A DNA stretch of 64,000 nucleotides from Nesterenkonia sedimenti (lineage in GTDB: Bacteria; Actinomycetota; Actinomycetes; Actinomycetales; Micrococcaceae): positions 62,001 through 126,000 of the forward strand of contig NZ_JABAHY010000009.1 in NCBI RefSeq assembly GCF_012641515.1. The letters run 5' to 3'. The notes under the pieces are model-generated. The model saw only the letters and a program-made list of their open reading frames with translations. It searched no databases and was not told the origin of the DNA. Below, in pieces: positions 1 to 64,000 of the stretch (position 1 is its first letter; each line of letters starts with the position of its first letter). A program made the position numbers and the translations under genes.

Positions 1-63
1 CAGGCCGGGGATCAGCAGCAGCGGTTGACCCGACCCCTGACAGTAGGCCCGGAGGCTGCCCAC
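1..63 (-). CDS. N-terminus of an alpha/beta hydrolase-like protein (partial, runs off left edge)
   Basis: Only the first 21 codons lie in the window. Read on the minus strand from GTG at 63 they give a short strand, a Gly-Ser-Gly turn and a hydrophobic run ending Leu-Leu-Ile-Pro-Gly-Leu, which resembles the start of alpha/beta hydrolases just before the oxyanion-hole loop. A GAGG at 75-72 lies 8 bases from this GTG. A stronger AGGAG at 90-86 would instead suit an in-frame ATC at 78, a very rare start. It follows the amidohydrolase on the same strand with a short gap, so the two are probably co-transcribed. With so little sequence the family call is tentative. Confidence 0.4.
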   Translation of the reverse strand, partial: MGSLRAYCQGSGQPLLLIPGL

Positions 64-92
64 GGCGATGGCCTCGATTGTCCTTCTCCTGG

Positions 93-1595
93 TTAGGGGT
101 TACTGGGCAGAACGGCACCACCGGGCAGAGCTCCGGTGAGCAGTTCCCCGTCGCTGATGACCGGGGTCCCGCCTACCAGGAGGTGTTCCACTCCCCTGCT
201 GGCTTCCACGGGGCTGATGCTGGTGTTGGGCTGCAGTGCCTCGAGGTCGAAGATCACCAGGTCAGCATCTGCCCCCAGCCCCAGATGGCCTTTGCGTTCC
301 ATAGCGGGGATTGCTCCGCGCAGCAGCTGTGCCGGCATGACCGTGGAACGGGCGATGACGTCGCTGAGCTCCAGCAGCCCGCGGTCCCGGTGCAGCCAGG
401 CCAGGGCCCGGGTGAAGCAGGCAGTGGATCGGGGATGCGCCGAGACTCCTTCAGGCAGCGGCCACTGCATGATGTCCACCTCGCCTTGGCCCTGCAGCGG
501 CTTCAGGGGCATGGCATCCGATGCGAAGAGCGCTCCGGGAAGGCTCATCACCTCGGCGAGGTCCGCACCGTCCCAGGGGTCCTGGTAGTAGCGGATCAGA
601 CACAGCTGACTGGGATCCTCCTGGCGCAGTCGGGCGATCTCTGCGTAACTTTCTGCCGGCTGTCCCGTTGCCACCGGGGTGATGATGCCCGGTGGCCGAC
701 CGGCAGCCTCAAGGATCTCCGGATCCAGGAAGCCTGCTCCGATCACGGTGGAGGAGAACCCATAGGGGTAGAGCTCCGTGGTGAACCGGACCCCCTCGGC
801 TTGGGCTGCCAGGATCTTCTCCCGGGCTTCGCGGGGATGGCTGGAGGCCGAACTGTTGAAGTGGCACATATGGATATGCGCACCTGTGGCCAGGGAGGCC
901 TCCAGGAGTTCTTCAATTCCCTCCAGTGGCGTCTTCCCGGGGAGCATAGGACCGATCCGGGTATGGACGAACAGCGGCATATTGCGCCGGGCACCCAGTT
1001 CCGCGACTGCCATCAGCTCCGCCGGTTCAGCCTCTGCGGCGTAGCCCAGGAGTACGCCGATGCCGATTGCACCGGCATCCAGCTGTTCCTCGAGCAGTCT
1101 GATGATCTCTTCGCGCTGCTCGGCGGTGGCCGGCGCGTTCCAAAGACTGCCCTGTGCCGAGATCACCCCCATGGAGTCCAGCGGAAGATCCGGAAGAGCG
1201 GCCAGGGCGTCGTCATCGTAGTTCTCCAAAACCCTGGCCCGGGTGTGCAGCCACCCCGCGGAGAAGCCGTAGTTCAGCGGCCGGCCCTCTGAAGCTGCCC
1301 ACTCCAGTGCTGACGCTACCGGGGAGGCCCCTGCCTCCATCTCGAAGGTTGTGGTCACTCCATCGAAGGCCTGCAGCCGGTGGCCAGGGATGTTCTGGGC
1401 ATGGGAGTGAACGTCGATGAAGCCCGGGGCGATGATCTTCCCCGAGGCATCGATGACGCGGTCTGCCTCGAGGCTCTGCTCACCGAGGGAGGCGATTCGG
1501 CCCTGGCTAATGGCGATAGTGGTGATCTCGTCAGTGGAATGCTGGGGGTCGATCAGTCGTCCGCCGGTGATCAGGATGTCGCAGGTTGTGGTCAT
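93..1595 (-). CDS. Amidohydrolase, N-acyl-D-amino-acid deacylase (D-aminoacylase)-like
   Basis: A 500-residue metal-dependent hydrolase of the amidohydrolase superfamily, probably cytoplasmic (no signal peptide), expected to remove acyl groups from N-acyl amino acids, likely D-forms. Visible motifs are APGFIDVHSH with metal-binding H63 and H65, FVHTR with H211, HMCHFNSS with H242 and H245, and ASDAMP with the likely catalytic D360. The N- and C-terminal parts form the usual small beta domain around the TIM barrel. I chose ATG at 1595 because an upstream extension to 1700 overlaps the binding-protein gene and GGAG lies at 1610-1607. The gene follows a peptide-binding lipoprotein 16 bp upstream, and a DauR-type regulator diverges beyond it, which supports a D-amino-acid role. 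A dihydroorotase-like or other deacetylase specificity cannot be excluded. Confidence 0.85.
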   Translation of the reverse strand: MTTTCDILITGGRLIDPQHSTDEITTIAISQGRIASLGEQSLEADRVIDASGKIIAPGFIDVHSHAQNIPGHRLQAFDGVTTTFEMEAGASPVASALEWAASEGRPLNYGFSAGWLHTRARVLENYDDDALAALPDLPLDSMGVISAQGSLWNAPATAEQREEIIRLLEEQLDAGAIGIGVLLGYAAEAEPAELMAVAELGARRNMPLFVHTRIGPMLPGKTPLEGIEELLEASLATGAHIHMCHFNSSASSHPREAREKILAAQAEGVRFTTELYPYGFSSTVIGAGFLDPEILEAAGRPPGIITPVATGQPAESYAEIARLRQEDPSQLCLIRYYQDPWDGADLAEVMSLPGALFASDAMPLKPLQGQGEVDIMQWPLPEGVSAHPRSTACFTRALAWLHRDRGLLELSDVIARSTVMPAQLLRGAIPAMERKGHLGLGADADLVIFDLEALQPNTSISPVEASRGVEHLLVGGTPVISDGELLTGALPGGAVLPSNP

Positions 1596-1611
1596 CTTTA
1601 TGTGATCTCCC

Positions 1612-3177
1612 CTAGTCGGCCGGGCGGATGTGGTGGAAGATCTCACCCATTCCTGTGATGTAGTCGTAGCCCTCGAAGTCGACGTGGACGCCGCTTGCAT
1701 TGGTGCGGTCGCCGAATTTCGCCACCGGCAGGTACTCGGAGTAGGCCTCCTGGAGGCCTTCCATGGCGGAGATGGCGCTCTCCTCGTCCTCGGCGCTGGT
1801 CATCGCGGACGCTGCCTCGGCGATCTCGGGGCTGTCGGTCCAGCCGGTCCAGTCCGAGTTGAAGAAGTGGAAGGTGGCTGGAACCACCGGCCAGTTGGAG
1901 ATGCTGGTGATGGTCAGCTCGAACTCTGAGGGGTCCTCGCGGCGTTCGGTCACAGTGGCCCAGTCGGTGACCACCAGATCGGTGTTCATACCGGCCTCCT
2001 CCAACTGCTGCTGGAGCACGACGGCGGCGTTGTAGTGATCCTCGTACTCTCGGGTGGTGAGGATACGGATCTCCTCGCCGTCGTAGCCGGCTTCCTCCAG
2101 ATACTGCTCGGCCTCATCGAGGTGCTGGTTCTGGTGGAAGTCCTCGAACTCGGCATCGGCGGGCAGATGCCATGGTGAGTCCTCGGGCATCAGGGCACTG
2201 TTATTGGTGAAGTAGTCCTCCCCGCCGTAGGCCGAGAGGAGGGTGGACTCGGTCTCCATGGCGGCGATGACCGCCCGGCGCATATTGATGTCACCCATGA
2301 GGTCCTCGGCCTTATTGAAGACTGCGAATCCGACGCCGGCCTCACCGAGGTCAACCTCTATATTGGGATCATCCTCGGCGTTCTGGATGTTGTCCCAGGG
2401 GATCGGGATGCCCACATCGTATTCACCGGTCTGCAGGCCGCTGAGCCGGGTGGAGTCGTCGTCGACGAACCGGAAGTACATCTCCTCGAAGTGCGCGGTC
2501 TTTTCTCCGGCCATTCCGCTGGGTTCACCCTCGGGTGAGGCGTAGTCCTCGAAGCGGTCCATGCGGATGTACTGATCGGTCTCCCAGGTGCCGAATTCAT
2601 AGGGGCCGGTGCCGATGTAGTCCTGGATGCCGTCCTCGCCGGCTGCTTCGACGACCTCCTCGGGCATGATGTGTGGCATCTGGGCCGGATCTGCGATGAG
2701 CTCAGGGGCCACATACATGGGTTCAGGCATTGTGAAGGTCACAACGCCTTCCTCCGGGGAATCCAGCTCGGCGTCTGCGAAGTAGGCCGGGCCGATTGTG
2801 CTCAGCTGCTTCCAGCGCTCCAGGGAGGCGATGACATCTGCTGCCTCAACGGTTGAGCCGTCGTGGAAGGGGACATCCTCTCGGAGGTGGAAGGTGATGG
2901 TCAGCCCGTCCTCGGAGACCTCGAAGTCCTCGGCCAGCACTGGCTGGACCTCACCGTCTGCATCGAGGGTCAGCAGGGGTTCGAAGATCACTCGGGAGAA
3001 GACGCGGGTGGCATGCGCGGTGGTCATCAGGGGGTCCATCGTCGGCGGCTGGGCATTATAGCCGATGTTGAGCTCCTGGGCGACTTCGCCATCCGCTCCC
3101 CCGCCGTTGCCTCCGCCGCAGGCGCTCAGAGCCAGCGCCAGCGTAAGTCCACTGACCACGAAAGGACGTTTCTTCAT
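1612..3177 (-). CDS. ABC transporter substrate-binding lipoprotein, peptide/nickel family 5 (DppA/OppA-like)
   Basis: A 521-residue extracytoplasmic binding protein. The N-terminus has Lys-Lys-Arg, a hydrophobic segment and the lipobox LSAC with C20 as lipidated residue, followed by a Gly-rich linker. The rest matches family 5 binding proteins: QPPTMDP near the start, VQPVLAEDFEVSEDG, FHLREDVPFHDG, GTGPYEFG and ILTTREYEDHYN. Such proteins deliver oligopeptides, dipeptides or related compounds to an ABC permease. GTG at 3180 is possible, but ATG at 3177 has better spacing (7 bases) from GAGGG. No permease or ATPase gene is nearby. The broken gene at 4676-6206 is a clear paralogue, and the intact gene at 24182 is a more distant one. 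The downstream amidohydrolase is probably in the same transcript. Confidence 0.93.
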   Translation of the reverse strand: MKKRPFVVSGLTLALALSACGGGNGGGADGEVAQELNIGYNAQPPTMDPLMTTAHATRVFSRVIFEPLLTLDADGEVQPVLAEDFEVSEDGLTITFHLREDVPFHDGSTVEAADVIASLERWKQLSTIGPAYFADAELDSPEEGVVTFTMPEPMYVAPELIADPAQMPHIMPEEVVEAAGEDGIQDYIGTGPYEFGTWETDQYIRMDRFEDYASPEGEPSGMAGEKTAHFEEMYFRFVDDDSTRLSGLQTGEYDVGIPIPWDNIQNAEDDPNIEVDLGEAGVGFAVFNKAEDLMGDINMRRAVIAAMETESTLLSAYGGEDYFTNNSALMPEDSPWHLPADAEFEDFHQNQHLDEAEQYLEEAGYDGEEIRILTTREYEDHYNAAVVLQQQLEEAGMNTDLVVTDWATVTERREDPSEFELTITSISNWPVVPATFHFFNSDWTGWTDSPEIAEAASAMTSAEDEESAISAMEGLQEAYSEYLPVAKFGDRTNASGVHVDFEGYDYITGMGEIFHHIRPAD

Positions 3178-3207
3178 CACGGTTCCCTCAATTCATTCGG
3201 CGCGGAT

Positions 3208-3219
3208 CGTAAATTTACG
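3208..3219. promoter_or_regulatory. 12-bp perfect palindrome in a divergent promoter region (candidate operator)
   Basis: CGTAAATTTACG is its own reverse complement. It sits 31 bp upstream of the binding-lipoprotein start and 173 bp upstream of the divergent YheO/DauR-like regulator, in the otherwise gene-free stretch 3178-3391. Operator function for that regulator is inferred from position only. Confidence 0.4.
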
Positions 3220-3391
3220 CCACCGGGTAATCCCCAGAGCGAAACGATATGACCTAGATTACCTGTCTATTCTGCTACGGGCCATGTTTCAGGAAAATAA
3301 CGTTGATGTGGGATGACACAGGGGTTACGGGATATCCTCGGGATGACATCACCTAGAAAAATAGTCCAATCCCGGACAAGGAGACGTTGCC

Positions 3392-4048
3392 ATGAGCTCA
3401 ACGGCGGACACTATCTTCGCGACGCTGACTCCCGCTCTGGAAGGGATTGCTGCCACCTTCGGTCCGAACTGTGAAGTCGTCCTGCACGATTACCGCACCC
3501 CCGAGCAGTCGGTCCATGCAGTGGCCGGCAATGTGACCGGACGCCAGGCAGGGGGTGCGATGAGCGAGATTGGGCTACGCATGCTCAATCGGGGCGCGGA
3601 TGCCGAGAACGACCTCAACTATTTCACCCGATCCCCTGATGGGCGTCGGCTGAAATGCTCCACGATGCCGCTGCGGGATGAGAATGGAGAGCTCATCGGC
3701 GCCCTGTGCATCAATATCGATGTCACCAATCTCGTGGAGGCCAGCAGTCTCCTGGCACAGATAGCCGGTGAGGCGACCTCCGGCCCGCCGGCCGATTCGG
3801 TCACAGTTTTTGCCAATGACATTGACGAGGTCATCGACTCCATAGTGGGGCAGGAGGAGATCAACCGGTCCAAACCTGCGGCAGAACTGACCAAACAGGA
3901 ACGGTTGGAGGTCATCAGTCACCTCAACAGCAAAGGCATCTTCTCTGTCCGCCGCGCCGCACCGCGGGTGGCCGGACGGCTGAAAATCTCCCGCGCAGCC
4001 CTCTATAACGACCTCAAAGAGCTCAGCAGCCAGGGCTCTGCCAGCTAG
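3392..4048 (+). CDS. YheO-like PAS / HTH transcriptional regulator (DauR-type)
   Basis: A 218-residue cytoplasmic regulator. Residues about 1-115 match the YheO-like PAS domain: a FGPNCEVVLHD stretch at the front and LIGALCINIDVT at the end. Residues about 165-212 match the helix-turn-helix partner of that family, with KQERLEVISHLNSKGIF and SRAALYNDL. In Pseudomonas the family member DauR represses the D-arginine catabolic operon, and other members regulate D-amino-acid-related genes. AAGGAG lies 8 bases before the ATG. It diverges from the binding protein and D-aminoacylase-like genes, so control of that pair is a reasonable inference. Its 3' end faces the broken M20 gene and stops 3 bp before that gene's stop codon. 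Confidence 0.88.
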   Translation: MSSTADTIFATLTPALEGIAATFGPNCEVVLHDYRTPEQSVHAVAGNVTGRQAGGAMSEIGLRMLNRGADAENDLNYFTRSPDGRRLKCSTMPLRDENGELIGALCINIDVTNLVEASSLLAQIAGEATSGPPADSVTVFANDIDEVIDSIVGQEEINRSKPAAELTKQERLEVISHLNSKGIFSVRRAAPRVAGRLKISRAALYNDLKELSSQGSAS

Positions 4049-4670
4049 AGCTGTTCATCAAGCGACAGGACGGTCTCGTAGAGCACCTGGACCCCGGTGG
4101 CGATATCCTCCACATCGGTCCATTCCTCGGGCACATGAGAGAGCCCTTGGCGGCTGGGGACGAAGAGCATGCCCGCAGGCACTTTCTCGTTGATATGTTT
4201 CGAATCATGCCCGGCTCCTGACTGCAGGATTCGGTAGGGCAGCCCGAGATCGGTCACGCTGCGCTCCAGAGCCTCGGTGATCCAGGTCGGAAGGGCCGTG
4301 GGCGGGGTCTGCGAAGTGCGCCTCACCTCAAGCTCCACTCCACGGCGCTGACAGGCGGTACTGATCTTGTCGAGAATCTCCTCGGTGACCGCATCCTGTC
4401 GCTGAGCCTCCGTGTCCCGAATATCAAGACTGAAGGTGACACTGCCGGGGATCGTCGTGATCGAATTGGGCTGGACCTCCAACCGCCCAACGGTGGCCCG
4501 GGTGCCCAGATCGCCGTACTTCCCAGCGATTTCCTCAGCGATCAGCACTGCCTCAGATGCTGCGGTGAGTAGGCCATCCGGGTAATACCCGGACCCGGTT
4601 CGCTGATTGCTGCGATCTTCTCCAGCATGATGTTCAACTGGTCGGCATCGACGGTGGCTGTTGTGCTCAT
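4045..4670 (-). pseudogene. Broken M20-family hydrolase (N-carbamoyl-L-amino-acid hydrolase / allantoate amidohydrolase type), large internal deletion
   Basis: From ATG at 4670 the reading frame encodes about 36 residues typical of the N-terminus of M20 amidases (start MSTTATVDAD, then GPGITRMAYSP). It then runs out of frame and stops. In another frame, from about position 4587, the text resumes with LLTAASEAVLIAEEIA, GRLEVQPNSITTIPG, VTFSLDIRDTEAQ and SGAGHDSKHI, the dimerisation domain and C-terminal part of the same family. About 180 codons are missing, including the segment with the first zinc ligands, and the join is frameshifted. An intact homologue would be about 400 residues. The start lies 5 bp after the stop of the broken binding-protein gene, so both once formed an operon. 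Confidence 0.85.
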
Positions 4671-4675
4671 CTGGG

Positions 4676-6206
4676 TCACTCGCTTGGTCGGATGTGGTGG
4701 AAGATCTCGCCGACTCCGGTGACGTATTCATAGCCCTCGAAGTCTGTTCTCAGCCCGGATGGGGTCATCCGATCACCGAACTTCACCACGGGAATGTACT
4801 CGTAGTACGCCTCTTGGAGATCGGCCATGGCAGCGTAGGCAGTCTCTTCATCCTGTGCTGAGGTGACCGCTTGGGCTGCTTCCTGGGTGGCTTCGTCCTC
4901 ACCGGTTCCCCACCAGCCTTCGGTGAAGAAGTGCCAGGTGGCCGGAACCGAGGGCCAGTTGCTGATATCAGTGGTGGCGATATCGAATGCCGAGGGATCC
5001 TCGCGCATTTCAGTATGCGTGGGCCAGTCGACCACCGTAAGGTCTGTGGTCATCCCGGCTTCCTCCAACTGCTGCTGCAGGACCAGGGCATTGTCATAGT
5101 GGTCCTCATAGTCGCCGGTGGTGAGGATGCGGATCTCCTCGCCGTCGTATCCGGCCTCCTCCATCAGCGCCTCAGCCTCTACGGGGTCGGCGTTCTCGTA
5201 GAGTTCGTCGAATTCCGGATCTGTCGCGGCGTACCACGGGGAATCCTCAGGCATCAGACCGCTGTTGACGGTGAAGAACTCCTCATCGCCGTAGGCCGAG
5301 AGCAGGGATGATTCAGGTTCCATCGCGGCCACAACCGCCTGGCGCATCGCAAGATCAGCCATTACCCCTTCGTCCTTGTTCAGGACCGCGAAGACGATGC
5401 CCGACTCTCCGAGAATGGTTTCAATATTGGGATCCTGTTCGATGGCCTCGGCGTTGTCCCATGGGATCGGGATGGAGAGGTCATACTCCCCGGATTGGAT
5501 GCCGGAGACCCGGGTCGAGGAGTCCTGAACTCCCCGGCCATGCCACTGGGTTCACCCTCCGGGGAGGTGTAGTCCTCGAAGCGGTCGAGCCTGATGTGCT
5601 GATCAGCCTCCCAGGCTCCGAACATATAGGGCCCGGTGCCGATATGCTCAGAGACTTCTTCATCCCCAGCCTCCTCAATGATCTCTGCCGGCATGATGTG
5701 CGGCATGATCTGGGGGTCAGCAATAAGCGTCGGGGCCACGAACATAGGCTCGGGCATGGTGACAGTGAAGACACCCTCCTCCGGGGATTCGAACTCGGCC
5801 TCACCGAAGTAGTTGGGCCCGATGGTGCTGACCTCGCGCCAGCGTTCGAAGGAGGCGATCACATCCTCTGCCTCCATCGGTTCACCATTGTGAAAGACGA
5901 CGTCGTCGCGGAGGGTGAAGGTGATGGTCAATCCGTCCTCGGAGACCTCGAAGTCCTCAGCCAGCACCGGCTGAACCTCCCCCTCGGCATCCAGGATGAT
6001 CAGTGGAAGGTGCGGGAGATGATGCGTGTGGCCTGGGCGGTGGTGAGGTAAGGGTCCACGGTCGGCGGTTGGACGTTATAGGCGATCTGCAGTTCCTCGG
6101 CCACCCCATCAGCGCCCCCGGCATCCCCTCCGTCTCCGCCGCCGCAGGCGCTCAGGGCCAGGGCTGCAATGATGCCGGTTCCGAGCAGGGATCGGTTCTT
6201 TCCGAT
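4676..6206 (-). pseudogene. Broken second peptide-binding lipoprotein gene (family 5), paralogue of the gene at 1612-3177
   Basis: The whole gene can be followed by similarity to the intact paralogue, but it has at least two lesions. At the expected start (6206-6204) there is ATC, with AAGGA five bases before it, instead of ATG; the signal peptide and lipobox LSAC then follow normally. At about 6005 the frame hits TGA after ISRTFH, where the paralogue reads IFEPLLTLDA; loss of four bases (gagc) explains it. The second frame runs from VQPVLAEDFEV to GEPSGMAGE near 5535. There about 14 codons, equivalent to KTAHFEEMYFRFV of the paralogue, are missing and the frame shifts again. The third frame runs to the stop at 4676 and ends HHIRPSE. 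The protein cannot be made intact. Confidence 0.88.
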
Positions 6207-6303
6207 GTGAGTCCTTAGGTGCTTGGCAGTACATACGAGTGAGCTCCAGCGGCCACACTGCCGCCGGATTGCTCACAGAGTACGTACCAACCATCCCCTT
6301 TGA

Positions 6304-6326
6304 CCAGACTTTTTTGCCAAGTCTGG
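6304..6326. promoter_or_regulatory. 8-bp inverted repeat with 7-base loop
   Basis: CCAGACTT and AAGTCTGG flank TTTTGCC. It lies between the M20 peptidase stop (6356, minus) and the broken binding-protein gene. There is no clear U-tract on the minus strand beyond the stem, so it may be an operator for the broken gene rather than a terminator. Confidence 0.35.
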
Positions 6327-6355
6327 ACAAAATTTACACACCCGCAACAGCGGCG

Positions 6356-7681
6356 TTATTGGGCGGTGAGGAAGCGGTGAAGAACCCGCCCACCGAAGAC
6401 CAGGGCGTCGACCGGCACGCGTTCGTCCACCCCGTGGAACAGCCCGGTGAAGTCGAGGTCTGCCGGCAGTTTCAGGGGCACGAAACCATAGCCGGTGATT
6501 CCCAGGCGGGAGAGCCGCTTATTATCCGTTCCGGCCCCGAGCATATAGGGCAGCACAATGGCCTCGGGGTCCTCCTCGGTGAGCGAGCGCACCATATCCT
6601 CGACCACAGCACCGGAGAACGGGGCCTCCAAGGAGGGACCATCATTGATCAGCTCCCAGCTGACCTTCTCCCCGGCCAGACGCCTCAAGGTGGCTGCGAC
6701 TTTCTCATCCTGCTCGGGAAGGGTCCGGGCATCCACCAGGGCCTCGGCCTGCCCGGGGACCACATTGTGCTTATAACCGGCTGAGAGCACGGTGGGATTG
6801 GCGGTGTTCTGCAGAGAGGCTGCGATGAACTTTCCGGCAGAGCCGGTGGCCTCGACCAGAGCCGAGGGGTCCTCCTCGTCGAAGGGAATCCCGGTCAGCT
6901 CTGAGACCTGTTCGAAGAGCATCCGGGTGGTCTTGGTGTATTCGATAGGCCACTGATGGTTGCCGATGGCGGCCACCGCCTCGGCCAGATGCACCACCGG
7001 ATTATCCTGCTGCACGGCCGAGCCGTGCCCAGCAGTGCCGTGGGCAATCATCTTTGACCAAGCCTTGCCCTTCTCCGCGGTCTGGATGAGATAGGCACGG
7101 TGTCCGGCGATATCGGCGGAGAATCCGCCGACCTCGCTGACCGCCTCGGTGGCCCCGGCGAAGACCTCGGGGTGGTTTTCGACCATCCAGCCGGAACCGA
7201 AGGTTCCGTTGTCCTCCTCATCGGCGAAGAAGACGAAGATGAGGTCCCGGCGGGGTCGATGCCCTTCGCGGTGCATCCTGAACATTGAGGCCAGGATCAT
7301 CGCATCCATGCCCTTCATATCCACCGCGCCCCGGCCCCAGATCATGCCGTCCTTGACCTCAGCGCTGAAGGGATCCACCTGCCAGTCCTCAGCCTGGGCA
7401 GGAACCACATCCAGATGACCGTGGACCACCAGGGCCCCGGCCTCGGGGTCCGTTCCCTGCATCCTGGCAACTACCGTGGTGCGGTCGGCCTCAGGTTCAT
7501 ACATTGTGGGTTCCAGCCCGGCCTCACGCATGAGCTCGGCACAGTATTCGGCTGCTGCCCGTTCACCCTTGGAACGCCCTCCTCCCCAGTTGGTGGTGTC
7601 GAACCGGATGAGGTCGCGGCAGAACTGGACCACCTCGGCATCGGCACGTGCATCGGGGCTCTGGTCGGCAGTGGCAGTCAT
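6356..7681 (-). CDS. M20/M25/M40-family metallopeptidase (ArgE/DapE/CPG2-like)
   Basis: A 441-residue cytoplasmic di-zinc hydrolase. The first metal motif is VVHGHLDVVPAQ (H89, D91), the bridging aspartate is in WGRGAVDMKG (D121), and the catalytic/metal glutamates are in FFADEEDNG (E155, E156). The middle part after AWSKM and GTAGHGSAVQ is the dimerisation domain. Members cleave acyl, aminoacyl or peptide bonds of small substrates such as dipeptides or acetyl amino acids; the exact substrate cannot be read here. ATG at 7681 abuts the TAG of the upstream M20D gene, so the two are a tight operon and probably translationally coupled. Confidence 0.92.
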   Translation of the reverse strand: MTATADQSPDARADAEVVQFCRDLIRFDTTNWGGGRSKGERAAAEYCAELMREAGLEPTMYEPEADRTTVVARMQGTDPEAGALVVHGHLDVVPAQAEDWQVDPFSAEVKDGMIWGRGAVDMKGMDAMILASMFRMHREGHRPRRDLIFVFFADEEDNGTFGSGWMVENHPEVFAGATEAVSEVGGFSADIAGHRAYLIQTAEKGKAWSKMIAHGTAGHGSAVQQDNPVVHLAEAVAAIGNHQWPIEYTKTTRMLFEQVSELTGIPFDEEDPSALVEATGSAGKFIAASLQNTANPTVLSAGYKHNVVPGQAEALVDARTLPEQDEKVAATLRRLAGEKVSWELINDGPSLEAPFSGAVVEDMVRSLTEEDPEAIVLPYMLGAGTDNKRLSRLGITGYGFVPLKLPADLDFTGLFHGVDERVPVDALVFGGRVLHRFLTAQ

Positions 7682-8944
7682 CTATCCCTCCGAACGGAAT
7701 ACGGTCTCGAGCAGATCTGTGGCTATCGCCAGGGACCGCTCATCGATGTCGAAACGGTAGTTGTGGTGAGGTGCTTGGGAGTTCTGTGCTCCGATCAAAA
7801 TATAGGAACCGACCCCACCCTGTTTCTGCACATCATTGATCAGCAGATGGGCGTCATCGCTGCCCAGTCCCAGATCCGAGGTGCGGTTGAACTCGGTGAT
7901 CGCGGTCTGGCCCGAGGCTGCGTCCTCGATGAGATCCAGCATCTGCTCGTCAGGCAGAGAGTTGGTGGTTCCACCGTATTGATTGGTGGTGACCTCGACG
8001 TCGTACATACTGGCGGCACCTTGGACGACTTTCTCCGCACGCCGGTCCAGTTCACTGAGGACATCGTTGTCATCGGCCCTGACCTCATAGGTGATGACCG
8101 CCTCGGCGGGGATGATGCTGGCCGATCCGGAGGCGTGGAAGGTGCCCACATTGACCCGGGTGTCGGAGGTGGCGAACCGAGAGATGCCCAGGACCCCCAG
8201 AGTCGCCTGAGCTGCGGCGGCGATGGCATGCCGCCCCTTCTCGGGGGCGCCGGCGGCATGGGAGGGCTCGCCGGTGAACTGGGCCTTCCATTTAGTTGTG
8301 GCCTTGAATCCTGAGGCACCGCCGGTGACCTCTCCCAGGGGAAGGCTGGCCACCAGGTGCACTGCCAACATGCGGTCGATACCGCGGGTCACCCCGGCTG
8401 CGAGCATGGGAGCAGCACCACGGACACCCTCCTCAGCTGGCTGGAACATAATGCGCACGGTGCCGGGGAAGTCACCGTCTCGGAGCCTCTCGGCCAGGCC
8501 GAGTCCGATGGCGGTGTGGCCGTCATGGCCGCAGGCATGCATATATCCGGTCTCGGAGCGGAACCCCTCCCGGGCTGGGAGGTGCTCATCTGTGGCATCT
8601 TCGATGATGGGCAGGGCGTCGATATCCACCCGCAGGCCCCAGACTGGGCCCGGTCGGTTGCCCTTCAGCTCTGCGATGACGGCTGTGCCCTGTTCCTGCA
8701 GGAGCTTCACCCGCTCAGCTGGAACTCCGGCGTCGATGGCTCGCTGGCCCCACTCCTGATACTCCGCTTCGGTGGGCTTCTCGGCGATGGCGGAGACATC
8801 GATGGCCTCGGGGCCGTGGGTGTAGTCGACGCCGAGCTCCTCCAGGATGTCCATCACACAGGAGGCGGTGTGAAACTCGAGGAAGCCCGGTTCAGCATAA
8901 GCGTGGAATCGTCGTCGCAGTGCAATGAGATCTTCAGTATCCAT
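7682..8944 (-). CDS. M20D-family amidohydrolase (hippurate / N-acyl-amino-acid hydrolase-like)
   Basis: A 420-residue metal-dependent amidohydrolase. Metal ligands are visible in YMHACGHDGHT (C138, H140), in FQPAEEG (E171, E172) and in AVHL (H196), and GLRVDIDALPI precedes them. This is the set typical of the IAA-amino acid / hippurate hydrolase group. Such enzymes release an amino acid from an acyl or aryl conjugate; p-aminobenzoyl-glutamate hydrolases are close relatives. It heads the two-gene M20 operon and diverges from a DUF5937/ArsR-type regulator, which probably controls it. Confidence 0.92.
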   Translation of the reverse strand: MDTEDLIALRRRFHAYAEPGFLEFHTASCVMDILEELGVDYTHGPEAIDVSAIAEKPTEAEYQEWGQRAIDAGVPAERVKLLQEQGTAVIAELKGNRPGPVWGLRVDIDALPIIEDATDEHLPAREGFRSETGYMHACGHDGHTAIGLGLAERLRDGDFPGTVRIMFQPAEEGVRGAAPMLAAGVTRGIDRMLAVHLVASLPLGEVTGGASGFKATTKWKAQFTGEPSHAAGAPEKGRHAIAAAAQATLGVLGISRFATSDTRVNVGTFHASGSASIIPAEAVITYEVRADDNDVLSELDRRAEKVVQGAASMYDVEVTTNQYGGTTNSLPDEQMLDLIEDAASGQTAITEFNRTSDLGLGSDDAHLLINDVQKQGGVGSYILIGAQNSQAPHHNYRFDIDERSLAIATDLLETVFRSEG

Positions 8945-9082
8945 ATGAGTCTTTCTGCCAGCTGGCGGGCTCGGCCTAGAAGTTCTATCTAGTACTGGAT
9001 ACTCAGTCTATGAGATCAGGAGATGGAGACCGGAGAGGTGACAGTCAGCAGTTGGGCAGCTGCACCGGTATTCTCGCTTGCT

Positions 9083-10159
9083 ATGAGCGTGACGATAGTG
9101 ATTGATCAGCTGGACAAGCGGGATATCCGTGTCCTGACGAACCCGCTGACCGAGCTGGCAGCACTGCTGCACGCCATCACCCATGGTGAGCATCACCCCC
9201 GATCACGCACCGTGCGGGAACATGTCTACCGCATCCGCAATGATGACCTCCTGGCCCATTCGCTCTACTATCGCCCGCTCTACGGTGCGTATATCGCCCG
9301 GTTCTTCATGCCCCTGACGGCAGTGGACAAATGGGATGTGCATGAGGAGATCGACAGTCTCCACGAGCTCGACCTCGATGTATTCACCAAACACGCGGTG
9401 TCCGCAATCGCTGATCTGCCCACCGGTGATCATGTCGGTGAGCTCAGAGATGATCCCGCACTGCAGAAATCAGTGATCGACCGGGCCAGCCGGATCGCCC
9501 AGGCAAGAGCGAAACTGGCCGGCGAAATCATCGAAAACCCACATCAGGCGCTGGAGGGACTCACCGGCTTCCTACATCAGGTCGCCACCCGCTGGTTCAA
9601 CCAGGAATGGGAGCGGGTCGCACCCCGGCTGCAGACCGAGAAGGCCAGCCGGGAACGACAGATTCTGGCCGAGGGCCCCTCGGCACTGGCCGATATCCTG
9701 CCCACCGCCGAGGAGTCCTTCAATCCGCACCGGATAAGCCTCGATAAGCTCAACCACATCTACGTGCCGCCCCGCAGTGAGGGGATTCTTCTGGTGCCCT
9801 CACATCACCTGAGCCCGCATCTGACGGTCAAACATGAAGAGGGCCTTCCGGTGGTGGTCGCATATGACCCGACGCCGGCTGACTACGAGGCATCCTCCCT
9901 GACCATGCGGCGGCTGGCTGTGCTCAATGATCCCACCAGGGTCGAGATCTGCCGGACCGTGATGCGCACCCCGTACAGCACCCTGGATCTCGCCGAGCGG
10001 ATGCGGATGAAGCCACCCCAGATGGCCCGGCACCTTCGTGCGCTGCGGGAGGCTGAGCTGGTCACCGCTGAAAGGCGCGGCAAATACGTCCTCTACGGGC
10101 TCGATGCCCGGGCACTGGAGACCATCGGCGAGCAGCTGATGTCCCACCTTCAGCGGTGA
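9083..10159 (+). CDS. Transcriptional regulator: DUF5937-like N-domain with C-terminal ArsR-type winged helix
   Basis: About 358 residues from ATG at 9083. The N-terminal 250 residues (VTIVIDQLDKRD, TNPLTELAALLHAI) look like the DUF5937 domain of actinobacterial regulators. The C-terminal 90 residues are a winged helix: LAVLNDPTRVEICRTVM, STLDLAERMRMKPPQMARHL, LVTAERRGKYVLYGL. Regulators of this build often sit beside hydrolase or transport genes; the ligand is unknown. An in-frame ATG at 9023 would add 20 residues, but its AGGAG is too close, and family N-termini usually begin at the MSVTIVID point. It diverges from the two M20 genes, which are its likely targets. Confidence 0.82.
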   Translation: MSVTIVIDQLDKRDIRVLTNPLTELAALLHAITHGEHHPRSRTVREHVYRIRNDDLLAHSLYYRPLYGAYIARFFMPLTAVDKWDVHEEIDSLHELDLDVFTKHAVSAIADLPTGDHVGELRDDPALQKSVIDRASRIAQARAKLAGEIIENPHQALEGLTGFLHQVATRWFNQEWERVAPRLQTEKASRERQILAEGPSALADILPTAEESFNPHRISLDKLNHIYVPPRSEGILLVPSHHLSPHLTVKHEEGLPVVVAYDPTPADYEASSLTMRRLAVLNDPTRVEICRTVMRTPYSTLDLAERMRMKPPQMARHLRALREAELVTAERRGKYVLYGLDARALETIGEQLMSHLQR

Positions 10160-10180
10160 GTGCCCACCCGGCGGTGGGGA

Positions 10181-11062
10181 TCAGGGTAGCTTATAGTCGA
10201 TGATCAGCGGGGCGTGATCCGACCAGCGCAGGGAGTAGTCCGCTGCGCGGTCCACCTTGGCATTGGAGGCCAGTTCGGCCAGTGCCGAGGTGGCCATGTG
10301 ATAGTCGATCCGCCAACCAGTGTCGTTGTCGAAGGCCTTACCGCGATATGACCACCAGGTATAGGGCCCATCGACCTCGCCGGCCAGGGACCGGGCGACA
10401 TCTGTGTAGCCGGCCTCACCGAAGTATTTGTCGAAGTAAGCCCGCTCCTCGGGCAGGAAGCCGGAGTTCTTCCGGTTGCCCTTCCAGTTCTTGATGTCCA
10501 GTTCCGTGTGACCGACATTGAGGTCGCCCATGACCAGGACATGATCGGTGCGTTCGGCAAGCTGAGGCAGGTACTGAAGCATGTACTCCAGGAACCGCAT
10601 TTTGTGCTCCTGGCGCTCGGTGCCGACTTCCCCGGAGTGCACATAGACGCTGACCACCGTCAGGATGCTGCCGTCGCCGAGCTCGTAGTCTGCCTCGATC
10701 CAGCGGCCGTCATCCTCCGGATGTCCCTCGCCGATACCGGTGCGGGTGGCAATCGGTGCCTGGCGGGAGATGATCGCAACACCGGCCCGGCCCTTCTGGG
10801 CGGCCTCATGCTCATGGATATGCCAGGTTGCCTGGGAGTCGTCCTCACCGGCCTCCTCGGCGAACTGCTGAACCAGCTTGGTCAGGGTGGCGCCATCAGC
10901 GCGGACCTCCTGCAGGGTCAGGATGTCCAGCTCGCGCTCGGCCAGCCACTGGCCCATTCCCTTGCGGGCTGCGGCCCGGATGCCGTTGACGTTGACGCTG
11001 CCGATCCGGGTGACCCCGTCAGCTTTGGGGTCAACGATCCGGTGGGGGCTGGTTTCAGTCAC
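10181..11062 (-). CDS. xthA: Exodeoxyribonuclease III (AP endonuclease, EEP family)
   Basis: A 293-residue DNA-repair nuclease that cuts abasic sites and removes damaged 3' ends. The endonuclease/exonuclease/phosphatase motifs are in order: NVNGIRAA near the start, LTLQEVRAD with the metal-binding Glu, VSVYVHSGE, VMGDLNVGHTELDIKNWKG with the catalytic Asp and Asn, DTGWRIDYHM, and the final SDHAPLIIDY with the catalytic His. The length is normal. It converges on the regulator gene with a 21-bp gap, and a small membrane-protein gene follows on the same strand side at 11111. Confidence 0.95.
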   Translation of the reverse strand: MTETSPHRIVDPKADGVTRIGSVNVNGIRAAARKGMGQWLAERELDILTLQEVRADGATLTKLVQQFAEEAGEDDSQATWHIHEHEAAQKGRAGVAIISRQAPIATRTGIGEGHPEDDGRWIEADYELGDGSILTVVSVYVHSGEVGTERQEHKMRFLEYMLQYLPQLAERTDHVLVMGDLNVGHTELDIKNWKGNRKNSGFLPEERAYFDKYFGEAGYTDVARSLAGEVDGPYTWWSYRGKAFDNDTGWRIDYHMATSALAELASNAKVDRAADYSLRWSDHAPLIIDYKLP

Positions 11063-11110
11063 GCTTGTCAGTCTCCTTGAGCAGTATTTCTGTGTCCGTG
11101 AGCGGAGGTG

Positions 11111-11680
11111 TCAGTTGACGATGTCGCCCTCGAGGGTCTCCCCGGAGTTGCCGTCGTCGTCGTTCTTTTTCTTCCGTCCGACATGCTCGGCGAGCATATC
11201 GCGGCCGTTATGGGCGGTGATCTCCATAGTCTCCAGGGCACGGTCGACCATTTCCATATCCGCTTCCTCGCCCTTGGCCAGCTCCTGCTGGACCACCCGA
11301 ACCTGGACCTGAACGATCTTGAAGGAGTGGTCGAGTTTCATGTTCCGGGAGTGGGCGTCTTCATCCACGACGGCGGCCCCGCCACCTCGGGAGGCGGCCG
11401 CTGCCCGGGCTGCACCCACGGCACCGCGGGTGGCATCTGCTGCCGCTCCGACCTTCTTGGCACCCATCATGATCACCAGGACCAGCACGATCGCCAAGAG
11501 CAGCCAGGCTGCGGAGATCACCACCAGAATCCATCCGATGATGTCGTTCTGGTTCGCAGCGAAGATCAGCGCACACAGCAGTACCGTGATCATCACCGCG
11601 AAGGCGATGCCGGTGCCGCGGCGGCCGGCGTTGCGCAGAGCAGAGTGGGCCTTATCAGATGCTGGAAGGGATTCAGTCAC
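11111..11680 (-). CDS. Hypothetical membrane protein, two N-terminal transmembrane helices
   Basis: 189 residues from a GTG start with AGAGGG just upstream. Two hydrophobic segments (about 24-42 and 48-70) form a hairpin, followed by an Ala/Gly-rich stretch and a charged C-terminal half with HSFKIVQVQVRVVQQEL, likely helical, and a lysine run near the end. No known domain is recognised. The next gene upstream is divergent. It may be transcribed into xthA, 49 bp downstream on the same strand. Confidence 0.7.
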   Translation of the reverse strand: MTESLPASDKAHSALRNAGRRGTGIAFAVMITVLLCALIFAANQNDIIGWILVVISAAWLLLAIVLVLVIMMGAKKVGAAADATRGAVGAARAAAASRGGGAAVVDEDAHSRNMKLDHSFKIVQVQVRVVQQELAKGEEADMEMVDRALETMEITAHNGRDMLAEHVGRKKKNDDDGNSGETLEGDIVN

Positions 11681-11750
11681 CCCTCTATTCTTTCAGAACC
11701 CCGCGGTAAGCTCGAACCGGCAATGACGCTTATCCCAAGGAGACTGACCG

Positions 11751-12089
11751 ATGACCGAGCTTCCTGAGACCATCAGCGCCGATAGCACTGAGCGGACCAC
11801 ATTCATGCGCCGCTACACCCTGGACCCCGCCCTGGCTGATGAGTTTGTGGAGTTCCTGACTAAGAAAGTCATCCCCGCCCGTGAGGAGCGCGGCTTCACC
11901 ATTGAGTCGATCTGGTTGGACACTGATAAGTCCCAGCTGACCTGGTTCGTCTCCCGGCCCAGCAACACTGAGGAGTTCCTGGCCGCCGAGCGCGACTGGG
12001 AGGAATCCGATCAGCGGGCCGAGATCTTCGCCGGCGTTCCGGACTGGGTGACTCATAAGGATGTTCGCGAGGTCACCCGACTCCGTTAG
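11751..12089 (+). CDS. Small protein resembling a ferredoxin-like dimeric alpha/beta barrel
   Basis: 112 residues preceded by CAAGGAGA eight bases before ATG. The pattern MRRYTLDP, FVEFLTKKVIPAREERGF, IESIWLDTDKSQLTWFVSR and AAERDWEESDQRAEIF resembles NIPSNAP or antibiotic-monooxygenase-like dimeric alpha/beta barrels: strand, helix, two strands, helix, strand. No catalytic residues can be named. Its stop overlaps the convergent MFS stop by three bases. Confidence 0.65.
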   Translation: MTELPETISADSTERTTFMRRYTLDPALADEFVEFLTKKVIPAREERGFTIESIWLDTDKSQLTWFVSRPSNTEEFLAAERDWEESDQRAEIFAGVPDWVTHKDVREVTRLR

Positions 12090-13528
12090 TCCGCGGCTCG
12101 GCGGGCGGCGCGGGCTGCCCCGACTGCGGCGATGACGGCGGTGAGCATCGCTGCTGCCATAACGATGGCCGAGATGGTCATCGCGTGCTGGTGATTGCCC
12201 TGGGCCACCAGGGCAAAGTAGAGCCCGGTCGCCCCGGCCATACCCATGGCGGTGAAGATCCGCTGGACGGTCTGCTGCACCCCGCCGGAGGCCCCTGCCA
12301 TGTATTCGGGGACATCCTGCATCGACATCGTCTGAGCGCTGGGGATCAGCAGCGCCTGGGAGAAACCGCTGACGCCGATGGCCACTGCGATCCACCACAG
12401 CGAACCCCATGTGGTTTCCATCAGCCAGGCTGCCCCGGCGAGCATCAGCAGGGACAGGACTGCGAAGACCGAACCGGCTAGGACCATGCGGCTGCCGTAG
12501 CGCGGTACGCGTTTGCCCACCTGGGCTGCCAGCAGCAGGACCATCACACCGCTGGGGAGGCTCACCAGCCCCGCGGTGAGCGCTGAATAGCCCAGCCCAT
12601 CCTGAATATAGAGCGGGATAACCGCCCACATCGCCGGCATACCGATGAAGTAGAGCACCAGAACCGCGGAGTTCCAGGTGTAGCTGGGCAGGGTGAACAG
12701 CCTGAGGTCCACCATGGGATCCTCGGGGCGCCTGCGGCCCAGCCGGCGCTCCCATATCACCCAGGCCACCAGCAGGAGCACCCCGGTGACTGCCACCAGC
12801 ACTGCCCACCAGCCACGGAGTTGGATGAAGGGCAGCATGATCAGCAGGATGGCAGCAGTCAGCAGAACGACGCCGACTGGGTCCAAGCGGCTGAGTCGTT
12901 TGGGATGGGCACTGACCCGGTCATGCCTGGGCAGCCAGAGGGCACCGAAGAGCACACCGATCAGCGCCACCGGAACGTTGATCGCAAAGACTAAGCGCCA
13001 GGCCAGCTCCTCGGGGGCAACTTCCACCAGCACGCCGCCGACCAGGGGACCCATTGCCACGCCGAGACCGATGACGGTGCTCATCAGACCGTAGGCTCGG
13101 CCACGGGCTGCGCCTGTGAAGAGTTGCTGGATGACTCCGATGATCTGCGGCAGCAGCATGGCCGAGGCCAGCCCCATGGCGATCCGAGCCAGAATCAGCA
13201 GTTCAGGGTTCGGCGCTGCGGCAGCCCCTAGGGAGGTCAGGCCGAAGAGCCCCACCCCGGTCAGAAACATGCCGCGGCGTCCCCAGAGGTCTCCTGCGCG
13301 GCCTGCCGGAACCAGCCCCATGCCGAAGGCCAGTGCATAGCCGGAGAGGATCCATTGGAGGTCAGATTCGGTGGCCCCGATGCCCTCGACGATCACCGGG
13401 GCGGCCACGATGACCGAGGAAATGCTCAGCAGTGCGGCGAAGAGGGGAAGCAGCAGGGCGATCATCACCCGGGTGGTAGGCGGCGCCGGTGCCGATTCCT
13501 CACGTGAAATGTGGTCCTCTTCACTCAC
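12086..13528 (-). CDS. MFS transporter, DHA2 (EmrB/QacA-like) drug:proton antiporter
   Basis: 480 residues with about 14 hydrophobic segments, as in the 14-helix DHA2 group that exports drugs, dyes and other toxic compounds with protons. The conserved loop between helices 2 and 3 is visible as GRAGDLWGRRG, and the helix-5 motif area reads GLGVAMGPLVGGVLVE. The start is GTG at 13528. TATAGAG, a likely -10, lies 10-16 bp upstream, and the palindromes at 13549-13577 fall in or near the -35 region, so a local repressor is expected although no TetR or MarR gene adjoins. Confidence 0.9.
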   Translation of the reverse strand: MSEEDHISREESAPAPPTTRVMIALLLPLFAALLSISSVIVAAPVIVEGIGATESDLQWILSGYALAFGMGLVPAGRAGDLWGRRGMFLTGVGLFGLTSLGAAAAPNPELLILARIAMGLASAMLLPQIIGVIQQLFTGAARGRAYGLMSTVIGLGVAMGPLVGGVLVEVAPEELAWRLVFAINVPVALIGVLFGALWLPRHDRVSAHPKRLSRLDPVGVVLLTAAILLIMLPFIQLRGWWAVLVAVTGVLLLVAWVIWERRLGRRRPEDPMVDLRLFTLPSYTWNSAVLVLYFIGMPAMWAVIPLYIQDGLGYSALTAGLVSLPSGVMVLLLAAQVGKRVPRYGSRMVLAGSVFAVLSLLMLAGAAWLMETTWGSLWWIAVAIGVSGFSQALLIPSAQTMSMQDVPEYMAGASGGVQQTVQRIFTAMGMAGATGLYFALVAQGNHQHAMTISAIVMAAAMLTAVIAAVGAARAARRAAD

Positions 13529-13559
13529 CTACAGCACTCTATACCGCAGAACCGTTCTA

Positions 13560-13574
13560 GTTGCATTTGGCAAC
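13560..13574. promoter_or_regulatory. Perfect inverted repeat upstream of the MFS gene (candidate repressor site)
   Basis: GTTGC and GCAAC flank ATTTG. A second pair, ACCGTT (13552-13557 region) and AACGGT (13572-13577), is nested around it. The set lies 32-50 bp upstream of the MFS start, where an efflux repressor would act. Function is inferred. Confidence 0.45.
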
Positions 13575-13706
13575 GGTCTGTCTCAGGGACTGGTCCTGCA
13601 AACCTTTCGGCCAATGACAGAACCACCTACGGCAGCTGCCGCTCTCCTATGGTGGAGATGACAGTGCCGCAGGCGGTTCCTGGGGATCAGTGGCCTCTGT
13701 TCGACC

Positions 13707-14300
13707 TCAGCGTTTGTGCTGGAAGAGGTAGTCGGCCACCTCTGAGTTGAAGGCAAGCACCAGCCAGTAGACGTTAACGCCCAGCCAGACCAGGGAGATC
13801 AGCATGCTGAGGTTGATCTCGCCCATTGCGAAGCCCAAGACACTGAAGACTATGGAGATGATGGCGAAGATGATGCCCAGGATCCGCGCCCAGTTCTTAT
13901 TGGCCCGCAGACCGAAGTACACCAGGGCGTAAATACCCAGCAGGACCAGGACAAAGATCGTCGTACCGGTGCTGAACCAGCCGTAGACGCTCTCGACCTC
14001 AGTGCGCTCCATGGCCACGCCCATTTCCTGGTAGGTGGTCATGAGGTCATCGATCATTGCCTCGCGGAAGGAGTCGTTATTGAACATCAGCAGCATCATT
14101 ACGCCGCTGATGAGGAACAGTCCGCCCGAGACCAGTGTGAAGATTTTCAGGCTGCGGAACTTCGCAGGTTCTTCCACGGGTCCGCCGAAGGCCTGGGGGT
14201 TATAGGCCTCGGTGCCGAACTTCGGTCCGGTCGATGGGTCCTCCCCCTGCGGGGAGGGCTGTCCCCACTGGGGGGTGTTGTCATTCGGCGGGGTGGTCAT
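13707..14300 (-). CDS. Hypothetical membrane protein, four transmembrane helices
   Basis: 197 residues. The first 45 are hydrophilic and Pro/Gln/Asn-rich, a typical cytoplasmic lead of small actinobacterial membrane proteins. Four hydrophobic segments follow at about 52-72, 104-124, 130-150 and 155-185, the second after a loop carrying FREAMIDDLMTTYQEM. I recognise no named domain. It lies downstream of the MacB-like permease on the same strand with a 69-bp gap and may share its transcript. Confidence 0.75.
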   Translation of the reverse strand: MTTPPNDNTPQWGQPSPQGEDPSTGPKFGTEAYNPQAFGGPVEEPAKFRSLKIFTLVSGGLFLISGVMMLLMFNNDSFREAMIDDLMTTYQEMGVAMERTEVESVYGWFSTGTTIFVLVLLGIYALVYFGLRANKNWARILGIIFAIISIVFSVLGFAMGEINLSMLISLVWLGVNVYWLVLAFNSEVADYLFQHKR

Positions 14301-14369
14301 GGGGTCCTCCCTGAAGTAACGGTGAGCTGATTCCAGGTTCTCACTGATTTCTGACTCGGTGCTGGGACT

Positions 14370-15647
14370 TTACTCATAGCGTAGAGCCTCGATGGGGTCC
14401 TTCTTCGCCGCCCTGCGTGCGGGCAGGCTGCCGGCGAGGAAGGCGATGGCCACAATCAGCAGGAAGATTCCGCCGACTGCCAGGGGGTTGAAGGCGAAGA
14501 GGCTAAGCTCCGCGAAGCCGCCCAGAGGCCCATCCTCTGCAGTCAGGGCCATATCTGCCAGGAAGCCTGCTGCCAGCCCCAGCCCGATGCCGAACACCGA
14601 GCCCATGATGCCGATGACCACCGCTTCCATGGAGAAGAGCCCGAAGACTTTCCCGGAGGACATGCCCAGGGCCTTCATGAGGCCGATCTCCCGTGTCCGC
14701 TCCTGGACGCTCATCAGCAGGGTGTTGACGATGCCGAAGCTGGCGGCCAGCAGGGCGATCAGGGCGAATCCGGCCAGCACCCAGGCAATAGTGTCGATGA
14801 TCTGCTGGAACATCGCGATCTGGTCCTCAACGGTGAGCCCCCAGAGCCCCTCCTCGGCGAGCGCGTCTTTGACTGCCTCCTCATTGGCCTCGAGGTCCTC
14901 GACCTCCACGGCGGCCATGATGTAGCTCTCGGGGTTCTGCCCCTCATAGCCTTCACCGTTGATCTCGAAGATCTCGTGGGTCAGCTCCACGGAGGGAATC
15001 GGGGCGAAGCCGACATCGGCCAGGGTTCCCTGGGTGACACCGGTGACCTCAGCTTCGACCTCGCTGATCTGGCCTACCGCATTGGGGGCACCGATGACCA
15101 CTGTCTCACCGACGATCTCCTCCGGGGAGTCGGCCCCAAAGGCCTCCATCCAATCCTCGGGGATGGTCATCTCCATGGCTCCGCGGTCGGGCAACTCACC
15201 GGCGATGACCTCGGCAAGGGTGTCATTGAGGGCGAAGTCCAGATTGGAGACGTACTGGCCGCCGTCGGGGGTTTCGATGTATTCGACCTGTGCGGCGATC
15301 TCGGTCTCCACGCTGAGCACGTGGTCGATTTTCTCGATGGTCTCGATATCGGAGGCGCTGAGCATGCCAGTGCCGAAGCCGGCATCGGTGTCAGCCCCTG
15401 CCTCGGGATCGTATTCGGGCGGTCCGTCCTGTTCGCTGGCATCCATCTGGGGGACCACATAGATTGATTCGTCATCGCCGAATCCCTCGAAGATCCGGTC
15501 CACAGTCTGGTTGATACCGGCTGCCAGTCCGGTGGTCACTGCCAGGGTGAAGGCACCGATGAAGATGGCGATGACGGTCAGGAAGGTGCGCAGTTTGGAG
15601 CGCAGGGTATTGCCGAAGGCACTTTTGACGACGTCATTGGCTTTCAT
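14370..15647 (-). CDS. ABC transporter permease, FtsX/MacB family
   Basis: 425 residues. One N-terminal transmembrane segment lies in LRTFLTVIAIFIGAFTL, followed by a large extracytoplasmic MacB-type domain rich in Asp and Glu. Three C-terminal transmembrane helices carry SFGIVNTLLMSVQERTREIG and end with AARRAAKKDPIEALRYE, the FtsX/MacB signature. Such permeases work with a LolD-like ATPase in mechanotransmission, moving peptides, antibiotics or lipids at the outer membrane face. ATG at 15647 overlaps the ATPase TGA (ATGA) and follows GGAGGG, so the pair is translationally coupled. Confidence 0.93.
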   Translation of the reverse strand: MKANDVVKSAFGNTLRSKLRTFLTVIAIFIGAFTLAVTTGLAAGINQTVDRIFEGFGDDESIYVVPQMDASEQDGPPEYDPEAGADTDAGFGTGMLSASDIETIEKIDHVLSVETEIAAQVEYIETPDGGQYVSNLDFALNDTLAEVIAGELPDRGAMEMTIPEDWMEAFGADSPEEIVGETVVIGAPNAVGQISEVEAEVTGVTQGTLADVGFAPIPSVELTHEIFEINGEGYEGQNPESYIMAAVEVEDLEANEEAVKDALAEEGLWGLTVEDQIAMFQQIIDTIAWVLAGFALIALLAASFGIVNTLLMSVQERTREIGLMKALGMSSGKVFGLFSMEAVVIGIMGSVFGIGLGLAAGFLADMALTAEDGPLGGFAELSLFAFNPLAVGGIFLLIVAIAFLAGSLPARRAAKKDPIEALRYE

Positions 15648-16336
15648 CGGGTGCCCTCCTCGGTGATGATCTCCCCGTCCTGCATGATCAGGCGGCGCTG
15701 GCATTTGGCGGCGAGGTCCTCATCATGAGTGACCACCACCAGAGTGATGCCGTGGTCCCGGTGCAGCCCGAAGAGGATGTCCTCAACGGTCTCCGAGGTG
15801 GCAGTGTCCAGGTTTCCGGTGGGCTCATCGGCGAAGAGCACCTCGGGGTCGTTGATCAGCGCCCGGGCGATGCAGACACGCTGCTTCTGTCCACCGGAGA
15901 GGTTGGTGGCCTTGTTCTTGGCCTTATCTGCCATCTCCAACTGCTCAAGGGCCTTCATACCGCGCTTATCGCGCTCAATCTTGGAGACACCGGCGATCTT
16001 CAGCGGCAGGGTCACATTCTCCAGCACGCTCTGATTGGGATTGAGGAAGAACTGCTGGAAGACAAATCCGAAGGTCTCGTTACGCAGGGCGGAGACTTTC
16101 TTGGGCTTCAGCTGGGTCACCGGCTTACCGTCCAGGGCCACGACCCCGGAGGTCGGCTCGTCCAGCAGGGCCAGCAGGTGCATCAGAGTGGACTTCCCGG
16201 AACCGGATTTCCCCACAATGGCCACCGACTCTCCGCGGTGGATCTCAAAAGTCAGGCCTTTGAGCGCATGGAACGCCGCAGACCCTCGGCCATATACCTT
16301 GACCAGGTTCTCGGTTTCGAGAACGGGAGTAGACAT
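15644..16336 (-). CDS. ABC transporter ATP-binding protein, MacB/LolD type
   Basis: 230 residues, the partner ATPase of the permease that follows. Walker A is GKSGSGKST, the Q-loop is FVFQQFFLNPN, the signature is LSGGQKQR, Walker B is LFADEPTGNLD, and the H-loop is VVVTHDEDLA. I placed the start at ATG 16336, with GAGAGG five bases before it; the open frame extends to 16564, but the added residues do not resemble the family. The gene diverges from the DrrA-like operon, with a shared promoter region at 16337-16509. Confidence 0.93.
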   Translation of the reverse strand: MSTPVLETENLVKVYGRGSAAFHALKGLTFEIHRGESVAIVGKSGSGKSTLMHLLALLDEPTSGVVALDGKPVTQLKPKKVSALRNETFGFVFQQFFLNPNQSVLENVTLPLKIAGVSKIERDKRGMKALEQLEMADKAKNKATNLSGGQKQRVCIARALINDPEVLFADEPTGNLDTATSETVEDILFGLHRDHGITLVVVTHDEDLAAKCQRRLIMQDGEIITEEGTR

Positions 16337-16469
16337 GCTTGCCTCTCGGTAGTGATTGATCGGAACTGATATCAGTCTTACGGATGACATGGCTTCACAC
16401 ATCCCCCGTGGGGATGATTTCGGGGATGGTTCAGGGATGATTCCGGGTGTGCTCGGGGGCGCCCCTGGA

Positions 16470-16492
16470 CTAGCCCACGGACAGTGGGCTAG
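16470..16492. promoter_or_regulatory. Perfect 9-bp inverted repeat in front of the DrrA-like ABC operon (candidate operator)
   Basis: CTAGCCCAC and GTGGGCTAG flank GGACA, 17 bp before the ATG at 16510. No ribosome-binding site is apparent between it and the ATG. This placement suits a TetR-type repressor site overlapping the promoter. The regulator itself is not in view. Confidence 0.5.
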
Positions 16493-16509
16493 ATGTACAC
16501 TTTCGAAAC

Positions 16510-17505
16510 ATGTCCACATCCTCTGCGCTGGACACCAGTGCGCCTGCCGATTCCTCCGCTGCACCCGCGATTGAAGCCACCGATCTGGTCAAGCAGTATG
16601 GGGATTTCACTGCCGTCAACAACATCAGTTTCAGTGTCACCCGTGGGGAGTCCTTCGGCCTGCTGGGGCCCAATGGCGCAGGGAAGTCCACGACCATGCG
16701 GATGATCGCCGCGGTCTCCTCCCGCACCTCGGGGACGATGTATGTCTCCGGGATCGACCCACAGGCCGAGGGACCCCGGGTGCGGGCCCGCCTGGGAGTG
16801 ATCCCTCAGCAGGACAATCTCGATGAGGATCTCACTGTGCGGGAGAACCTCATTATGTACGGCCGCTACTTCGGGCTGCCCCGGAAGTATCTGCTGGCCA
16901 AAGCCGATGAGCTCTTGGAATTCGCCCAGCTGACGCATAAGGCCAAGGCCCGGGTGGAGGACCTCTCCGGGGGAATGAAACGACGGCTGACCATTGCCCG
17001 GGCTCTGATCAATGAACCGGAGATCCTACTGCTGGATGAGCCGACCACGGGCTTGGACCCACAGGCCCGCCATGTGCTGTGGGACAGGCTGTTCCGCCTC
17101 AAGGAGACCGGGACAACTCTGGTGCTGACCACTCACCATATGGAGGAGGCTGAGCAGCTCTGCGACCGCCTCATTGTGGTGGACCACGGAGAGATCATGG
17201 CCGAGGGGTCTCCGGCGGGGCTGATCCGGGAGCACTCCACCCGGGAGGTCCTGGAGCTCAGGTTCGGTATGGACCGCAATCCCGAGATCGCCGCTGCCCT
17301 GGAGACCGAATTGGGTAACCGTGAAGGGCTGGGCTACAGCCATATCGAGGTTCTGCCTGACCGACTTCTGGTCTACGCCGATGACGCCGAAGCCGCCCTG
17401 GAGGCTATCCACGCCGATGGGCGCCGGCCGATGACTTCGCTGATCCGCCGCTCCTCCCTGGAAGATGTCTTCCTGCGGCTGACCGGACGGACGCTGGTGG
17501 ACTGA
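16510..17505 (+). CDS. ABC transporter ATP-binding protein, DrrA (daunorubicin-resistance) type
   Basis: 331 residues. The nucleotide-binding domain has Walker A GPNGAGKST, signature LSGGMKRRL, Walker B LLLDEPTTGLDP with QARH after it, and the H-loop VLTTHHMEEAEQL. The roughly 100-residue C-terminal extension, ending FLRLTGRTL, is typical of drug-exporting DrrA-like ATPases. It energises the fused permease that follows; the two genes overlap by one base (TGATG). Substrates could be antibiotics, lipids or surface glycoconjugates. Confidence 0.93.
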   Translation: MSTSSALDTSAPADSSAAPAIEATDLVKQYGDFTAVNNISFSVTRGESFGLLGPNGAGKSTTMRMIAAVSSRTSGTMYVSGIDPQAEGPRVRARLGVIPQQDNLDEDLTVRENLIMYGRYFGLPRKYLLAKADELLEFAQLTHKAKARVEDLSGGMKRRLTIARALINEPEILLLDEPTTGLDPQARHVLWDRLFRLKETGTTLVLTTHHMEEAEQLCDRLIVVDHGEIMAEGSPAGLIREHSTREVLELRFGMDRNPEIAAALETELGNREGLGYSHIEVLPDRLLVYADDAEAALEAIHADGRRPMTSLIRRSSLEDVFLRLTGRTLVD

Positions 17506-19244
17506 TGAGCACCTCCTCCCCCACCGCCGATAAGGATGCGATCTCGGCGAAGGTCGGTGCCCGCGGTGCGCTCTACCAGGCCGAGCGAATCCTGCGTTCC
17601 ATGCGCGCCTATGGCGGAGTCATCCTCTTCTCCTCCACCTTCCAGCCGATTATGTACATCCTGGCCATGGGCCTGGGACTCGGTGCCCTGATCGGCGCAA
17701 CCGATGACTTCGTCGAATACGGCGCTGAGTCCTACCTGATGTATATCGCCCCGGCGATTCTGGCCTCCACGGTGGCCATGTCAGCCGGTATTGAGTTCAC
17801 CTTCCCGGTGATGGCCGGTTTCCGATGGCGACGCGAGTACTACGCCGCCCAGGCAACTGCCATCACCCCGGGACAGATCGCCCTGGGGCATATCATGGCC
17901 GCCAGCGTGCGGTTCCTGGTCCATTCGGTGATCTTCCTGGCCGTGCTCTTCATCTTCGGGGTGCTCAGCTCACCTCTGGCCTGGCTGCAGCTGTTCACTG
18001 CGGTCCTGGGCGCCCTGGCCATCGGGCTGCCGATTATGGCCTATATCAGCACCCTGCGAGAGGAAAAGGGCCATGCGGCGCTGATCCAGCGGTTTGTGAT
18101 TATGCCGCTGTTCCTGTTTTCCGGGACCTTCTACCCGCTGAGCAACCTCCCAGTGTTTATGCACCCCATTGGGTGGCTCTCCCCCATCTGGCACACCAAT
18201 GAGCTGGGCCGGGTTCTGGCCTTCGGCCAGCCCACAAGTGGACTGATGATCGGGGTGCATCTGACCTATCTGGTGGGCATCGTCGTCGTCTCCTATGTGT
18301 TCATCCGGCGGACCTATATCCGCCGGCTCGGTTACGAGGAATGGGGTGGGCGCACGCCCGGGGCCAAACGTGCTGCACGCAAGCAGCAGGCCCTGGAAAC
18401 TAAGGAGGCAGCCCAGGCCGCTTGGCAGGGAGATGCCCCGCAGCCCACCGTGCGCAGCGGACTGTTCAGCAATATGTACTCGGGCAATATCCGGGCAGTC
18501 TTCCAGCGCGGCATTATGGCCATCCGGAATTCCACCGGGCTGATCTTCGTCTCCGGGTTCCTGGAGCCGGTGCTGTTCCTGGCCAGTTTCGGCCTGGGCA
18601 TCTCCCCCATGCTCGAAGGCGGGGTCGAGGCTGCCGATGGGACCATCAGCTATGCGGCTTTCATCGCCCCGGCGCTATTAGCTGTTGCCGCGATGAACGG
18701 CGCGGTCTTCGACTCCACCTGGAATGTGTTCTTCAAACTGCGGATGACCAAGCTCTACCGCACGATGATGGCCACTTCTCTGGGGCCCTTGGATGTGGCT
18801 GTGGGTGAGATTCTGCTGGCACTGTTCCGGGGTGCGCTCTATGCCCTGGGCTTCCTGGTCATCCTCACCGGCGCCGGATTGGTCTCACCGGCAGCAGCCC
18901 TGCTGATGTGGATCACCGCACTGTTCATCGCCCTGGGCTTCGCCTGTGTGGGCATGGCTGCGACCAGCTTCATGAAGCGGTTCCAGCAGATGGACTGGAT
19001 GATGATGGTGCTGATCCCGATGTTCCTGTTCTCAGCCACCCTGTTCCCGATCTCCGTCTACCCCGCCGGAGTCCAGGCTGTGATTCAGGCCCTGCCCCTG
19101 TGGCACGGGGTTGAGCTGATGCGCGATATCGCCTTCTGGGAGTTCAGCAGTCTGACCCTGGTGCATATCGGCTATTACCTGGTGATGATCCTCGTCGGCG
19201 GCACAATCGCCACCTACCGGATGAAGGCCCTCTTCCTGCGCTAG
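17505..19244 (+). CDS. Fused ABC-2 type permease (two DrrB-like membrane halves in one chain)
   Basis: 579 residues, about twice a normal ABC-2 permease. The first half (about 1-270) and second half (about 320-579) each have around six hydrophobic segments and the same signature: FSGTFYPLSNLP with PIWHTNELGR in the first, FSATLFPISVYP with PLWHGVELMRD in the second. A hydrophilic linker rich in Lys, Ala and Gln (about 275-315) joins them. With the DrrA-like ATPase it should form an exporter needing one permease chain instead of a dimer. The start overlaps the ATPase stop by one base. Confidence 0.92.
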   Translation: MSTSSPTADKDAISAKVGARGALYQAERILRSMRAYGGVILFSSTFQPIMYILAMGLGLGALIGATDDFVEYGAESYLMYIAPAILASTVAMSAGIEFTFPVMAGFRWRREYYAAQATAITPGQIALGHIMAASVRFLVHSVIFLAVLFIFGVLSSPLAWLQLFTAVLGALAIGLPIMAYISTLREEKGHAALIQRFVIMPLFLFSGTFYPLSNLPVFMHPIGWLSPIWHTNELGRVLAFGQPTSGLMIGVHLTYLVGIVVVSYVFIRRTYIRRLGYEEWGGRTPGAKRAARKQQALETKEAAQAAWQGDAPQPTVRSGLFSNMYSGNIRAVFQRGIMAIRNSTGLIFVSGFLEPVLFLASFGLGISPMLEGGVEAADGTISYAAFIAPALLAVAAMNGAVFDSTWNVFFKLRMTKLYRTMMATSLGPLDVAVGEILLALFRGALYALGFLVILTGAGLVSPAAALLMWITALFIALGFACVGMAATSFMKRFQQMDWMMMVLIPMFLFSATLFPISVYPAGVQAVIQALPLWHGVELMRDIAFWEFSSLTLVHIGYYLVMILVGGTIATYRMKALFLR

Positions 19245-19358
19245 TCGGAACTAGTTTCCTGTCCGGATAACCGCCAGATTGTGTCGTAATTCTGGACAAG
19301 GGCCACGAGGTAGCGACGTGATCTGCCGGTTCAGTGAGAAGAGCCTACTGCGTAGTCG

Positions 19359-20324
19359 TTATTGACTCTCGGAGGCCTGCCACCCCCGGGCCTGAAGTAC
19401 AGAGCGCACATGGTTGACGGCAGTAGCGAACCCCTCCCGATCGTCAGCAACGTTGAACCGCAGGACCGTCCACCCGGCAGCAACGGCCCGATTGTCCCGA
19501 CGCTGGTCAGCTCGGGCCTGGTCCGGTGAGAAGTGGGTGGCGCCGTCGTACTTGATGGCAACGCGATAATCCGGATAGGCCGCATCTGCCGGCCGAGTGC
19601 CAGGTTGCACGTCATTGAGCGGGTACTGCAGTTGTGGCTCCGGCAGTCCGGCCTGGAGCAGCGCCAAGCGAAACTCCGTTTCCTTCGGGGAATCGGCTCC
19701 TACCCGGATGAGAGTCACCGCCTGTTGTGCCTTCTGCACACCCCGCACACCAGCGGAACCATCAGTCACAGCTCGCAGTTCCTGCACGGTTGCATACGCG
19801 AGGTCCCTCCCGTCAGCCCAGTAGCGGGGTTCGCGCACCAACCAGTCACCGATGCAGACCAATTCAGCGAGGCTGCAGCAGCTGGCCAGTTCAAGCATCA
19901 GCCAACCCGGAGCCGTAATACGCGTCTCGCGCGACCCGGGGAGCGAGAACCATTGATGGACCGGTGCTGCCTCGTGACCAGTCACCCCTCGCCGTCGCGG
20001 TCTGGGTTCAGGTCGATGCACTGAGAGGTGGACGGATGCATCCTCGTCGAGTCGCCTCGGCAATGGAGCGGCAAGGATTTTCGCAGCCGTGGTGTGGGAT
20101 AACCAGGCATGGGGGTATTCACGAAGCAGCGCTAGGGCCTTCATCCGGTAGATCGTGTCCTCACTCGCAGTGGCTATCCGAGAGCTTGTCGCGTAAAGGC
20201 CTGCTCCGAGGCCACGGATGTCTCTGCGCCTAGCGCGCTGAGTCGAAATTCCTGCCTCGCGAAGGTCCCTCAGGCTGAACGCACCACGTTCCAGCCATCG
20301 GGGCAAAGGGCACGGATCTCGCAT
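19359..20324 (-). CDS. DUF559-domain protein with AbiEi-like N-terminal winged helix
   Basis: 321 residues. The N-terminus (FSLRDLREAGISTQRARRRDIR, then LGAGLYATSS) resembles the winged helix of AbiEi-type antitoxins. The C-terminus carries a restriction-endonuclease-like fold as in DUF559/Vsr proteins: KETEFRLALLQAGLP, then YRVAIKYDGATHF, QARADQRRDNRAV and GWTVLRF. The Glu of KETEF and the Asp and Lys positions fit a PD-(D/E)XK-like site. Such genes are common and usually solitary in actinobacteria, and their function is not established. No toxin partner lies beside it, and the neighbours on both sides are separated by 100-200 bp. Confidence 0.75.
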   Translation of the reverse strand: MRDPCPLPRWLERGAFSLRDLREAGISTQRARRRDIRGLGAGLYATSSRIATASEDTIYRMKALALLREYPHAWLSHTTAAKILAAPLPRRLDEDASVHLSVHRPEPRPRRRGVTGHEAAPVHQWFSLPGSRETRITAPGWLMLELASCCSLAELVCIGDWLVREPRYWADGRDLAYATVQELRAVTDGSAGVRGVQKAQQAVTLIRVGADSPKETEFRLALLQAGLPEPQLQYPLNDVQPGTRPADAAYPDYRVAIKYDGATHFSPDQARADQRRDNRAVAAGWTVLRFNVADDREGFATAVNHVRSVLQARGWQASESQ

Positions 20325-20537
20325 GGAGATCAGTCTCGACGCTTCTACTCATATGTCGAGCCCGCCGCCAGAAATCTGTGGATAACTTCCGAAACGGGGG
20401 ATTCTCTCCCGACGTAACGGCAAATCGCATCGCTATTTCACTGTCCTGGCAGATTTAGCAACAGAATGTGACAGCGCGATGACGCCTCGGCTTGTCCAAG
20501 GTAGGACTTGGCCGCTGGCGGCACCCGCGTCAGTCGG

Positions 20538-21707
20538 TCAGCCGGTGGCAGTCTCGGCTGCTTCGAGCTCCTCCTCGCGTTCGGTGTCAGTGCCGGCGAT
20601 CAGCGCATCCAGGGCCAGGGAGAACAGTTCCTCCCGGTGATCGGCGATGTCCTCGGTGTCATCGGTGCGCAGCATGATCACCACATTGCGGTGAGTGCCG
20701 TCCTCGGCGACGGCCTCCCAGGTGCCAGTGACTACCCCAGGCAGTCCACCACCCTTGAAGGAGACTGTCTCCCACCATTCGTCATCCACCTCATCGATCA
20801 GTCCCGGGTTCTCGGTCAGAACGTCCTCGAGCTCTTCATGCTCGGCTGAGCGCTCGGTGAGCTGGCGGTGGACGGCGACCACATCATCAGTGGTGGCATA
20901 CCAGTCCACCGCATAGTCGATATCGTGCCGGGAAGTCTCCTGGTAACCGATGCTCAACGGCTCCTCGGCCACTTCCTCGAGGACCTCGCGTCGCTCGGAC
21001 TCATCCAGCTCAGCCCAGTCCTCCCCCAGTTCGGGAACGCCCCAGCGCAGCTGGAAGAGCTCGCGGGTGGTCATAAACGGCTCCAGCAGCGCAGGATCAT
21101 GATGCCCGGCATCGGCCACCGCCTGTTCCACGGCATCACGGCCCAGGAGGTCGATGAGCATATCGGTGCCGGTATTGTCGCTGATCGCGATCATCCGCTC
21201 GGCCACATCATGAACCGATGTGGAGTAGCCGGTGTACTGATCCTGCAGGGTCCCCGAGGGCAGGCTGCGCAGCTCATCGGTCAATGTCAGGGAGTCATCC
21301 CATGCCACATCGCCGTCATCGATGGCATCCACCAGTGCGTAGAGCACATACATCTTCACCACTGAGGCGATCGGGGTCGGCTCCCCCTCGCCGATGCGAA
21401 GCAACTGCTCACCGTCTTCGACCACCAGGGCCTCGACATCGCCGGGGAGTTCCTCGAGCCGTTCGGCGATCTCCTCAAAGCCCTCGGCCGGCTCAGCTTC
21501 TTCCTCTTCCTCCTCCTCGGCGGAGTCGGCGTCGTCGTCGTTGTCCTCTGTGTCCTCAAGGGCTTCCTCGCCACCATCGAGGGCAGGTTCAGGGGAGCCA
21601 GTGGGTTCGGGTTCGGACTGCTGATCTGCCCCGCAGCCGGCGAGGACACTGCCAACTGCGGCGAGGGTGAAGAGGCTGAGAATGCGGGTGCTGGGCGGCG
21701 GTGTCAC
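20538..21707 (-). CDS. Serine hydrolase lipoprotein with class A beta-lactamase fold
   Basis: 389 residues from GTG at 21707. The signal peptide ends in lipobox LAGC (C25), followed by a very acidic linker of about 60 residues. The catalytic part has the penicillin-recognising triad: SVVK (Ser nucleophile and Lys), SDN in AISDNTGTDML, and KGG in SFKGGGLPGVV. It is close in sequence to the domain at 29279-30742, so the two are paralogues. It may act on a cell-wall substrate, bind beta-lactams, or have esterase activity; the sequence does not decide. The open frame continues to 21845 but would overlap the divergent glyA. No strong ribosome-binding site is seen. Confidence 0.85.
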   Translation of the reverse strand: MTPPPSTRILSLFTLAAVGSVLAGCGADQQSEPEPTGSPEPALDGGEEALEDTEDNDDDADSAEEEEEEEAEPAEGFEEIAERLEELPGDVEALVVEDGEQLLRIGEGEPTPIASVVKMYVLYALVDAIDDGDVAWDDSLTLTDELRSLPSGTLQDQYTGYSTSVHDVAERMIAISDNTGTDMLIDLLGRDAVEQAVADAGHHDPALLEPFMTTRELFQLRWGVPELGEDWAELDESERREVLEEVAEEPLSIGYQETSRHDIDYAVDWYATTDDVVAVHRQLTERSAEHEELEDVLTENPGLIDEVDDEWWETVSFKGGGLPGVVTGTWEAVAEDGTHRNVVIMLRTDDTEDIADHREELFSLALDALIAGTDTEREEELEAAETATG

Positions 21708-21828
21708 AACCGTTGAGCGTACCGGATAGTGAGCTTCAGGAGGTGACCCTTTCGCCGTGTGCTGTGGGCGATAGACTGACCATCGCGCCGAATAAACCAA
21801 TGCCGAAGCGCACCGCATCAAGGAGGCC

Positions 21829-23127
21829 ATGTTGACTGATATCAATACCGCTGCTCTGGCAGAGGTTGACCCGGAAATTGCTGCCGCGATTGCTGATGAG
21901 CTGGGCCGTCAGCGTGGAACTCTGGAGATGATCGCCAGTGAGAACTTTGTCCCCCGGGCGGTGCTGGAGGCCCAGGGATCAGTGCTGACCAATAAATACG
22001 CCGAGGGGTACCCGGGTCGGCGTTACTACGGCGGCTGCGAGTTTGTCGACGTCGCCGAGAACCTGGCCATCGAGCGGGCCAAGGAGCTCTTCGGCGCAGA
22101 TCACGCCAATGTCCAGCCCCATGCCGGGGCTCAGGCCAATGTCGCGGTGATGACTGCATTCCTCAAGCCCGGCGATAAGCTCATGGGCCTCTCCCTGGCC
22201 CACGGTGGGCATCTGACCCACGGTATGAAGCTCAACCACTCCGGTAAGTTCTACGAGGTTGTCGCCTATGAGGTCGACCCCGAGACCGGTGTGATCGATA
22301 TGGAGAAGGTGCGCGAACTGGCCCTGGCTGAGAAGCCGGACATGATTGTGGCCGGCTGGTCTGCCTACCCCCGGCAGCTGGACTTCGAGAAGTTCCGCGA
22401 GATCGCCGATGAGGTCGGTGCGATCCTCTGGGTCGATATGGCGCATTTCGCCGGGCTGGTGGCCGCTGGTCTGCACCCCAACCCGGTCCCGCATGCCGAT
22501 GTGGTCACCACTACCGTGCATAAGACGCTGGCCGGTCCGCGCTCGGGCATGATCCTCACCAAGGAGGAGCATAAGAAGAAGATCAACTCCGCTGTCTTCC
22601 CCGGCCAGCAGGGCGGACCGCTGATGCATGCCATCGCCGCTAAGGCTGTTGCCTTCAAGATCGCCGGCTGTGAGGACTTCAAGGAGAAGCAGCAGCGCAC
22701 GGTGGCCGGGGCCCAGACCCTGGCGCAGCGGCTGACCGCTGAGGACGTCACCGGCCACGGGATCAGCGTGCTGACCGGCGGTACTGATGTGCACCTGGTG
22801 CTGGTGGACCTGGTGAACTCGGAGCTGGACGGCAAACAGGCCGAGGACCTCCTGCATGAGGTGGGCATCACCGTCAACCGCAATGCGGTTCCTCATGACC
22901 CCCGACCCCCGATGGTCACCTCCGGTCTGCGGATCGGCACCCCGGCACTGGCCTCGCGCGGATTCGGCCCCGCTGAGTTCGAGGAGGTCGCAGATATCAT
23001 CGCCGAGACTCTGAAGCTCGGGGCCGCTGGCCAGGCCGAGGATACTGCGGCCCTGCAGCCGTTGAAGGACCGGGTGGCCAAGCTGGCGGCGGACTTCCCG
23101 CTCTACGACGGCCTCGAGGACTGGTGA
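21829..23127 (+). CDS. glyA: Serine hydroxymethyltransferase
   Basis: 432 residues, a cytoplasmic PLP enzyme that interconverts serine and glycine and supplies 5,10-methylene-THF. Landmarks are MIASENFVP near the N-terminus, [18 protein letters not shown], and the PLP-lysine motif [26 protein letters not shown] lies only two bases before ATG; the following TTG would have better spacing and may be the real start, which would change only the first residue. folD overlaps its 3' end, giving a one-carbon operon. I saw no glycine riboswitch upstream. Confidence 0.97.
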
Positions 23128-23138
23128 TCGGCTCTCCT

Positions 23139-24023
23139 ATGGCGGCACAGATCCTCGACGGCCGGGCCACGGCCAAAGCCATCAAAGAAGATCTCGCCCA
23201 GCGGGTGTCAGCGCTGAAGGCCAAGGGCATCACCCCGGGTCTGGGCACTGTCCTGGTGGGCTCGGATCCGGCCAGCCAGTCCTATGTGGCCGGTAAGCAC
23301 CGGGACTGTGAACAGGTGGGTATTGAGTCCATTCAGGTGGAGCTTCCGGAGGATATCTCCGAGGCTGATCTCCTGGGTGAGCTGGACCGACTCAACAACG
23401 ACGACGCCTGCACCGGTTATATCGTCCAACTTCCGCTTCCTGCCCATCTGGACACCCAGCGGGTTCTGGAGGCCATCGACCCTGATAAGGATGCCGATGG
23501 TCTGCATCCAATGAACCTGGGCCGGCTGGTGGCCAATGTCAGCGATGAGGTCAGCTCACCGCTGCCCTGCACTCCCAAGGGCTGTGTGGACCTGCTGGCC
23601 CATTACGGGATCGATCTGGCCGGTAAGCATGTGGTCATCGTCGGCCGCGGAGTGACCATCGGCCGGCCCATCGGCCTGTTGCTGACCCGCCGTGCGGTCA
23701 ACGCCACGGTGACCCTCTGCCATACCGGAACACAGGACCTCGCCGCACACCTGGCTGAGGCTGATGTGGTGGTCGGGGCAGCCGGGGTGAAGCATATGAT
23801 CGACCCCGCTGATCTCAAGGACGGGGTGATCGCCCTGGATGTGGGTGTCACCCGTGAGCCGAATCCGGAGAAGCCGGGGAAGTTCATCACCTATGGCGAT
23901 TTCGGTCCCGGAATTCAGGACAAGGCGGCCTGGTACTCCCCCAACCCTGGTGGAGTGGGCCCGATGACGCGGGTGGAGCTGCTGCAGAACGTTGTGCTCT
24001 CAGCCGAGCAGCAGGCGGGCTGA
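23139..24023 (+). CDS. folD: Bifunctional methylenetetrahydrofolate dehydrogenase / methenyltetrahydrofolate cyclohydrolase
   Basis: 294 residues. It oxidises methylene-THF with NADP and hydrolyses methenyl-THF to 10-formyl-THF, directly using the glyA product. Visible motifs are [17 protein letters not shown] with the catalytic Lys, [27 protein letters not shown] (Rossmann fold), and [17 protein letters not shown] at the C-terminus. ATG at 23139 gives the family-typical MAAQILDG. An in-frame GTG at 23124 overlaps the glyA stop and has GAGG nearby, so it is an alternative. A terminator follows. Confidence 0.95.
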
Positions 24024-24046
24024 CCAGTAATCACTAGCTGCCACTG

Positions 24047-24083
24047 AGGGAGGGCTCCGGCATTGCCGGGGTCTTCCCTTTTT
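24047..24083 (+). terminator. Rho-independent terminator after glyA-folD
   Basis: A GC-rich hairpin (AGGGAGGGCTCCGGCA against TGCCGGGGTCTTCCCT, with a few G-U pairs) is followed at once by a run of T. It separates folD from the downstream binding-protein gene. Confidence 0.85.
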
Positions 24084-24181
24084 ATTGCGGGTAGACCCTT
24101 TTGGCACCATGTGACATACCACACCCTTGACACCCCTTGTGAGCTGGAATACCTTTTCTCCAACTACTAGAGGGGAAATAA

Positions 24182-25750
24182 ATGAACACTGGGTCTAGCA
24201 AGAAAATGAAGTCTGGATTGGCCATCGCCGCCACCGGCACCTTGTTGCTCACTGCCTGCGGCGGAGGAAATGGTGGCGGGGAGGCCGCCGATGCAGATGT
24301 CTCCGAGTTCACTGTGGCCTGGCATGCCCAGCCGCCAACTCTTGACCCGGTGCTCAGCACTGCCGCGGCGACTCATTCGATGGCACGAAACGTCTATGAG
24401 CCTCTGGTGACCCTGGATGCCGATAATGAGCTGCAGCCGGTTCTGGCGGAGTCCTGGGAGGAGGACGGCGCCAATATCGTCTTCACCCTGCGCGATGACG
24501 TTGAGTTCCACAATGGCGAGCCGATGACCGCAGAGGATGTTGCTGCCTCCCACAACCGCTGGTTTGAACTCTCCAATGTCGGTCCCCTGTTCTTCCCCGA
24601 TAGCACTATGGAGGTCACCGGCGAACATGAGGTGACCCTGGTCAACGAGGAACCGATGTACCCCGCCCTGATTCTGATGGGCCGGAATGGATCGCCGCCA
24701 GTGGTCATGCCGGAGTCCCTGATCGAGGACGCTCCGGCCGAGGGCGTTGATGACATGATCGGCACCGGTCCTTATAAATTCGAGGAGTGGGTGACCGATC
24801 AACACATTCACTTCACACTGAACGAGGACTACTCCCCGCCTGCAGGTGAGCCCTCAGGTCTTGCCGGTGACCGAACCGGCACCTACGAGAACATCTACTA
24901 CGAGATGGTCCCGGACACCTCCACCCGTGTCTCCGGTATTCAGAGCGGAGAGTACGACGCCGCCATGAACATTCCCTATGACAACTTCGACCAGGTGGAT
25001 GAACACCCGGAGGTCAGCACCTTCCTCTATGACGGGGGCTTCGGCGGTGCGGTCTTCAACAAAGCCGAGGGCCCCATGGCAGATGAGAACCTCAGGCATG
25101 CCGTCAACGCGGCCTTGGATATGGAAGCGATTTTGACCGCGGCCTATACCGATGATCGGTTCTACACGATGAACGGCGCCCTCGCCGATGAGGAGTCCAT
25201 GTGGTTCACCGATGTGGCTCTGGAGAACTACAACGTCAACGATCCAGAGCTGGCCGAGGAGCTGATCGCTGAATCCGACTACGACGGCGAGCCGATCCGG
25301 ATCGTGACCACCCGTGAGTACGAGGAGTATTACAACACCGCAGTGGTCATGGAGCAGCAGCTGGGCGATGTCGGCTTCGACGTCGAACTTATCGTCACCG
25401 ACTGGGCGACAGTCACTGAGATGCGTGACGACCCCTCGGCCCATGAGATCTCGATGACAGCCTGGTCACCGGTGGAGATGCCCATCGAATACACCTTCTT
25501 CAATCCCACCTGGAGCGGTTGGACCGAGGATGAGGCCATTGCCGCAGCCATTGAGAAGACCACTTATGCTCCCGATGAGGAGACGGCGATGGAAGGCATC
25601 ACTGAACTCCAGGAGGCCTTCTATGAGTACCTTCCGGTGATGAACTTCGGCTACCGGTCGAATATCGTGGCCATCCGCGATGGCTTCGACGGCTATGAGC
25701 CACCGGCAGGTATCGGCGATATGTTCTTCCGGGTACAACCCGCTGAGTGA
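24182..25750 (+). CDS. ABC transporter substrate-binding lipoprotein, peptide family 5 (third copy, solitary)
   Basis: 522 residues. The signal peptide ends in lipobox LTAC (C26) followed by a Gly-rich linker. The family 5 fold is shown by QPPTLDPVLST, VQ-like LQPVLAESW, FTLRDDVEFHNGEPM, GTGPYKFEEW and IRIVTTREYEEYYN. It shares the C-terminal pattern ITELQEAFYEYLPV with the copies at 1612 and 4676 but is more diverged. AGGGG precedes the ATG by six bases. No permease or ATPase adjoins; the downstream convergent ABC genes are a different type and broken. It may feed a transporter encoded elsewhere. Confidence 0.92.
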   Translation: MNTGSSKKMKSGLAIAATGTLLLTACGGGNGGGEAADADVSEFTVAWHAQPPTLDPVLSTAAATHSMARNVYEPLVTLDADNELQPVLAESWEEDGANIVFTLRDDVEFHNGEPMTAEDVAASHNRWFELSNVGPLFFPDSTMEVTGEHEVTLVNEEPMYPALILMGRNGSPPVVMPESLIEDAPAEGVDDMIGTGPYKFEEWVTDQHIHFTLNEDYSPPAGEPSGLAGDRTGTYENIYYEMVPDTSTRVSGIQSGEYDAAMNIPYDNFDQVDEHPEVSTFLYDGGFGGAVFNKAEGPMADENLRHAVNAALDMEAILTAAYTDDRFYTMNGALADEESMWFTDVALENYNVNDPELAEELIAESDYDGEPIRIVTTREYEEYYNTAVVMEQQLGDVGFDVELIVTDWATVTEMRDDPSAHEISMTAWSPVEMPIEYTFFNPTWSGWTEDEAIAAAIEKTTYAPDEETAMEGITELQEAFYEYLPVMNFGYRSNIVAIRDGFDGYEPPAGIGDMFFRVQPAE

Positions 25751-25773
25751 CCGACGGGCAGCAGCAGGGGGTG

Positions 25774-26139
25774 TTATTTCACCTCACTGCTGCGAACCCG
25801 CATCGCACCCAGTACCAGCGGTAGGACAACCCAGATGAGGGTGGCAACACTGAACTGTGCCCATTCGGTCCCACCGATGTCTACCGGCTCCCCCATGAGG
25901 TTCGTGCCCTCTGCAAGGGGCATCGAGGCGATGGTCTGATCGGTCAGGGCGGTCACCAGCAGCACCAGAGCAGCGGTAAGCATCAGCAGGGCGAAGGTGA
26001 TGCTCAGCAGCCAGAAACCGGACCGGGTGTTGACCATTTTGCGCAGTTCAACACGGACTAGACGACTGAAGGGCACCGCCGCAGTATGTGTGGTGTCGAT
26101 GACGAGTTCTCCCTCGTGGTGAGGACCGGTGGTAGTCAC
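25774..26139 (-). pseudogene. Remnant of an ABC-2 type permease gene (internal deletion)
   Basis: The 121-codon frame starts at GTG 26139. It encodes the N-terminal cytoplasmic tail (PFSRLVRVELRKMVNTRSG) and first transmembrane helix of an ABC-2 permease. After a short loop it reads TLIWVVLPLVLGAMRVRSSEVK, which is the usual last helix and C-terminus of the same family. Normal members have about 250 residues and six helices, so the four middle helices are missing. The frame is open, so a short protein could be made, but it cannot form a transport path. It follows the equally broken ATPase gene directly. Confidence 0.75.
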
Positions 26140-26906
26140 TTGGCTCCCCCTTCGGTATTCGCCTCGGCCACATGGCCCTCACGTTGCCTCAGCAGCGGCG
26201 GCCGAGAGCGCTGAATTATCAAGGGATGAGACCAGGGTGATCTCACCCTCGGCGTTCTCCAGAAGTGTCTTCTTACTGCCCTGGGCTACGATGCGCCTTC
26301 GGCCGATGAGGATCATCTCATCAGCTATCAGCTCGACTTCGTTGAGGAGGTGACTGGAGAGCAGGACTGTCCCGCCCTGATCCGCATAGGACTTCAACAG
26401 GGTGCGCATCCAGCGGATACCCGCGGGGTCCAGCCCATTGGCCGGTTCATCGAGGATAAGCACCTCGGGCTCGCCGAGGAGAGCATGGGCGATGCCGAGG
26501 CGCTGACGCATCCCCAGGGAGTAGTTGCGCAGCCGCCGTTTGGCCTCGTTCTGTGAGCGCGAGACCATCTCAAGCATCTCATCGACCCGGGCAGGGGCAG
26601 GCCCATCTGCTGTGCCCCCAGGGTGAGAATCTCCCGTCCGGTGCGCCCGGCATGCTGGGCTGATGCATCAAGAAGCACTCCGACATGCCGACCCGGGTTG
26701 GGTATCTGGGCGTAGCGGTGGCCACCGACGGTGACCTCACCGCCAGTTGGAGATGTCAGGCCCACCATGATGCGCATCGTCGTGGTCTTACCGGCGCCAT
26801 TGGGCCCCAGGAAGCCAGTGACGCGCCCCGGCTGGCAGGTGAAGGTCACATCATCGACAGCAGTGAAACCGCCGTAGGTCTTGGTCAGACCGTCCACTGT
26901 GATCAT
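26136..26906 (-). pseudogene. Broken ABC transporter ATP-binding gene
   Basis: From ATG at 26906 the frame encodes a normal ATPase start with Walker A GPNGAGKTT and GREILTLGAQQMGLP. Near 26605 the frame is lost: the sequence continues in another frame as PARVDEMLEMV, then NYSLGMRQRLGIAHALLG (signature), VLILDEPANGLDPAG (Walker B) and VLLSSHLLNEVE. That frame ends at 26179, short of a normal C-terminus. The last codons, HVAEANTEGGAK before the permease start, lie in the first frame again. Two bases (CT) extra in the CCCCTGCCC region explain the first shift. The set resembles bacitracin-resistance-type ABC exporters. Confidence 0.8.
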
Positions 26907-26984
26907 GACCCACGCTACGCATGCTTCTGGAATACGTATATCCCCCAAACGGATGATCCACCGCGGGGATCACAACTCTTTGGG

Positions 26985-28010
26985 TCAGCGCCAGTCCAGT
27001 GGCTTCGCCACATGGGTGAGCAATGACTCCATGAGGTGAGCGTTGTACTCCACCCCCAGCTGATTGGGGACGGTGACCAGGAGAGTATCGGCCTCCTGGA
27101 TGGCGGTGTCTTTGGCCAGTTCCTCGACCAGTTCATCGGGCTCGGCCGTATACGAGCGTCCGAAGACCGCCCGCGTCTTCTCATCGATCATCCCGAATTT
27201 GTCCTCGGAGTCCCGCTGCCCCAGGAAATAGGCCCGGTCCTCATCGGAGACGATCGGAATGATCGAACGGCTCACCGAGACTCGCGGTTCGAAGCCGTGG
27301 TCGTGCTTGGCGAACTCCTCGCGGAACTTCTGGATCTGCCGGGTCTGCTGAATATGCAGTGGTTCACCAGATTCATCATCCTTCAGCGTGGAGCTCATCA
27401 GGTTCATGCCCAGCTTTCCCGCCCATTCGGCGGTGGCATCGGAGCCGGCTCCCCACCAGATGCGCTGGCGCAGACCCTCTGAATAGGGTTCGACCCGCAG
27501 CAGCCCCGGCGGGTTGGGGAACATCGGACGCGGGTTGGGCTCGGCGAATCCCTGGCCAGTGAGAACTTTGAGCGCGATGTCCGTGTGGCGCCGGGCCATA
27601 TCGGCGTCGGACTCCCCCTCGGCAGGGTGGAATCCGAAGTATTTGTACCCGTCGATGACCTGCTCCGGGGAGCCCCGGGAGATGCCCAGCTGGAGCCGTC
27701 CGCCTGCGATCAGATCCGCAGAGGCGGCATCCTCGGCAAAACGCATCGGCGGCTCATACCGCATATCGATGACACCGGTGCCGATTTCGATGCGCTCAGT
27801 GCGAGCGCCCACTGCCGCCAGCAGCGGATATGGCGAACCCAATTGTCGGGCAAAGTGGTGAACCCGGAAATAGGCGCCGTCGAAACCGAGCTCCTCAGCC
27901 GCCACGGCGAGGTCGATGCTCTGCAGCAGGGCATCCTGGCCGCTCTGAGTGCGTGAATGCGGTGAAGGCGTCCAGTGGCCAAAGCTGAGGAATCCCAGTT
28001 TCTTCGTCAT
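26985..28010 (-). CDS. LLM-class flavin-dependent oxidoreductase (luciferase-like monooxygenase)
   Basis: 341 residues from ATG at 28010. It is a bacterial luciferase-like TIM barrel: LGFLSFGHW at strand 1, EELGFDGAYFRVHHFARQLGSPYPLLAAVGART, IEIGTGVIDMRYEPP, GRLQLGISRGSPEQ and IWWGAGSDATAEWAGKLG. Members use FMN or F420 to oxidise or reduce small organics; the substrate is unknown. The open frame extends to 28106, but the extra residues do not fit the family. It is separated from the broken ABC genes by 78 bp and diverges from an acidic lipoprotein gene. Confidence 0.9.
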   Translation of the reverse strand: MTKKLGFLSFGHWTPSPHSRTQSGQDALLQSIDLAVAAEELGFDGAYFRVHHFARQLGSPYPLLAAVGARTERIEIGTGVIDMRYEPPMRFAEDAASADLIAGGRLQLGISRGSPEQVIDGYKYFGFHPAEGESDADMARRHTDIALKVLTGQGFAEPNPRPMFPNPPGLLRVEPYSEGLRQRIWWGAGSDATAEWAGKLGMNLMSSTLKDDESGEPLHIQQTRQIQKFREEFAKHDHGFEPRVSVSRSIIPIVSDEDRAYFLGQRDSEDKFGMIDEKTRAVFGRSYTAEPDELVEELAKDTAIQEADTLLVTVPNQLGVEYNAHLMESLLTHVAKPLDWR

Positions 28011-28216
28011 ATCCGCCCCAACCTCGTAGCCCACTGCAATATTCCGTGCGACTGGCCCGGCAGCTCGGCCTGCGCCGGAGGAAAATTCGTAACATGCTAA
28101 CGGCACTCAGGGAACTTTCAGATTTCGATGGGAAGGTCCCATACCGTCCGACGGCGCCTGCTTTGGGTATCTCCTCTGGCGCCACAGCCCCCAGACTGTA
28201 TGGGAATTTGAATCAC

Positions 28217-29176
28217 ATGATGAGCACCTTCTCTCTTTTCACCCCCAGCCTTGGCACCGCCCCCGAAGAGCCCCAGCACAACCGTCTGGGCATCAAGGCC
28301 TTCACCGGTGTGGCCCTGGCTGCCACCCTGGCTCTGACTGCCTGCGGAGGCGACGACGAGGACGAAGACCCCAACGGCAATGGTGAGGATGAGGCCTCCA
28401 CTGAGGAGGACACCACTGAGGAGGACACCGACGGCGAGGACTCCGATGAGGAGGCCGGCGAGGACGAGATTCCGTCCCTGAGCGAGATCCAGTCCGCCAG
28501 CCTGGAGACCATTGACTCCGCGGAGTCCCTGACCGTGGAGGGATCCGGTGATGGCCTGGGTATGGACCTCGAGGCACTGGGCCAGCAGCTCGGCGCTGAG
28601 GATGTCGATGAGCTCGGCTTCCACATCGAGGGCAACCTCGATGAGTCCGCTCCGCTGACCTCCTGGGTCATCGGCTTTGGGGATAATTCCATGGAGGTCG
28701 TCATCGACGGCCAGGACCCCTATATGAACGCTGAGACCTTCGCTCCGATCTTTGAGAGCCAGCTGGCCGCCGATGGCATTGAGTTCGACACTGAGGGTTT
28801 CGCCGCTGAGATCGAGGGCTACTGGGTCGATATGACCGGCGCCCTGCCGCCGGAGGATATGCACCTCACCGACCTCCTGGCCAACCTGGCCGAGCCCATC
28901 GAAGGCTCCGATGCAGGCATGGAGGCCAGTGCAGGCACCCATGAGGGTCAGGATGCCTGGATCTACTCCGATGCCGAGGGTGAGCTGACCTTCCTGGCAG
29001 ATGCGGATTCCCCCTACCTGTTGAACATCACCGGCATCGATCCGGCCAGCGATGAGTCCTTCTCCATGGAGTTCTCCGAGTGGGACTCCACTGAACTGCC
29101 CGAGGTTCCGGCTGAGGACGAGGTGCTCAGCGACCAGGAGCTGAACTCGCTGGCTGAGCAGTACGTCTCCTTCTGA
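28217..29176 (+). CDS. Acidic lipoprotein, possible LppX/LprG-like fold (paralogue 1)
   Basis: 319 residues from ATG at 28217. The N-region before the hydrophobic core is unusually long (about 24 residues); the lipobox LTAC gives C43. An Asp/Glu-rich linker of about 50 residues follows. The mature domain pattern is SLETIDSAESLTVEG, YWVDMTGAL, GQDAWIYSDAEGELTFLADADSPYLLNI, MEFSEWDSTELPEVPAEDEV. The order, especially W-x-Y, G-E, P-Y-L-L and F-S-E-W, is shared with the lipoproteins at 34711 and 35727. It recalls the LolA/LppX type of lipid-carrier lipoprotein, but that is inference. No clear ribosome-binding site is seen. A strong terminator follows. Confidence 0.8.
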   Translation: MMSTFSLFTPSLGTAPEEPQHNRLGIKAFTGVALAATLALTACGGDDEDEDPNGNGEDEASTEEDTTEEDTDGEDSDEEAGEDEIPSLSEIQSASLETIDSAESLTVEGSGDGLGMDLEALGQQLGAEDVDELGFHIEGNLDESAPLTSWVIGFGDNSMEVVIDGQDPYMNAETFAPIFESQLAADGIEFDTEGFAAEIEGYWVDMTGALPPEDMHLTDLLANLAEPIEGSDAGMEASAGTHEGQDAWIYSDAEGELTFLADADSPYLLNITGIDPASDESFSMEFSEWDSTELPEVPAEDEVLSDQELNSLAEQYVSF

Positions 29177-29221
29177 TCTGCGCAGCCGCCTAGGGCGGTT
29201 GGGCAGACATCATCAGCACCG

Positions 29222-29264
29222 CAGGGGTGGGGCATTCCGAGTCTGGGATGCCCCACCCCTGTTT
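29222..29264 (+). terminator. Rho-independent terminator after the acidic lipoprotein
   Basis: A 17-bp stem (14 bp perfect, CAGGGGTGGGGCAT against ATGCCCCACCCCTG, extended by five more pairs with one G-U) has a 6-base loop at 29239-29244 and is followed by TTT. It sits between two lipoprotein genes on the plus strand and separates their transcription. Confidence 0.85.
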
Positions 29265-29278
29265 CATGCGGCAGAATC

Positions 29279-30742
29279 ATGAGCATGCATAATCACTCGT
29301 CATCCAGCTTCTCCGCATCCCACCTTCCCGGTATTGCCGCAACTGCTCTGACTGGCGCCCTGCTGCTCAGCGGCTGCGGAAATGGTGAGGACCCCGAGGC
29401 TGAGCTGGAGGAAGCACAGGAGGAGCCCACTCCTCTGGATGCCGGTGATGACGAGGAGGAAACTGACGGGGAGGATGAACCGGACTCTCCCGAGGCTGAG
29501 CCGGTGGACTTCCCCGGCACGCTCTCCGGGGAGACTGCCGAATACATCGTCCAAATCCTCAACGCCGAGGAGGACAGCACCGCTGAGGACTGGGAGAACC
29601 GGCTCAGTGAAACATTCCGCTCCGAATACGATGAGACCGAGCTGGCTGAGGTGATCAACACCGGTCTGCGGCCTGCTGCCCCCTTCACACCCACTGATCA
29701 CAGTGATACCGGGGACGCCTCGGTCACCCACCTGGAGTCCGAGGATGCCGAGGTGGAGCTGCATATCCAGCTCGATGAAGATGAGCTCATCGAGCTGCTG
29801 GTGTTCCTGCCACCGCAGGAACCGGCTGAGGAGGCCACCTCCTTCGAGGAGATTCAGCAGCGACTGCCGGAACTTCCCGGTGACGGGGCGATGCTGGTGC
29901 TCGAGGACGGCGAGGAGCTCCTGGGCATCAACACCGACCAGGCCGCCGGGATCGGCTCGACCTTCAAGCTCTATGTGCTGCTGGCCCTGGTTGAAGCCAT
30001 CGAGGAGGGTGAGACCTCCTGGGATGAGACTCTGGAGCTGGCCGAGGAGCATATGAGCCTGCCCTCCGGGAACCTGCAGAATGAGGATCCCGGCTATGAG
30101 GTGACCGTCCAGGAGGCGGCCCAGGCGATGATCGAGATCAGCGATAACACCGCCACCGATCTGCTCATCGACCATCTGGGCCGCGATGCCGTGGAGGCCG
30201 CCGTCGAGGATTCTGATCATCATGACCCCGAACTGCTCCAGCCTTTCCTGACCACCCGCGAACTCTTCCAGCTGCGCTGGGGTGCCCCGGAGCTGGGTGA
30301 ACAGTTCAGCGAGGCCTCCGACATCGAGCATCGCCGCGAGATCCTCGATGAGGTCGCTGAGCTTCCCCTGGAGCTGGAGGCAGCGGATATCACCGACGAC
30401 GACGGCGCGGCCCGCGGACTGGAGTGGTTCGCCACAGTTGAGGACATCGCTGATCTGCTTGCACTGCTGGAGACATATGCCGAGGAGCATTCCGAGCTGC
30501 GCACGATCCTCAGTGAGAACCCCGGCATTCAGGCGGAGTCCCCCTGGTGGGACTATCTCGCCTTTAAGGGCGGCTCCTCCCCCGGTGTAGTGGCCGGGGC
30601 CTGGTATGCCACCGATGAGGAGGAGACCGAACGCACTGTGGTCTTCATCGCCTCCGGTGACCCTCAGGGCATCTCAACAGCGACCATGGAGTACTTCGGG
30701 CTGGCTACCAATGCGCTGGAGCTGGAGGCCGACTCCGAGTAA
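29279..30742 (+). CDS. LpqF-like serine hydrolase lipoprotein (NTF2-like domain plus beta-lactamase fold)
   Basis: 487 residues. Lipobox LSGC gives C33, followed by an acidic linker to about residue 75. Residues about 75-190 form an extra domain (TAEYIVQILNAEEDSTAEDW, EYDETELAEVI) that fits the Cpe/LpqF helper domain, also found in ORF12 of the clavulanic acid cluster. The C-terminal part has the beta-lactamase-fold triad STFK, SDN in EISDNTATDLL, and KGG in AFKGGSSPGVV. It is paralogous to the lipoprotein at 20538, which lacks the extra domain. It probably acts on a surface substrate; the activity is unknown. Its TAA lies inside the palindrome in front of furA. Confidence 0.85.
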   Translation: MSMHNHSSSSFSASHLPGIAATALTGALLLSGCGNGEDPEAELEEAQEEPTPLDAGDDEEETDGEDEPDSPEAEPVDFPGTLSGETAEYIVQILNAEEDSTAEDWENRLSETFRSEYDETELAEVINTGLRPAAPFTPTDHSDTGDASVTHLESEDAEVELHIQLDEDELIELLVFLPPQEPAEEATSFEEIQQRLPELPGDGAMLVLEDGEELLGINTDQAAGIGSTFKLYVLLALVEAIEEGETSWDETLELAEEHMSLPSGNLQNEDPGYEVTVQEAAQAMIEISDNTATDLLIDHLGRDAVEAAVEDSDHHDPELLQPFLTTRELFQLRWGAPELGEQFSEASDIEHRREILDEVAELPLELEAADITDDDGAARGLEWFATVEDIADLLALLETYAEEHSELRTILSENPGIQAESPWWDYLAFKGGSSPGVVAGAWYATDEEETERTVVFIASGDPQGISTATMEYFGLATNALELEADSE

Positions 30743-30755
30743 TTGTGAATTACTC
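30737..30755. promoter_or_regulatory. Perfect 19-bp palindrome in front of furA-katG (candidate FurA box)
   Basis: GAGTAATT and AATTACTC flank GTG. The site is AT-rich in a GC-rich region, overlaps the stop codon of the previous gene (TAA at 30740-30742), and ends 23 bp before the furA ATG, with a CATATT -10-like element directly after. FurA proteins usually repress their own furA-katG operon from such a position. Confidence 0.75.
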
Positions 30756-30778
30756 ATATTTACGGCAAGATAGTGGGC

Positions 30779-31228
30779 ATGACGACATCACAGTCATCGC
30801 ACAATTGGCCCGAGGCCCTCAGGGGTCGTGGGCTCCGTGTGACCCGGCAACGTCTGGCTGTCCTCGACGCCGTCGCTGCCCACCCCCATCAGCCGGCTGA
30901 GGCAGTCCATGCCGCTGTGGCACAGGAACTGCCAGAGATCACCGTGCAGTCGGTCTACACCGTGCTGCATGATCTCACCGCACAGCAGCTGCTGCGGCGG
31001 TTCGATCCGCCTGGATCGGCCGCCCGTTATGAGACCCGCACCGAAGATAACCACCACCACGCCATCTGTACCCATTGCGGTCGCATCGAGGACGTGGACT
31101 GCGTCCATGGTGAAGCCCCCTGCCTGGAGGCGCCGGCTTCGCTGGGCATGCAGGTCGAGGTGGCAGATGTGGTCTTCCGCGGCATCTGCTCCGACTGTGC
31201 GGCAGCCCAACAGGCTCAGGCTGCCTGA
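30779..31228 (+). CDS. furA: FurA, Fur-family peroxide-responsive repressor
   Basis: 149 residues from ATG at 30779 (GTG at 30773 is an alternative). The N-terminal winged helix has RGLRVTRQRLAVLDAV, HQPAEAVHAAV and TVQSVYTVLHDLTAQQLL. The C-terminal dimerisation domain has the metal-binding DNHHHAICTHCG and a second pair in GICSDC, which together form the structural zinc site. In actinobacteria FurA senses peroxide through metal-catalysed oxidation and represses the adjacent catalase-peroxidase. It precedes katG by 60 bp on the same strand, so the two form the standard furA-katG operon. Confidence 0.93.
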   Translation: MTTSQSSHNWPEALRGRGLRVTRQRLAVLDAVAAHPHQPAEAVHAAVAQELPEITVQSVYTVLHDLTAQQLLRRFDPPGSAARYETRTEDNHHHAICTHCGRIEDVDCVHGEAPCLEAPASLGMQVEVADVVFRGICSDCAAAQQAQAA

Positions 31229-31288
31229 GCCTGCCAGATTAGTCCTTGTCCGCCCAATGTTCCTTTGATCCACCCAAGAAAGGAAGCC

Positions 31289-33562
31289 ATGACCGAAAAC
31301 TCGAACGGCTGCCCCGTTACGCACAACGAAGGCAGCGGGACCGCCCCCACGGCTACCAAGCCCTCCGGTCCGCCCCACCCCACTATGGGCGGCGGTAACC
31401 GGTACTGGTGGCCGCACCAGCTGAACCTGAAGATCCTGGCGAAGAACCCCGAGGTTTCCGATCCGTTCGGCGGTGAGGACTACGACTACGCCGCTGAGTT
31501 CCTCAAGCTTGACCTCGCCGAGGTCAAGCAGGACATCCAGCAGGCCCTGACCACCTCCCAGGACTGGTGGCCGGCAGACTTCGGCCACTACGGTCCGCTG
31601 ATCATCCGTATGGCCTGGCACTCCGCCGGTACCTACCGTGCAGTCGACGGCCGCGGCGGTGGCGGAACCGGTCAGCAGCGCTTCGCGCCGCTGAACTCCT
31701 GGCCCGATAACATCGGCCTGGATAAGGCTCGCCGCATCCTGTGGCCGGTGAAGAAGAAGTACGGCCGCCAGCTCTCCTGGGCTGACCTCATGATCCTGGC
31801 CGGCAACGTAGCCCTTGAGGACATGGGCTTCCCCACCTACGGCTTCGCCGGTGGACGCGCCGATGTCTGGGAGCCCGAGGACGATGTCTACTGGGGTGCA
31901 GAGGAAGAGTGGCTCGGCAGCGATAAGCGCTTCTCCAAGGGCGATGAGCGCGACCTCGACAAGCCTCTGGGTGCTACCCACCTGGGTCTGATCTATGTCA
32001 ACCCCGAGGGTCCCGAGGGCGAGCCTGACCCCGTCAAGGCCGCTCACGATATCCGTGTGACCTTCGCCCGGATGGGTATGAACGATGAGGAGACCGTGGC
32101 TCTGATCGCCGGCGGTCACACCTTCGGCAAGAGCCACGGCGCCAACACTGACGACCACCTCGGTCCCGATCCTGAGGGCGCTTCCCTCGAGGAGCAGGGC
32201 CTGGGCTGGAAGAACTCCTACGGCACCGGTAAGGGCGATGACCAGATCACCTCCGGCCTGGAGGTCACCTGGACCTACCACCCGACCCGCTGGGACAACG
32301 AGTTCTTCCACATCCTCTACGCCTACGAGTGGGAGGTCTACAAGGGCCCCGGCGGCGGCTGGCAGTGGCGTCCCACCAATGGTGAGGGCGATGGCCTGGT
32401 TCCCGAGGCCCACAGCGACGGCAAGCGTGAGCCCCGGATGCTCACCACCGATCTCTCGCTGCGCTTCGATCCGGCCTACGACAAGATCTCCCGCCGGTTC
32501 CATGAGAACCCCGAGGAGTTCCAGACTGCATTCGCCAAGGCCTGGTTCAAGCTCACCCACCGCGATATGGGCCCCAAGGCTCGTTACCTCGGCCCCGAGG
32601 TCCCCGAGGAGGACTTCATCTGGCAGGATCCGCTGCCTCCGGTGGACCACGAGCTGGTCGACGCAGCCGATGTGGCTTCCCTAAAGCAGGCTGTGCTGGA
32701 CTCCGGTCTGACCATCTCCGAGCTGGTCTCCACCGCTTGGGCCTCGGCATCCACCTTCCGCCACGGCGATAAGCGCGGCGGCGCCAATGGTGCCCACATC
32801 CGCCTGGCTCCGCAGAAGGACTGGGAGGTCAACAACCCGCAGCAGCTGCAGAAGGTGCTCGGAGTTCTGGAGACCATCAAGGAGCGCTTCGACTCCGAGA
32901 ATGCCGTCAACGGTAAGAAGATCTCCCTGGCTGACCTCATTGTGCTGGCCGGTAACGCAGCCGTTGAGAAGGCTGCCTCCGATGCCGGTGTCCAGGGTGT
33001 GGAGGTTCCCTTCAACCCCGGCCGCACCGACGCCAGCCAGGAGCAGACCGACACTGAGAACTTCGCCTACCTCGAGCCGGTCACCGATGGGTTCCGCAAC
33101 TACGTGGGCCCCGACTCCAGCCTGCCGGCAGAGCATGGCCTGGTGGACAAGGCCAACCTGCTCAGCCTCTCCGCTCCGGAGATGACCGTGCTGGTCGGCG
33201 GTATGCGTGTGCTCGGCACCAACTGGGACGGCTCCGACTACGGAGTCTTCACCGACCGGGTCGGCGTGCTCTCCAATGACTTCTTCGTCAACCTGCTGGA
33301 TCTCGGCAAGAACTGGCGGGCACTGGACGAGGGCAAGCACGCATTCGAGGGCACCTACGAGTCCACCGGTGAGGTATTCGGCCGTGGCACTCGCGTCGAC
33401 CTCGTCTTCGGCTCCAACTCCGAGCTGCGCGCCCTGGCGGAGGTCTACGCCTCCGACGACGCCCAGGAGAAGTTCGTCAAGGACTTCGTCGCCGCTTGGC
33501 ACAAGGTCAGCGAGCTGGACCGCTTCGATCTGCGGACTCCGGCTGGCAAGACCGCTGCCTAA
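31289..33562 (+). CDS. katG: Catalase-peroxidase
   Basis: 757 residues, full length for the bifunctional haem enzyme that destroys hydrogen peroxide and alkyl peroxides; homologues activate isoniazid in mycobacteria. The distal haem motif is [13 protein letters not shown], the tyrosine of the Met-Tyr-Trp crosslink is in [11 protein letters not shown], and the proximal His is in [12 protein letters not shown]. The C-terminal, non-haem duplicate domain follows from about residue 430 to the end. AAAGGAAG lies two bases before ATG at 31289; an ATT-led extension to 31265 is unlikely. The codon use is smoother than that of its neighbours, suggesting high expression. A bidirectional terminator follows. 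Confidence 0.97.
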
Positions 33563-33576
33563 GCCCTAAGGCATAG

Positions 33577-33613
33577 AAAAATCCCCGGCCGGGTCATCCG
33601 GCCGGGGATTTTT
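33577..33613. terminator. Bidirectional terminator between katG and the Asp-rich lipoprotein gene
   Basis: A perfect 16-bp stem (AAAAATCCCCGGCCGG against CCGGCCGGGGATTTTT) with loop GTCAT. The A/T ends give a U-tract on both strands, so it serves katG (+) and the minus-strand gene that stops at 33632. Confidence 0.92.
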
Positions 33614-33631
33614 CGCGTGTGGGGCTAGCTC

Positions 33632-33985
33632 TTAGAGGCCGCCCTCATCGTCGTCGTCCTCGTCGTCGTCGTCGAGGCCGAGACCATCGTCGTCACCATC
33701 GTCGTCGTCCTCGTCGTCCATGCCGAGGTCGTCGTCCTCATCATCTTCAACGCCGGGTGCGTCGTCATCTGCAGCGTCGTCGTCACCCAGGTCGGCGTCG
33801 GCGTCGTCGTCGCCGTTCAGACCATCATCGCCGTTGTCCGGGTCAGCGGGCTCTTCCTGGTCGACGTCGTCATCGCCGTTCTCGCCGTCGCCGTCATCAC
33901 ATGCGGCGGCGCCGAAGAGAGCCAGGGCGGAAACGCCCAGGATGCCGGCTGCACTGCGAAGCTTGGTGTAATTCTTGTCTGCCAT
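33632..33985 (-). CDS. Small lipoprotein with an almost pure Asp/Glu mature part
   Basis: 117 residues. The signal peptide has KLRSAAGILG and lipobox AAAC with C29. The remaining 88 residues are almost only Asp, Glu, Gly and Asn, with a Asp-rich tail coded by GTC/GAC triplet runs. GGAGG lies upstream of ATG at 33985. The signal peptide is closely matched by the gene at 34135-34340 (same length, Cys at 29 in both), so they are a tandem pair. Such a charged surface chain could bind Ca, Mg or Fe, hold water or space the wall; none of this is proven. I recognise no named family. Confidence 0.78.
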   Translation of the reverse strand: MADKNYTKLRSAAGILGVSALALFGAAACDDGDGENGDDDVDQEEPADPDNGDDGLNGDDDADADLGDDDAADDDAPGVEDDEDDDLGMDDEDDDDGDDDGLGLDDDDEDDDDEGGL

Positions 33986-34061
33986 TTGAGGAGTTAACCT
34001 CCATTGATCAGTTTGGCGGTAGTTCTTCTTCAGCTTCTATTAAGTTTTTCTCGGCTAATGC

Positions 34062-34095
34062 CGGACCCCCTTCCGGAGAACCGAAAGGGGGTCCG
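34062..34095. repeat. 11-bp stem-loop between the two Asp-rich lipoprotein genes
   Basis: CGGACCCCCTT and AAGGGGGTCCG flank a 12-base loop. It lies 40-73 bp beyond the stop of the gene at 34135 on the minus strand. No U-tract follows on that strand, so it may be a weak terminator or an RNA-stability element. The rest of 33986-34134 holds nothing else I can identify. Confidence 0.5.
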
Positions 34096-34134
34096 TACGC
34101 TAAGTAGAACTCAGCGCTTAGCTAGAGAGAATGC

Positions 34135-34340
34135 TTAGCCTGCATCCTCGTCGTCAGCTGCGTCGTCACCGGCGTCATCAGCTGCGTCGTCGCCGGTGTC
34201 AACTTCTTCTTCAGTGCCAGCGTCGTCGTCACCGGCGTCGTCTCCGCCGTCGTCGCAGGCGGTCACGCCCACCAGTGCGATCGAACCGATACCGAGGATT
34301 GCGGCGATCGAACGAAGCTTGTTGTTCTCGGTGGTAGCCA
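34135..34340 (-). CDS. Tiny Asp-rich lipoprotein, paralogue of the gene at 33632
   Basis: 68 residues from ATG at 34340, with GGAGG 11 bases upstream. The pattern N-N-K-L-R-S, A-A-I-L-G, A-L-x-G and the lipobox VTAC (C29) matches the neighbour position by position. The mature part is only 39 residues: repeated Asp-Asp-Ala-Gly and Glu units with no hydrophobic core, so it should be disordered. An open frame extends upstream to 34671 but does not look coding. The two genes have separate upstream regions, about 145 bp apart, and may be expressed separately. Confidence 0.72.
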
Positions 34341-34654
34341 TAAGCTTTGTTACCTCCGTGATTGACTGCATCTGGTCTGATGCTGGGCGGGCTTTCCGCC
34401 TTCCACCCAGTGATGCTTGGGTCACATCCCTGGATGATCTGACTCCATCATCACCACAAAACTTCCGTGAGGAAAAGTCCCAAAGGGGGGTTTTGGGTGA
34501 ACTCTGGGGGGACTCATGGGAAGTGTCCAGGTTCAGAATGTCACCAGTGTTGTTTTTTAAGCTTTTGTCCAGGTTCAATGGTCTTTCCTGAACATTCCAT
34601 TGGCGTCGGCGAGGCTGCCTAATCGCTAATGAATCCAGGTCTGACGTGGACAAA

Positions 34655-34688
34655 ACGGCCCCGGACCGCATTTGCAGCCCGGGGCCGT
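34655..34688 (-). terminator. Rho-independent terminator after the lipoprotein at 34711
   Basis: ACGGCCCCGG and CCGGGGCCGT form a perfect 10-bp stem with a 14-base loop. On the minus strand it is followed by TTTTGTCC. It lies 23 bp beyond the stop at 34711. Confidence 0.75.
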
Positions 34689-34710
34689 CTCGGAAGGAGA
34701 CTTTCTGTGC

Positions 34711-35712
34711 TTACATCGCGGACTCGCCGATAGCGTTCAGCTCCTCCTCGGAGAGGGCCTCAGTGGGCTCTTCCTCGGGCTCAGCCTCACTCCAGTCACT
34801 GAAGGTGATGTTCATGACCATGCCTTCGACATTCATGTCGATCTCATGCAGCACCGGTGCTGATTCATCGGCCAAGAAGACGAACTCAAGGTACTCCTCG
34901 CCATTTTCCTCGCGGTAGACCCAGACATCCTCACCATCGCGATCTTCGGACTCTCCGGTGAGCGGAGCTTCGCCCAGGGAGGAGATTCCGGCCTCCTGCA
35001 GCATGTCGTCGCGGAAGTTCTCGATGAACTGCTCAGGGGTCTCGATCTGGCCGCTCAGGGTGCTGCTGACATCGATCCACTCCGCGCCCTGGGCCTCCAG
35101 CTCCTGGCGCAGAGCCTCAGGATCTACCCCGGCCTGAGCATCGGGTTGCAGGGAGGTGTACTCCTCGATGAAGGAATCCACCGACTGGTAGATGGTGCTG
35201 CCCTCGTCAAAGAGGCGGTAGTCGATGATGTCCGCCATCTGCCAGGTGCTGCCATTGCCCTGCATATCCCCGGAGATGATGATCTCCACGGTTTCGCCTT
35301 CGGATTCTGCCTCCAGCTCATCATCCTCGGCACCGGAATCCTCAGTGCCGTCCTCAAGCTCATCTGTGGGCAGCTCTTCCATTCCGAACAGCGCCGCGGG
35401 CACTTCCGCGGTCACGGTCACGGAGTCCTCAGCCAGGGAAGCCTCCCAGACCTCATCGCCGATCTCGGAGAGCTCAGGGGCCTCTCCCCCATTGCCCTGG
35501 GCCTCATCTGGATCAGGCTCCTCGCCATCCTCATCGGCGATCTCACCGGGGGTGTCGCCCTGTTCCTCAGCACCGTCGGGATCGACATCCTCCTGTGCGG
35601 AGTCATCGGGGGAATCGTCACCGGCGGTGGTCTCTTCTTCATCGGGGCCGCAGGCGGTCAGCGCCAGAACGGCGACGCCGAAAATGCCAGTAGTACGGTA
35701 CAGCTTGCGCAT
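34711..35712 (-). CDS. Acidic lipoprotein, possible LppX/LprG-like fold (paralogue 2)
   Basis: 333 residues. Lipobox LTAC gives C21, followed by about 55 residues rich in Asp, Glu and Gly. The mature domain resembles those at 28217 and 35727: IGDEVWEASLAEDSVTV, EYTSLQPDAQ, EQFIENFRDDML, GEDVWVYREENGEEYLEFVFLADESAPVLHEI and TFSDWSEAEPEEEP. AGAGGACG lies 8 bases before ATG. It follows the paralogue at 35727 with a 14-bp gap, so the two form an operon ending at the terminator at 34655. A role as a surface carrier or binding protein is inferred only. Confidence 0.8.
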   Translation of the reverse strand: MRKLYRTTGIFGVAVLALTACGPDEEETTAGDDSPDDSAQEDVDPDGAEEQGDTPGEIADEDGEEPDPDEAQGNGGEAPELSEIGDEVWEASLAEDSVTVTAEVPAALFGMEELPTDELEDGTEDSGAEDDELEAESEGETVEIIISGDMQGNGSTWQMADIIDYRLFDEGSTIYQSVDSFIEEYTSLQPDAQAGVDPEALRQELEAQGAEWIDVSSTLSGQIETPEQFIENFRDDMLQEAGISSLGEAPLTGESEDRDGEDVWVYREENGEEYLEFVFLADESAPVLHEIDMNVEGMVMNITFSDWSEAEPEEEPTEALSEEELNAIGESAM

Positions 35713-35726
35713 GTGCTGCGTCCTCT

Positions 35727-36605
35727 CTATTCATCGTTGACATCATCTGCATCCTCTTCGAGCTCCTCAGTGGGCCAGCCATATTCTTCGGCGATGGCCT
35801 CGAAGATCTCGTCGAGGGTGATGTATTCATCCGGCTCTGGTGCATCTGGTGCCGGGGAGTCATTCCATTCGGTGAAGGTGTACTGGGCCTCGAAGTCGTT
35901 GATGCCCAGCAGATACGGCTCGTCCTGTGCTGAGACGATGTATTCGGTCTCGCCGTCGGCAGTTGTGTAGACCCAGACCTCCTGGTCCTCGCGGGTCTCG
36001 GCCTCGGCTTCCATGGCGTCGATCTCGTCGTCGTTGAGCTCCTGCTGCCAGGTGGTGATGAACTCTTCAGCGGAGAAGACACTGCCGCCCTCCTCCTCGA
36101 ATTGCACCCATTGGTCCCCTACGAGGTCCTCGACGAAGTCCTGGCTGATCTCCTCAGCGACTTCCTCGTCGAGTTCGCTCAGCAGCAGGGCGGCGAAGTC
36201 CTCGCCCAGGAAGTACTCCGCTCCCTCGACGGCGCGTTGGGTCACGCTGGCGTCCCCGGCGGTGAAGCTCATCTCTGAATCGGTGCCGTCCAGGGCTCCG
36301 CTGATGCTGATCTCGCCGGTGGTATCACCGTCGATCGTGTCGTAGAGCTCGTCGAGGTCAGCCTCGCCGGCTTCGACCTCCCCGCTGATGGTCACTGATT
36401 CTGCCTCCAGCATGGCGGTGAAGACATCCTCACGGATATCACCGAAGCTGGGCGGCTGACCGGTTTCGGCCGTATCGGCCGCATCGGTTTCGCCACTGGT
36501 GCCCACCGGCTGGGCATCCTCGCGGTCAGTTGCGTCGAAGGGGTTGCCGCAGCCGGTCAGCCCGACGGTGGCGATGGCGGCGAGGGGGAAGATGCTTCGC
36601 CTCAC
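35727..36605 (-). CDS. Acidic lipoprotein, possible LppX/LprG-like fold (paralogue 3)
   Basis: 292 residues. Lipobox LTGC gives C19, followed by a shorter linker of about 35 residues. The mature domain follows the same plan as paralogues 1 and 2: FTAMLEAESVTISGEV, GDQWVQFEEEGG, EEFITTWQQEL, REDQEVWVYTTADGETEYIVSAQDEPYLLGI and TFTEWNDSPAPDAPEPDEY. It is the first gene of a two-gene operon with the lipoprotein at 34711. The upstream gene-free piece 36606-36718 holds its promoter; I saw no palindrome there. Confidence 0.8.
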   Translation of the reverse strand: MRRSIFPLAAIATVGLTGCGNPFDATDREDAQPVGTSGETDAADTAETGQPPSFGDIREDVFTAMLEAESVTISGEVEAGEADLDELYDTIDGDTTGEISISGALDGTDSEMSFTAGDASVTQRAVEGAEYFLGEDFAALLLSELDEEVAEEISQDFVEDLVGDQWVQFEEEGGSVFSAEEFITTWQQELNDDEIDAMEAEAETREDQEVWVYTTADGETEYIVSAQDEPYLLGINDFEAQYTFTEWNDSPAPDAPEPDEYITLDEIFEAIAEEYGWPTEELEEDADDVNDE

Positions 36606-36718
36606 TGGATTCCTCCTGATCGATTGGATCTCACGAGAGGGTAGTTCTGAACTCTGAACGCCCCCTGAAGCCTATCCCCATATCAGGTGGGTGAGACTGC
36701 ATTTGGCCGCCGCAGCCC

Positions 36719-38410
36719 TCAGACGAGACGGTGATCACCGGGACGCTTCAGCCGCAGCCACCGGTAGCCGTATCCGTCCAGGGGCAGTTCTGTGGAGCCA
36801 TCCTCCCCGACCGTGCAGCTTTCCTCGGAGAGGAGGTCCACCAGAGTGATTCCGGGGTCCTCCTTCTCGAGAGTGAACTGCGCTGTGGTCGGCTGCGGGA
36901 CAAGGTTGTGCAGCAGCACCATCGACCGGGACTCCCAGGTGACCGTATGAGCCAGGACTGCGGGATCTCCGGCATCGAGAATGGTGTAGTCACCCCAGCC
37001 CAGTTCCGGGGACTCTCGGTACCGCTTGGCCAGCCGGCTGATGTGATGCAGCAGGGAGTCTTCATCGCGGCGGGCATCGGCGGCGTTGACATGTTCGGGG
37101 CCGAAGGAGCCCTGGGTCACTGCCCGGGAGAGCTGGGAGGGTTTCGCCCCGGAGAACCCGCCGTTCTTCCCAGAGGTCCACTGCATGGGGGTGCGTACGG
37201 CTTCTCTACCGGGAACATCGAGGTTCTCCCCCATCCCGATCTCTTCACCGTAGAACAGCACCGGGGTGCCGGGCAGGGTGAACAGCAGCGAGTAGGCCAT
37301 CCGCAGCCGGCGGGGGTCGCCGTCGAACATTCCCGGCAGTCGCCGGCGCAGGCCGCGGCCGGCGAACCGGTGTTCCTCCTTGGGGCCGAAGGTGTCGAGG
37401 ATTTCCTCCTGTTCGGTCTCCTTCAGAAGGTCCAGGGTCAGCTCATCGTGATTGCGCAGGAAATTGGCGTACTGGGGCTCGACTCCGAAATCGGTGGGCC
37501 GGGATTCCAGCGCCTCAGCCAGGGGCTGGGCCTCCTGGCGGGCCATCGCCAGGAAGAGCCGTTGGTTGGTGAAGAAGTCGAACTGCATGGTCAGCTGATC
37601 CCCGTCTTCCCCTCCGAAGAAGGTCAGCTGCTCCTGATGCGGCAGATTCACCTCACCGAGCATGATGGCTGAGCCCTGGCCTGAGGCTCGGCGCTGCAGC
37701 AAGGCTCGCAGTGCCCGCAGATAGTCATGGGGTTCTTCGAATTCGTGCTCATCGCGTCCGAGCAGGGTCTGCTGGTTGATGGCGAAGGGCACTGCATCCA
37801 CGCGGAAGCCATCCACCCCCAGCTGCAGCCAGAAGCCCATCATCTTCGCGATCTCATCTCGGACCTGGGGGTTGGCGGTGTTCAGATCCGGCTGGGTGTG
37901 CAGGAAGTGGTGGAGATACCACTCCTCTGTGCGATCGTCATAGGTCCAAATCCCGTCCTCGGAGTCAGGAAACATGGTCTGGTCGGAGGTATCTCCGGGG
38001 TCCTCGGCGCGCCAGACGTAGTAGTCGCGATAGGGGTTGTCCTTCGAGCGCCGGGAGGCTTTGAACCAGGGGTGTTGATCTGAGGTGTGGTTGATCACGA
38101 GGTCCACAATGACCCGGATGCCCCGGTCGTGGGCCACCCGGATAAGTTCGACGAAGTCACCGTGGTCGCCGTACCGGGAGTCGACTCCATACATATCGGC
38201 GACGTCGTATCCGTTATCGCGCCGGGGCGAGGGGTAGAAGGGCATCAGCCAGATGCAGTTGACCCCGATTTCGGCGAGGTAGTCGATCCGTTGGGTGAGC
38301 CCATGCAGATCGCCTGTGCCGTCGCCATTGGAGTCGAGATAGGTCTCCACATCGATGCAGTAGATGATGGCGTTCTTGTACCAGAGGTCTGCCGTTTCGG
38401 TGATTCTCAC
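36719..38410 (-). CDS. GH13 alpha-amylase-family enzyme, trehalose synthase (TreS)-like
   Basis: 563 residues, probably cytoplasmic. The GH13 regions are visible in order: VIVDLVINHTSDQHPWF (region I), LGVDGFRVDAVPF with the catalytic Asp (II), IMLGEVNLP with the acid Glu (III) and ANFLRNHDELT with the stabilising Asp (IV). The start DLWYKNAIIYCIDVETYLDSNGDGTGD and VPGREAVRTPMQW match trehalose synthases, which interconvert maltose and trehalose. However, region III reads GEVN, and the chain lacks the maltokinase part seen in some fusions. An alpha-glucosidase role is possible. The luciferase-like gene 12 bp upstream is a likely operon partner. Confidence 0.87.
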   Translation of the reverse strand: MRITETADLWYKNAIIYCIDVETYLDSNGDGTGDLHGLTQRIDYLAEIGVNCIWLMPFYPSPRRDNGYDVADMYGVDSRYGDHGDFVELIRVAHDRGIRVIVDLVINHTSDQHPWFKASRRSKDNPYRDYYVWRAEDPGDTSDQTMFPDSEDGIWTYDDRTEEWYLHHFLHTQPDLNTANPQVRDEIAKMMGFWLQLGVDGFRVDAVPFAINQQTLLGRDEHEFEEPHDYLRALRALLQRRASGQGSAIMLGEVNLPHQEQLTFFGGEDGDQLTMQFDFFTNQRLFLAMARQEAQPLAEALESRPTDFGVEPQYANFLRNHDELTLDLLKETEQEEILDTFGPKEEHRFAGRGLRRRLPGMFDGDPRRLRMAYSLLFTLPGTPVLFYGEEIGMGENLDVPGREAVRTPMQWTSGKNGGFSGAKPSQLSRAVTQGSFGPEHVNAADARRDEDSLLHHISRLAKRYRESPELGWGDYTILDAGDPAVLAHTVTWESRSMVLLHNLVPQPTTAQFTLEKEDPGITLVDLLSEESCTVGEDGSTELPLDGYGYRWLRLKRPGDHRLV

Positions 38411-38422
38411 GAGGCTGGCCTT

Positions 38423-39403
38423 TCAGTTGGAGCGGAGATTGGGCAGGACCTCTTCCCCGAAGGTATCGAGGAAGGGCGCCTGGTCCTGACCCACGTGGTG
38501 GAGGTAGGTCGCCTCAAAGCGTTCGGCCGCCTCGGCTATCCACTCGGTATGCGCCGCTGGCGAGGATGAGGTCCACACCGCATCCAGGACTGTCTGTAGG
38601 CCGACCTCATCGGCGGCGGAGTCGAAGTGCTGGGGTGTGGGCAGGTCCTGGTCCAGTGGAGGGCCGAAGATATTGGTCCGCCACTGGTCGTAGGCGATCT
38701 GTTGGGCCTGCTGGTCGGTCTCTGCCCAGCTGAGGTGGATCTGCAGCATCACCGGGCCTTCTCCTCCAGCCTGCCGGTAGGCATCCAGCACCTCGTAGTG
38801 GGCACCACCGGGCTGGTTGAGGGTGATCATCCCATCAGCCCAGGCGGCTGCCCTTTCGGCTGATGCGGGGGTGATGCTGGTGGCGTAGAGCGGGACGGAG
38901 TTCTCCGTCTGCCCCTCGGTAGCGGGCCGGTCGTAGAGGTAGGCGTCCTCCACGGTGACCAGACCCCGGTGGGCGGTGATCCATTCACCGGCGTGGAGCC
39001 TGCGAATGATATCGGCTGATTCCTCCAGACGGCGGCGCCGGTCCTCTTGGTTCAGCCACCTCTGCCCGGTGATGTGCTCGTTCATCGCCTGGCCAGCCCC
39101 CAGCGCGGTCCAGTATCTGCCCGGGAACATCTGCCCCAGGGTGGCAGTTGCCTGGGCGACGACGGCGGGGTGGTAACGCTGTCCGGGGGCACATACTGAG
39201 CCGATCGGGATGGTGGTGCTGGCCAGGGCCGCACCTAACCAGGAGAAGGTGAATCCGGAATGCCCCTGCCGCTGCGACCAGGGGAAGAAGTGGTCCGAGC
39301 TCATCGCTGCGGTGAAACCGGCGGTTTCTGCGTGCTGAACATCGCGCAGCAGTTGGGCCGGCGAGATCTGTTCCTGGGATGCGTGAAATCCGTATGTGGT
39401 CAT
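38423..39403 (-). CDS. LLM-class flavin oxidoreductase, TIGR03885-like (non-F420 luciferase-like)
   Basis: About 326 residues from ATG at 39403 (ATG at 39415 is an alternative; neither has a clear ribosome-binding site). The start TTYGFHASQEQISPAQLL, then MSSDHFFPWSQRQGHSGFTFSWLGAALAST, FPGRYWTALGAGQAMNEHITGQRW and WTSSSPAAHTEWI, match the group modelled as TIGR03885. These are FMN-type relatives of F420-dependent enzymes found in species that may lack F420. They have been seen beside trehalose or alpha-glucan genes, as here, but the reaction is not known to me. The GH13 gene follows 12 bp downstream. Confidence 0.85.
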   Translation of the reverse strand: MTTYGFHASQEQISPAQLLRDVQHAETAGFTAAMSSDHFFPWSQRQGHSGFTFSWLGAALASTTIPIGSVCAPGQRYHPAVVAQATATLGQMFPGRYWTALGAGQAMNEHITGQRWLNQEDRRRRLEESADIIRRLHAGEWITAHRGLVTVEDAYLYDRPATEGQTENSVPLYATSITPASAERAAAWADGMITLNQPGGAHYEVLDAYRQAGGEGPVMLQIHLSWAETDQQAQQIAYDQWRTNIFGPPLDQDLPTPQHFDSAADEVGLQTVLDAVWTSSSPAAHTEWIAEAAERFEATYLHHVGQDQAPFLDTFGEEVLPNLRSN

Positions 39404-39492
39404 AAAAGCAATCATCCAGATAAGTAGTCAGTACGTTCTCCCTTGTCAGAGAGCTTACCGACACTTACCTGGGTGATTGCTGAATGGCCTGG

Positions 39493-42400
39493 TCAGGCTT
39501 CGGTGCTCACCTGCTCCGCACGCTGTGCCCGACGGTGGCGGCTGATGGCCACCAGTACTGCTCCGATCAGTAGCAGCAGAACGGCCCCGAGTGCCAAGAC
39601 GCTCATCTGGGTACCGGTGACTGCGAGGCCGCCGGTCTCAGTGTCTTCCTGACCGTCGAGCTCTGCCAGGGCACTCTCTGCGTCATCGTCGTCGGGGACG
39701 ATGACAGTGGCGTAGGTCCAGCCGATGAGTTCGCCCTCGGCGGTGTAGAGCGCCAGCCGGTGTTCACCGGGGCTGACATCCTCGGGCACGCTCAGGGTGG
39801 CGATTCCCTGGTCATCGACCTCGGATGTGCCCAGTGAGACGGGCTCGGAGAACAGCCAGCCGGCCACGGTGGGCTCGTCCTGGTGGTCCTGCCCAATCTG
39901 GACCTCAGCGGTTCCGCCCGGGACAAGCGGCGGGTTGAGCAGCTCGATGAGACCTTCGTACTCATCAGTGAGCTCGCCGGCCTCAGGTGCCCCGGAAACC
40001 GGATCAGCCGTTGCCTCCTGTGTCGGGGTCGGCGTCGTTGTCTCAGACTCCGTAGGTGTTGGCTGCGTGGGATCCGAGTCACCGGGCTCCGTCTCACGGG
40101 GATCAGGCTCGCCGGATTCTGTCTCGGTCGGCGCAGGCTCCGTGGGAGCAGTCTCCGTGGGTTCGGGCTCGGTGGGCTGAGCCTCAGTCGGATCAGGCTC
40201 CGTGGGCTGAGGGTCGCTCGGTCCGGGGTGGGTGGGCTCGGGTTCGCTCGGTTCCGGCTCAGTTGGTTCCGGCTCCGTGGTCTCTGGCTCCGTCGGCTCG
40301 GGCTCAGTCGGCCCCGGTTCCGTGGGCTCCGGTCGAGGGCTTTCGCTCTCTCCTGGATACGGGGTGTCCGGTTCCTCCTCTGGAACACCGGCTGTGAAGG
40401 TCTGGACTGCTGAGGGGCGGTTCTCATCCACCCGTCCCAGAGATTCCGAGGTGGTCAGCGCGTACCAACCATAGGCCTCGTCCTCGGTCAGACCCTCCCA
40501 TGCGGTTTCCGCGGGCTCCTCGGCAGTGACTTCCTGCTCTTCGCTGAGTGCCTCCACCTCGGTCAGCACGGTCAGTTCCTGACTACTGACCTCCTTGGAC
40601 CACATGAGGTCGATGGACATCATGGCCTCATCCAGTTCTGGTCCGAACTGGCCCGCACGCTCCGGGGGCTGGAACTGATGCGGTTCGAAGCTGTCATAGA
40701 TGGGCGTGTAGTGGTTGACCGCCATCTGACCGCTGTCGACGTCGATCTGCATCAGACGGTTGAACAGTGCAGTCCTTCCGCCCTCGTGCTCATAGGACTG
40801 GAAGTCCGCCACGGTCTCGACCACCCAGCGGTCATCCTGGGTGCCCTCCTCGCGCTGGCGGATACCGTGCAGATGTCCGGAGAGCACCAGGACCACATTG
40901 GCATTGGGCTCCACGAGGCGTTCGAAGTAGACATCACCCTGCGAGGACCAGCGACCGTTATCGGGGTTGGCCCGCTCATCGATCTCCGGCCGGAGGTACT
41001 CATGGGTGCCGATGACCACGTTGTGGTCGGGATGTTCGGCGATGATTTCCTCGGCCCACTGCAGCTCCAGCTCGTGGGTGTAGTAGGCCAGGGAGAGGAA
41101 GAGCATCTTCACTCCGTCCTGTTCGATCACGCTGTAGCTGGAGCTGTTGCCCAGCGGTCCGGCTTCTCCGTACCACTCGTAGTCGGCGTAGCGCTCCTCG
41201 GGGAAGTACTCGAGGTAGAGCTCGTTGTTATTGCCCCAGAAATTGTCGTGGTTTCCGGGCAGCACAGCATGCGGCAGCCCCGAATCCTCGAGGATCTCCT
41301 GGATCACCGAGACCCGTTCGAACTCCCGGTCAGCCCGCTCCCGGGTCTGGTTGCCGCGCAGTGCGTTTTCGATGATGTCGCCGGTGTGCATCTGGAAGGC
41401 GATGTCTCGGGAATCCATATTGGCGGCGAACCAGGCCTTCATGGCCGTGTAGACCCAGGGGTTCTGCTCGGCTGTGTACTGGGTGTCGGTGAGGTGGCCA
41501 ATGCTGAAGTCGTAGCTTCCGGGGTCCTGGAAGGAGAGGTTCTCCTCCTGGTCCAGAATCTCCAGGGTGCGGGGACCGTCCTGGATCAGTACGTTGATCG
41601 CACCTTCCTGGATATGCTCCGGATCGGGCTGGGCGGTCAGCGTGATCTCCCCGCCCTCCTCCGCGGCACGGGCATCGATCAGCTCCCAGCTCTGGCCGTC
41701 CCAGAGGTAGAGCTGCAGCTCATTGCGGTTCTGCGAGGATCCGGTCCAGATGATCTCGGAGGACTCCCCGAGCTCATCGGCCTCGATCTCCATGCGGAGA
41801 TAGGGGAAGCCACGTTCGGCATCGGCGATCTCAGTCTGCACACCCTGGGTCTCGATCTCATCCTCTCCGGTTCGGCCGGCGAGCCCAGCCTCAGCGGCGA
41901 CACCGGTGAAGGTGCGGAAATCAGGTTCGACGACGCCGCCGCCGCGCAGACTCATAGTTCCCTCAGCGCCTGCCTGGGCGGTGAGCTCCTGAGCGGGGTC
42001 CCCAGTCTCCGCACTGACCTGGGAGGCCAGTTCTGCCGGGGAGCTGAAGGAGAACCGGTCGAGGTTGACCGGATCGAGTGCGCCCTCCTCCGGGACCAGG
42101 GGGTCCACATAGTCCAGCTGGACGTATTCGCCGGGGTCCCGGTCGGTGGCGTAGTAGTCCTCGTAGTTGTCGCCGGTGTACTGCACCCGGTGCCAGGAGA
42201 AGCCGTATTCGAAGGCTTTATCCACCGATTCCTTGGCCACCCGGACATCTAGGGGCATCTCCCCGGTGCAGAGGCTGGGCGGAGCATTGGTCACCGCACC
42301 GGCGTAGGAGTAGTAGACCCCTACCCGGTCGACGATGGCGCCCTCCTCGTCGGTGATCATCACACCGTAACCCTCGGGGTCCAGTTCGTCGCGGGCCACT

Positions 42401-45012
42401 GCATCATGTCCCAGGCCCTCGGCAGGGTTGGGGTTGGCCAGAGTGAAGACCTCATCGGGGGCAAGTGTGGCGCCTTGTTCGAACTGGGCCTGAGGTGTGG
42501 GGATGCGCCGCCCATCGGCGGTGCAGTAGTAGACCTCCCAGTCGGAGATGTCCACTTCTTCCTCACCGCGGTTGGCGATCTCGACGAAGCCCTCGCTGGT
42601 GCTGCCTTCGAGGTCTACAGGACCGCCTGCGGCGAGCTCCACGATCTGGACATCGGAGGGCTCCAGCACCTCGGGCTGGACAGAGACCAGTTCCTCCCCG
42701 TGTTCGCCGGGAGTACGCAGGCCACGGTCGAAATCGGCCCGGTTGTCCCCGGATGTGTCGGTGCGCTGCCAGGATTCGCCTTCGACGAAGTCGAGATCAT
42801 TGGGCAGGGCTTCCCCGTCCGTGCAGGGTGAGTCCACGCCGGAGAAGACTCCGACAGTGTCGATGATGGTGCGATCGGCGTCGGTGATGACAACACCGAA
42901 TCCGCCGTCGGTGGCGAAGCTGGTGTTGTAGAGGGCATCGGCTTCCCCGGAGAACCCGTTCTGCCGGCCTGCCACGAAGGACTCCCCCGGTGCCAGAGTG
43001 TGATCGGGCAGGGTCAGCTGCAGGGTCTGTTCGTGGACCCGGCCGGTGCCAGCGCAGCGGTAGAACCGCCAGCCACCGATGTTGACCTCTTCATCGCCGA
43101 GGTTGGTCAGCTCCATGAAGTTATCGGCGGCGCCTTCGGGACCGCCATTGGCGACCTCGGTGACCAGGACATCCGATTCGGTGCGGGGCCGTTCCCAGGT
43201 CTCGGGGTCGTTAACCCGTCCCGGGGTTCGCGGTGCCAGGTGCCAGTCCTGTTCGGCATCGCCGGTGAGGTCGATGCGCTGCCAGGATTCGGCGTAGAGC
43301 CCATGGGCAGTTCCGGGCAGTGCCCCGTAGTCCTGGGCGCAGTAGTTCTGCACTCCGGCCGGAGCTGAACCGACCCGGTCGACCACACGGGAGTTCTCAT
43401 CGAAGATGATCAGTCCGTACTGGTCGGCGAAGCTGATGTCGAAGGTGAAATCGGCAACGGCCATGATGTCGGGTCCGGCCTGTTGGGCGCGGGCTGCGGT
43501 GAGCATCTCACCGGGTTCTAGGACGACTCCCTCGAGGTCCTCTAGGGCCAGCTGCGGGACAGAGGCCCGCACACCGGTTCCGATGCAGCGGTAGACGCTC
43601 CAGCCGGAGAGGTCCTGGGGCTCATCACCGTAGTTGGTGAGCTCGAAAAAGATATCCCCTGCACCCTGGGGGCCGTTATTGGTCATCTCGGAAACCAGTA
43701 CATTGGCTCCGTCCTCGGTGGAGAGGAACTGTTCGGTCTCCTCCTGTTCCACGGGGTCATTGGCCTCCAGCTGGCCGGGGCTGCGTTCGGCCTGCACGAA
43801 GGTTTCGGCGTTCTCCCCCTCGGTGCTCTCCCGCTGGTAGCTGTTGCCGGCGGCGACGTCGAGGTCGTAGTACGGCAGGGGGTCGCCATGGGCGCAGGCG
43901 CCGGTTTCGTTATCGGCCCAGGCCACGGCGTCGACCAATTGGCCATCGGCGTTGCGGAGCACGACTCCGGCGTTGTTTCGGCCGGGGACGAATCCATTGG
44001 GAGCCTCGACGACGAGGGCCTCCCCCGGTGCGATGCTGCTGAGATCATCGGAGAGCTGATCGGCGGCGAAGCGCTGGCCCCATTCATTGCAGCGCCAGAG
44101 CTCCCAGCCTTCGAGGTCCACCTCGGTGTCGCCGTAGTTGCCCAGTTCCACGAGGTGGTCGTCCTCGCCCTCCGGACCGGCATGTGCCACCTCGGAGATC
44201 AGGATATCCCCGCCCACAGGTCCCGGTGCTGGTTCCTCAGCATTGGGCTGGCCGGGGGTGCGTTCTGCTGTGATGAAGTCTGCGGAGTTATCTCCGGTGT
44301 CGCCTATCCGCTGCCAGGACTGGCCGGCGTAGGAGTCGGTGGTGTTGGGCAGCTCGGTGCCGTCCACACAGGCGGTTCCTGCCACGTTCGGGAATTTCAC
44401 CCCGACCCGGTCGACGATCTCTCCCTCGGCGTCGCGGATGATCGCCCCGTAGGAGTCGTTTGCGAAGGACGTTCCGTAGCGCTGATCGACGATGTCGTCG
44501 CTGAGGGTGGACTGTGCGTGGGTGCGGGCCAGCAGCAGCTGCTCCCCTGGTTCCAGAGTCCCGTCCAGGGTGACCTGGGGGTCTGCGGCCTGATTCCCGG
44601 CCCCGGTGCAGCGGTAGACGGTCCAGCCCTCGAGATCCTGGGCTTCTTCGCCCCAGTTGGCGATCTCGATGAAGTTGTCGTGATAGCCGCCGGGGCCGCC
44701 GTTGTTCAGTTCGGAGACCAGGACCCGGGCGCCGTCGGCTACCTCCTGCTGGGTGGTCTGGTCTGGTTCCTCCTCCTCGGAGGGCTCATCCTCCTCGTTG
44801 GGGGTCTCAGACTCTTCCTCGGTGGGTTCCTCTTGGTCTGAGTCCTCTTCGCCGTTGAGCTCCTGGTCTTCACTGACCTCAGAGTCCGGAGGAAGTTCTT
44901 CGGGCTGGTTCTCCGTTCCGGCGGCCCAGGACGGGGGTAGAACGGTCAGGACCATGGAGGCTCCGAGGAGCGTGGCCATACTGATCCGTCCGCTGTGTCG
45001 TGATGTGGACAC
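39493..45012 (-). CDS. Giant cell-wall phosphoesterase with five lamin-tail domains and LAVTG sorting signal
   Basis: 1839 residues. A signal peptide (about 1-30) is followed by an acidic linker (to 92). Five lamin-tail-like beta domains start near residues 97, 268, 436, 615 and 788, each with LVSE-type strand, a Gly-Pro loop, an E-x-x-N-x-G strand and GW-x-x-Y-x-C. A calcineurin-type phosphoesterase lies at about 1165-1440, with HLTDTQ (1172), HTGDIIE, LPGNHDN (near 1251), GTHEY and SGHLHG (near 1379). A Pro-Thr-Glu repeat stalk (about 1590-1700) leads to LAVTG (near 1793), a hydrophobic helix and a basic tail, the pattern for class E sortase in actinobacteria. It may hydrolyse extracellular phosphoesters or DNA. 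A PHO-box-like repeat lies 89 bp upstream. Some phosphate-scavenging enzymes combine such domains. Confidence 0.93.
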   Translation of the reverse strand: MSTSRHSGRISMATLLGASMVLTVLPPSWAAGTENQPEELPPDSEVSEDQELNGEEDSDQEEPTEEESETPNEEDEPSEEEEPDQTTQQEVADGARVLVSELNNGGPGGYHDNFIEIANWGEEAQDLEGWTVYRCTGAGNQAADPQVTLDGTLEPGEQLLLARTHAQSTLSDDIVDQRYGTSFANDSYGAIIRDAEGEIVDRVGVKFPNVAGTACVDGTELPNTTDSYAGQSWQRIGDTGDNSADFITAERTPGQPNAEEPAPGPVGGDILISEVAHAGPEGEDDHLVELGNYGDTEVDLEGWELWRCNEWGQRFAADQLSDDLSSIAPGEALVVEAPNGFVPGRNNAGVVLRNADGQLVDAVAWADNETGACAHGDPLPYYDLDVAAGNSYQRESTEGENAETFVQAERSPGQLEANDPVEQEETEQFLSTEDGANVLVSEMTNNGPQGAGDIFFELTNYGDEPQDLSGWSVYRCIGTGVRASVPQLALEDLEGVVLEPGEMLTAARAQQAGPDIMAVADFTFDISFADQYGLIIFDENSRVVDRVGSAPAGVQNYCAQDYGALPGTAHGLYAESWQRIDLTGDAEQDWHLAPRTPGRVNDPETWERPRTESDVLVTEVANGGPEGAADNFMELTNLGDEEVNIGGWRFYRCAGTGRVHEQTLQLTLPDHTLAPGESFVAGRQNGFSGEADALYNTSFATDGGFGVVITDADRTIIDTVGVFSGVDSPCTDGEALPNDLDFVEGESWQRTDTSGDNRADFDRGLRTPGEHGEELVSVQPEVLEPSDVQIVELAAGGPVDLEGSTSEGFVEIANRGEEEVDISDWEVYYCTADGRRIPTPQAQFEQGATLAPDEVFTLANPNPAEGLGHDAVARDELDPEGYGVMITDEEGAIVDRVGVYYSYAGAVTNAPPSLCTGEMPLDVRVAKESVDKAFEYGFSWHRVQYTGDNYEDYYATDRDPGEYVQLDYVDPLVPEEGALDPVNLDRFSFSSPAELASQVSAETGDPAQELTAQAGAEGTMSLRGGGVVEPDFRTFTGVAAEAGLAGRTGEDEIETQGVQTEIADAERGFPYLRMEIEADELGESSEIIWTGSSQNRNELQLYLWDGQSWELIDARAAEEGGEITLTAQPDPEHIQEGAINVLIQDGPRTLEILDQEENLSFQDPGSYDFSIGHLTDTQYTAEQNPWVYTAMKAWFAANMDSRDIAFQMHTGDIIENALRGNQTRERADREFERVSVIQEILEDSGLPHAVLPGNHDNFWGNNNELYLEYFPEERYADYEWYGEAGPLGNSSSYSVIEQDGVKMLFLSLAYYTHELELQWAEEIIAEHPDHNVVIGTHEYLRPEIDERANPDNGRWSSQGDVYFERLVEPNANVVLVLSGHLHGIRQREEGTQDDRWVVETVADFQSYEHEGGRTALFNRLMQIDVDSGQMAVNHYTPIYDSFEPHQFQPPERAGQFGPELDEAMMSIDLMWSKEVSSQELTVLTEVEALSEEQEVTAEEPAETAWEGLTEDEAYGWYALTTSESLGRVDENRPSAVQTFTAGVPEEEPDTPYPGESESPRPEPTEPGPTEPEPTEPETTEPEPTEPEPSEPEPTHPGPSDPQPTEPDPTEAQPTEPEPTETAPTEPAPTETESGEPDPRETEPGDSDPTQPTPTESETTTPTPTQEATADPVSGAPEAGELTDEYEGLIELLNPPLVPGGTAEVQIGQDHQDEPTVAGWLFSEPVSLGTSEVDDQGIATLSVPEDVSPGEHRLALYTAEGELIGWTYATVIVPDDDDAESALAELDGQEDTETGGLAVTGTQMSVLALGAVLLLLIGAVLVAISRHRRAQRAEQVSTEA

Positions 45013-45100
45013 GCGTGATTCCTTCCACTTCTGATGTACCTCATAAGGTGCTGGGGATTCCCTGACGATAGAAGCAACAGAAGGTGGAGCAGCCCTTGCG

Positions 45101-45122
45101 CAATGATGAACCGGTGGTGAAC
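45101..45122 (-). promoter_or_regulatory. PHO-box-like direct repeat (two 11-base units) upstream of the giant phosphoesterase
   Basis: On the minus strand the two abutting units are GTTCACCACCG (45122-45112) and GTTCATCATTG (45111-45101). They share the GTTCAYC core of actinobacterial PhoP/RegX3 boxes. They end 89 bp before the start codon at 45012. The rest of 45013-45231 has no gene I can support. Confidence 0.6.
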
Positions 45123-45231
45123 TGATTCATCTGGCCCAGCGCAAAGCTGCTGCTGGGTGCCGGTGTTCTGCGCTCACCGGGCGACTGGAGCGTTCTACTG
45201 GCTGTGACCAGCAGTTTTTATTGTTAACGCG

Positions 45232-45281
45232 AAAGCGCCGGGAGGATCCACCCGTTGTGACGGGGGTCCTCCCGGCGCTTT
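45232..45281 (-). terminator. Terminator after icd
   Basis: A perfect 15-bp stem (AAAGCGCCGGGAGGA against TCCTCCCGGCGCTTT) with a 20-base loop that pairs further inside, 16 bp beyond the icd stop on the minus strand. TTT ends the stem on that strand. Confidence 0.85.
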
Positions 45282-45296
45282 GTGGCTACCTGGCGA

Positions 45297-47537
<2,241 letters not shown>

Positions 47538-47579
47538 TCATGATTGGTACAGCTAACTGAGACTCAATCTATCAAGCAT

Positions 47580-48914
47580 TCAAATCCCCAGCACCGACAT
47601 GGCGATGAGGAAGTAGACGATGAGTCCGGTGGCGTCTACGAAGGTGGCGATGAACGGGTTGGCGAAGACTGCGGGGTCCGCGCCGAGGGCCTTGCCCAGC
47701 AGCGGCATCAGACCGCCGGCCGAGGCGGCCAGGGTACAGATGGCCACCAGGGTCAGGCCGATCACTGTCCCGATTTCCCAGTCATAGGCCAGGCCTGCGA
47801 TCAGGAAACCGAGTGCACCCAGTGTCGAGCCCAGGGTGATGCCCACCCGGACCTCTCGCCAGAGCACTTTGAACACATCTCTACTGGCCACATCACCCAG
47901 CGCCAGGGCGCGGGTAATGGTGGTGGCTGCCTGGTTGCCGGTATTACCGCCGGTACCGATCAGCAGCGGCACGAACAGGGCCAGAGCGGTGACTGCCTCC
48001 AGCTGGTCCTCGAAGGCATCGAGCACCGAGACGGTCAGGGCGGCGCCGACGGCCAGCACCAGCAGCCAGACGATACGCGAACGCATAATCTGCAGCACAG
48101 GGGTGGACAGATACGGCCGGTTCAGCGGCTCGGCACCACCATGGCGGGCAGCATCCTCGGATTCGGCCCGTTCGATGATGTCTAGGGCGTCGTCGACGGT
48201 GAAGATCCCGACCACACGGTGTTCCTTATCGGTGACCGGCATGGCCAGATGCTTACGGTCAGCGCAGCGGCGGGCGGCGTCCTCGGCGTCGTGGTCTGCA
48301 TCCACTGAATCGGCCTCGCTCATCAGGGATTCGACGATGACGTCGTCGTCGGTGGTGATGAGATCACGCAGGGAGACCACACCTTTGAGCAGGCGCTGAC
48401 GGTCGACCACCGGCAGGGTGTAGATGGTTTCGGCATCCACTCCGGCCCGGCGGACCTTCTCCATGGCCTGTCCCACGCTCCAGTGCTCAGGCACGGCCAC
48501 GAACTCCGGGCTCATCTCACGTCCGATGGTCCCGGAGGGGTAGCCCAGGACGATATTGGTCAGGGACCGCTCCCGTGGATCCAGGTGGCGCAGCATCTTC
48601 CGCGCCACCGAGGCGGGCATCTCGTCCATCAGGCGGACCCGGTCATCGGGGTCCAGGGATTCGAAGAAATGGGCGACGTCGCCGTCTTTGAGTCCTTCGA
48701 TGATCTCGTGCTGCAGGGACTGGTCCAGCATGTCGAAGACTTCGACTGCAGTGTCCTTGGGCAGCAGGCGGAAGGTCACCGCACGGTCTTTGACCCCGAG
48801 CCGTTCCAGAAAGTCGACGATATCGCCGTCGTTGAGCTCATCCATGGCGATCCGCAGATCGCGCAGTTTCTCATCGCGGATGAGGTCTGCCAGTTCGTCT
48901 AGTTGTTCGGTCAC
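47580..48914 (-). CDS. mgtE: Magnesium transporter MgtE
   Basis: 444 residues. The N-terminal superhelical domain (about 1-130: ELNDGDIVDFLERL, FEVFDML-like repeats and LMDEMPASVARKML) binds Mg and closes the channel. Two CBS domains follow (about 130-255: YTLPVVDRQRLLKGVVSLRDLI, HLAMPVTDKEHRVVGIFTVDDALDII). The membrane part has five helices with GTGGNTGNQAATTITRALALGD, the conserved pore helix region, and ends near FADPAVFANPFIATFVDATGLIVYFLIA. It is a Mg2+ channel gated by cytoplasmic Mg2+. I saw no M-box in the short gap upstream. Confidence 0.95.
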   Translation of the reverse strand: MTEQLDELADLIRDEKLRDLRIAMDELNDGDIVDFLERLGVKDRAVTFRLLPKDTAVEVFDMLDQSLQHEIIEGLKDGDVAHFFESLDPDDRVRLMDEMPASVARKMLRHLDPRERSLTNIVLGYPSGTIGREMSPEFVAVPEHWSVGQAMEKVRRAGVDAETIYTLPVVDRQRLLKGVVSLRDLITTDDDVIVESLMSEADSVDADHDAEDAARRCADRKHLAMPVTDKEHRVVGIFTVDDALDIIERAESEDAARHGGAEPLNRPYLSTPVLQIMRSRIVWLLVLAVGAALTVSVLDAFEDQLEAVTALALFVPLLIGTGGNTGNQAATTITRALALGDVASRDVFKVLWREVRVGITLGSTLGALGFLIAGLAYDWEIGTVIGLTLVAICTLAASAGGLMPLLGKALGADPAVFANPFIATFVDATGLIVYFLIAMSVLGI

Positions 48915-49066
48915 CGAACGCCACCCCCTTCGTCAGGGTTTATTCTGCTTCATTGGTCACGGCGCGCCCCGGCGGGCACCGCGACCATGGAGGCGGCTGT
49001 GCCCAGGGGCTAGATACTAGATCGGTCCGTGGGTGATGCGGTCATAGCTTTAGAGTATCCAAAATT

Positions 49067-50695
<1,629 letters not shown>

Positions 50696-50799
50696 AAGGC
50701 GTCTCCCTTGTTTGTCATCTCCGGTTTCAGACCGCGCATTAGTCTACCGGCCCAGCAGGCGACTCCTCAGGCCTCGAATTTGTCGGCATGCGCCGGAGA

Positions 50800-51480
50800 C
50801 TACGCGTCGAACTTGTAGCCCAGTCCTCGGACAGTGACCAGCAGCCGAGGTTTGGCGGGATCAGCCTCGATCTTCGAGCGCAGCCGTTTGACGTGTACAT
50901 CGAGGGTTTTGGTGTCGCCGACATAGTCGGAGCCCCAGACCCGGTCGATGATCTGCCCGCGGGTCAGCACACGTCCGGCGTTGCGGATGAGGATCTCCAG
51001 CAGCTCGAACTCCTTCAGCGGCAGGTTCACACTGCGGCCGGCGACTTCGACGATATGCCGTTCGATGTCCATCCGCACCGGACCGGCCACGATCGTGGAG
51101 GAATCGTCGAACTCCGTGTCGACATGCCGGCGCAGCACTGCCCGCACCCGTGCCAGCAGCTCCCGGGAGGAGTAGGGCTTGGTGACGTAGTCGTCAGCCC
51201 CCAGTTCCAGGCCGACGACCTTATCGATCTCGGAGTCCTTGGCAGTGAGCATGATCACCGGCACCTGCGAGCGCAGCCGGATTTGGCGGCAGACCTCCGT
51301 TCCGGGCTGGCCGGGGAGCATGAGGTCCAGCAGCACCAGATCCGCACCTTCCTTATCGAAGACTTCCACGGCCTCTGTGCCATCCTCTGCGACGACGACG
51401 TCATACCCCTCCTTCTGCAAGGTGTAGGAGAGCGCCTCGGAGAACGAGGCCTCGTCTTCGACGATGAGAATCCTGGTCAC
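50800..51480 (-). CDS. regX3: Response regulator RegX3 (OmpR/PhoB family)
   Basis: 226 residues. The receiver domain has the acidic pocket in ILIVEDEASF, the phospho-acceptor in DLVLLDLMLPGQPG, and the Lys in DDYVTKPYSSRELL. The C-terminal winged helix (about 128-226) reads LPLKEFELLEILIRNAGRVLTRGQIIDRVWG and DTKTLDVHVKRLRSKIE. RegX3 controls phosphate-starvation genes in mycobacteria, doing the work of PhoB. It overlaps senX3 by four bases and follows it in the operon, with phoU divergent. Confidence 0.93.
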   Translation of the reverse strand: MTRILIVEDEASFSEALSYTLQKEGYDVVVAEDGTEAVEVFDKEGADLVLLDLMLPGQPGTEVCRQIRLRSQVPVIMLTAKDSEIDKVVGLELGADDYVTKPYSSRELLARVRAVLRRHVDTEFDDSSTIVAGPVRMDIERHIVEVAGRSVNLPLKEFELLEILIRNAGRVLTRGQIIDRVWGSDYVGDTKTLDVHVKRLRSKIEADPAKPRLLVTVRGLGYKFDA

Positions 51481-52736
51481 GCATTTCCTCCTGCAGTTGA
51501 CTGGGGTGCCCCAGCGGATTGTTCCTTAAGTTGCAATGTTTCTGCGACCTCGCGGCCCTCGGTGCCGAGGCCGGTGAGGTCATTGAGTCCCTCTTCCAGC
51601 TCGGGCAGCCGCACGGTGAAGGTCGATCCCTTGCCCTGCTGCGACCAGAGTGCCACCTCACCACCGTGGTTGCCGATGACGTGTTTGACGATGCTCAGTC
51701 CCAGCCCGGTGCCTCCGGTCTGGCGCGAGCGGGCGGCATCGACCCGGTAGAAGCGCTCGAAGATTCTTTCCTTATCCTCCGGGGAGATACCAATGCCCTG
51801 GTCGGTGATGGTGACCTGGGCGATGCCATCGCGGGAGGAAAGCCCGATGCCGACGCGGGTGTCCTCCGGGGAGTAGCGCACCGCATTGTCGATTAGGTTG
51901 CGGAAGGCCATGGTCAGCTGGTCGAAGTCGCCGTGGACCCGACGCGGCAGCTTCCCGCCCAGGCGCAGTTCAATGTTCTTGGCCTCGGCAGGCAGTCGGG
52001 AGCGGTCCATGGCTTCGCTGATGACTTTGTTGAGGTCCACCGGCACTCCGGCGTGGACCACGTTCTTGCCCTGGACCCTGGAGAGTTCGATGATGTCCTG
52101 AACCAGGGCAGCCAGCCGGTTGGACTCTTTGTGCAGCCGCTGGGAGAACCGGCGCACCGCATCCTCATCCTCGGCGGCGTCTTCAATGGTCTCGGCCAGC
52201 AGGCTGATGGCGCCCACCGGGGTTTTCAGCTCATGGGAGACATTGGCCACGAAGTCATTGCGGACCGCCTCAGTGCGGGAGACCTCTGTGCGGTCATCGG
52301 CCAGCACCAGGATATATTCATCCCCCAGGGGCGCGACCCGGAGGTTGACCACAATGGAGGTCTCTCCCTGCAGGCCACGTGGGAGTTCCAGCTGCTCTTC
52401 GATGATCACCCCGTCCCCGCGGACCCGGGAGGTGAGGTTCAGGACTTCCTGGTGGACCACCGTATGGCCGCGGACCAGACCGAAGGCGTAGGCGGCGGGG
52501 TTTGCCCGCACGACCCCATCGACAGTGTCGACCACGATATAGGCCAGGCCCAGGGAGGCCAGAACTTCGGTCGCCCCTTCGGGCATGGTGGGTTCGTCGA
52601 CGTCGATTCCGGCGGCGCGTTGGCGTTCGCTGACACGGAAGGCGTGCATGCCGACCACGCCGAGAGCGAGGCCGACGACGCCGGCGAGCATCGCGATCAG
52701 CAGAGTCGAGTCCACAGTCTCTAGCTTAGAGGTCAT
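51477..52736 (-). CDS. senX3: Sensor histidine kinase SenX3
   Basis: 419 residues from ATG at 52736. One N-terminal transmembrane helix (IAMLAGVVGLALGVVGM), no large extracytoplasmic domain, then a PAS-like region (about 50-145: LGLAYIVVDTVDGVVRANPAAYA). The kinase core has VSHELKTPVGAI with the phospho-accepting His, the N box NLIDNAVRYS, and G boxes in DQGIGISPEDKERIF and GGTGLGLSIVKHV. In mycobacteria the SenX3-RegX3 pair is kept off by the Pst/PhoU system when phosphate is plentiful. The start fits the position of the PHO-like repeats upstream. Confidence 0.93.
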   Translation of the reverse strand: MTSKLETVDSTLLIAMLAGVVGLALGVVGMHAFRVSERQRAAGIDVDEPTMPEGATEVLASLGLAYIVVDTVDGVVRANPAAYAFGLVRGHTVVHQEVLNLTSRVRGDGVIIEEQLELPRGLQGETSIVVNLRVAPLGDEYILVLADDRTEVSRTEAVRNDFVANVSHELKTPVGAISLLAETIEDAAEDEDAVRRFSQRLHKESNRLAALVQDIIELSRVQGKNVVHAGVPVDLNKVISEAMDRSRLPAEAKNIELRLGGKLPRRVHGDFDQLTMAFRNLIDNAVRYSPEDTRVGIGLSSRDGIAQVTITDQGIGISPEDKERIFERFYRVDAARSRQTGGTGLGLSIVKHVIGNHGGEVALWSQQGKGSTFTVRLPELEEGLNDLTGLGTEGREVAETLQLKEQSAGAPQSTAGGNA

Positions 52737-52777
52737 GTTCACCCGCTCGTTGCCGATCCGTAGGCCCGGGGTCAACA

Positions 52778-52810
52778 GTTCACGCGGTGTTCACCTGAGG
52801 TTTCCCTGTT
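52778..52810. promoter_or_regulatory. PHO box of three 11-base direct repeats between senX3 and phoU
   Basis: The units are GTTCACGCGGT (52778-52788), GTTCACCTGAG (52789-52799) and GTTTCCCTGTT (52800-52810). A further half-unit, GTTCATTCTGA, lies at 52823. This matches the 11-base repeat form of actinobacterial PhoP/RegX3 boxes. It lies 75 bp before phoU and 42 bp upstream of senX3, so both directions may be controlled. Confidence 0.75.
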
Positions 52811-52884
52811 ATCCGCTGCCATGTTCATTCTGACCAGGGATGATTGCCGTTGCACCTGCGTGAGGAAAGGAAACAAGACAAGCT

Positions 52885-53541
52885 ATGCGCAAACTCTTCC
52901 AGGAGGATCTGCTGAATCTGGGCGACCAGCTCGCGGATATCGCAGTCCTCGTCGCCGAGGCCATGGATAAGGCCTACCGCTCCTTCGAGACCGCAGATGT
53001 GCAGCTGGCTGAGGAGGTTATTGCTGCCGATCAGCGGATCGACGCGAAGCAGGTTGACCTGGATGAGAAGGCGATTGAACTCCTGGCTCTCCAGGGTCCG
53101 GTCGCCGCTGATCTGCGTCTGGTCGTCGGTGCGCTGCGGATGTCCACCTCCCTGGAGCGGATGGGTGACCTTGCCCGGCATATCGCCCAGCTGACGCGGC
53201 TGCGCTACCCCGATACCGTCTCCCCCACGGCTCTTGTGACCGTCTACCGCGAGATGGCGGAGAAGTGCCACAGCATCGCCAAAAAGCTCGTGGAGCTGCT
53301 GGTGACCCGGCAGCTGGACCTGGTCGATGAGATCGTCGCGCTCAATGAGCAGATTGATGAGCTCCATGCCGGTGTCTTCATCACCATCGCCAAGCCTGAC
53401 TGGGATGCCTCCCCCGCCTCGACTGCCGATGCCACCCTGGCCAGCCGCTTCTTCGAGCGTTTCGGTGACCACGGCGTCTCCGTGGCCCATAAGGTCCAGT
53501 ACCTGGTCACCGGTGAGTGGGAAACCAAGCCCACCGCCTGA
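52885..53541 (+). CDS. phoU: Phosphate-signalling protein PhoU
   Basis: 218 residues, two three-helix bundles. The metal-binding E/D motifs of the PhoU repeat are visible in the first half (ADQRIDAKQVDLDEKAIELLALQGPVAADLRLVVGALRM) and the second (VALNEQIDELHAG, then FERFGDHGVSVAHKVQYLVTG). It connects the Pst transporter to the SenX3-RegX3 pair and helps turn the response off. AAGGAAA precedes ATG. It is divergent from senX3. No pst genes are in this window, so the transporter lies elsewhere. Confidence 0.95.
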   Translation: MRKLFQEDLLNLGDQLADIAVLVAEAMDKAYRSFETADVQLAEEVIAADQRIDAKQVDLDEKAIELLALQGPVAADLRLVVGALRMSTSLERMGDLARHIAQLTRLRYPDTVSPTALVTVYREMAEKCHSIAKKLVELLVTRQLDLVDEIVALNEQIDELHAGVFITIAKPDWDASPASTADATLASRFFERFGDHGVSVAHKVQYLVTGEWETKPTA

Positions 53542-53729
53542 GGACCGCGGTTGACTACGCCGGGGTCATCACTTCCAGTCGGTTGCCGAAGGGATCCCGG
53601 CAGTGGAACCGCTCATACCCGGTAAAGGTGTGCCGTTCGGTCCAGTCCACCTCGAACCCGGTGTCCATCAGCTGCTGGCCGAGCCGTTCGAGCTCGGCAA
53701 CACTGGCCACTACCAAAGCCGGATGCGCC

Positions 53730-53765
53730 CGTTGCGGTAGGGTGAACCCCTCCTCCACGCCTAGG
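53730..53765. repeat. 36-bp direct repeat, copy 1
   Basis: The sequence beginning CGTTGCGGTAGGGTGAACCC and ending CACGCCTAGG occurs here and at 53794-53829, with 28 bp unlike anything else around it between the copies. The two copies are identical. Confidence 0.9.
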
Positions 53766-53793
53766 ACGGAACAACCTTCATGTACGCACCCAA

Positions 53794-53829
53794 CGTTGCG
53801 GTAGGGTGAACCCCTCCTCCACGCCTAGG
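53794..53829. repeat. 36-bp direct repeat, copy 2
   Basis: Second identical copy of the repeat, 64 bp from the first. Recombination between the copies would remove 64 bp and repair the VOC reading frame. Confidence 0.9.
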
Positions 53830-54015
53830 TGGAGCTCAGCGCTGATCGCACCGGAATCCTCGTAGGAACGGAACCAGCATCCGCCGCGGCCGGCGAGCTC
53901 CGTGGGCTTCTCCACCTCACGGAGCCCGAGGCCCTCGGCATAGAATCGGCGTGCATCAGCCTCCTGCCCTTTGGGCATGGAGATCTGGACGTGATGCAGC
54001 CTCATTCAGTTCTGC

Positions 54016-54762
54016 TTATTTCTTGCCCTGGTTGGCCACAGCCTGGATGGCTTCCTTTGCGGCCTCCGGATCCAGGTAGGTGCCACCGGGGTTGGTGGGC
54101 TTGAAATTCTCATCCAACCGGTAGTGCAGCGGGATACCGGTGGGGATGTTCAGCCCGGCGATATCCTCATCACTGATCCCGTCGAGGTACTTCACCAGGG
54201 CTCGCAGGGAGTTGCCGTGGGCGGCCAGCAGCACCGTCTTGCCAGCCTTGAGGTCCCCGATCACTTCGGTCTCGTAGTAGGGGATGAAACGTTCGACGAC
54301 GTCTTTGAGGCATTCGGTCTTCGGCGCAGCATCGCCAAGGTCGGCGTACCGGGGATCCCCGGCCTGGCTGTAGGGGTCGTCGTCGTTGATCTCCGGTGGC
54401 GGGGTGTCATAGGAACGGCGCCAGGTCATGAACTGCTCCTCGCCGTACTCCTCACGGATCTCAGTCTTGTTCTTCCCCTGCAGGGCACCGTAGTGACGCT
54501 CGTTCAGCCGCCAGTCCCGCTTGACCTCGATCCACAGCCGGTCGGCAGTCTCCAGGGCGAGATGGGCGGTGGTGATGGCCCGCTGCAGCAGGGAGGTGTG
54601 CACAACATCAGGCAGCAGATTGTTCTCCACCAGCAGCTCACCGCCGCGGGCGGCCTCGGCCCGGCCGGCCTCGGTCAACTGCACATCCACCCATCCGGTG
54701 AAGAGGTTCTTCTGGTTCCAGTCGCTCTGGCCGTGGCGCAGCAGGATCAGATCGTATGCCAT
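54016..54762 (-). CDS. gpmA: 2,3-bisphosphoglycerate-dependent phosphoglycerate mutase
   Basis: 248 residues, a cytoplasmic glycolytic enzyme. The catalytic His lies in [73 protein letters not shown] is the family-specific second half, and [19 protein letters not shown] carries the second His. The C-terminus [25 protein letters not shown] is complete. It converges with nothing; its 5' end faces a small membrane-protein gene 42 bp away on the same strand. Confidence 0.96.
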
Positions 54763-54804
54763 CTGCGGGGATCTCCGTTCGTCAATGTGCAGGGGTAGGT
54801 GGAA

Positions 54805-55125
54805 TCAGGCGCGGACTTCGGGGTCCACATCGGCGAGGTACACCGCGGCCATACAGGCACCGGCCAGCGGCATCAGAAGACTGAAGGGGGTGGGGAAGAA
54901 GCCGAGGACGCACAGCGCGCAGGCGCCACCGGTCATCCCGAGCCAAAACTGTTTGGTCCGCTTGCCCCGGGCGAAGAAGAGATCGCTGTTTCTGGTCATG
55001 CATTTCAACAGGGCCACCACGGCCAGGATCAGGCAGGCCCAAGAGAGGATCAACCAGAGCAGGGACTCAATAGTGAGCGCCACAGACCAAATGGGGCGAC
55101 CGGGAGCTTCAACAAACCACGTCAT
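54805..55125 (-). CDS. DUF2516-family small membrane protein
   Basis: 106 residues with three hydrophobic segments (about 14-38, 62-78 and 80-98). The central piece TRNSDLFFARGKRTKQFWLGMTGGA and the C-terminal ADVDPEVR match the actinobacterial DUF2516 family. The role is not established; members often lie close to gpm or cell-wall genes. It is divergent from tmk with a 32-bp gap. Confidence 0.85.
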   Translation of the reverse strand: MTWFVEAPGRPIWSVALTIESLLWLILSWACLILAVVALLKCMTRNSDLFFARGKRTKQFWLGMTGGACALCVLGFFPTPFSLLMPLAGACMAAVYLADVDPEVRA

Positions 55126-55157
55126 GATGGTTCCATCCTAACGATAGGCTGGGGTCT

Positions 55158-55832
55158 GTGAGCCACAAAGACCACCAGCAGTCGCATCGCGGACTTTTTA
55201 TAGTGCTCGAAGGTGGTGAAGGGGCAGGCAAGACTACCCAGCTGAAACTGCTGGGCGAATGGTTCACTCAGACCGGCCATGAGGTGATCAGCACCCGGGA
55301 ACCCGGGGGCACTGAGATCGGCGAGCGCATCCGTGCTCTGGTCCTCGAACATGATCAGGGCGAGGTGGACCCCCGCACCGAAGCCCTACTTTTTGCCGCC
55401 TCCCGGGCAGCACATGTCACCCAGAAGATCAGCCCCGCCCTGGCCTCGGGCACAGTGGTCCTCTGCGACCGGTATGTGGACTCATCCCTGGCCTATCAGG
55501 GAGCAGGCCGCGGCCTCGGGGTCGAAGGTGTTGCCGAGATCAATGACTGGGCCACCGAAGGCCTGAAGCCGGATCTCACGGTCTTATTGGATGTAGACCC
55601 TGCGCTCTCGGCTCAACGCCGGGCCGCCAGAGATGCCGGAGCAGCCGGTGACCGGATCGAATCTGCCGATCTCGAATTCCACACCACCTTGCGCCAGGCG
55701 TTCCTTGACCGAGCAGCCGCCGCCCCCGAGCGTTACCTGGTCCTGGACGCCACCGAAACCCCCGAGCAGATCCACCGCCGGATTACCGAGCGACTGGCCC
55801 CGCTTCTGGACTCCGAGGAGGTGGCAGGATGA
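55158..55832 (+). CDS. tmk: Thymidylate kinase
   Basis: 224 residues from GTG. It makes dTDP from dTMP. The P-loop is LEGGEGAGKTTQLKLL; the substrate-binding loop STREPGGTEIGE, the DRY motif CDRYVDSSLAYQGAGRGLG and the lid region RRAARDAGAAGDRIE follow. Its stop overlaps the start of the next gene (ATGA), so tmk-holB are co-translated; this neighbourhood is usual in actinobacteria. Confidence 0.95.
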   Translation: MSHKDHQQSHRGLFIVLEGGEGAGKTTQLKLLGEWFTQTGHEVISTREPGGTEIGERIRALVLEHDQGEVDPRTEALLFAASRAAHVTQKISPALASGTVVLCDRYVDSSLAYQGAGRGLGVEGVAEINDWATEGLKPDLTVLLDVDPALSAQRRAARDAGAAGDRIESADLEFHTTLRQAFLDRAAAAPERYLVLDATETPEQIHRRITERLAPLLDSEEVAG

Positions 55833-57034
55833 ACACGAGCGCCCCCATTGCCCCCGCCACCGGTGTCTTCGCTGAACTGGTCGGTCAGGATCATGCCATC
55901 GGCCAATTGAAACGGGCCGCCTCCTCTGGGACCCCGACTCATGCCTGGCTGTTTACCGGACCACCCGGTTCTGGCCGTTCCAATGCGGCACGGGCATTCG
56001 CCGCAGCATTGAACTGCACCGGTTACATCTCCGGGGAGAACACTTCCGATGGACCAGGATGTGGTGAATGCCGGTCCTGTCAGCTGGCCCTCAGCGGCGG
56101 CCATCCGGCCATCAGCATGGTCTCCACCGAAAATGTCAGCTATCGCATCGAGGACGTCCGGGAACTGATCACCACCGCTCAGGACCGCCCCCAAGGCCAC
56201 CGGTGGCGAGTGATCGTCGTCGAGGATGCCGACCGGATGACCGAGCGGGCCACCAATGTGCTGTTGAAATCCATTGAGGAGCCACCGCCACAGACCGTCT
56301 GGGTGCTGTGTGCTCCCTCCCCAGCCGATGTGCTGGTCACCATCCGGTCCCGCTGCCGGCATATCAGTCTTCGCATCCCGCCCACGGAGGCAGTGACCCA
56401 ACTGCTGGTCAGCCGCGACGGGCTCAATCAGCAGCAGGCGGAGTTCGCCGCCCGGGTTTCGCAGAACCACATCGGCGTCGCCCGGCGCCTGGCCGCCAGT
56501 GCTGAGGCCCGGGAACGTCGGGAGCAGGCTGTTGCCCTTCCGCTGAAACTGCGTTCGGCATCCCAGGCTGTGCTGGCTGCCTCCGAGCTGGTCAGCATGG
56601 CCCAGGCTGAGGCAGAGGCGGAGTCCAGCAGCCGTCTGGAACAGGAGCAGGCAGCCCTGCGCCGGTCCCTGGGACTGGAGCCTGAGGAGAAGGTCCCGCC
56701 GAAGCTGCGCAGCCAGTTCAAACGCCTGGAGGACGAATCCACCCGCCGCGCCAAGCGGGCCGTCACCGATTCCCTGGACCGGACCCTGATCGATCTCACC
56801 GCCGTCTACCGGGATGTGTTGAGCATCAAACTGGACACCGGCACTGATCTGATCAATGAGCACCTACGTGGGGACCTCGCCGAGCTGGCTGAGCGACTCT
56901 CCCCCGAGCAGGCATTAGGCTGCCTGGATGCCCTGAACACCGCCCGCCTGCGGATCACCCAGAATGTGCCTCCGCAGCTGGCAGTGGAGGCTCTGATGAT
57001 GGCGCTGATCCCCCGGAGCCGGCGCAGCGACTGA
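55829..57034 (+). CDS. holB: DNA polymerase III subunit delta prime
   Basis: 401 residues, a clamp-loader subunit. ELVGQDHAIGQLKRAASSGTPTHAWLFTGPPGSGRSNAARAFAAAL is the start of the AAA+ domain; the zinc-binding cysteines lie in GPGCGECRSCQL; YRIEDVRELITTAQDRP and VLLKSIEEPPPQTVWVL follow, with SRCRHISLR as the sensor-like segment. The C-terminal collar domain ends DALNTARLRITQNVPPQLAVEALMMAL. The Walker lysine is replaced by Arg-Ser after GPPGSG, as is frequent in delta prime chains, which do not turn over ATP. Confidence 0.93.
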   Translation: MNTSAPIAPATGVFAELVGQDHAIGQLKRAASSGTPTHAWLFTGPPGSGRSNAARAFAAALNCTGYISGENTSDGPGCGECRSCQLALSGGHPAISMVSTENVSYRIEDVRELITTAQDRPQGHRWRVIVVEDADRMTERATNVLLKSIEEPPPQTVWVLCAPSPADVLVTIRSRCRHISLRIPPTEAVTQLLVSRDGLNQQQAEFAARVSQNHIGVARRLAASAEARERREQAVALPLKLRSASQAVLAASELVSMAQAEAEAESSSRLEQEQAALRRSLGLEPEEKVPPKLRSQFKRLEDESTRRAKRAVTDSLDRTLIDLTAVYRDVLSIKLDTGTDLINEHLRGDLAELAERLSPEQALGCLDALNTARLRITQNVPPQLAVEALMMALIPRSRRSD

Positions 57035-57094
57035 ACCCGTACCGAAGACCCGATACCCCGACCGAGACGAAATACGGACTGTGGAGCAGAGTGC

Positions 57095-58768
57095 ATGAAC
57101 GCTGAACTGATGAGCAAGAACCCCAGCAGCTCATCCTGGGGCCCCCGGGCAGTAGCCGGAGCCGCCGCCTTGGCCCTACTGCTCAGCGGCTGCGCATCAG
57201 AGGGCGGCAGTGATGAGGACCCCACCGATGAGGGAGCCACGGCCGAGGCCGATGCCGAAGGCACCGAGGAGGACTCCTCGCCGGACGAGGAAGCCGCCGA
57301 CGTCGAAGACGAGGTGGACGACGAGGCCTTTGCCGACCACCAGCCCCCGGAGCATTTCCCTGCTGAACCGCTGGAGGGGCTGGATGCCTTCTACGACCAG
57401 GAGATCCAGTGGGAGGAATGTGAGGGTTCCCGGCACTGCGGCAGCGTAGAGGTCCCGCTGGACTATGACCAGCCCGATGGTGAGACCATCGAGATTACCT
57501 TCGTCTCAGACTCCTTGGATGAGGATCTCCCGTTCATGCTGATCAACCCCGGCGGGCCCGGCTCTTCCGGATATGACATGGTCGCCGAACAGCTGAACTT
57601 CCTCTTCAGCTCCGAGCTGCGCGATGCCTATAACATCGTCGGATTCGACCCCCGAGGGGTGGATCGCTCTGCTCCGGTGGAGTGCATGACCGATGAGGAA
57701 TACGACATCTGGAACCAGATGACCGGGGACGAGACATGGGATGAGCCCCTGGAGGCAGAACTCACCGAGGATCTCAGCACTGAGTCCGCCATCATGGATC
57801 TGTGCATCGAGCGCAGCGGTGAGATCCTCGAACACGCCGACACGATCTCCGCAGCTCGGGATATGGATATCCTCCGCTCAGCACTGGATCAGGAGCAGCT
57901 GCACTACTTCGGCATGTCCTACGGCACCAAGCTGGGACTGGCCTACGGTGAGCTCTTCCCCGAACGGGTCGGGCGCTTCACCCTCGATGCCGTGATGGAT
58001 GTAACCCTTCCCCGGACCGGAATCTCTGAGGATCAGATCAACGGCTTCGAACGTCAGCTCCACGAATTCGCCGAGTGGTGCGCTGAGGAGACAGAGGAGT
58101 GCCCCATCCCCGGTGATGCCTCCGATGTCTTCAGCGGGATCTCCGATCTGCTCACCGAGATCGAGAACGAGCCCTACCTGGAGGCCAGCGACGGCCGGCA
58201 TATCACCGTCACCACAGTGGTCACCGGAATCACCACCACCATGTACCTCGACGGCGGACAGCAGATCCTGCTCCAGGGGCTGACCGAATGGATCGAAGAC
58301 GGCGACCCCGAGCTCTTCCAGACCGTTGCTGACCTGCAGCACGGCCGTGAGGAAGATGGCAGCTACGACTTCATCACCACCTGGCCATTCCAGACCATCA
58401 TGTGCCTGGACTACCCCCTGGAGGAGGAATCAGGTGCAGGCCACCTGGGAGTGCAGGAGACCAATTTGCTGGAGCCTTATATGATCGGTTCCACTGACTT
58501 CTGCGCACAGCTTCCCGCTGAGCCTCAGGGTGAGCCCTGGGAACCCAGTGCTGACCTCCCCGAGATGCTGCTGCTGGGCGGAACCCAGGATGCAGCCACC
58601 CCGGTGGAGTGGGCTGAGCACATCCACGAGCTGCTGCCGAACTCCTCCCTGCTGGTCCTCGACGGCGAAGGTCACATCTCCTACCGGCCCGGTGAGGACT
58701 GCGTGATTGAGCACGTCGATGACTACATGATCAATGGTGAGCTCTTCGAGGGCCGGCAGGACTGCTGA
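57095..58768 (+). CDS. Alpha/beta hydrolase lipoprotein, tripeptidyl aminopeptidase-like
   Basis: 557 residues. Lipobox LSGC gives C33, followed by an acidic linker of about 60 residues. The catalytic core has LINPGGPGSSGYDMV (oxyanion hole), FDPRGVDRSAPVEC, the nucleophile elbow GMSYGTKLG (S275), a helical lid, and near the C-terminus LGGTQDAATP (Asp) and DGEGHISYRPGEDCV (His). This is the layout of the secreted SlpD/TAP-like peptidase group of actinobacteria, which cut short peptides from the N-terminus. On the outer surface it would supply peptides to the binding lipoproteins. No partner gene adjoins; tRNA-Thr follows. Confidence 0.92.
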   Translation: MNAELMSKNPSSSSWGPRAVAGAAALALLLSGCASEGGSDEDPTDEGATAEADAEGTEEDSSPDEEAADVEDEVDDEAFADHQPPEHFPAEPLEGLDAFYDQEIQWEECEGSRHCGSVEVPLDYDQPDGETIEITFVSDSLDEDLPFMLINPGGPGSSGYDMVAEQLNFLFSSELRDAYNIVGFDPRGVDRSAPVECMTDEEYDIWNQMTGDETWDEPLEAELTEDLSTESAIMDLCIERSGEILEHADTISAARDMDILRSALDQEQLHYFGMSYGTKLGLAYGELFPERVGRFTLDAVMDVTLPRTGISEDQINGFERQLHEFAEWCAEETEECPIPGDASDVFSGISDLLTEIENEPYLEASDGRHITVTTVVTGITTTMYLDGGQQILLQGLTEWIEDGDPELFQTVADLQHGREEDGSYDFITTWPFQTIMCLDYPLEEESGAGHLGVQETNLLEPYMIGSTDFCAQLPAEPQGEPWEPSADLPEMLLLGGTQDAATPVEWAEHIHELLPNSSLLVLDGEGHISYRPGEDCVIEHVDDYMINGELFEGRQDC

Positions 58769-58850
58769 GGCCCCAGATCGCGCCGATCAAGTAGCGCATA
58801 GGCGACGCCGGGCGGTAAAGTAACTGAGCGCGCCCGCCCGGCGGACGCCC

Positions 58851-58923
58851 GCCTCCTTAGCTCAGCTGGTAGAGCATTCCACTCGTAATGGAAAGGTCGT
58901 CGGTTCAAATCCGATAGGAGGCT
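58851..58923 (+). tRNA. tRNA-Thr, anticodon CGT
   Basis: A 73-base cloverleaf. The acceptor stem is GCCTCCT against AGGAGGC, the D-arm begins TAGCTCAGCTGGTAGAGCA, the anticodon arm is TTCCA-CTCGTAA-TGGAA with CGT at 58884-58886, and the T-arm carries GGTTCAAATCC. CCA is not encoded. It reads ACG codons. Confidence 0.95.
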
Positions 58924-59197
58924 CTGTGCTGGTCCCGCGGCCGCGTACACGCCGCGGCCGCTCTCGCCCGGCAAAGCTTTGCCGGGCTTCGCGCCTTGAA
59001 GTCGCTGCCTCGTTCGCTTCGCTCACTTGCAGCTCATTGGTACTGGGCTGCAATTGATACTTCCACCTCGCCCATCCTTCTTAACGTCATAGCTAGCCCA
59101 TTTCCCTCGCCCGCAGCTCATCGGCGCTTTCCGGGCCTTTCGCACTAGCCTTCGGTAGCCACTGCGCTTCGCTTATTCGCGGCTCAGAGGCCTGCCC
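58924..59197. other. Noncoding stretch after tRNA-Thr with palindrome and imperfect repeats
   Basis: I see no gene here. It holds GC-rich inverted repeats, including the perfect 20-bp palindrome at 58967-58986 (CCCGGCAAAGC then GCTTTGCCGGG, sharing the central GC), and two imperfect direct repeats of about 22 bp at 59015-59036 and 59165-59186 (CGCTTCGCT then GCTCA). The first part can act as a tRNA terminator. No integrase or att-like copy of the tRNA end was found. Confidence 0.6.
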
Positions 59198-59632
59198 TCA
59201 GTCTGTTTCGGCGGTTGCGAGGCAGTCCAGGACTTGTTGGGCTCGGTGGAGCACTGCTTCGATCTCCCCGTGCTGCAGCCGCACCATGGCAGCTGCCTCG
59301 GCAGTGGTCGCCAGGTGATTCGCCGCTCGAGAGAGCCCTGAATGGATGGCACTGGCCCCAGCGGGCACCTGCATCTCCACGGCAGGAAACTGCGCATGGG
59401 CATCCCGACAGATCGCGTAGACCCGAGGAAGCTGGTCGGCGAGGTCATTGCCGATCAGCACCAGCCTGTTATAGACCTCGTCATCGGAGACTCCCTCTAC
59501 GATCTGGTGATAACGGTCCAGACCGCGGACATACCGGTCATGGGCCTGACGCCAGAGTCCTTCGCCGAGGTCCTTCTGGATCTGTTTGGCCCGGGCCTGT
59601 TTGACTCGGCGCCTTCGGGAGAACAGCTTCAT
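59198..59632 (-). CDS. Hypothetical helical protein
   Basis: 144 residues from ATG at 59632, with GGAG six bases before it. The first residues are very basic (KLFSRRRRVKQARAK). The remainder has the periodicity of long helices: DRYVRGLDRYHQIVEGV, YNRLVLIGNDLADQLPRVYAICRDAHAQ and RAANHLATTAEAAAMVRLQH. No domain is recognised. A bundle fold or a DNA/RNA-associated role is possible but unsupported. It lies between two tRNA genes that point the other way. Confidence 0.65.
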   Translation of the reverse strand: MKLFSRRRRVKQARAKQIQKDLGEGLWRQAHDRYVRGLDRYHQIVEGVSDDEVYNRLVLIGNDLADQLPRVYAICRDAHAQFPAVEMQVPAGASAIHSGLSRAANHLATTAEAAAMVRLQHGEIEAVLHRAQQVLDCLATAETD

Positions 59633-59730
59633 AGTGGGCTCCAGTCTACGGTCCCCAACCGGGCCCAATGCGACAAGACCCTGACATGCACCCAGAGATC
59701 AGTCAGGCGCTGATACCATTGTCTGGTTCA

Positions 59731-59823
59731 GGAAGCGTGGCAGAGTGGACGAATGCACACGACTTGAAATCGTGCGGGCAAGCGATCCTTGTCCCGCGGG
59801 TTCGAATCCCGCCGCTTCCGCCA
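59731..59823 (+). tRNA. tRNA-Ser, anticodon TGA
   Basis: A class II tRNA, 90 bases plus encoded CCA. The acceptor stem is GGAAGCG against CGCTTCC, the anticodon arm is CACGA-CTTGAAA-TCGTG with TGA at 59765-59767, and there is a long variable arm (GGGCAAGCGATCCTTGTCCC). The T-arm has GGTTCGAATCC. It reads UCA and UCG codons. Confidence 0.95.
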
Positions 59824-59847
59824 AGAGAAACGCCGGCCCCACCGGGC

Positions 59848-60669
59848 TCAGTTCTGGTTCTTGAAAACGGTGAGGAACCGGTGGGCTTCCTCCGCAGTCA
59901 GCGGGGAATTGGCCGCCAGCAGCTCGGCAGCCTGATCCACGTGGTCATCGCGCAGCAGGGCGTAGAGCTGATCATGGACCCAGGGCTCGAGGTCCTCATG
60001 GGAGAGGGTGATCTTCTCCTCACCGCGCTGGACCTCCAGATGGAAACCAGCCTGTTCCTCCTCCGCTGACCAGTCCTCCGGGATGGTCAGCTCACTGTCC
60101 GGATCAAAGCCGGATGCCTCCATCAGCTCCCGGGCCCGGGCGTCGAGGTCGTCCTCATCCGGGGATTCGGGCTTCTGACCACCGGGGATATCCGGGACCT
60201 GCTGGTCATTCTCACCCAGGATCTCCCCCGTATTGGGATCGGCCTCGGCCAGCGGTCCCTCCTCCTGGGGACCGGATGCATCGGAGCGGACCTCGTCGAT
60301 GGCGTCCTCGAGGTACTCGTCCTCGACCTCGCCGTCGTTGTTGAGGTTGAAGCCCTGCTCGAATTTGATCTCCGAGGGGGCCGGCTGCGGGTAGCGGAAC
60401 AGCGCCTGAATTCCCACCAGGCAGTCCTGGATGGGCGCCCCGGTGGCCTGACGGAAAATCATCAGGGCACGCTTGGCGTCCTCGGCCGCTATCGCCCGGT
60501 AGACCTCCTTATGCTGGTCATCGCTCAGCGCCAGGGCAGCGTTCCGAGCGGTCTCCGGGGTTACCTCCTCCTGCATCCGGGTGTGCATCTTCTGCGCCTG
60601 GCGCTGCATGAACACACGCACGCCCAGAAAGATCAGCACGCCGAGAGCCAGAACCATCAGGATCTCCAT
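59848..60669 (-). CDS. Hypothetical membrane-anchored acidic protein
   Basis: 273 residues. Residues about 3-20 form a single N-terminal transmembrane helix (LMVLALGVLIFLGVRVF), followed by a basic patch. DDQHKEVYRAIAAEDAKRALMIFRQATGAPIQDCLVGI is a helical unit that resembles the C-terminal fold of ribosomal L7/L12 type proteins. A disordered, acidic middle (about 120-200) precedes a second helical unit: HDQLYALLRDDHVDQAAELLAANSPLTAEEAHRFL. The two units look like weak repeats. No function can be named. Its start is divergent from manB. Confidence 0.7.
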   Translation of the reverse strand: MEILMVLALGVLIFLGVRVFMQRQAQKMHTRMQEEVTPETARNAALALSDDQHKEVYRAIAAEDAKRALMIFRQATGAPIQDCLVGIQALFRYPQPAPSEIKFEQGFNLNNDGEVEDEYLEDAIDEVRSDASGPQEEGPLAEADPNTGEILGENDQQVPDIPGGQKPESPDEDDLDARARELMEASGFDPDSELTIPEDWSAEEEQAGFHLEVQRGEEKITLSHEDLEPWVHDQLYALLRDDHVDQAAELLAANSPLTAEEAHRFLTVFKNQN

Positions 60670-60694
60670 GCCCGCTAGTCTACGTGACCTGCAA

Positions 60695-60700
60695 TAGAGT
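60695..60700 (+). promoter_or_regulatory. -10-like element directly before a GTG start (probable leaderless mRNA)
   Basis: TAGAGT ends 7 bp before the GTG at 60708 and no ribosome-binding site lies between. If transcription begins 6-8 bases after the element, the mRNA starts at the GTG itself. Leaderless mRNAs are common in actinobacteria. Confidence 0.45.
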
Positions 60701-60707
60701 GTTAGTT

Positions 60708-62111
60708 GTGACTATTGAGCTCAAAGACTCGTTCAAGGCCTACGATGTCCGCGGCATCGTCGGCCAAACCATCACTGCTGAGAGTGTGCGGGCAGTCGGT
60801 GCCGCATTCGTCGACACGCTCAGCCTCTCCGGGCAGAAACTGCTGGTCGGCGGGGATATGCGGGACTCCTCGGAGGAGTTCATCACCGCCTTCACCGAGG
60901 GTGCGACCCGGCGTGGGGCCCATGTCACCCAGCTGGGGCTGATCTCCACCGATATGCTCTACTTCGCCTCCGGGAAGCTGGATGCCCCCGGGGTGATGTT
61001 CACTGCCAGCCATAACCCGGCTGAGTACAACGGGATGAAGATGTCCAAGGCCGGTGCCGTCCCGCTCAGCGCCGATACCGGACTCGAAGAGATCCGCGAG
61101 GCAGCCCAGGCCTACCTCAACTCCGATGAGATCCCCCAGGCCGACACAATCGGAAACATCGACGACGCCGACCTCCTGACCGATTACGCCGAGTACCTGC
61201 GCTCCCTGGTGGACCTCACCGCGATCCGGCCGCTGAAAGTTGTCGTCGATGCCGGAAACGGCATGGCCGGAATGACCACGCCGGCAGTCCTGGGCGATGA
61301 GCGGCTTTCCGCCCTCCCCCTGGAGATTGAGCCCCTCTACTTTGAACTCGATGGGACTTTCCCGAATCACCCGGCCAATCCCCTGGAGCCGGAGAACCTC
61401 CGGGACCTGCAGAAGGCCGTAGTCGACCATGGCGCGGATATCGGGCTGGCCTTCGACGGCGACGCCGACCGCTGCTTCGTCATCGATGAGTTGGGTGAGC
61501 CGGTCTCTCCCTCCGCGGTGACCGCCCTGGTGGCCCGCCGAGAGCTCGCCCGGGCAAAGGCCAGCGGTGAGACCGAGCCGGTTATCATCCATAACCTGAT
61601 CACCTCCAAGGCTGTCCCGGAGCTGGTCACCGCCGAGGGCGGCCGCGCGGTGGAGACCCGCGTGGGGCACTCCTTCATCAAAGCGGTGATGGCCGAAGAG
61701 TCAGCAGTCTTCGGTGGCGAGCACTCTGCCCATTACTACTTCCGGGACTTCTGGAACGCCGATACCGGGATGCTGGCGGCCCTGCATGTGCTGGCCGCCC
61801 TGGGTGAGCAGGATCTGGGGCTCAACGAGCTGGCTGCCGAGTACAACCCCTACTCGGCCTCCGGGGAGATCAATTCCAAAGTGGAGGATAAGACCGGTGC
61901 CATGGAGAAGGTCGTTGAGGCCTTCGCCGACCGACAGGTCACGGTCTCCCGTCTGGATGGGGTCACCGTCTCCGGGCAGGACGGCAGCTGGTGGTTCAAC
62001 CTGCGGCCCTCCAATACCGAACCCTTCCTGCGCTATAACGGTGAGGCCCATACCGCCGAGCAGATGGCCACTATTCGTGATGAGGTCCTGAACCTGGTCC
62101 GCAGCAGCTGA
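60708..62111 (+). CDS. manB: Phosphomannomutase/phosphoglucomutase
   Basis: 467 residues from GTG at 60708. The alpha-D-phosphohexomutase motifs are in order: KAYDVRGIVGQT at the N-terminus, TASHNPAEYNGMKM with the phospho-Ser, FDGDADRCFVIDE as the Mg site, GGEHSAHYYFRDFW for sugar binding, and RPSNTEPFLRYNGEAH for phosphate binding. It supplies mannose-1-phosphate for GDP-mannose and cell-envelope glycans. An extension to 60684 would overlap the promoter. It stops 11 bp before the convergent siderophore-permease stop. Confidence 0.93.
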   Translation: MTIELKDSFKAYDVRGIVGQTITAESVRAVGAAFVDTLSLSGQKLLVGGDMRDSSEEFITAFTEGATRRGAHVTQLGLISTDMLYFASGKLDAPGVMFTASHNPAEYNGMKMSKAGAVPLSADTGLEEIREAAQAYLNSDEIPQADTIGNIDDADLLTDYAEYLRSLVDLTAIRPLKVVVDAGNGMAGMTTPAVLGDERLSALPLEIEPLYFELDGTFPNHPANPLEPENLRDLQKAVVDHGADIGLAFDGDADRCFVIDELGEPVSPSAVTALVARRELARAKASGETEPVIIHNLITSKAVPELVTAEGGRAVETRVGHSFIKAVMAEESAVFGGEHSAHYYFRDFWNADTGMLAALHVLAALGEQDLGLNELAAEYNPYSASGEINSKVEDKTGAMEKVVEAFADRQVTVSRLDGVTVSGQDGSWWFNLRPSNTEPFLRYNGEAHTAEQMATIRDEVLNLVRSS

Positions 62112-62122
62112 GGTAACGCCGT

Positions 62123-64000
62123 TCACCTGACGGCTCGGGTGGAGCGTTTCAGCAGCCAGAGCAGATAGGGCGGACCGATGATCGCGACCATCAGACCGGC
62201 AGGCAGCTGGTCGGGGGCGATCACGGTGCGGCCGAAGGTATCGGAGACCGAGACTAGGGCTGCTCCCAGCAGTGCGGAGGTGGGCAGGAACCAGCGGTGT
62301 TCGCGTCCCACCAGCATCCGGGCCATATGGGGTGCGGCCAGCCCCACGAAGGCGATGACGCCGATGCCGACCACAGCGGCTGCCGAGAGCAGCACCGCCA
62401 GCACTAGGGCTGTGGAGCGCACCACCGGCACTGAGACGCCCAGCATCCGCGGGGTGATGTCATCGATGCTGATCAGATCCAGTTCGCGGCGCATCAGCAG
62501 CACTACCGGGATGCTCAGCAGCAGGATCACCAGCATCGGCCCCAGATCTGACCAGGAGGCTCCGAAGGTGGAACCGCCCAGGAAGGAGATGGCCATCGCC
62601 TGGTTATAGGGATTGGTGGAGGAGATCAGCAGCTGGGTGACGGCCTGGGCTGCAGTCATCACGCCGATGCCGACCAGCACCACCTTCTCCGGTGAGCTGC
62701 CGCGGCCACCGGCCAGGGCGAAGACCACGATGCCGGCCAGGATGGCACCGACAGCCGCACCTGCGGACATGGTCCAGGCCGAGGAGCTGAACAGGATCAG
62801 TGAGATCACCGCCCCGGCACCGCCTGAGGCGGCCACACCGAGGATCCCGGGATCGGCCAGGGGGTTGCGGGTGACGGTCTGGACCAGAGCGCCGGCTATG
62901 GCCAGCACGGCCCCGGCCAGCAGTGCCGCGGCCACCCGGGGTGCACGGAAGTCCAGAGTCACTTCGATGGCTCGGGCGGCCTCGCCGGTCAGCCAGAGGG
63001 AGAGATCGCCCAGGCGCAGCCACCAGTCCCCCAGCAGCATGGCCACTGCGGCCAGAATCAGCAGCAGCGCACCACAGCCGATGAGCACGCCCACCCGCCG
63101 GGTCAGGCTCAGCCCGCTGGGCAGCGGCAGTGCAGAGATCTCCTGGTTGCCCCCGGCGCTGCGCATCCGCAGGGCCAGCACCACCAGGAAGACTGCACCC
63201 ACCAGGGAGGTCACCACCCCGGTGGGGATGCCCACCGAGAGATTGGGGTCTGCGAAGGCTGCCACCGCCGCCCGGACACCGACATCAGCGCCGATGACGA
63301 TCAGCCCTCCGGCCAGCCCCGAGCCTGCCAGAGCCCAGGAGAAGCGGCCCAGGCGGATCACACGGGTTGAGAGCAGTCGGATGATCGCTGGAGCGCAGAG
63401 TCCCACGAAGCCCAGTGGTCCCACCATGGTCACCGCGCAGGCGGAGAGCACCACCGAGCAGATCAGCAGTCCGGCCCGGACTCCGGCAACCCGCACGCCC
63501 ATGGACTGGGCCGTATCGGAGCCCAGGGAGAGCACATCGGTACTGCGGGCCAGGAAGATCAGTGCCACCACTGCGGCGGCCACCAACGGCAGCAGGGGCA
63601 GCAGCCCGGAGAGTCCGGCGAGGTTCAGCGTGCCCGCACCCCAGAGGAAGAGTCCCTGGGTGGACTGGGCGAAGAGCATCAGCAGGGCGGCGGTGACCGA
63701 GGCCAGCCCCATAGCCACCACAGTGCCGGCCAGTACCAGACGGATTGGGGCATGTTCGGAGAACCCGGCCAGGGCCAGCACGACGCCGGCGGCTGCCGCT
63801 CCGCCCAGGAAGGCCAGTCCGGCGGAGCTCAGCAGTGGCAGGGAGATACCGAAGGCCGCTACGGTGGTCAGCACTAGATGCGCTCCGGCGTTGACTGCCA
63901 GGGTGTCGGGTGAGGCCAGGGGGTTCCGCGTCATCGCCTGCAGGGCACAGCCTGCAATACCCAGGGCTGCTCCGACCACGATTCCGCCGACCAGACGCGG
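62123..64000 (-). CDS. FecCD-type siderophore ABC permease, two domains fused (FhuB-like), N-terminus beyond right edge
   Basis: At least 625 residues are visible; the reading frame stays open to 64000 (PRLVGGIVVGAALGIAGCALQ at the edge). It carries two copies of the FecCD domain. The first has ALQAMTRNPLASPDTLAVNAGA and GFVGLCAPAIIRLL; the second has LVQTVTRNPLADPGILGVAASGGAGA, VGIGVIAFVGLAAPHMARMLVG and LPAGLMVAIIGPPYLLWLL. About 18 hydrophobic segments are seen. Fused double permeases like FhuB import ferric siderophores with one binding protein and one ATPase, which must lie beyond the window. Iron control by a DtxR-like repressor is expected but no site is in view. Confidence 0.93.
   Translation of the reverse strand, partial: PRLVGGIVVGAALGIAGCALQAMTRNPLASPDTLAVNAGAHLVLTTVAAFGISLPLLSSAGLAFLGGAAAAGVVLALAGFSEHAPIRLVLAGTVVAMGLASVTAALLMLFAQSTQGLFLWGAGTLNLAGLSGLLPLLPLVAAAVVALIFLARSTDVLSLGSDTAQSMGVRVAGVRAGLLICSVVLSACAVTMVGPLGFVGLCAPAIIRLLSTRVIRLGRFSWALAGSGLAGGLIVIGADVGVRAAVAAFADPNLSVGIPTGVVTSLVGAVFLVVLALRMRSAGGNQEISALPLPSGLSLTRRVGVLIGCGALLLILAAVAMLLGDWWLRLGDLSLWLTGEAARAIEVTLDFRAPRVAAALLAGAVLAIAGALVQTVTRNPLADPGILGVAASGGAGAVISLILFSSSAWTMSAGAAVGAILAGIVVFALAGGRGSSPEKVVLVGIGVMTAAQAVTQLLISSTNPYNQAMAISFLGGSTFGASWSDLGPMLVILLLSIPVVLLMRRELDLISIDDITPRMLGVSVPVVRSTALVLAVLLSAAAVVGIGVIAFVGLAAPHMARMLVGREHRWFLPTSALLGAALVSVSDTFGRTVIAPDQLPAGLMVAIIGPPYLLWLLKRSTRAVR

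Follow-up and report, generated by a model that had tools for sequence, protein, structure and literature searches.

The 64,000-nucleotide stretch of Nesterenkonia sedimenti DNA analysed here (the window) encodes a surface protein of 1839 residues that carries five lamin-tail domains (LTDs) and a calcineurin-like phosphoesterase, and a PHO box lies upstream of its gene. What does such an enzyme do at the cell surface, and is it tied to phosphate starvation? Judged from sequence, the protein is probably a wall-anchored ShfP-like phosphoesterase that belongs to a RegX3-linked phosphate-starvation regulon and mines organic or wall phosphate.

Layout of the protein and its catalytic domain

The gene and the parts of its product are located as follows.

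39493..45012, minus strand: gene for the 1839-residue surface protein (open reading frame, GTG start)
44920..45012, minus strand: putative signal peptide spanning roughly residues 1-31, judged by eye from a short basic start, a hydrophobic core and the ending PSWAAG
44398..44736, minus strand: LTD 1, residues 93-205 (LTD search, as for LTDs 2 to 5)
43915..44217, minus strand: LTD 2, residues 266-366
43366..43713, minus strand: LTD 3, residues 434-549
42847..43185, minus strand: LTD 4, residues 610-722
42316..42663, minus strand: LTD 5, residues 784-899
41545..41835, minus strand: conserved flank 5' of the catalytic domain, about residues 1060-1156 (alignment with the Bacillus protein L267)
40693..41544, minus strand: calcineurin-like phosphoesterase domain, residues 1157-1440 (Pfam, motifs, AlphaFold2 model)
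40378..40692, minus strand: conserved flank 3' of the catalytic domain, residues ~1441-1545 (alignment with L267)
39943..40377, minus strand: Pro/Thr/Glu stalk, about residues 1546-1690 (composition)
39496..39627, minus strand: cell-wall sorting signal (motif), with LAVTG at residues 1796-1800, a hydrophobic stretch and the basic tail RHRRAQR

The five lamin-tail domains, phosphoesterase with metal-site residues, Pro/Thr/Glu stalk and LAVTG anchor named in a sequence-only reading of this DNA are all seen in the open reading frame. Pfam recognizes five LTD stretches (196.6 bits) and a Metallophos domain at residues 1170-1382 (35.5 bits against a cut-off of 21.5), and when the whole genome was searched for LTDs (E <=0.001), the five of this protein were the only ones. 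The two flanks of the phosphoesterase are taken as halves of one Ig-like domain, the name "Ig" coming from the description of ShfP (PMC11488536). The NCBIfam LAVTG model scores 20.1 bits on the protein, under its cut-off of 27, so that the sorting-signal call rests on the motif itself and on the class E sortase gene present in the genome (198.2 bits against a cut-off of 160); with an LAXTG motif, a hydrophobic stretch and a basic tail, the protein is a predicted substrate of this sortase.

The catalytic domain can be assigned to the calcineurin-like metallophosphoesterases by its Pfam match above cut-off and its metal and phosphate motifs. The claim that the enzyme is intact holds insofar as all family-invariant catalytic residues are kept (D1176, Q1178, D1212, N1254, H1255, H1337 and G1379-H1380), and has to be amended for the first metal motif, which is D-x-Q (DTQ) and not the usual D-x-H; H1382 is present as well and is not conserved throughout the family. 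The DxQ, GD, GNHD, H and GH motifs do not vary across the 120 aligned domains that remain of 122 once the masked L162 and the short L127 are left out. A DxQ motif is also found in human ADPRibase-Mn, where Gln27 lies at this motif and coordinates metal in a docking model (PMC4334965). Could the protein then be a surface adhesin with little or no catalytic activity in which the phosphoesterase fold has been kept? The large size, the five LTDs, the stalk and the departure from DxH would suit such a function, but the retained family-invariant residues and the presence of DxQ in every aligned domain, with an active precedent, make it highly improbable.

ADPRibase-Mn (2nxf) is also the best sequence-profile match among solved structures, albeit a distant one (E 3.2e-7; VIA-align Z 19.2). 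The motif is D[V/I]Q in that family, which also has the regions s2s3 and h7h8 of its own, and DTQ in the 1839-residue protein. ADPRibase-Mn acts on ADP-ribose and CDP-alcohols, including CDP-glycerol, occurs in eukaryotes mainly in vertebrates and plants and, unlike the 1839-residue protein, has neither an LTD nor a wall anchor. In parallel, the AlphaFold2 model of the catalytic domain (pLDDT 89.9) has its closest solved folds in three phosphodiesterases with which it shares 14-17% identity, namely Lmo2642 (2xmo; top VIA-align match, Z 21.0, 3.5 A, 237 aligned), GpdQ (3d03; Z 20.0, 3.1 A, 225 aligned) and Rv0805 (Z 19.6, 3.3 A, 216 aligned). None of the three is known to be a secreted LTD fusion. 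The fold does not decide the substrate, since purple acid phosphatases also match the model, with values of up to Z 19.1 and the pig enzyme as first Foldseek match.

The five LTDs had been proposed to bind a polyanion such as DNA or wall glycopolymer. All 141 scored LTDs are, however, net acidic, which argues against plain polyanion binding; binding of DNA or teichoic acid by charge was rejected as a simple mechanism, and cation-bridged polymer binding may occur. The same domain invites a comparison with ExeM of Shewanella oneidensis and NucH of Corynebacterium glutamicum, extracellular nucleases of the phosphate-starvation response, of which the protein could be a functional counterpart acting mainly as a surface nuclease on extracellular DNA or RNA. 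NucH belongs to the Pho regulon of C. glutamicum, with PhoR~P binding to the nucH promoter (PMC3353115), and a C. glutamicum protein has been named as belonging to the ExeM/NucH family (PMC12021427). ExeM bears an LTD and is expressed more under phosphate starvation; without the LTD it degrades DNA more slowly in vitro, yet on plates it clears DNA almost like the wild type (PMC6085458). An LTD stretch of our protein matches the N-terminal part of the NCBIfam ExeM model, at 32.5 bits and thus far under the 1300 required, and this match covers the LTD part only; the catalytic domain of ExeM is of the exonuclease-endonuclease-phosphatase (EEP) type, whereas the 1839-residue protein has no EEP match and is calcineurin-like. 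SbcD and Mre11 appear among its weak profile matches, but the phosphodiesterases listed above are closer in fold (Mre11 reaches Z 18.1 at best) and the LTDs are acidic, so that a mainly nucleolytic role appears rather unlikely.

Membership of the PhoD family was considered as well. PhoD of B. subtilis is a Pho-regulated teichoic-acid hydrolase of the calcineurin-like superfamily located at the cell surface (PMC11488536). The 1839-residue protein was not matched by PF09423 even at E values of up to 1 and its membership was rejected, the absence of PhoD folds from the fold-match list being evidence neither way; a PF09423 search of the genome found no PhoD.

Relation to the ShfP-like radiation

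The sequence-only reading knew of no described system with this build. The published ShfP-like radiation of surface phosphoesterases, to which ShfP/YvnB of B. subtilis belongs, nevertheless includes LTD fusions (PMC11488536). On sequence grounds, the 1839-residue protein is a member of this radiation of secreted calcineurin-like phosphoesterases: it combines an LTD fusion with predicted secretion (signal peptide by eye), and it aligns with the 1296-residue Bacillus protein L267 at 28% identity over 510 residues, both enzyme flanks included (189 bits, E 1e-54). Nor is the build unique, as a domain-order check found five LTDs with the same enzyme also in L067 and L188. Because of its size (1289 residues in ShfP) and its place between genes read by eye as uvrA and hprK, in agreement with the B. 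subtilis gene order, we take L267 to be a YvnB orthologue; the yvmC-cypX pair, which neighbours yvnB in B. subtilis, was not seen at L267.

An alignment scan of genome contigs found relatives, of which the best 80 of 576 loci were listed, and a single-sequence scan of the contigs found no relative; 16 weaker places of a further search (counted by eye) were left out. In a FastTree tree of 131 domains, calculated without bootstrap, the window protein falls in a set of 23 rows (97) and eight Bacillales rows fall in a separate set of 49 rows (100). The family is already known, and in this tree the protein does not group with the Bacillus proteins (ShfP orthologues) but sits in a clade separate from ShfP/YvnB. 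The protein resembles ShfP in its predicted secretion, its N-terminal LTD placement and a calcineurin-like domain towards the C-terminal end, which is described as an insertion within an Ig domain. It differs in having five LTDs instead of one, a stalk, a sortase signal and a PHO box; YvnB is subject to repression by PchR. A run of Ig domains ahead of the enzyme is a feature of ShfP, none being described for the 1839-residue protein.

ShfP acts in sporulation, has a putative sigma-G site and generates extracellular glycerol; the same paper discusses teichoic acid as a source from which phosphate is freed (PMC11488536). A comparable function, in which glycerol or another alcohol would be freed from a surface polymer as a signal, as a nutrient or in wall remodelling with phosphate gain being secondary, would agree with membership of the same radiation and with the alignment to L267. 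We hold it to be distinctly unlikely, as the protein and the Bacillus proteins fall in different clades, and PHO boxes turn up repeatedly among the actinobacterial representatives of the two LTD-bearing clades.

The PHO box at the gene and upstream of relatives

The elements that link the gene to phosphate regulation are the following.

45101..45122, minus strand: PHO box made up of two adjoining 11-base direct repeats, GTTCACCaccg and GTTCATCattg, with 0 mismatches, 110 nt before the GTG start
50800..51480, minus strand: OmpR-family response regulator (Response_reg, Trans_reg_C), RegX3-like, the proposed activator
51477..52775, minus strand: sensor kinase, SenX3-like, with HisKA (domain search)
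52778..52806, plus strand: PHO-type array GTTCACG, GTTCACC, GTTTCCC with an 11-base period, between senX3 and phoU (pattern search)
52885..53541, plus strand: phoU (PF01895)

Both arrays that had been reported, the two abutting 11-mers upstream of the gene and one of the same kind between senX3 and phoU, are present, the former exactly as described. A PHO box is defined as two 11-base direct repeat units in a passage of PMC4415409, and by this sequence mark the gene is a candidate member of the Pho regulon. The regulator is called RegX3-like from gene order, no equivalog model having passed its cut-off among the best 25 models listed. The box at 45101-45122 is the sole zero-mismatch two-unit match in the window, where six matches with <=2 mismatches were observed against 1.47 expected from shuffles. 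The 3.11-Mb genome has three perfect boxes, upstream of the 1839-residue protein gene, pstS and a lipoprotein gene, and boxes with one mismatch precede a Na/Pi symporter, a UgpA-like permease, an ABC transporter ATPase and phoU/senX3; with <=2 mismatches, the pattern occurs at 137 places and its reversed form at 19.

The recurrence of the box was evaluated upstream of the relatives, after L077 and L085 had been dropped. On the sense strand, 21 of 120 promoters (the window's own and that of its own broken copy included) agree with the two-unit consensus at >=12/14 positions, compared with 8 of 842 for other genes at the same loci. Two of the 21, L081 and L084, were later discounted by inspection, as their consensus match runs into the ATG that is probably the true start; neither passes the matrix test. 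Counted above the 99% control threshold, a three-unit 11-base matrix matched 20/57 LTD-bearing and 8/62 LTD-less promoters, and a two-unit matrix 13/57 and 8/62, each against 9/836 controls; 119 of the 120 promoters were scored, the missing row probably being the masked L162. The three-unit matrix was set by hand after part of the data had been seen, and related sequences are not independent. The window's own box lies under the three-unit threshold (9.4 against 12.6) and passes the two-unit score only. On the antisense strand, the three-unit matrix matched 6/57 LTD-bearing promoters. In a second, later-fetched set, the two-unit consensus was found in 3/24 LTD-bearing promoters in sense and 5/24 in antisense, so that strand specificity failed there; all five antisense matches belong to one genus, g22.

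By either score, and counting the genus of the window, a box is present in 11 of 21 LTD-bearing genera, spread over six of eight families, with none in the other ten genera. At 12/14 positions, 4 of 20 named actinobacterial LTD-bearing loci have one (that of Ruania is probably a repeat of L072), as do 0 of 26 Firmicutes rows, among which the Cellulosimicrobium locus L255 was not counted. Box changes on the domain tree number 24, a count that cannot separate gain from loss. L188, from an Enteractinococcus MAG and the closest relative among the matches listed, has five LTDs, an LASTG anchor and a degenerate 12-of-14 box at -109, against -110 for the 1839-residue protein gene; L067, the other five-LTD relative from the domain-order search, has no box. 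The sequence-only reading was to be abandoned if homologues in every relative kept the domains and lacked the repeats; since PHO-type arrays lie upstream of part of them, this refutation does not hold. A chance match upstream of a gene that is not phosphate-regulated was also weighed, given how frequent GTTCACC-like strings are in this genome (the 137 places above). That reading is highly improbable in view of a perfect, intergenic copy at the right distance and strand, a degenerate box equally far from the gene in L188 and a recurrence in homologues above controls.

Proposed phosphate mining and the origin of the gene

A phosphate-mining enzyme could work as follows. The perfect PHO box is placed so that the gene could be activated by a RegX3-like regulator; the signal peptide (by eye), the class E type sorting signal and the long stalk predict that the enzyme should stand out from the wall. 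The Gln of DxQ would serve as a metal ligand in a dimetal centre hydrolysing phosphoesters, the likeliest substrates being phosphodiesters, for example polymers of glycerol phosphate, the head groups of phospholipids or nucleic acids close to the wall. As for the five LTDs, they may serve for spacing and docking, with contacts that are probably made to proteins or bridged by cations and do not depend on positive charge, and the products would enter via the PHO-box-bearing transporters (Pst, the Na/Pi symporter and the UgpA-like permease).

A PHO-type switch in a good part of the relatives suggests that this enzyme family helps bacteria to harvest phosphate. A wider and more tentative proposal, possible but somewhat doubtful, is that in many Micrococcales, here including a genome without PhoD, ShfP-like members are Pho-regulated miners of the glycerol-phosphate wall polymers of the cell or its neighbours, with the LTD stack on a sortase-anchored stalk setting the enzyme's reach across the wall, and that an old activity in phosphate mining was later turned to glycerol release in Bacillus ShfP. 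ShfP-like phosphoesterases form a large bacterial surface family; the recurrent PHO-box link gives its actinobacterial members a testable role in phosphate mining and names the growth condition in which to seek the substrate. Through this link, the bacterial LTD would be connected with phosphate starvation not only in the nuclease ExeM but also in an enzyme of another kind. Literature searches of partial coverage, by which novelty is not proven, found no paper joining lamin tail with the Pho regulon, or three of RegX3, PHO box, phosphoesterase and Micrococcales, and one joining lamin tail domain with metallophosphoesterase; in a broader search, none of the ten listed among 181 matches has lamin tail, and the main text of the review PMC7866108 does not mention lamin, metallophosph- or phosphoesterase. 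For lamin tail domains and phosphate starvation in bacteria, the ShfP and ExeM papers were among the matches listed.

Within the genus, 0 of 29 other genomes (three under 80% complete, a fourth 82%) had a relative when searched with residues 1000-1500, so that a vertically inherited genus trait is not favoured and gain of the gene is probably likelier than many losses, although the GC content is not unusual. Among 28 other icd loci of the genus (1500-base flanks), G003, G006 and G015 have a luciferase-like gene within ~100 bases of icd and lack the 1839-residue protein gene between the two, G003 being the closest by icd (92%); the other loci have one more gene, or different genes, after icd.

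A predicted surface phosphoesterase with a wall-anchor signal

The 1839-residue protein encoded by the open reading frame at 39493-45012 (minus strand) appears to join a wall-anchor signal, a PHO box and membership of a known enzyme family in one protein with five lamin-tail domains (LTDs), and part of its kin carry boxes too. The sequence-only reading, which had proposed a wall-anchored, RegX3-induced phosphate-scavenging enzyme, was correct in its observation of the gene and its box, and the phosphate link now looks firmer than that reading could know. The domain build that it described is also borne out, as Pfam recognises five LTDs plus a single Metallophos domain, and the stalk and the LAVTG motif are in place.

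Order of parts in the window protein, N- to C-terminal
Signal peptide (by eye), acidic linker, five LTDs, conserved flank
Phosphoesterase domain (residues 1157-1440), second conserved flank, Pro/Thr/Glu stalk, stretch without family match
LAVTG, membrane stretch, basic tail

The LAVTG model of NCBIfam reaches 20.1 bits on this protein, under its cut-off of 27, while the single sortase match in the genome is placed in class E (198.2 bits, cut-off 160). Across the whole genome, LTDs were found in this gene alone. Each of the 141 LTDs scored carries a net negative charge, with a median of -10 per 100 residues, and charge-based binding of DNA or teichoic acid is therefore disfavoured, which speaks against simple binding of a polyanion such as DNA or wall glycopolymer by the repeats, as suggested earlier. 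In ExeM, removal of the LTD is described as slowing DNA degradation in vitro and hardly altering plate clearing (PMC6085458). The LTDs of the window protein are taken as putative spacers and docking modules.

PHO boxes in the genome and before relatives

The PHO box is made of two 11-base direct repeat units, of which GTTCACC is the best-conserved part in Streptomyces coelicolor (PMC4415409). The two-unit repeat reported in front of the gene is present and exact, and is one of three perfect copies of GTTCAYCN4GTTCAYC in the genome.

Perfect copies
45101-45122: GTTCACCaccgGTTCATCattg, 110 nt upstream of the GTG start of the window gene
Second copy: before a pstS gene (NCBIfam TIGR00975 above cut-off)
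Contig C45, 48280-48297 (locus L006): before a lipoprotein gene without Pfam or NCBIfam match

The L006 gene is thus a candidate Pho-regulated lipoprotein whose function no model assigns; it is preceded by another lipoprotein gene, similar by eye. Copies with one mismatch precede a Na/Pi symporter, a UgpA-like permease, an ABC ATPase and the senX3-phoU pair, the last in keeping with the like-kind repeat that had been read between senX3 and phoU; several further ones lie inside genes and are probably due to chance. With up to two mismatches, the pattern occurs at 137 places versus 19 for its reverse, an excess that may in part come from codon bias.

Relatives were sought in 396 genomes of the order with residues 1000-1500 as the query (E <=1e-8) and were found in 103, own genome counted; 120 places from other genomes and the second place in the own genome were examined. 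In a first set of 60 promoters, including that of the window, 14 score at least 12 of 14 consensus positions, every one on the sense strand. Over all 120 promoters, 21 sense and 5 antisense matches reach this score, as against 8 of the 842 control promoters, which belong to other genes of these loci. From the 21, L081 and L084 were discounted, as the match overlaps the probable start codon. The later set is weaker by itself (3 sense versus 5 antisense among its 24 LTD-bearing promoters), and all five antisense matches belong to one genus. In these loci (L154, L157, L161, L169, L182) the PHO-like repeats lie 79-170 nt upstream of the first possible start, and could reflect a reversed operator, a divergent gene or chance.

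On inspection, several loci carry arrays of three or four units with an 11-base period, often with a TAG-type element close behind. With a three-unit matrix and a threshold below which 99% of the 836 control promoters fall (9 lie above it), sense matches precede 20 of 57 LTD-bearing and 8 of 62 LTD-less relatives, and antisense matches 6 of 57 and 0 of 62, respectively. The outcome named earlier as telling against the phosphate link, absence of the repeats from every relative, is thus not what is seen. The box of the window gene itself lies above the two-unit threshold and below the three-unit one. By either score, at least one match occurs in 11 of the 21 genera with LTD-bearing members and in 6 of 8 families, own genus counted. 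Since the matrix was hand-set after an initial look at the data and the relatives are not independent, the p-values overstate the case, although the direction of the enrichment is clear. Among the 20 actinobacterial loci with LTDs in a named set, 4 score at least 12 of 14 (one of them is probably L072 again), as against 0 of 26 Firmicutes rows. Four LTD-less proteins of about 2300-2800 residues (L128, L129, L134, L145) have a related DxQ phosphoesterase domain and PHO-like boxes, from which the phosphate link may extend past the LTD forms.

Family placement and catalytic domain

ShfP (YvnB) of B. subtilis is described as belonging to a very large radiation of calcineurin-like phosphoesterases that are secreted and carry surface domains, LTD, Ig and SLH among them; it produces extracellular glycerol, with lipoteichoic acid as the suspected source (PMC11488536). 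The window protein aligns with L267, a Bacillus protein of 1296 residues, at 28% identity over 510 residues (E 1e-54), both enzyme flanks included. The L267 gene is flanked by what look by eye like uvrA and hprK, and MFS and MarR genes adjoin it, a setting that fits yvnB. The latter is placed near yvmC-cypX and yvmBA (PMC4992311); yvmC-cypX was not seen in the L267 locus. In a FastTree of 131 domains, the window domain groups with those of L067 and L188 (support 100) inside a 23-row set, apart from the set of 49 rows to which the Bacillales proteins belong, and therefore the protein falls within the radiation but is no ShfP orthologue. PHO boxes are present in both sets.

Judged by its sequence, the window protein is a variant of this known radiation with five LTDs, a sortase signal and a PHO box, and the earlier impression that no described system has its exact build gives way. 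Indeed, L188, from an Enteractinococcus MAG and the nearest named relative among the best 80 of 576 loci (66% domain identity), has five LTDs, a LASTG anchor and the box GTTCATCcaaaATTCACT at -109; the two boxes coincide in the pairwise upstream alignment, among the clearest shared blocks by eye. The second five-LTD relative, L067 (55% identity), ends in SLH-like repeats without a sortase signal, as if the same head sat on another wall anchor, and consensus and matrix scoring of its upstream region revealed no PHO box.

D1176, Q1178, G1211-D1212, GNHD (1253-1256), H1337 and GH (1379-1380) do not vary in any of the 120 aligned domains; the rows having been picked by likeness to the window domain, this denotes conservation within the family. 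The first metal motif is D-x-Q in place of the usual D-x-H. Human ADPRibase-Mn likewise has a glutamine there, Gln27, which coordinates metal in its authors' docking model (PMC4334965); its substrates with Mn include ADP-ribose and CDP-alcohols such as CDP-glycerol (PMC4334965, PMC3407115). The zebrafish enzyme is the best solved structure for a profile of 32 relatives (2nxf, E 3.2e-7), 10 of which match the NCBIfam model of the cyclic-AMP phosphodiesterase CpdA; the window domain itself matched no NCBIfam model. Its AlphaFold2 model (pLDDT 89.9) was compared with solved folds by VIA-align, where rows up to 1 Z apart count as tied: Lmo2642 is closest (Z 21.0, rmsd 3.5, 237 aligned), followed by GpdQ (Z 20.0, rmsd 3.1, 225 aligned) and Rv0805 (Z 19.6, rmsd 3.3, 216 aligned), with SMPDL3A (Z 19.6) and purple acid phosphatase (Z 19.1) just behind. 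In Foldseek, the top match is pig purple acid phosphatase. The modelled domain leans to a phosphodiesterase but may be a phosphomonoesterase, and the fold names no substrate.

Genomic setting and a probable second copy

No relative was found in 29 other genomes of the genus. Elsewhere in the genus, 28 icd loci were read; in 3 of them, including that closest by icd (G003, 92%), a luciferase-like gene follows icd within about 100 bases, representing the empty site; in the window this gene lies beyond the insertion after icd. The genome holds a second, broken relative with a 13/14 box upstream.

Contig C64, 17750-18650 (L028, L037, L127): 193-codon ORF, C-terminal part of a related phosphoesterase

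This ORF retains GHYH and lacks DxQ and GNHD, an E/P/T-rich stretch follows in a separate ORF, and the whole is probably a decayed second copy. PhoD had no match in the genome, and GDPD domains occur at six places. Two further lipoprotein-like regions were noted in the window, and the longer two ORFs of the first (34711-35712 and 35727-36605) gave no Pfam match at E <=1e-4.

33632-36605 (minus strand): three acidic lipoprotein-like ORFs in tandem
29279-30742 (plus strand): lipoprotein-like ORF with an ORF_12 N-terminal domain followed by a Beta-lactamase2 domain
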